From contig MCFG01000436.1 of the NCBI GenBank assembly GCA_002104895.1, positions 1 through 52,911 on the forward strand: a stretch of 52,911 bases of DNA, in the 5' to 3' direction. This document shows positions 1-52,911 of the stretch, one piece after another (the first letter of the stretch is position 1; every line of letters begins with the position of its first letter). This stretch comes from Anaeromyces robustus. Taxonomy: Eukaryota > Neocallimastigomycota > Neocallimastigomycetes > Neocallimastigales > Neocallimastigaceae. The notes under the pieces are model-generated. The model saw only the letters and a program-made list of their open reading frames with translations, was not told the origin of the DNA and did no database searches. A program made the position numbers and the translations under genes.

Positions 1-2735
<2,735 letters not shown>

Positions 2736-5700
2736 TTATTGATTCCATTTTAAGAACATATCATCAAAATCTTCTGTTGAGAAGTTTTTATTTAAATAAT
2801 TGATAAATGCTCTTGAAAAAGTATTTCTTTCTTGATGGAAACATAATGTATTTAAATTAGAATGAAGTGATATAAATTTTTTAACTGTTTTTTCTCTAAT
2901 TCTTAAACAACCTTTAATATTTAACTAAATTTTTATTGAAAATTATAATTATATATAAAAAATAAATTATTAATAAATTAAATTATATATATAATATAGT
3001 ATGTATTATAATACTGAATATTATATGAGATTTTAATAATCTTTTATATAGATTATTATTTATATAAACTTACTTTTTCAATGTAAGGACAATATTTATT
3101 TAAGCATTCAATAGATTTATCTGTTAAGCTTTCGGAATTAGCAATAGATAAATATTTTATATTAGCTTGTTCTTTAATAAAAGATTCAAAGCCTTCATCA
3201 GTTATTCTGGGACAATCATCTATAGAAATAGCTTCTAATGATTCACAATTTTCGGCAATTATCATTAATCCATCATCAGTAATATCCATACAATCACTAA
3301 GATTTATACGTTTCACCCGATTATTTCTTGGATGATAATAATGACTACTATTACTACTACTACCATTATTATAATTTCTATTACGATTAGATTGATTATT
3401 ACTATGGAAAAGATGATCTTCAGAGTAAACGTTGGTAAGATTTTCATTCATAAAAAGAGAATCATCTTCCATAGAAAATAAATTTTCAAGTCCATGATCT
3501 GAAATATTAAGAAGTCCTGTAAAATTAATATATTCTAATTTTGGACAATAACGATTAATTAATTTTAAAGAAGCATCCGAAAAACTAGTTGTTAACATTA
3601 AACCTAATTCTTCTACATTTTTAAGATAGGGTATAATATAATCAAAGCCACTTTCTTCACATTGAACTTGAATTAAATCTAAATTTTTTAATGATGGTTC
3701 TAAATTTTTAAATATTTTTTTAATAATTGCTTTAGTTTCTAGAGAAAAGAAAGAAAGAATCAATGAACGAATATTATGGCAACGTTCTGAAATTCTTAAT
3801 AAACTACGTTCAGTAATATTTGAGGTGGAAAATGGAATAAAAAGTAATTGATATACATTCGTACATACAGATGATATTACTTCAGCTGTTAAATTACCAA
3901 AATTAACACCAAATAAAGCAAGATCTATTATATATATTATAAAAAAAAATAAAATATAAAAAAAAATATTAAATTATGATGTAAAAAAAAAATATATATA
4001 TATATATATTATTTTGTAATGTGATTTATATTATAATAAAAATGAAAATAATATATTTTATTAATATTTATTTATAAATTTTATTTAACAAATTTTCTTC
4101 AGTAATAATAATATTTTATAATACAAAATTAAATAAAAAAAAATCTTACATTTAAGATTTGGACAATTTCTTAAAATCATATTAAATGCTAATTCACCTT
4201 TACGATCATACCATTCTTTTGAATCTGGAACTTTTCCATCATGAGAAACTCTTAATACGATAGTACGGGTAGGCGAAATTTTTTCAGTTTTGCATAAAAC
4301 TTCTAAAGAAGCTGCAATTTTTAATAAAATATAAGTATTAATAGTATTTATATAATTAAAAGATAAAGTATGATAAAGTTCTTTTTGAGCCAAACGACTC
4401 CAACTACGACAAACTTGTATACAATTATATACATCTTTATAAGAATTAGCAGTAGATAAAGATGATTTTGAATTATTTTCATTAGAATTTGTTTCATCTT
4501 CATCTTCACTTTCCATTTCATCCATATCATTATCAGTATCATTATCATTATTACTGTCATCATTATTCTCATTTATATTATTTGAAATTGATGAAGAACT
4601 ATTATCACCAATATTAATATTATTGTCACTATTATTATTGCTGCTACTACTGCTATCATTATTATTATTATTATTATTACTATTGGTTATATTTTCATTT
4701 TGATCATTTGATAATGATGAAAAAGAAGAAGATGATGAAGATGTTTTATTTTTATTAAAACCTTTTTTTTCTTTATTTTTATTATTATTAGAGTCTTTTG
4801 GAATTATACGAACATATCTAAAGATTTTAGCTAATACTTCTGGAGGGAAATCTTTAATTTTGGATGAAACTTTTTCATTTGTTATATTATCAGTTCCATT
4901 TACCAATATAGATTCTCTGGAATTTTTTCTTATATTAATGTTGCAAGAACTATTAGAATGAGCATTACGATATAATTTATCTCTATTAATAAAGTTTTCT
5001 TCATCTAATAAATTACTTGCATCAATATTAAAGAAACTATGGAAAGAATCTGAAGTATTAATATCTATATTATTTATATCCATATTATCTTCATTATTTC
5101 TGGAATTAATAGAGTCGGTTGAGTAGATAGAAATTGTAGAAGTAGAAGATAATTCATGAATAGAAATAGGATTTAATGTTTTTTCCATTAGGCTTTCTGA
5201 TGATGAGATTCTTTCTGAATTATTATTGTTATTATTATTATTGTTATTATTATGATTATTATTATTATTATTATCATTGTTATTATTATCTTTTATTTCC
5301 ACTTTTCCTTTATCTTTACTTGAAACTTTATTATCTTTCATAGAATTCATCATATTATTTATAAATGTTGTATTTGACATAGAATATACAGTTATATTTT
5401 GTGAAATTGGTGGTTTTTGATTTTCATTTTCACTTTGATCTTTTAAGATATTTGTATTGATATATAAATTATCTTTTGCAAATAAATCTTTATTATATTT
5501 TTCAATCTTTAAGAAGGAATTACCTAAAATATCTAATAAACAACGAATAGAAGCTACTGATTCAGGATTAAGAATTGTATTAGACATATTATTATTTTGG
5601 ATATCTTCATTTAAATTATGATTACGAACATGTCTATTTTCATCACTAATATTATTAAATTTATTATTATAAGGATCATCAGAAATGACCAATAAATTTC

Positions 5701-6388
5701 TACAAGCACTCATAATATATAAAAGTTGACGTTTATAAGATTGAAATTTTTTTTGATAATATTCAATATTCATTTTTAATAAAAATAAATTCCTATCAAA
5801 TATATTTTCATTTCTTATACTTTCATATTTACTAAGTAATCGAAGAACTATATTTTTATTATTTATATTAATAATAATTTATTAAAAAAATGGATTATAA
5901 AAATATGAAATTAAAAAAAAAAAAAAAAATTTTTTCCATAGGAAAAAATAGAAATAGGAATTTTATAATTAATATAAATTTATATAATGCTATTAATAAT
6001 TATTAATAAAATTAAATAAAAATAAAAATATAAAAATATAAAAATAAAAAATAAATAATATCTATCTAATATTGATTATTGATGATGATTATAAAAATTT
6101 TATATATATTTAATTTAATATATGATTTTTAGAGTAATTAACTTACATTCATTATATTCAAAAGAAAATCTTGATTGAATTCCAACAAGACATAAATTTA
6201 AAGTCCATGATAGAGTTTTGTTCATTAATTTTTCACTATTATATCTACAATGAATTCCAAAATTTTCATTTTGAATATTATCATTTCTTGCTTGTTGTTG
6301 AGCATGATGATTTTCTACTTCTTGTGCCACATTTATTTCTTCAATTAAATCATTTTCGTTATCATTATTATTGTTATTATTAATATTA

Positions 6389-6419
<31 letters not shown>

Positions 6420-7071
6420 TATTAACATTATTATCATTATTATTATCATTATTATTATTATTATTATCTTCTTCTTCAACAAATACAATATTTGAACGAT
6501 GATTATGCTCCACAGAAGTAGATCCATCACTTGTTGTAGGATTATTATTATTATTATTATTATTATTTATAGAGCCATTATTAATATCATTTCCACTACT
6601 GCTACTACTACCATTATTATTATCATTATTATTATTATTATTAAAAAGTAATGCCCTACGACCTCCTTGACGAACTTCTTCTTCTTCACTGTCTATTTCA
6701 TTATTACTATTATTATCATGATTTAAAAGTGAACGATTACCATCATTGTCTTCATTATCACTACTATGATTAGATATTAAAACATAATTATTATATCTAT
6801 TTTCATGTTGTTGATCAATAATAATAGAATTATTATTAGTAAAATTATTATTAACAATTTGATCTAATTCTTCATCATTTTGTATAGATAATGGTGGTAA
6901 ATGTAATGGTGGAGGTTCAGTTGAACTACGACCATTTAATAAAATACCCATTCTTGGTACAGTATTTTCTTCATTATCACCAATTACCGGATGATGAACT
7001 ACTTCATTATTTGGATCTGATCTTGACTCAACAAAAGCAATATGTCTACCTTGATAATTATCATTCTCCAT
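2736..7071 (-). CDS. F-box / leucine-rich-repeat protein (4 exons)
   Basis: Proposed CDS is complement(join(2736..2924,3074..3924,4150..5847,6147..7071)), 3663 nt, 1220 residues. All three introns (149, 225 and 299 nt) have GTAAGT/GTAAGA donors and TAG acceptors, and phases match. Residues 1-300 are Asn/Asp/Glu-rich. An F-box starts near residue 641 (KDFPPEVLAKIF) and its second half (CIQVCRSWSRLAQKELY) is near 780, with a Ser/Asn/acidic insert between. From about 865 to the end are Cys-containing LRRs (RNCPNLK, LSDCMDITDDGL, IDDCPRITDEGF, NKYCPYIEK) of the AMN1/FBXL type. Known for the family: the F-box binds Skp1 and the LRRs recruit substrates to an SCF ubiquitin ligase. The start is the first ATG of exon 1. 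The substrate cannot be told. ORF segments at 5773 and 3763 are not separate genes, because in-frame coding continues upstream of both to a TAG acceptor. Confidence 0.85.
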
Positions 7072-8542
7072 TCTGATTAAAATTTATTCTGATTAAAATT
7101 TATAATAAAAAAAAATTAAATAATAGTAATAATAATGAAAAAAAAAAAGGCTATATATAATAAATAAGAGGAAAATTAAAAATAGATAAAAAATATAATA
7201 ATATATTTATAATAGAAAAATAGTAAAAGAAAATGAAAGTTATTATTATTAATAATATTTCCCCTTAATGGAAATTACAATGATAAAATAAAAAAAAAAA
7301 TTATTTCATATATATTAATATAATAGGATAATAGGATAATAGGTGTTCCAAAAAATATATTATAGTTTTTAATTAAAAACTTTTAAAAAAAAATAAAATA
7401 AAATATTTTTTCATATCATATTATTAATTAATAATAGCCGAATAAAATAAATTGTAGTTAATAAAAGTGATAAAAAAAAATAAAAAAAAATTTTATAAAA
7501 ATCTAAATATGTAATAATATTTAATTTTTTAAACTTTTATATATTATTGATTTAAAAAAAAATAAAATAAAATAGAAATAATATTAAAAAAAAAAAGCTT
7601 ATTAGAATTACATATATATAAAACTCAAAAATATTATTATTCCTTATATATTAATAATTAATCTGAATTTACACTTTTTTTTTCTTCTTTATTTATTTCT
7701 ATTTTATTTAATTAATAAGATGTTAATATTTAAAAAAAAAAAATATCAAAAAAATTTGTTTTTTATAAAAATTTAAAATTTCCAATTCTAATAAATTAAA
7801 ACATAAAGTTTAATGAAAAAATTATCATAAAAATAACATAAAGATTATTATTTAATAATTTTAAAATTTAAACATTAAAATTTTATAATAAAAAAATTTT
7901 ACATGAATATATATATATGTGTGTGTGTATGAATGTATTAATGAACGTTTGTACAATTAAATATAATAAAAAAGTACTATTCTATCTATTTTTTATTATA
8001 TTTAATTTTATATATTTAATTAATATATAAAATTAAAATAATAAATAAAAATATATTAAAACATTAAAAAAAAAAAAAAAACATTAGTAATAATATAAAT
8101 GATTTATATATAATATATGATGAATATAATATATATCTTTTATATTTTATAGATATAATAAAAATATATATATATAATTTTTAAAGAATCTTTTAATCAA
8201 ATATTTAAATATTACATTCATCCTAATAAATTCATATTAAATATTTAAAAACTAAGAAAATTAAAGAATTTAAAAAAAAAATAAATAAATAAATAAATAA
8301 ATAAAATTTTAAAAAAAAAATAATTGAATTTATTATTTTTATGTCGTCCGTTAACCTAAATAAGTTTATTATATTATTAGAATTTGTAGCACATGTTCAA
8401 TTTTAAATTTATAGGATTAACATAATAAACTTATTATATTACTTTTTATCAATTGTATTAAAAGAAATTAAAGTTATAATAATAATAATAAAATGATATT
8501 GTAAACGTATTACTATCTTATTTAATATAATAGCTTTTATTG

Positions 8543-8581
<39 letters not shown>

Positions 8582-9733
8582 TTAATTTATATATTTATTA
8601 TTATTTTTTATGTAATATTTAGTAATATATATCAAATTAAACTTTTTTATGTAACATTTACGTATTCATAAAAAAATGTTTTTCTTATTGATTAATAATT
8701 ATTTATAATTTTATATAAAAATAAAAACAAAAAAAAAAAAATTCTGATTGTCAATACTCTTTATCATTCAAAATAAAAGTACAAACAGATATAATAGTTA
8801 AATATTGTGAAATCAATTTACAATACCAAATATATCCATAGAATTTCAAAAAAGAAAATGTATTATCTACATTAGTCAATGATATTACTACTAATATTAT
8901 TTATGTTAGAGATCGAGTGTAAAAATGTTTAAAAAAAAAAAATCACTATTATTTATACTGATTTTTGTTGTTTAATTCTTATAAATGTTATAAAATTATA
9001 AAAAATGGTTTGGTTAATCAAATGAAACAAAAAATTTGAGAATAAAACATTTTTTACATGATGTTGTTATTCAAAAATTTTGATTATAAACGAAAGATTT
9101 GTTTTGTTACTGAAATTTATGTCATTCATTGAAAGATGATCATTAATCATTATTTATAGTAACATAAAAAAAAATAATAATAATAAATGAAATAAATAAA
9201 GCATTAACATATACTATGCCTAAATTTTTATATAGTAAAATACAACTATTAAAAAAAGTTTTTTTTTTTTTAGATTTTAGGCTAATTAATCTTCAAAATA
9301 TTTAATTTAAAAAGTAATATATGTGTGAAATATAAATTACATATACATGAAATGCATAGTAAATAGAAGTAATAATAAAAAATACAGAAGAATATTTAAA
9401 TATATTATAGATATTAAATCAAATTAAAAATATTAAATAAACAAAAAGAAAAGAATTCTTTTTTTTTTTTTTTTTTTTTTATATAGCACAAAATTCGTAC
9501 AAAAAAAAAAAAAAAAAAAAAAAAAAAAGAAGATAAATTTCTATTTCTCCCATTCAACGAATGGAATACTACTCATATAACATATTTTTAAATCCTTAAT
9601 ATATATTAATATATTTTTGTGTTATCATTATATATGTATAATATATAAATTCAAATTAAACGAAAATAAAATGAAATAAAAAAATATTTTTTTAAATCAT
9701 ACAATTTGTACGTCATATTTATTGAGTTTAAAT
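7072..9733. other. Intergenic desert
   Basis: The first few hundred bases should carry the promoter and 5' leader of the F-box gene. The rest is A/T-rich with poly-A, (TA)n near 8560 and a short (AAAT)n at 8281-8304. A weak coding relic at 8750-9160 is listed separately. Nothing else is supported. Confidence 0.5.
8750..9160 (+). pseudogene. Possible decayed coding fragment
   Basis: Translation on the plus strand gives protein-like stretches broken by stops: KVQTDIIVKYCEINLQYQIY, then a stop, then NFKKENVLSTLVNDITTNII running into VRDRV and a stop, and further on FKNFDYKRKICFVTEIYVIH. Composition is more balanced than the flanks. I do not recognise the family; a relic of a mobile-element polyprotein or a host gene is possible. 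Weak evidence, by eye only. Confidence 0.2.
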
Positions 9734-9772
9734 GGGAAGTGTGCATTTCGGCAATGTATTTCGTAAATGTAT

Positions 9773-9937
9773 AACTCTCTTAAAAAATTTTTATATAAAT
9801 GTGGCGTCAAAAATATTTATATAAATTTAAAATATGAAATTTTTTGCATTGACAGGTCCTTTACGCCACATTTCATATTTTAAATTTATATAAATATTTT
9901 TGACGCCACATTTATATAAAAATTTTTTAAGAGAGTT
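9773..9937. repeat. Perfect 68-bp-stem hairpin inside the MITE
   Basis: 9773-9840 is the exact reverse complement of 9870-9937, with a 29-base loop (9841-9869). The arm contains GTGGCGTC / GACGCCAC. A transcript of either strand would fold into a 68-bp duplex without mismatch. The loop end repeats ACGCCACATTT from the right arm. Confidence 0.95.
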
Positions 9938-9972
9938 TATATACTAGTACTTGTATATTAAAACATTTCTTA

Positions 9973-10160
9973 TTTATTTCATAATTTAAAGAATTATAAA
10001 TATAAATTTTAAATTTCACTTAATATTTTATTTATTTCATAATTTAAAGAATTATAAATATAAATTTTAAATTTCACTTAATATTTTTTTTATTTCATAA
10101 TTTAAAGAATTATAAATATAAATTTTAAATTTCACATAATATTTTATTTATTTCATAAGT
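9973..10160. repeat. 58-bp tandem repeat, 3 copies plus partial
   Basis: The TTTCATAATTTAAAGAATTA motif recurs at 9977, 10035 and 10093, with a diverged partial copy at 10151, so the period is 58. Copies are nearly identical. The array lies within the TIR element, between the hairpin and the right end. Confidence 0.93.
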
Positions 10161-10369
10161 TAAATAAAAAAAAAAAGAAATATTAATAAAAAGAAGATAC
10201 CACTAATAAATTGGTTTCATAAATCAATAATAAATAAAATATTGATTTTAATAATATAATAAATTTTTTATTTATTTATTTTATAAGCCACAATATAATA
10301 CATTTAAATAATACGTTATTTTAATGCGCGATACATTTACGAAATACATTGCCGAAATGCACACTTCCC

Positions 10370-10408
10370 TTAATATACATGTATCATAAATAAAAAAACA
10401 CAAAATAG

Positions 10409-10465
<57 letters not shown>

Positions 10466-11442
10466 GTTAAACATTATAGATAATAATGAATAATACTTGG
10501 AGGGTATAAAGTAGTATAATAATACATAAAAACAAAATACAATAAATCCATTACCAACCCTTAAATTCTACATATAGAATTATTAAAGTAAAATTGATCT
10601 ATTTTATTCCACTTGAGTTTTTTTTTTTTTTTTTTTTACTTGAGTCGGTAATATGTTGTCTTCAAATGAAAAAAAAAAAAAAAAAAAAAAAAAAGTTTTT
10701 CCTTTTTTTTTTGTTTGTTTTTTTATTTATTTATTTATTTATTTTCAAAAATTGATCTGATAAAATCCACAGAAGATTAGAGAGAAGAAAAGAAAAGAAA
10801 TGTCAAAATCTTTTAATGTAAATAATTACATATTTTGTTGACAACAAAGGCAGTTAAAAATTTGTTTTAACAAATTTTACTATTTACTATTAAATGATTC
10901 AATACTAATTTTAGCAATTTGTTTTATTAATAATATATAAAATATATAAAAAGATACACTTTTAATTAATAAAAATGTTTTTGTTTTTTGTCTTGTTTTG
11001 TTTTGTTTTTTTATCTTTATTTTTATTTATGTTTTTTTTTTTTTATTTTTTTATTTATTTTTTTTTTTTTTTTTTTTTATATTTTTTTTTATTTTTTTAC
11101 AATTAATATTGATTAAAATTTAAAAAAAAAAAAAATTATATATATATATATCATAAAACTTTTGAAATTTACTTTCGTTTGTTATAATAAAAAAAAAAAA
11201 AGTATATTATATATATATTATATTATAAATCTTTTATATAAAAAATAAAGAAAATTTTTAAATTTTAAATTTTTAATAATAAGAAAAAATTAATAATGAA
11301 ATAAAAGAAAATTTTTTATATATTATAAAATAAAAAATTTGAAATATGAAAAAAAAAAAAATAATTTTTTATATTTATTAGATTTTGTTTTGCTTTTGCT
11401 TTGTTTTTAAGTTTTGTTTTTGCTTGCTTTCTTTAAATTCCT
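10370..11442. other. Intergenic, homopolymer-rich
   Basis: Contains long poly-A and poly-T tracts, a T/G-rich stretch around 10980-11030, and A/T filler. No coding support. The part near 11380-11440 (TTTTGCTTTGC-like) is probably 3' untranslated sequence of the zinc-finger gene. Confidence 0.5.
10409..10462. repeat. Poly-A tract, ~54 bases
   Basis: Uninterrupted run of A, the longest homopolymer in the window, 40 bases beyond the right end of the TIR element. Confidence 0.95.
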
Positions 11443-11482
11443 TCAGTTAATAATGCTTTTTTTTTTTTTTTTTTTTTTTTTA

Positions 11483-11540
11483 GTTAACATGACAAGAAAT
11501 CTTTTTTTTTTTTTAGTTAACATGACAAGAAATCTTTTCA
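11483..11540 (-). repeat. 33-bp tandem duplication over the zinc-finger stop codon
   Basis: GTTAACATGACAAGAAATC followed by a T-run occurs at 11483 and again at 11516, a period of 33. On the gene strand this duplicates the last sense codons (ISCHVN) and the TAA stop; the second copy falls in the 3' untranslated region. Confidence 0.92.
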
Positions 11541-13602
11541 TGACGATGAAGAGCATCCTTTCTGTTAAATGTCTTTCCACATTCTTACAATAAAACTTTT
11601 CTCCTTCATGAATAGAAGCAATATGACGGCTCAAAACAGATGCACTAAAGAAGCTGTCATTACAGAACTTACAAGTAAAATCCTTGTTTCTTTTTGGGTT
11701 ATGAATTCTAATGTGTTCCTTCAAGTTAAATTCTCTATTAAACTTCTTATGACATGACATAAATGGACAAATGCTAAACTTTCTTGGTTTTCTTGGACGA
11801 CCCTTTCCCCTCTTTAATTTTGAAAGCTTTTCAAGTTCAATAACATCTTCCATAACAACTTCAACTGGAGCAAGGTGAACTAATTTAGTAATATTTTCAT
11901 TAGTAAAATTAAAGGTCAATTCATTTACTTTACATTGCTTAATAGTTTCATTAGATGGGAAGGAAAGTTCTTCTAGGAAAGCACCAAAATCTTCATCACA
12001 TAAAGTAACTTCAGATGTCTTTTGAGCAGAATTTTGGGTTTCAGTTTCAGTTTCAATTCCAGTTCCAGTTTTAGTTCCGTTCGAATTTGAAGATGAAGTA
12101 GTTCCTGTAGTAATACCATCATTTCCATTAATTATATTGTTAAGTTCCTTCAAAAGCATGCTAACCTTCTCCAAATTAGTATTTTTTTCTTCTTTATTTT
12201 CTTGATTAGTAACCTCTGATTGAGCAGCTTTTACATCTTCATTACCTAAAAGGTCATTACCTTCAAATATTGAAGTATTAATTGGCATTGCTGGAATTGC
12301 AAACATTTCATCATTAATGTCAGTTGAAGTGTTAGTAGCAGACAAATTTGGAGTAGACATAACTGGGAAAGCAAATGGTGATTCAACGACAGAATTAACA
12401 TTGTTTTGTAAGAGTGGGGAAGCCATAACAATGCTATCAACCAAAGATGGATTCTGAAGTGGTGGAATAAATGTTGATGAAGTTGAACCTGAAATAATAG
12501 GAGATGGAGCTAAAAGATCGTTAATAGAAGAAACAGAGTTATTTCTAGTAACATCATTAAACATTCCAATAAATGGAGAAGCCATTTGTGGAGTATTTAA
12601 AAGAGCTTCAGCTGGGCTTGTAATGGTTGAAATGGTTGCAGAATCATTAATAAGTGGAGTGGTTTCAATCATTGGAATTGGGCTCTTAAATGGGTTTAAT
12701 TCATCCTTTGAAACAATAGAAGTAGAATCAGATAAACATGAATCGATATCCATGATTGGTGTGGTTAATGGATTAATTGGTGTAATTGGAGTAGATGGAA
12801 TGTTACAAGACAATATGTTTTCCTTATGAATTAAACCATTAATTGGTGAAAAGACATCTGGACTTGGCATTATTTGATTCATCTGAGTGTCTATAACAGG
12901 TAAAGTAAAAAGATCAACAGAAGGAGTTTTTGGTAAAAAGAGAGTTTTATTATCATTTTCCTTATTAATAACTGAAGAAGCAAGTAAATTTTCGTCTAAA
13001 AAGACATTATTTAAAGGAGTAGCCATTGGTGTAGCTAATTGAGTATTTATTTGAGTAGTATTATCAAGTTTAGAAATATTTTCAGTAGAAGATTGAGTAG
13101 CAATATCAGTTACGTTTTCTTCGATTTCGTTGGTTGTAGTTGAAGATAATTCTTTTTCGTTATCAAATAATTTTTCCCCAAGAGTCTTGAAAATTTCCAT
13201 AAAGCTCTCAGGGTTAACTTCTTTCAATGACTCAATAAATTCCTTTTTAGTAGTTACATCTTGGATTTTATCCTTATTTCCTGTAAATACCATTTTAAGA
13301 ATTTCTTCAATTGGTCTGCTTTCCTGATTTTCAACGGCAATATTTTCGATTGAAGTTTTTTCGTTTAACAAGGTTTCAACAGATACCGATGTAATTTCAT
13401 CATCAATGAATTCATTCAATGAAGAAGAAGACGACGATCTCGTAAACTTCTTGGTTGACCCGGTATCGATCTGTGAATTGGTGATACATGACTTCTTCTC
13501 TTCTCTATCAAATAACCTTCTTCTTGGCGAAAAACAGCGATAATTAAATTGTTTTGATACATTTTCTAAATTCTTAACTTCGTTATTAAAGGTAAATTTC
13601 AT
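11513..13602 (-). CDS. C2H2 zinc-finger transcription factor, Ace2/Swi5-like; frameshifted in finger 3
   Basis: The frame opens at 13602 (MKFTFNNEVK). Read straight through, it ends in a poly-Lys tail at 11443. The third finger is out of frame by one base at about 11584: on the gene strand TGTAAGAATGTGG would need one more base to give C-K-x-C. Past that point the other frame reads GKTFNRKDALHRHEKISC and stops at 11513. Allowing for that base, the length is 2091 nt, 696 codons. Residues 25-31 are SPRRRLF, a cyclin-docking-type motif. The middle is Ser/Thr-rich with over a dozen SP/TP sites. GRPRKP near 605 is AT-hook-like. Fingers 1 (CPFMSC...HIRIH) and 2 (CKFC...HIASIH) are intact. Finger 3 is C2HC, as in yeast Ace2/Swi5. 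Likely a nuclear, kinase-regulated activator. Codon use is richer in G/C than the neighbours. Sequencing error and a real mutation are both possible. Confidence 0.85.
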
Positions 13603-16447
13603 TGGTTGGGGTTTAAAAACAAAAACTCTATTTTTTTAAAAAGAAAACCTATCCTCAAATAAATTCTATTGGTGGTTTCTTTTTAAAAGGATTAATTTAA
13701 AATATTCTTTTTTTTTCTTTAAAATTAATTAAAAAAAATTGCTTAAAAACAATTAAAAACTGATTTGCAATTTTTCTTTTATATATTACTCTTTTATATT
13801 ATTAAAAAAAAATTAAAATAAAAAAAAAAACTCTCTGTGTTTTGCTTTTTATTTCAATTATTAAAATATAAATAATTTCCTTTTTTTTTTTATAAAAAAT
13901 TTAAAAATTACTCTTTTGTTGAATTAATATACACTTTCTTTTTTTTATGGGTATTAAAAAGTAAAGGATATATTAAAAGTTTTAAGATATTTAATATTTT
14001 AAATACAAAAATATTTTTTTTAAGTTGTTAGTTAATATTATATTGAATTGTTATTGTTATTTGAATAATAAATTATAGAAATAGAAAAGATATTTGTAAT
14101 TTGTTTATCTTTTCCTTTTATTGATTAAGTTTTAAAATTTATTATATTAATTATTGCTTATTAAAATTAGTTGTTATTTATTAAGTTATATTGATATATT
14201 CTAAAAAAAAAAAATTGTGTGTTTATAATATTATCAGTTACTTATACCAACTGATAAAAATACTTTATAGTAAAAAAAACGTTTGATGAGATGAATATAA
14301 AGTTCATTCCAGTAAATATTACTATTAAAAAAATACAAAAATTAAATACTTTTTTTTAAATAAAATTTAAAAAAAAGTCTTATGAAAAATAAAAGCAAAA
14401 AAAAAAATAATAATAAAAATATTAAAATTTTAAATTACTATTACTATTATTTTATCACTTTAAAGTAAACCTTAATTATTTTAAAGATACCTCTTAAAAA
14501 TAAAAAAGATTTTTATAAATTAAATTAATTTAAATTAAAATTTAAAACATAAATGAAAAATAATCTTTATTCTATATTTCCCAATAAAATAAAGATTATC
14601 TAATTATTTAAAATTTAAAAAAAAATACAAAATATACGTGTCTTTTTTTTTATTTTATAAACTATTTAATATTACTTTCGTCTTGATTTTATCTATTAAA
14701 AATTTAAATTTCCCTTTAGAAATAAATATTTATTTTGTTTGTTTCTAATTTGCCTTTGTGGTTCAGTTTAAAACTAAAATTTTATTTTTAATACTTTTTA
14801 ATCTAATATTGATGAATATTTAAAAAAAAAAAAAATATTTTGGAAAAAAAACGGATATTTATATTCATTTACATAATTATAATAATTATAATAAAAAAAA
14901 ATTTTTTTTTTTTTAATTATTTAATTCTTTAATTTTTTTTTTTTTTTTTTATATATATTATTTTTATTTATTTTTTTATATAATAATATATATTAATACT
15001 TATTTAATAATCAATTTGATAATTAATATTATACATAATAATATTTAAAATTTATAATATTAAAAAACAAATTGAAGAATCAACTTAGAAAGTAAATATA
15101 TTATCAATATAAAAATTTATATCAATTTGTAATATACAATACTATTGAGCAATATATTATTATATATAATTATATAATAATAACTAATTTAAATCGATTG
15201 TATATATCACAATATATTAGTTTATTATTTATTATATAGTATTTGTATATATAATAATGTATTCTAATATATTTATGACTGTAATAAAAAATAAATTAAT
15301 CATAGAAAATTTAAAATTATTAAAATTATATTTAATAAGATTCTAAGTCAATTAATAATTATATATATAATTAGATTATACTTTATATAAAACAACTTAA
15401 AAATCAATAGTTTTATCTATTATTTATTATATTATAATATATGAATAATATATTATTGAAATATTTATTTTAATTAAAACTATGAATTTTGTAATACAAG
15501 CCACAAAATGTTTCTATTAATTTAATAATAAAAATAATTTTTATGTTAATTAATATATTTAATTAAATTATCAATTAATTAATTAAATTTGTATTAAATA
15601 TATTAAAATTTTTTGAAAAAAAGAATATAGAAAACAACAATAAAAAAAAAAGGAAAAAATAAATATATAAAAAATAATAATACTTATTACATAGTTTTTT
15701 TTTTGTGTAATCTATGACAGATATTAAATTTATTTTATACAGCATTTACCAAAAAACAAATATATAACATCAATAATTGTTAATTTATTAATTAATAATA
15801 GATATAGAACAAAAGAAAAACCATATTAATATAAAATAAATTAGATAGATTCTATCCTACAATTTTTCTTTTATTGCCTTTAATTAATTTTATAAAATAT
15901 TTTTAAAATTATTTGGCAGTTAAGAAATAATAGAAGTATGATAATATTAATATGTTTTTTTTTTCCTTTTAATATGACTAAAAAGCAATTTCTATTTTAT
16001 TTAAATATTATTGTTATAAAAACTGATAAATGATTGTTATTATTATTGTTAAAAATAGTTGGTTATATAATTATTATAATTTATATTAAATAATAAAACG
16101 CTATTATTAATATCTTGTTATAAATATTATATATTTTATATTTTAAGAAATATATCTATTTAAAACATTGTACATTTGTTATTAAAGCCACAAAACAAAT
16201 ACATTTCTAAATAAAAAAGGGAATTTTGGTGAAAGATACTTTCATTAAAAAAAAATTATATTAGTAATATATATAATATATATAATATATTATAATATAT
16301 TGAAAATTATATTACAATTTAAAATGATATAAATAAATATACTTTTTTTTTTTTTTTTGTTTAAACTCATAAACCACCTTTAACACATTTTTTTTTTTTT
16401 TTTTTTTTTTTTTTATTGGATAAATTATTAACATTCTTAAATATTGG

Positions 16448-16481
<34 letters not shown>

Positions 16482-17458
16482 TTCGTACATTCTCATTCTC
16501 AATGTAAAATCTCTAATAAAATAAAATAAAATAAAATAAAAATAAAATAAAAAAAAAAAATAAAAATAGGTGTTATGATGTATTTCTTAAATTAATTATT
16601 CAGAAAAGGTGTTATGATATTTATTTTATATTAATTATTCAGAAAGGCTCTAACAAATTAATAATAATTATTATTTAATTTATGACATGGAAATTTGGTG
16701 ATACTTTGATTTAAAAATAATTCGTTAAATAATAATAATTATTATATAAAATAAAATAAAATTAAACAACTGCCTAATAATAAGTAAATAAATAAATAAT
16801 AATTAATTAAATATTAATATATAAATAAATAAATAATATTAAATATTTAAATAATTAAATAAATTTATATAACTAAAATTATAAATAATATTTAATTTTA
16901 AAAAGATTTATTATTATAACAAAATTGTATATATATGAAAATTTTTATATTAATTACTAATATAAATATAAAATATTTGTTATGATATAGTTATAACTAT
17001 TTATGATTTATAAGTAAAAATTTACAAGAATAACTTTTTTTTATATATATAATTTATGAATAAAAAAAATAATATACTTATTTTTATTTTTATTTTTATT
17101 TTTTTCTTCAATTTTTTATTCCTATTTTTATGCTTTTTGTTATTTCGTTACTTCCTATCTGTACCTATCTGTAATGTTATTTTTAATAAACACAAATTGA
17201 TTATAAATCATTTTTTGTTTTGTTTTCTATTTAAATTTTCATTTTTTCAGTTTTTTCGTTTTTTCATTTTTTCGTTTTTTTGTTTTTTTTTTTTGTTTTG
17301 TTTTATTTTAATTAATTTTTTTTTAATCAATTATTGTTTTATCTTATTCAATTCATTTTTTTTATGTTTTATTGGCAAAAATGACGTAGAAACTATTAAA
17401 AAATAATATGATATAATATGATATAATATTTATATTTAATCAATTTATTTTTTTTTAT
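13603..17458. other. Gene desert, left part
   Basis: 13603 to about 14000 should hold the promoter and leader of the zinc-finger gene. Beyond it lie poly-A/T runs (for example 16388-16414 T, 16447-16477 A) and a 45-bp imperfect direct repeat near 16570-16650. The Phe/Ile-rich open frame at 17056-17406 is low-complexity T-rich DNA and not a credible gene. Confidence 0.5.
16568..16650. repeat. Imperfect direct repeat, two copies of ~43 bp
   Basis: AGGTGTTATGAT followed by an A/T stretch and TTAATTATTCAGAAA occurs twice in tandem (from about 16568 and 16609). It is followed by an A/T-rich inverted pair AATAATAATTATTA. Nature unknown; possibly the remnant of a small element. Confidence 0.6.
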
Positions 17459-17834
<376 letters not shown>

Positions 17835-18412
17835 TTAATAATTTAATATTTAATTAGAAATTAAATAAATTATTAATTACCAAATATATTATAAATTAAT
17901 TATATTATATATATAACAATATTATCATGAGTCACAATGAAATTATCCTAAATGGCAAATAAGAAAGAAAGTGGTTAAGATAAAATTAAAATATAAAAAA
18001 AAAAAAAAAAAATAAAATAAATGTATTAAATATGTACATATTTGTATAAAATGTATGTCTTATATAAACCATATCTGTATTTAAACCAATATACCTATTA
18101 TTAAAAATAAATAAAAAATAATAAGATAAACAGTAACAACAAACAATAAATATAAAATACATAAAATATATAAAATTTATATTAATATTAATATTAATAT
18201 ATATATTTAGATATATATTTATATTTATATTTATATTTATATTTATATTTATACAATGAAAGACTTCAAAATTATATTAATTATTTTTTTAACCCCATTT
18301 TGTACATTTTGTAGTTATTCTATTCTGTATATATATATACTAATCATTAGATTAATTTTTCTTTTTATTTTTAATGTTTTTATTAATATATTAATATATT
18401 TTTATTGATTGT

Positions 18413-18413
18413 T

Positions 18414-18476
<63 letters not shown>

Positions 18477-18530
18477 TTATTTATATATTTATTTATTCAT
18501 TTATTTATTTATCTATTTATTTATTTAAAC
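18413..18530. repeat. (TTTA)n microsatellite, interrupted
   Basis: TTTA units with interruptions near 18475-18515 (TTATTTATATATT, TTCA, TCTA), so older or less pure than the 17459 array. Confidence 0.93.
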
Positions 18531-19079
18531 ATTTTCAAAAACAAAAAAAAATGAAATTAAATAAAAAAAAAAAAAAGAAATTTGACTTTAAATATATACT
18601 TTTTTTTTACAGATTTTTTTATATATTGAATATAATTTTTTTATCGATTTTATAAATAAATAAAATAATTACATTATTTAATATAAATTTTGATAGATTA
18701 ATTCATATCATGTAACAAGATTATTTAATATGATGTAACTTAAAATCAAATAGATAAATAAATAATAAATAAATAAATTACTTAAAATTGATAAAAAATA
18801 AATAAATAGATAAATTAATTAATAAATAAATAAATAAAAAATTTTATCTTTAATTATTATATGATAAATATTATTATAATTATGATTATATTTATCATAA
18901 TTATTATATAATAAATAAAATTATAATTATCCAATTTAGAATATTTATAATAAAATTATCTATATTTATTTAGTATTTAAATATTTACAATTATATATAT
19001 AGATTAATATAAAATTTTATAATAGTTTAATATTAATTTTCTGTTTTTTTTTTTTTTGTTTTTGGTTTAATTACACCAT

Positions 19080-19760
19080 TCCTTTACATTCAATTGAAGT
19101 ATACAATGCATTAAGATTATCAACATCACTGATATTCTTAATCGACTCATGTATTTTTAATCTTTTCTTTTATCCTTCTTAACTTTATAGAAAACTTTAA
19201 AAAAATCAGATTAATACTTAATAATAATAATAATAATAATAATAATTAATTAATTAATTATAATAATTAATAATAAAAAAAGGCTAATATCTAATATTGT
19301 TTATTATTTATAAATAATTAATGATTAGCTTATTAGTATAACATCAATTTAAAATTTAAAATTTAAAATTTAAAAAAAAAAAAAAATATCAATAGATAAT
19401 GATTAAATATTAATTATAATTAACTAAAAATTGTTGTTTTGTTTTTTGTTAAGTAATTTTTTTGTTTGTTTGTTTGTTTTCTTTAATATGATTTCACATA
19501 TTTTTTTAAAAAAAAAAAAAATAGAAATGAAATTTAATATAATGAAATTAAATTGGATGGCGTTTTTTTATAATTACAATAATATCAAAAAATAAAAAAT
19601 AAAAATAAAAAAAAGTAAATTTTTTTAAATTTTAAATATTAATAATTTAATAATAATTAATAATAGGATCATCCCATCTATTAAGTATGCAATTTTTATA
19701 ATCATTTACATCTATCTTATAATATATTTATATAATTCAAATAAAGATAATTCCACATCA
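19080..19760 (-). pseudogene. Possible decayed gene, minus strand
   Basis: Two protein-like pieces occur in the same orientation. At about 19760-19670 NDVELSLFELYKYIIR hits a stop but continues after a two-base frame change as DVNDYKNCILNRWDDPIIN. At about 19165-19080 KRLKIHESIKNISDVDNLNA continues to LYTSIECKGMV and a stop. Amino-acid composition is far less biased than random translation of this DNA. The family is not recognised, and intervening stops mean either many small exons or decay. Confidence 0.25.
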
Positions 19761-20179
19761 TTGTATATTCTTATATATATATAATATAATATAAAAAATG
19801 TACTTCATAATTCATTATTATTTAATAATAGTTAATTATTTTTTATATAATGAATAAATAATGTATCTTTTTATTTTGCATTTAATAATTTAAAATTTTA
19901 AAATTTTATGTTTTTAAATTATAAAAATAGAATAGAAAAAAGCAAATATAAAATAAAATTCTCAAAAACTGTGACAGGTAAAGAAACTTTTTTTTTTAAA
20001 AAAAAAATATATATATATATATAATATAATATTATATTTATATATATTAATAAATATTAATTTTAAATAATTAAATAAATAATAAATTAAAAAAAAATGA
20101 AATAAAAATTAATATAACATAGCATAATATAAACATAAACATAATAATAAAATAATTATTATTTTTAGTTATTATTATT

Positions 20180-20222
20180 TAACTAATTAACTTGTCAAGT
20201 TTTTCAAATTTTTTATTCTGTA
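20180..20222 (-). other. Possible terminal exon
   Basis: On the minus strand a good acceptor (TTTTTTTTACAG) is followed in phase 0 by NKKFEKLDKLIS and a TAA stop. No convincing upstream exon was found, so this may be chance. Confidence 0.15.
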
Positions 20223-22113
20223 AAAAAAATATTTATAATAAATAGAATTTTAATTAATTAAATAATAAATAAAGTTTTGTTTTTTCTTTATGAACCACAT
20301 TTTTAAAGAAATACTATATATATTATTAATATATATTAAATTATATTGTATATATTATCAACATATATATTAAATTATATTTTATTATATAAAATAATAT
20401 ATAAAATATATAGATAAATATATTATATCTCTGATTAACTAAAAATAAATTATAATTTTATTTTTCTGCTTTACCAAAAAAAAAACAATTGATAAAAATT
20501 ATATTCATATATTAGAATAATATAATATAATATAATATTACATAAGCAATTAAATATAAAGATTAATATAAATTCAAATTTTAATATTGAAAGTGTGGTT
20601 CAAGTAAAAAAAAATTTAAAAATTAAAATTAAAATTAAAATTAATAAAAAAAAAAAAAAAAAACTAACGATTTTAATAATAATAAAATTTTATTTCTTTA
20701 AATTAATTTAAATTAAAAAAAAAACTAAAATTTAATAATATTTCAAATATATTAAATATAATTAATATAATATAATATAATATAATATAATATAATAAAA
20801 AATAAATATTAAAAATAAATTTTAATATAAAATGCTAAGGATATGAATATAATTAAATAAATAAATAAACAAATAAATAAATAATATTGGTGTCAGCATT
20901 TAAAACTTGGCTAATACAGAAAAGTACCAAAAAAAAAAAAAGAGATAACTAAATTAGTATTATTTCATTACATTTATTGAACTTCTTTTATAAAAAATAA
21001 ACGATTATTTTAAACTTTATTTATTAAACTTTTTTATTTTTTTATAATTTAAAAAAAAAATTAATTATTATTTAATCAATATAATCTTTATATGAATTAT
21101 AATTATAAAGACATTGTGTTATTCTTTTATATTATAACATTTTTTAAAAAAAAAATGAAATGATAATAATTATATAATAAAAACTTGTTTTTCAGTGTTT
21201 AAATTAAAAATAATATGTAATATAAAAATATTAATAAAATAAATTCAAAACAAAACAGATATTAAGTTCCATTGCAATTATTCTTCATTCGAAGTCCGCA
21301 GCATCAGCCAGAAACCCTAATCAAAACTCCTTTGCAAAAGAAATTATTAATAATTATAATAAAATATCAAAATCTATCAAAAGAATTTTAAAATAAAAGA
21401 ATTACTATTAATAATAAAAGTCAAAAAAAAAAAATATTATATAATATAGAAAAATTAAATTAAATAATATTACTTCTCTTTTTTATTGGATAAATTTTAG
21501 ATAATAATTTAAAAATTATTTTATATATATATAATTAGAATAATATAACCATTTAAAAAAAAAAAACATTTTTAATAATTTAAAAAATGAGTAATGCCAG
21601 TAAAAAGAAACACAGTCTTATTCAAAAATTAATTAATGACTGGATTTTATGTTCCCATAGGTATTGCTATTATGTAAGCATTTTATAAAAAAAATAATAT
21701 ATATAATTTGAATATAAAGATATATAGAAATTATTATAACTCAAATATTCTAAATATACTAATATTAATATTAATAACATTTTCTTTTTAATATATAATA
21801 TTAATAAAAGAATTTTTTTTCTTCTTCTATACTCCTTTATTATATAGTAATATATATATCAATATATTATCTTTTATCTTTTATCTTAAAAAAAAATATT
21901 TTCTTCTACAATTGGCAATTAGATTTAATTTCCTAGACAATATAATAAACTAAGCTTATTGTTGGTACATTATTAATCCTATCTTGGTTTTTTAATGAGA
22001 TAGATGATTATTTTCTTTGTTCTACCTTTTATTAATATTTTTAAATCCAAATAGTTTACCTACTAGTGGAAATGTTATTATTAAACTTGTTGTTGTTTTC
22101 TGTAAATATTTTT

Positions 22114-22114
22114 A

Positions 22115-22169
<55 letters not shown>

Positions 22170-22308
22170 TCATTTTTATATAATGCTAATATATATATAT
22201 ATATTTATTAATTTTTCTTTAATTCTTATTGTTTCCATTATTTATTATTTATATTGTTATTGCTATTATAACTACTACTACTACTACTATAATTATTATT
22301 ATTATTAC

Positions 22309-22381
<73 letters not shown>

Positions 22382-22402
22382 TATTATTATTATTTATTAT
22401 TA

Positions 22403-22441
<39 letters not shown>

Positions 22442-22442
22442 T
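22114..22442. repeat. (ATT)n arrays within the pseudogene region
   Basis: Two ATT trinucleotide arrays (about 22114-22168 and 22286-22442) are separated by a short (TA)n and unique DNA. Open frames spanning them (poly-Leu, poly-Ile, poly-Tyr) are artefacts of the repeat. Confidence 0.95.
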
Positions 22443-23223
22443 ATATACAAATATTCTTTTTAAAAGAGTAAAAAAAGAAAACCATATAAAAAATGAATAT
22501 GAAATGGAAGAAAAGAAATAAAAATTATACAGTTAGAATATAATAGATAATGAAGAAAAAAAAAATAGATATTGCTGCATGATGAATATAAAAAGGCACA
22601 CTTGTGAAAAAGGTAAGTATATATGAAAATAAATTTATAGATAAACATTCTCATTCACCAAAAGATATTGGGGTTATTGCTAAACTAAAAGAAGATATTA
22701 ATAATAAAAGTTCATTTATTACTTAAATAATACTAAAAAAAAGAAAAAGAAAAAAAAAAAAAAATAACTAATTTTAATATGAAAAGTTCTGCTATTCTAT
22801 CAAAATACAATTTTATTACTTATATTATTATTTATTCTTTATCATAAATTCCAAGTTACACTTTGAACTATAGAACAACCATTACATATTGCTGTTAATG
22901 TATTATTCTATTTTATTGTATTTTATTGGTTTTTGTGTACCTGATGAAATCAGAATAACTATATAATTCATTAATTACTTATATTATCTTTTTCTTTTTA
23001 TAACTCTTTTATTGGATTGAAAATTTAATCTTCAATCATTGTTTAACAAAAGGATTAGATTTATATTCAAATAGTTCTAAATATTTTCTTTATATTAGCG
23101 ATTCAAATCTACCTTTCAAAAACTGATGAAATACTTTTTTGTATTTTAGATGTTACTGTAGTTATTTTCAGTTTCAGAATTCTTAAACATCATAAATTAA
23201 TTTTTAAACATATATTTGAATTA

Positions 23224-23470
23224 GTTCGTTCACTTGTTATAACATTTCTTTTTATGCTTATGCTTATTCATATATTTTTAGTTCGTTCACTTGTTATAAT
23301 AGCATTTCTTTTTATGCTTATGCTTATTCATACATTTTTAGTTCGTTCACTTGTTATAATAACATTTCTTTTTATGCTTATGCTTATTCATACATTTTTA
23401 GTTCGTTCACTTGTTATAATAACATAATAACATTTCTTTTTATGCTTATACTTATTCATACATTTTTATA
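23224..23470 (+). repeat. 60-bp minisatellite, 4 copies
   Basis: Units start with GTTCGTTCACTTGTTATA at 23224, 23281, 23341 and 23401, with lengths 57, 60, 60 and about 68. The first three keep one frame and encode a hydrophobic unit VRSLVIITFLFMLMLIHTFL. The fourth carries an 8-bp internal duplication that breaks the frame into stops. Confidence 0.95.
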
Positions 23471-24197
23471 ACGTGTTAACGGTTATTGTCCCCAATATAT
23501 TTATTTTATATATAAACTTCAAAGACAAAAAACATAAGAAAAAAAAAAGAAAAATTAAAAATGGTATAATATAATACAATATAATATAATATATAAAATT
23601 AATAATTATTTTTTTTTATTTTGTAATATATCATTAAATAATAGAATTAAATTATATATATATATATATATATATATCATTAGAATATATATTTAACATT
23701 ATAAATTACAAATAACTAATCACTTAATATATTTAAATATTATGTTTATATTAATATAAATATTATATATATTATATTATATTAATTTTTACTATTTTCT
23801 TTTTCTATTATATTTTATAATGTAGTTTTATAAACTTTAGGCTTGTAATATATCCATTATCTATTCAAGTAATTAATTTCCTTAATTCAGATATAGCTAT
23901 TATTATTACTGTTTTCTTTACTGGCGTATTTGCATATATATTATGATTATTAATACTAAAACCATTACATTTTCTATTAAGTGATTCATTAACCCATAGT
24001 TATTGTATGGGTTCAGCTGTACTTCAATTAGTTTTGTAATATCTTCAATTAGTTTTGTAATATTTTCATTTTTAGGTGATATAATATCATCAATTGAAAA
24101 TTCATTCCGTATCATTTCAGGAATATAAACACTAAAGTACTTTTAAGAATATATATTTTATTATATCAAAAGAAATGAAATAGTAAATATTAATTTT

Positions 24198-25291
<1,094 letters not shown>

Positions 25292-25956
25292 TTAATAACG
25301 ATGATAATAATTACAATCATCATCATCCATAATCTTCCAAAATTCAATATTAATAATTTCAAAACTTATATTTGGTGGTTCATAATAAGTAGGTACAGTT
25401 TTTGATAATAATTCTGTTTTAGGACAATAAGTAAGAGGTTCATTACGAAAAGTATCACAATAAGAAGTTGTACCTCCATCTAAATCTCTATCAATACATA
25501 ATCCAAAATGTCCCTTTTTACCTCCTCCAAAGGCTATAATTTCTCGTGATGTTAAAACATTTAATTCATTTAATCCTGTCCATTCATAAACTTTAAATGG
25601 ATGTTCCTTTCCTTCTACTATTCTTTCTTCTCCTCCTCCTTCTTTTTGCCATAAAAAGCATTCTCCTGAACCATAATATCTTGTTGAAATATGAACACTT
25701 TCTGGTATATAAGCACCAAAAATTTGATCTTCACTATCTTTTATTGCCATAATTAATGGTCCTTTATCAACAATTTTATCACATAATGTAAGAAAACTTG
25801 ATCCATGATCACTTAAACTAAATATTAATTCCCATGTAGAATAATCACGATAACGTCTTGGTAAATGAAAACGTAATTTTTCTGCTGTTATGGTATCTAA
25901 AACTTGATCAGGTGAAATAATTTCTTCTTTTTCTATTTCACCTAAAGTCATTGGTT

Positions 25957-26003
<47 letters not shown>

Positions 26004-26504
26004 ATATTATCATTATCATTATTTTCTTCTTTAGAATGATGATGACTAGATTGAAGTTTTTCTAAATATTGATAACGACTATAAACAGGATTATAAAGAC
26101 GTAATTTTTCTGGTTCGGGTATAATACTATTGAAACTTGAAGGTTCAATTTTCATATCTTGTTCTTGATCATCATAACTAAAGAATAATGATTTTTTACG
26201 ATTAATTGTTTTTTCTCTTACTTTTTCTATAAAATCTGGATCAAATACAGATTGTATTTTTTGTCCAATTTTCTTTTCAGCTTCTGCATTAATAAATGAT
26301 GAAAATATTGAAGCAGTAGATTTAATAAATGAATGATCTGCTAAATCATATTCATTTTCATTATCATTTTCATTTTCATTTTCACTTTCACTTTCATTTT
26401 CTTTATCATCATGATCACTTAATGAATTTGCATTAGAACTTAAACTAGTAAAGGAAAAACCTGATAAAAAGTTTGATAAAGAAAGACGTGGTACTGATAT
26501 ACTA

Positions 26505-26538
<34 letters not shown>

Positions 26539-26591
26539 GAACATATTTATCTTTATAATTTAATGAACGTGAATGACGTAATTCCCCATTA

Positions 26592-26624
<33 letters not shown>

Positions 26625-27004
26625 GTTTCATCAGTATTATTAATTAAAACATTATCACTAAAATTAACTGATCTTTTGGATTTATTAAAGTAAGATGTAG
26701 AAGTATAAATAGTTTTACGACGTCTTATACCTTTATTTTGATTTGAATTTTGATGATTTTCATCACTTTTATTATTAGTTTTCTTACTTTCTGGTACATC
26801 GATTGTCATTCTTCTCTTTAGAGGTTTTATTACAGTCTCTTGATGATTTGGATAATAATATTTTTTTGATGACGATGGTTGAACTGAAACTGGATTTTCT
26901 TCAGTAATTTGAGAATTAATAATTTCTTCTTCATTTTCAACCTCTTCTTCAATAGTATGAATATGAGCATTTTCTAAAATTGAAGAAATTGAAGATGAAT
27001 CTGA

Positions 27005-27041
<37 letters not shown>

Positions 27042-27933
27042 GATATATTTTGCTTTTTATTTTTAAATGAATAATATAATGGTGAACTTTGAGGACTACG
27101 ACTTTCATTATTATTATTGTTGTTTTTGTTATTATTGATATTATTTTTACTATTATTAATATTAAAAGAAGGAACGGTTAATTTGTTATTATTAGAATGA
27201 TAAATATTATTTTCAGGGAATGACTGACTATAATATGGTGGATCTATTTTATAACGAATATGTTTATTTTTTTGGTTTATTGGAATAATTTTAGAAGATT
27301 TATTTAAAATAGAATTAATATCCTTACAAGAAATAGGTTCAGGTTCATCTTTATTTTCTTTATGAATTTTCATATTTTTTAAAGATTCTTGTTCTTTAAG
27401 CAATGTTTCATTATTATAATCAGAAAGTGAACCCAAAGATGAAGCAATAAGTACACCTTTTTCATCTTTTGTTTCTAATGGTATAATAGGTGAAGGAAGA
27501 AGAAGTAATGAGTCAACATGATTATTATTTTTATTATTATTATTATTATCATTATTAGTATTATTATTATTATCATTATCACTATCACTACTACTAGACT
27601 GTACAGACAATCTATTATATGAATTTTGTAATGGTGGTAAAACAACATAAGAACTACCATTGGATAATAAAGGTAATGAAGTGATTGATTTATTTAAAGA
27701 TGAAGATGTAGATGAATTAGAGCCATGAGATGAATTGGAAGAATATTTTCTATAATTCTTATTGTTATTATTTCCAGTAGGTATATTAACATTAACTTCT
27801 GTATCTGAAGGTACATTTACATTAACATTTGAATTTGCATTGGCATAAACATCTGAAAGATTATTAAATATATTAAGAAAAGATTGAAAATCAATTTTTG
27901 TATTGGAGGATTTTTTATTTTTAGAAGGTGATG

Positions 27934-27982
<49 letters not shown>

Positions 27983-29032
27983 AGAAGATGATGGAATATC
28001 TTTTGAAATAGAACTAATACTATTAATAACAGTAGATGATTTTTTAGAATTCTTTTTTGAAGACAATATTAAATTTGAATCCATTTTGGATTTAATTTCT
28101 TTTAAATGTTGTATACTTTCTTCCAATAAAGGAGGTGAAGATCTAAATTCTGTGTTATTATAATCAATATTATCATTATTATCATTAGATAATGATTTAG
28201 TTAATTCTTCTTCTTTTGATTTTAATTTTGATTCAGATGAAAACTTAGACTTAATAGGTAATGATGAAGAAGAAGAAGAAGAAACAATATCTGAAGAAGA
28301 TATTTTTTGTTGATAATTAGTATGATATGGTATTGACATTACTGCATTTTCAATAGTAGGTGAAGATATCGTTGGACTTGAAGGTGATTTCAATCCTCCT
28401 TCCATAAGATTTAATCCTTCTGTTAAATTATTATTAGAAAGATATGGATGATTAGATAACGTATAAAGTGATGAAAGACCATAAGGTATAGATCCAGATT
28501 TAAGATCTAATGTAGAAATTCTAGGTGAAGAATTAGAATTAATAGTAGAATTAGAAGCAGAAGATATTAAATCTATATCATGATCAGAATTAAATTTTGA
28601 TTTTTCATTATCTAAAAGAAAACCATTCATTGCTTTTTTTAATAAATAATTTGGATTTTCTCTTTTCTTCTTTCTACGTGTAGAATCTAAATATTCCTTA
28701 TTACTTTGACTTGATAATGATTTACTTTTATTAAAATCATTATTATATTTTAATGAAGCAATACTTATATTTGGGTATAAAGAAGATTCTAATGAACTGG
28801 ATTCATGACTCATTTCTGAATTTGTATTTTCTATATTATTAACAATAGAATTATCGTTGTCTTCTGAAGAATTATAAGATTGAGTTAATTCCTGAATTTG
28901 TTCCACTAAATCCTGTGGCAATGGTATATTATCTACATCCTCTGAATTTATAACTTCTTCCTTTCCTATAATATTTGATTCATTTACCACACCTTTCACC
29001 GAAAGGGTATTATCAATAATTAAATCTGACAT
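25292..29032 (-). CDS. TLDc-domain protein (OXR1-like), 1246 aa, single exon
   Basis: An uninterrupted frame from ATG 29032 (MSDLIIDNTLSVKG) to TAA 25292. Residues about 1039-1246 form a TLDc domain: ISPDQVLDTI, then LRFHLPRRYRDYSTWELIFS, SLSDHGSSFLTL, GPLIMAIKDSEDQIFGAYIP, GSGECFLW, IIAFGGGKKGHFGLCID and the ending EIINIEFWKI. These are the family's hallmark blocks. Known for the family: TLDc proteins (OXR1, NCOA7, yeast Oxr1/Rtc5) protect against oxidative damage and bind the V-ATPase, promoting its disassembly in yeast. The N-terminal 1040 residues are Ser/Asn-rich, with several AAT-encoded poly-Asn runs, a poly-Thr run (ACT repeat, 25961-26002) and acidic stretches, and show no domain I recognise. 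Yeast Oxr1 is only about 270 residues, so the extension is striking. Whether it is Oxr1 or Rtc5 cannot be told. Low-complexity runs may be polymorphic in length. Confidence 0.92.
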
Positions 29033-29077
29033 AATGTATATCTTATATTAACAATAAAACTATTATTATTAATTCTT

Positions 29078-29108
<31 letters not shown>

Positions 29109-31684
29109 ATTTTATTTTATTTTTATTTTAAATAAAAAAAATTCAGATAGTACTTGATAGATAGATATATATTATATATATACTTAGAATTTAATTGCAA
29201 ATCAACTATTATAATTATTTTTTATTGAGTGATTCACTTTTATATACATAATTTTAATTTTTTTTTAAAACTATATATACCAATTATACCTTAAAATAAT
29301 ATATATTTTTATAATTAAATATATATGTAGATATATAAGTAATAATAAAAATTATACTATTTGTTCTTATTTGTTACTTTTATAATATACCAATATGATA
29401 TTTTTTATATAAATATTTTTAAATATATATTATTTTACTAATTATATTTAACGTTTTCAAAATTAAATATAATATTATTTTTTGTAAAAAAAAAAAAAAA
29501 AAAAGAATAAAAAAAAATATAATTATTGTTATCTTCTTATTTATTATTACTTTTTTTACATAAAAAAAAGTAATTTCTAAAATGTAGTTTCTAATACCAA
29601 AAAAAAAAAAAAGTGAACTCTTTGTTAAATACAAAATTTTATTAATAATTTTGAAATTATTGAAAAGAAAGCAAATTATTTTGTTATATTATTGATTATA
29701 ATTTAAAATCTTTTAAATAAATTCCCTTTCTTTTTCATTTATATATATATTATTTTTTATTAAATAATATTTCAAATACCATGAATATTATATTGTTAAC
29801 TCGTACTTTTCTTTTTTCTTTTTTTTTTTTTTTTATATTATATTGAAAAAATTCAAGCTGTTTTTTGTTATATAATTTTGGTTTTAAAATTTAATTATAT
29901 TATAGTTATATAATATTATACATATTAAGATATAATTTTTCAAAAATACATATATTAGTTTTTTATTTTATAATTGTACTTAATGACTTATAGGAAAAAC
30001 TTTAATATCCTTTTATTAATACTTTAATTTCGACATTTTTATTTAAATACTGTCTATTATTACAATTTTTTTTTCTTATTTCATTTTTCATTAACATGAA
30101 ATTTTAATATTTATTATATACGTCATTTATTTAAAATATATATATATATATTATTCCTTTCCGTATATATATTTAGTTTATACTTTCTTCTATAATTATA
30201 TATTATAATTATCTGCAAATTTTACTACAATACATATGTTTATTGAGTTAATTTACTTTATTAATAAAATATATATACTAAATATCAATATGTTATTTTA
30301 TATATATATAAAAATAAGATTTAAAATATCTTATATATAACAATTATTTACTTTATAATTAACAATTGAAATACATATTAAAAAATGTTATAAATAATTT
30401 TTTCTCAATAAAAATCAATAATTTTAGCATTAAAAAGAATTATATTCTACAATTTAAATAAAACCGAAATGAAAAAAAAAAACGAAAAATGAAAAAAAAA
30501 GAAATAATAATAATAAAACAAAAATAATAAAATATATTTATAATATAATGAATATTAATTTAAAATGAATAATTTTAAATAAAAACAAAAAAAAAAAAAA
30601 AAAGTAAAAAAATTAAAGTTTTATATTATAAATAATGTCATTAATTAATAAATGACATTTCATTTTATTTTATTTGATTTTATTTTATTTGATTTTATTA
30701 ATTTATTTTAATTGATTTATTTATTTAGAAATTTTTAAAATTTTATTATATTTAATTTATTTATTTATTCATTCATTTATTTATTTATTATTCATTTATT
30801 ATTTACTAATATATAATATTTCTTATATTTATGAATTATATTTTATTATATTAATATTTTATTATTAATGTAATTAAATTATATTGTTTTTCATTGAATT
30901 TTAATAATTAATAAAAAAATTAAATAAAAAATACGAAACTTTTTTTTTTAAAAAAAAAAACATACTAATAAAGTTAGTTTTAAAAAAAAAGCTAATAGTA
31001 AATAATCAAATATTATTATTAGATCTTCAATGAATTACTTATAATAAATATTATTAAAAGCATGATGAATGACAAATATTTAATTATTTGTTATTAATTA
31101 ATAATTATCTATTATTTTATTATTATTATAGTATTATTATTTTATTATTTGTTATTTTTTTTTTGTTATTATTTGTCATATTATTATTTGTTATATTATT
31201 TGTTATTATTTAAAATTTTATGATTTCAATTTTTATTTTAAGTCTTGGAATTCCTTAATTTTAATTATTTTTTTTTTTTTCTTTGAATATCTTATTATTT
31301 AAACTTATTATATATTATATAATATATTCTAATATATTATTGTTATTAATTTGTACAACTATAGTATATTGTAATATATGTAATTATATATTTTTGTATT
31401 GTAATCATTTATTATTTAATTTATTTTATTTAAAAAAAATTATATAAATATATAAATTAATTAAATCTTATATAAATAATTGAACATTTGATTTAAAATA
31501 ATAAGTAGCAATATATAAGATATTATATTGTAATATACGAAATATGGAGAATAAAAAATAAAAAATAAAAAAATAATAATAAAAAAAAAAAAATAAAAAT
31601 TAAATAATAAAATAAAACAAAATTATTTTAATATACAAATAAGAATAAAAGAGAAAAATCAATATTTAAATACTTTAACTATAT

Positions 31685-31716
31685 TATTTATTTATTTATT
31701 TTATTTATTTACTTAC

Positions 31717-31779
<63 letters not shown>
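31685..31779. repeat. (TTTA)n microsatellite
   Basis: Slightly imperfect at its left end (TTTTA, CTTA units), then pure TTTA. A duplicated 24-mer (CTTTTTATTAAAACTACATT core) follows at 31796-31845. Confidence 0.93.
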
Positions 31780-31780
<1 letters not shown>

Positions 31781-32082
31781 AAATGGAAAGATCATTCTTT
31801 TTATTAAAACTACATTATATATCTTTTTATTAAAACTACATTATATTGATGTTAACAATTTAACTAATTAATAAAATCAATAAGATTTATTAATAATTCA
31901 TTCCCTTTTTTTAATTATAATCAATAAAGAATAAATAAATTGATAAAAACGTAATAATTATTAAAATAATAAAAAAAATATAGAAATAATACTTTTATCA
32001 ATAGAAACAGCAATAAATAAATTAATAAAACATGAAGTATAAATCAAATACTTGACAATTTTTCTTAAAAGAATTTTCATAA

Positions 32083-32117
<35 letters not shown>

Positions 32118-32931
32118 ATACTATTAATTTGTTCAACTGAATAAAATTTTAAATTTCTAATTATAGTCTTTTAATAACTTAATATTATATATAATATATT
32201 GTAATATATAATCACAATATATTATTTTATATTATAAATAATTCTATAAAATAAAAAGTCACATTATTTTTGTCCTACCATCTTGTATTATATTATAATA
32301 TATTATATGATATATAGAAAAATATATTAAAAATAAATTAAAAAAATCCTAAAAATTATTATTTAAAAAAAGTATTTTTTTAAAACACCAACAACAAAAT
32401 AAAATAGCTTTTTATGGAAAATAATAATAAAAATTTAAATAATATATTGTAATAAAATAGTAATTAAACTTTTATTATAAATAAAATCATGGAATTAAAA
32501 GAAAAAACTAAAATATTAAATAATAGATTTAACTTTTTAATAGATTTTATTTTAATTATTTTAATAGATTTAACTCTTTTAATAGATTTTATTTACTTAT
32601 TTATTTATTCATTTATTATAATTTATTAATTTATTTATTATTTATTTATTCATTTATTTACTTATTTATTTATTCATTTATTATAATTTATTAATTTATT
32701 TATTATTTATTTATTCATTTATTTATTTATTTATTATTCATTTTAAATTATAATGTGGGCAATATTAAGCAGTAAAAAGTTCTATATATATTGTAATAAT
32801 AAATCAATAGTAATTAAATATTTATTGATATATTTAATTCCATGTTGGTAGTATATTATTAAAAGATACAACAAACATAACTATATTTTTTTCATGTATC
32901 ATTTTGATGTATCCTTCATATATTTATAATG

Positions 32932-32989
32932 ACTTCATGTATTTTATATTAAATTTTAGAAAGTGAATTTAATATATAATACATGAAGT
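32932..32989. repeat. Near-perfect inverted repeat (hairpin)
   Basis: ACTTCATGTATTTTATATTA and its inverted partner, ending TACATGAAGT, form a stem of about 24 bp with one mismatch around an 11-base loop. It lies in a stretch with somewhat more G/C than the desert around it. Could be a transcription-end signal or a small element's centre. Confidence 0.7.
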
Positions 32990-34189
32990 TAAATATTATA
33001 TTTAATTATATTATTATATTTATGTGTATTGCACATAGAAAATAGTTTAGTGTATATAATTCTACTATTATTTTTTAACTAAATGGTATAAATATTTTGT
33101 CATTCTACAATTATATAATGCAATTCTAATAATTTAAAAGATTAGGTTAAAATCCGCAAGTTTTATTTATTTAAAAGTTTTATATATATTTTGATCAAAT
33201 ATTAAAAAATAATTACGTATTTAAAATATATAATTCATTTCAAAAGAATATTAAAATAGTGTTTAATATTTAATTAAAAACTAATAGATTCAAAGATTAA
33301 ACTTTTTTTTTAAAGGAGAGGAAAGTTTTTTTTTTTTTTAAAAGGAGAGAGAAAAAATTTTTTATTGCTTTATTTTAATACCTAACCTTTTTAATTATTA
33401 TTATTTACTGATTCCATAAAAATTATATTATATATCATAATATAAATAATATATAATATGATATATTAAATTATTATTAAATAATTAAATAAATAAATTA
33501 ATAATGGATAATCATAATAATACAATATTAAATATTATTAAATATTATGATATGTAAATTTTTTTTATTTTTTTATTTTATTTTTTTTAATAATTTTTTA
33601 CGGCGGTACATTTATTATTATTTTTTTTAATTAGCAGTTTAATATATATGTCAACTTTTTTTTTTTTTAATTGAATTATAGAATAATAAATGATCTATAA
33701 AAAAAATATTCTTAAACATTATACTAAATATAAACAACATCAATAAAAGAAAGTAAATAATAATAATAATAACAATAATTTATATTAATAATTAAAATTT
33801 AAAAACAAAAACAAAAAAAAAACAACAAAAACAAAAAACAAAAACAAAAACAAAAACAATATTAAGATTATTTTATGTAATAATAAATAGTAAATAATAA
33901 ATAATAATAAGTGACAATACTATAAAAATAATAATTTTAAAAATATTTTTTTCTTTTTACTTTTTATTATATTAATTATCTTACCATCCTGATTTTTTAA
34001 AAAAATTTAATTAATAAATATTAATATGTATATATTATAAAACTTTAAAAACTTAAATTTTTATTTATGTAATAAATAATAAACTCTGTATATTAATATA
34101 TATATATTAATTGTATAAACAATTAATAGTAATATATTGAAAATTGTATATATACAATAAATATTAATACATTGAATGGAATATTTTAT

Positions 34190-34205
34190 TAAATAAATGA
34201 ACAAA

Positions 34206-34272
<67 letters not shown>

Positions 34273-34285
34273 ATAGATGAACAAA

Positions 34286-34340
<55 letters not shown>

Positions 34341-34341
34341 A
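34190..34341. repeat. (AAAT)n microsatellite
   Basis: AAAT units on the plus strand with one interruption (AGATGAAC near 34275). A Leu/Phe/Ile/Tyr frame read across it on the minus strand is an artefact. Confidence 0.96.
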
Positions 34342-34854
34342 CAAAACAAAAGAAACTATTTTTTTTTATTAAAAAAAGTTAATAACAAATCATTTTATTT
34401 TTTGATTAAAAAAAAAAAAACATTCCATAATAATAAAGTAATTAGATTATATAAAAGATACTATATTAAAGAAAGTAATATTTAACCTTAATAGTATTTT
34501 TATTTGAATGTATATTTTTTTTTATATATTACATAATAAATATATCAAAAGAAAAATATATTATTTTATATTTTGTTTTTTGATAATATTATATATATAT
34601 ATTTGATGGTATAATTAGTATTATTTTTTTATTAGTTTTTCTTTAGTAAATATAAAAGATAAAAACACATATAACAAAAAATTAACATAAACTGATTAAG
34701 CTATTAAATATTTCAATAATTATTATTAAATATTTCAATAATTATTATTAATAATTATTAATTTAGCTAATTGTTTGAGATATTAATGAATATGTGTATT
34801 TATTTAATAAATTAAATATATATATATATTCGATTATATTTATAGAATATTTAA

Positions 34855-46717
<11,863 letters not shown>

Positions 46718-48602
46718 TTAAAACCATTTGTATCTAATATATAATATAATAATTATAAATAAAGCTACAGCAATTAAAGGTCCATATTTTTGATATATAG
46801 CCATCCAGTTTAATTTTTTAGCATCTTTTAAATATTTTTTGGATTCTGAAGATAATGTACTAGAAAGAGTACTCATTCCTATTAATATTAAATTAGCATT
46901 GTATATATTATATATAAATTTATATTTATTTAATTAGTATCATATATTTAAATCAATAAAATGATTTTAAAAAAAGAAATAAATCGAAAGAAAAAAATTA
47001 CTATCAAGGTGTTCTCCTCTTCCTAAAACATCTTGAATATTTTTTGTCATAATTCTAGTAACGTCTTGTAGATCTTCATTAATTCTATTAATATTTCTTT
47101 GTGCTCTTGCATCCTTGTATTGTTTTTTAGTTTTTTGTATAAATGTATCTAATTATTTTAATAATATATTAATATTTTTTTTTATAATAATATAATATAA
47201 TATAATATAATAAAATTAATTAATTAATAACTTTATTATTATCATTTATCATTATTTTTTATTATTTTATTTTTATTATTAATTTTATCTTTAAAATTTT
47301 TATATTTAGTTATTTTACTAATTATTTTATTTTAATAGTATATTTTCATTTACCGAATTTTACAAAAGCGTATGGTCTAGCGACTGTACCAACTTCAGTA
47401 CCATATTTAGCTTGGAATTCAGCTTGTAATTCTTCTAAAAAACTGAAAGCTAATTTCTTTGGGTAACTTCTTTCACATAAACATAAGTAACAAATACCAT
47501 ATTCAATTAAATAGCTATTATAAATATTCATATATATTTTAGAATATTATTTAATAAATATTTTAAATAATAGTCCAAAGATGATTTAAATTGTATAGTT
47601 ATAATTATTATTATTTATTTGTTTATTTATTTTAGAAGTAATATTTTATTATTATTATTGTTATTACTATTATTAAAATGTTAAATATAGTACATACTGG
47701 AAGTAATATTGTCCTGTTTCAATTGAACATCTTTGTTCAGTACCAGCTTTAGATAATTTCTTGAAAATTGATTTGGCTTGATTTTTGTATTCAGTTAAAT
47801 CTTCAGACTTTTTTTCGATTAAGTAAAAAAATACAATAAATACAATATATATATATATATGGATTAAAAAGTAAATTAATATTTTTGTCATTTTGCATAT
47901 ATATAAGTTATTTTTATCATTTTTAAATATAATGAAACATTATTTATAGTTGTTTTTTTGTAAAGAAAATCTATAAAACTTAGGAAATTTTATTATTATA
48001 AAGGACAGACTGTATTAAATTGTAGAATTATAAATTATACTTTATAATATTTTTTATTTTACATATTATTTTTATGAGATTAAAATTGCTATATATTTAT
48101 ATTAATTATTTTTTATTAAATATATATACTATAGAAGATTATCATTTAACATTTTATTTTATGCTTGGTGTAATAATATTTATCTAATATTTTTTATCTT
48201 TGTTTTTTATCTTTTTTTGTTATTATATAATTATTTTTAGTTTTATGTTATTTTATGTTATTTATTTATTTATTAATTAATTTAAGTTTATTTTTATTTT
48301 ATTATGTTGTAGATTGATCCTGCTTATTTATTTACATTACAATATTAATTCATTCTTTGTATTATTTTTAATAATGACTATAAATAATAAATTAATTAAG
48401 ATAATTTATTAAGAAAAAAAAAACATAATAAAAAATTGGAAATGGATAGATTTCAAATTATAAATAAAATTGTCCATTCTATTATTATTTATCATGATGT
48501 AAAATGATACATTTTTAATTTGATTAATACCTCTTCATCATCCATAGAGGCAGCTAAAGGTAAACCATCAGCTACTCTTGAAATTATAACTGTTTTAACC
48601 AT
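46718..48602 (-). CDS. SEC22: SEC22 R-SNARE (vesicle-trafficking protein), 5 exons
   Basis: Complement(join(46718..46878,47002..47148,47354..47514,47698..47807,48531..48602)), 651 nt, 216 residues, all phases matching. Begins [20 protein letters not shown], the Sec22 signature. Residues 1-117 are the longin domain ([51 protein letters not shown]). Residues about 128-188 are the SNARE motif with the zero-layer Arg at 158 (VLGRGEHL). Residues about 194-211 ([18 protein letters not shown]) form a tail anchor followed by KWF. Known role: fusion of COPII and COPI vesicles between ER and Golgi, pairing with Sed5/Bos1/Bet1-type or Ufe1-type Q-SNAREs. Length equals the usual 214-216. The first intron (723 nt) is far longer than the others (183, 205 and 123 nt). 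The start is fixed by the conserved MVK. Confidence 0.97.
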
Positions 48603-50004
48603 TTATGTCTTTTTGAATACTTTTTTTTTATTATTTTTTTTTAATATGTTTGATGTACAATAGTAATATAAATAAAATACAAAAATTGTAAAGAAAAAAA
48701 AATAATATATATAAATATAAAATGATAAAATTAGTTAATAGATTTTTTTCTTTACTTAATAATAAGTACTATTTTAAATGAATTTATAAATTAATATATT
48801 TTATTATCTTATATAATCATATATATTATTTGTTTTGGTTAAGTATATCGATAAAAATTATTTTATTTTCTGTGTATAGATGGATTGATATTATTTACCT
48901 TAAAAAAATAAAAATTAAGGTAGTATTGGATTATTAAGATTTAAAAATAGATAAAAAAGAAAATTATTTTTTCGATTTCTTTCCTATATATTTTTAAAAT
49001 TAATTTAAAACTTTCTTTAATAAAAATAATAAAGCTTTTTTTTTTTTTATTTTTTATCTTTATTTTTTATTTTATTTTATTTTTTACTTTTTTTCTTAAT
49101 TTTTTTATTTTGTATTTTTATATATATTAATTCTACTAGATAATTATTTATTGAATAATTATATACATAAACTATAAAAAAAGCTTGAAATGTGTTTAAC
49201 AAAAAAATAAATAAATGAATAATAAGTATATAAATAAATAATAAATAAATAAATATTATAATAAATTGAATAAATGAATAATAAATAAATAAATAAATCT
49301 TAATAAAGATATATTTTCATCTTCATAATTGAATTATTATTATATGGCTTAACTTATATTATATATAAATTAAATAATGTATTTCTTCAAAATTTATTAT
49401 TATTTAAATTATTATTTATGGCTTGATTATTAAATCATATATTAATTTTTCGCCACCCTACAAATAATTTTGATACATTAAACCCCAAAAATAATTATAA
49501 AAATTAATTTATACATTTGTAAAAATGTAAACCAAACTCTCCATATTATGTATCAAAAAATAAATGAGTATAATAAAATATTAGTATAGTTTTCATGCTA
49601 TTTTTATTATAATATCTATATATTATAATATATAAAATATTAAGTATTCATTTAAAATATGTATAAATTAATATAATTATTGTTATTATATAAACAAAGA
49701 GAAATACTTTTATTATTCATTTTGAAATAGTTTTTTTCTATTATCATATCTCTTGTTATTAAAATACTTTATATTCATGTTTATTTTAATAATCAATATG
49801 AAATACAATATCTATGCAATTGATTGTAATACAATATATTATTTAATATATAATAAATTTTAAACAATTTGAATTAAAAAAACTTGAAGAAATTAATGTT
49901 AATATAATTCATTATTAATTAAGAAGTTAACATATCAATGTTGATATGTTAATCTATTTCTTTTAATAATATTCTTTGATTTATTAGTAAACTTTAATTT
50001 TATC

Positions 50005-50036
<32 letters not shown>

Positions 50037-51363
50037 ATTTATATTATTCAAATTTATAATCTAACCATTTTTCTTTTTCTTTTTAATTTTAGGTGCTTTT
50101 TATTTGTTACACATACCTATTTAAATTTTAATTTTTTTAATTAAGATATTTTTAATTAAAAAAAAAATTCACTAGACTGTTAAAATAAGATTTTAATAAA
50201 TCTTTACATAATAATCATAATAAAATTTTTTTCTACTTTTTATTTTCTTTTTCATACATGTAAATTCTGTTAAATTTTTTTTTTTAATAATATACTTATT
50301 TTATGCTTATTTTATTTAATTATTATATAATTTATTATTTATTATTATTATTTTTGAATAGATGATTGAAAATAATAGCTGCCAAATCATTATTTTTTGT
50401 TGCCTTATTTTATTTTTTTATGGATATAAATTTATAAATCATAGATATAGGAATAACAATTATTAATAAATTTTATATTATAAATATATTAATTTATATA
50501 TTTTTTTATATATAATATAATATATTATTATTAATAATTTATATATTTATATATAATAATATTTATATTGTAATATATTATACATTTAAATTTCTTTTCA
50601 TTTTTTAAAATCAAATAGAATTGGATATATTTCAATCACAAATATATTATATTATATTGATAATATATTACTGTATACAAATCTAACTTTCCAATATTTT
50701 TTTTAACATTTAATTATATGTAATTATATATAATTATATATTTTAACTTATAAATAAATATAAATAAAATAATAGATAACAATATATATGAATCAATTTA
50801 ATAAAAATTTTATATTAATGCTAATTATCATAAAATGAAATAAGGAAATTTTGACTATTATTTTTTTTAAATAATATATAATAATATATAATAGTATAAT
50901 GAATATATATATATTTTCAGTTTAGTTGTGTATTTAATCCAATGATTTTCATTTCTTTCAAATTAATAATATATTATTATACTGTTAAAATATAATATGA
51001 ATGTAATTAATTATTTTTTAAGATTATTATATATTATAATTTATTATAATATATATATTTTTATTCTAAACAAATAAATAAATAAATATATAAAATAGAT
51101 GAATAAATATATAATAAATAAATAAATAAATATATAAAATAGATGAATATTATATAATAAATAAATAAAATGATAAACAAAAGTGTTTTTGATTCAATTT
51201 ATTATATATATATATATAATTTTTCAAAATTAATATATATATAAAATTATTTGAATTTTATTATAATTTATTATAAAGATTGAAACAATTTTTATTTAAT
51301 AGTAATTTAAGATAAAATATATATTATTAAATATGAAATAAATTAATAATAATAATGAATAAT

Positions 51364-51486
<123 letters not shown>

Positions 51487-52020
51487 TAATAATATTAATA
51501 AATGAATAAAATAATAATGTATAAAATAACCATCAAATAATTATTATTAAAATTAAATAACAAATAATAAATAAGTAGAAAAATAATAAATAAAAAAAAA
51601 ATTTTTAAAAATTTTTTTCTTCTTTGCAATACTTATTTAAAAACACTTTATTATTATTTTAATAATAATAATAATTGTTATTGTTAAATATTTTTTTAAT
51701 TATTAGTTCAATTTAGTTTTTTTATAAATATTTTAGAAGTAAATTAAAAGTAATATCGACATAATATTATACATTTTTTAATAATAAAGTAAATTTTATT
51801 ATTTATATATATTTATTAATTAGTTAAAATTTAGAAAAAATAAAAACAAAATAAATAAATAAATATATTCAATAAAGAAAGTAATTTAATAATACATTGC
51901 ATATTTCATAAAAATAAAAGAATTATTCAGTACATAATATAAATTAATAATAATTTTAATATATATATATATTTATTTGTATAAAAATATAAATTGAAAA
52001 TAATCAGAATAATTATCAAA

Positions 52021-52203
52021 AATTAAATTAAATTAAATTAAATTAAATTAAATTAAATTAAATTAAATTAAATTAAATTAAATTAAATTAAATTAAATTA
52101 AATTAAATTAAATTAAATTAAATTAAATTAAATTAAATTAAATTAAATTAAATTAAATTAAATTAAATTAAATTAAATTAAATTAAATTAAATTAAATTA
52201 AAT
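52021..52203. repeat. (AAATT)n pentanucleotide array, ~36 units
   Basis: A perfect AATTA/AAATT pentamer array, the only long pentanucleotide repeat in the window and free of substitutions as far as can be read. Confidence 0.97.
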
Positions 52204-52911
52204 TTTTAAACATTTATTTATTCTTTAAGTAAGAGTACAAAAATTCATTAAAAGGGTATACAACATATATAAAATAAACCAATGTTTATAATTATTGATA
52301 TATATATAATTTATAAAAAAATAATTTAAACTCTATTCTAGGCAATTTATATACTATTATTTATATTAATTGGAGAATGAAAAAATTAATAATAAAATTT
52401 TTATTTATTTCAAAATAATTAATCTAATAATTCATACTATTTAGAATATTTAATATAGCTAGGCTAATAATAAAATAATATAATAATATATTCAATGATA
52501 TAGCAAATTAAAATTGTAAATCCTCAGTAAAAACTTAAATCAATATTCATACCATATATTATAAAATAATAAATAATTATTAAAATAAAAATAAAGCAAT
52601 ACAATAAAACTATAATAGTAAAAAATTATTCAACAGATAATTATTTCTTTTAATAAGTATTAAATAAATATTTAATTATTTATTATTATATTTTTTTTAA
52701 ATAAAAAAGAAAATTCAAATTTTTAAATAAAAAGTTTTAATAAAGGCTATGCATAAACTATTTTTAATATATTACATAATAAAAAAAAAATTTTTTTTTC
52801 TTTCTTTATTACTTTAATATTAATAATTCGAAATTAATTATTAATAATCTAAATATTAAATAAATTTATAAATATTATATTAAAAATAATAATCAACTTT
52901 TGCAAAATAGA

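Follow-up and report, generated by a model that had tools for sequence, protein, structure and literature searches.

A two-right-ended derivative of a MULE-derived MITE family in Anaeromyces robustus

Several described systems bear on the element treated here. Tm1, a Mutator/Foldback family of Meloidogyne with a Phantom-like MULE transposase, is described as having target duplications of 8-10 bp, mostly 9 bp (45/53), and one M. hapla Tm1 element carries motif A2 at both ends and has no duplication, for which the authors suggest a crossover (PMC3169594). MULEs that bear FLYWCH (such as MuDRx-Phytophthora and Phantom) have 8-11-bp duplications and, in the set considered in PMC6446971, TIRs of 14-500 bp; the word stem 'neocallimast' is absent from the main text of that paper. 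In yeast, fold-back at double-strand breaks has been described that involves inverted microhomology, a 41-nt loop, synthesis by polymerase delta and capture by end joining, and the fold-back insertions reported at nuclease cuts are ~2-150 bp long, the majority <14 bp (PMC11724301). Finally, Pack-TIR gap filling, or FoSTeST template switching, has been described inside TIR elements in animals (PMC8277862).

Here we analyse a 636-bp unit at positions 9734-10369 of a 52,911-base stretch of A. robustus DNA, which is the entire contig C375 and is referred to as the window; the genome searched is a 70.17-Mb assembly of 769 contigs. A preliminary description, made from the window alone, had taken the unit to be a mobile TIR element with a hairpin core. 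Its reading of the sequence is accurate, and its inference that the 636-bp unit itself moves with perfect TIRs is not supported. The unit is a rearranged copy of a family that is new, while the kind to which it belongs, the MULE-derived MITE, is known. Like Tm1 (PMC3169594), this family combines non-coding MITE-like copies with transposase-bearing copies, mostly 9-bp duplications and tandem repeats, and in both the terminal motifs that lie beyond the inverted repeat are unequal; it differs from Tm1 in host and sequence, and the tandem repeats of Tm1 (mostly 14-bp units) lie in the TIR, whereas the 58-bp array of this family is internal to the element. With the FLYWCH-bearing MULEs of PMC6446971 the transposase-bearing relatives share a FLYWCH zinc finger in a MULE, a comparison made by domain matches and duplications.

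Anatomy of the family and its transposase-bearing relatives

With the 636-bp unit as query, at least 171 matches were obtained in the genome (the best 40 of 352 candidates were scored). A whole-genome pattern search allowing up to three mismatches gave 137 right (R) ends and 118 left (L) ends, and the reversed-pattern controls gave 0. Pairing was carried out for the ends listed, i.e. 100 of the 137 R ends and 100 of the 118 L ends, and yielded 72 L-R pairs, three nominal R-R pairs and one nominal L-L pair, with 48 ends unpaired. Reading of the sequences left two real R-R copies among these ends, the window copy and a copy on contig C136; since 37 R and 18 L ends fall outside the pairing, further R-R copies may exist. 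A 697-bp copy on C150 was taken off the R-R count because its sequence looks L-R, the left end being longer and the T-rich flanks sharing 8 bp, TATTTTTT. The nominal L-L copy, on C130, is probably one unit with a left end, a right end and a 9-bp duplication. It extends from position 213 of L073 (C130:18212) to position 898 of L074 (C130:22797), approximately 4.6 kb, of which the two ends were read; a 42-bp right end lies directly outside an inverted left end, and an exact 9-bp match, ATAAATTTA, flanks the whole. This chimera hints that ~40 bp of the right end are enough for transposition.

The L-R pairs span between 417 and 1572 bp, 61 of the 72 falling between 446 and 623 bp, and lengths in the family cluster at ~446, 505, 563 and 622 bp. 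The step of ~58 bp is as expected from a 58-bp tandem array, which in the window copy comprises 3.4 copies (9970-10164, plus strand) and is not mentioned in the preliminary description. The 1,572-bp copy (L075, C371:42227-43798) apparently contains a long run of this tandem unit. The two ends of normal copies are unequal and have only a 16-bp core, GCATTTCGGCAATGTA, in common. In the 29 other copies that were read (L002-L030), a 26-bp left end, CTGAGTGTAGCATTTCGGCAATGTAC, is present where the window copy has its left 100 bp; the left end of L019 has one change and the start of L018 is altered.

An exact 9-bp target duplication was found in 26/29 of these normal copies, and flank reading of the remaining three revealed exact 8-bp duplications (L011 and L015) and a 7-bp duplication beside the altered left end of L018. 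At six more loci, where seven elements were scored, five exact 9-bp duplications were present (two in L064 and one each in L075, L077 and L079), and in L078 8 bp are common to both flanks. Two left ends lie in tandem in L076 (C332:18250-19350), with an 8-bp match, TTAAAACA, at the inner and none at the outer. Target sites could also be compared with their uninterrupted counterparts. One copy (L026) sits inside another member of the family, at a spot that is uninterrupted in others, with CGTTATTTT duplicated, and a single ATTTCACAT at a related site in L030 corresponds to the same sequence duplicated around L019, the two loci differing at other nearby bases. The preliminary description had looked to several copies with identical ends and to empty sites at allelic or sister-strain loci for proof of mobility and for the target duplication; the family has many copies, sites that lack the element, and target duplications. 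Mean substitution divergence among the 29 normal copies is 0.33% (substitutions only, indels not included), which indicates recent activity.

Searching the genome for the MULE domain gave 36 places, 30 of which were taken as loci with up to ~1.5 kb per side. Family ends were seen at three of the 30 (L038, L039 and L042), and these transposase-bearing relatives with similar ends are ~2.7-2.9 kb long. Stretches of 150 bp from the MITE ends align to L042, L038 and L039 at 84-94%, and by flank reading 9-bp duplications are present, TAATGAAAC around L042 and TATTTAAAG around both L038 and L039; since the last two have flanks in common, they may be one duplicated locus. Moreover, MITE positions 11-291 and 164-563 align to positions 10-279 and 2484-2894 of the L042 element at 79-80%, so that the MITE seems to have arisen from such an element by internal deletion. 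Matches to the FLYWCH (PF04500) and MULE (PF10551) domains occur in pieces of L042 and L038, in both of which the frames are broken, and in L039 there is a stop within the domain; no intact transposase gene with family ends was found at the 30 MULE loci (up to ~1.5 kb on each side). Two fragments, L036 and L037, are 97% and 92% identical to L042 and have no ends in view.

Intact FLYWCH-MULE genes are present at L049 (474 aa) and L035 (480 aa). Both, and a 425-aa frame at L048, were considered as partners of the family and rejected: all are related, but the inverted repeats found around L049 consist of another sequence (GTGCATTTCGGAATC, repeated), only short ones were found around L035, and those surrounding L048 differ from the family ends or are short. 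The end core GCATTTCGGAATC was seen in related MULE/MITE sequences in L006 (C26), upstream of the element there, and at L066, L049 and L065 (C114), where it is tandemly repeated inside an inverted repeat. Among the 120 protein matches listed, many come from Neocallimastix species, and the transposase type is thus widespread in gut fungi.

The family is young, non-coding and MITE-like: its copies are short, many and near-identical, with inverted ends, and appear to derive by internal deletion from a larger element. The fold-back arm of the window copy occurs in 0/29 of the other copies read, and a Foldback (FB-like) structure is hence no property of the family. Duplications in the 8-11-bp range of Mutator/MULE elements, mostly of 9 bp, characterise the family and are missing from the window copy, and the family ends recur in elements with a MULE transposase (L042, L038 and L039, with broken genes). 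On the basis of the target duplications and the transposase-bearing relatives we place the family in the Mutator (MULE) superfamily. Judged from sequence it is a non-autonomous Mutator/MULE, a MULE-derived MITE, and its normal copies would depend for movement on a FLYWCH-MULE transposase acting in trans. The preliminary description had likewise called for a transposase in trans, which fits the non-coding unit and the existence of transposase-bearing relatives. hAT elements make 8-bp duplications and P elements 7-8-bp duplications, and each superfamily has its own transposases; membership in either was rejected, as 9-bp duplications dominate and the partner elements have the MULE domain. No exact match to the right end was found in the viral_contigs or genome_contigs collections, and none of the top-listed titles in the literature searched describes the family.

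Structure of the window copy

The inverted repeats that bound the unit (9734-9772, plus strand, and 10331-10369, minus strand) are 39 bp long and perfect. With up to three mismatches allowed, the first 30 bp of the TIR occur twice in the window, both times exactly, compared to 0 occurrences in each of 100 dinucleotide shuffles. Next to the left repeat, on its inner side, lies a hairpin with 68-bp arms (9773-9840, minus strand, and 9870-9937, plus strand) of 100% complementarity and a 29-nt loop (9841-9869, plus strand), the loop and the second arm being normal element sequence. Its folding energy, calculated as single-stranded DNA, is -64.2 kcal/mol vs -11.9 (sd 2.7) in 200 shuffles (z = -19.5). 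Three ATG frames of at least 25 aa overlap the unit, the longest being 38 aa. The perfect ends, the hairpin core and the lack of coding content were correctly seen in the preliminary description, as were two CGAAAT boxes, both of which are present in the right-end repeat.

Comparison with a normal copy, L005, resolves the unit into its parts. The normal MITE body, from L005 position 27 to the right terminus, occupies 9834-10369 (plus strand) with 536/536 aligned bases identical and one 1-nt gap. To its left, in place of the first 26 bp of a normal copy, stand the right end in inverted orientation (39 bp, 9734-9772) and an inverted arm (68 bp, 7 of which overlap the body), i.e. the reverse complement of 9870-9937, which corresponds to L005 positions 63-130; the window copy is therefore an R-R fold-back derivative. 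It has gained 100 bp, 61 from the arm and 39 from the right end. We also considered a hairpin MITE nested inside a larger element; this was rejected, since the arm repeats, in inverted orientation, positions 63-130 of the element itself. At the fold-back junction there is a 7-bp microhomology, ATGAAAT (9834-9840, plus strand); of fold-back junctions drawn at random in L005, 0.95% have microhomology of at least 7 bp. Where the arm joins the right end, 394 bp of internal sequence are deleted, and the microhomology at this join is 0 bp. Allowing up to three mismatches, this deletion junction occurs once in the genome, in the window copy only, and no progenitor with the same 394-bp deletion was found.

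The TIR of the window copy is perfect because both its ends are the same, right, end. Selection or recent movement, either of which the preliminary description took the identity of the ends to imply, thus need not be invoked for the 636-bp unit. The perfect TIR and the hairpin are products of the rearrangement and not family anatomy, and the window copy is, as far as the searches show, a one-off derivative. The first proposal, that the 636-bp unit transposes normally in its own right as a TIR element around a hairpin core, draws on its perfect ends and on the mobility of the family, but is hardly credible given a junction that occurs once, the absence of a target duplication and a structure that is absent in 29/29 other copies read. 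What stands of the earlier claim is that the unit consists of mobile-element DNA whose family has copies at many loci and sites without the element; likewise, a genome search does find the right end at many loci, and a search for the junction particular to the window copy finds it in one place.

Insertion site and proposed origin

The 9 bp to the left of the unit, AGTTTAAAT (9725-9733, plus strand), differ from the 9 bp to its right, TTAATATAC (10370-10378, plus strand), and there is consequently no target-site duplication. The unit interrupts a dispersed repeat (9629-10618, i.e. 9629-9733 plus 10370-10618, without strand assignment). When the joined flanks were compared with the genome, at least 34 other places aligned long across the junction at 75-84% identity (the best 40 of 691 candidates were scored), and on C310 there is, besides these 34, one short alignment across the empty site. 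All 16 empty sites that were read (L082-L097) run GAGTTTAAAT-A-TTAATATAC, apart from base changes in some of them, while in the window GAGTTTAAAT is followed by the 636 bp and then TTAATATAC; for L084 the aligner put mismatches instead of a gap, and the extra A is present. A clean empty target would read GAGTTTAAATATTAATATAC. As one extra A is present in 16/16 empty sites, a single base pair of the target was lost to the element, the rest staying intact, and no target sequence was duplicated, in contrast to the normal copies of the family.

Open frames on the minus strand of the window gave further domain matches, namely a TLDc match (25292-29032, E 4.6e-34), an F-box-like match (4085-5773), and, below the cut-off, a C2H2 zinc-finger match (11443-13602) and an LRR match (3056-3763).

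The empty sites bear on how two right ends came together. A crossover between two elements, or two insertions side by side whose intervening sequence was later deleted, would also yield two right ends without a common duplication, but should leave remnants of duplications or unrelated flanks. The flanks are contiguous, bar 1 bp, in 16/16 empty sites read, which makes such an origin extremely improbable. For the M. hapla Tm1 element with identical ends, for which a crossover was suggested, the account in PMC3169594 that describes it reports no empty site; for the window copy the empty sites disfavour this explanation. Palindromes are hard to assemble and the structure is single-copy, as an assembly or sequencing artefact around the palindrome would be. 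A chimera from a fold-back read would, however, give flanks that are inverted copies of each other, which they are not, and on both sides the flanks match the empty-site repeat; we regard an artefact as very unlikely.

We favour, at a probability of roughly 70%, the reading that the window copy is an R-R derivative which arose by fold-back synthesis during transposition or repair and then entered the target through end joining, either alone or together with strand transfer of one end, and not by normal two-ended integration, within a family moved by a FLYWCH-MULE. Its likely origin is, in short, fold-back synthesis and end joining, the steps of rearrangement and insertion being deduced from one product. 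During an attempt at transposition or repair, a broken left end would be resected to ATGAAAT, would fold back on its own ATTTCAT across the 29-nt loop and would prime synthesis along itself. Synthesis would then jump to a right-end template that ended exactly at the terminus; that the left side ends precisely at a right-end terminus suggests that this template had already been cut by transposase. The resulting two-right-ended molecule would be joined to the target by either of the two routes; in the second, strand transfer of one right end and subsequent end joining would be predicted to leave the target's left edge short by 1 bp, as is seen. Against this explanation speak the lack of microhomology where the arm meets the right end, the lack of an intact transposase with family ends at the loci checked, and the size of the gain, 100 bp, next to yeast fold-back insertions that are mostly <14 bp.

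Alternatively, the rearrangement may have taken place in situ. A break in an older normal copy with the duplication TTAATATAC would have cost it the left end together with 10 bp of flanking sequence, and the missing side would have been rebuilt by fold-back synthesis and end joining with a copy of the right end. The intact normal body, right end and complete right flank agree with such a repair, as does the microhomology at the fold-back. By chance, the length of flank lost would then have to be that of the 9-bp duplication and 1 bp more, and copying of the right end would have to stop exactly at the terminus though flanking sequence continues beyond it; we therefore consider repair in situ unlikely.

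The favoured reading, fold-back synthesis followed by joining to a target, can be set beside the two repair processes mentioned above. As in the fold-back inversions of yeast (PMC11724301), there is inverted microhomology near the break, a loop of tens of nt and an inverted duplication, and in yeast the other side is captured by end joining with 0-5 bp of homology, which we count as a likeness; the window copy differs in having 61 nt of new arm and a 39-bp jump, within a transposon. Pack-TIR/FoSTeST (PMC8277862) resembles it in that templates are switched within TIR elements, MULEs among them, and often at microhomologies, but it captures other sequence, while the window copy shows a shuffling of the element's own ends alone.

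A second R-R copy and a tentative rule for unlike ends

The R-R copy on C136 is a perfect 82-bp R-R palindrome (L062 150-231, C136:46449-46530) with a CGCG centre and no loop, and was found once. Its flanks, ATTTAATTA and AAAATTAGT, have no target duplication. A search for its empty site gave no notable alignment across the junction, the matches being mostly AT-rich and weak. A duplication is thus absent in 2/2 R-R copies and some duplication is present in 29/29 L-R copies (p = 0.002 in a post hoc test that covers two R-R events; p = 0.006, calculated by hand, when L018 is counted as lacking a duplication).

These data allow a speculative rule, to which we give limited credence, namely that concerted integration might need one L and one R end, and that R-R fold-back molecules, cut precisely at both termini, might be joined by one strand transfer plus end joining and so enter without a duplication. 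The window copy, the C136 palindrome and the same-end M. hapla Tm1 element would then be three such products. No paper on same-end MULE insertion was found in the literature searched. If true, the rule would make the choice of ends in MULE integration testable and would give a reason why some MITEs are without target duplications.

What appeared to be a new TIR element is, in our analysis, a dissected rearrangement of a MULE-derived MITE, with fold-back duplication of an end, no target duplication and exact empty sites. It also carries a warning, in that a long perfect TIR together with a hairpin in a single copy is no evidence of an active unit.
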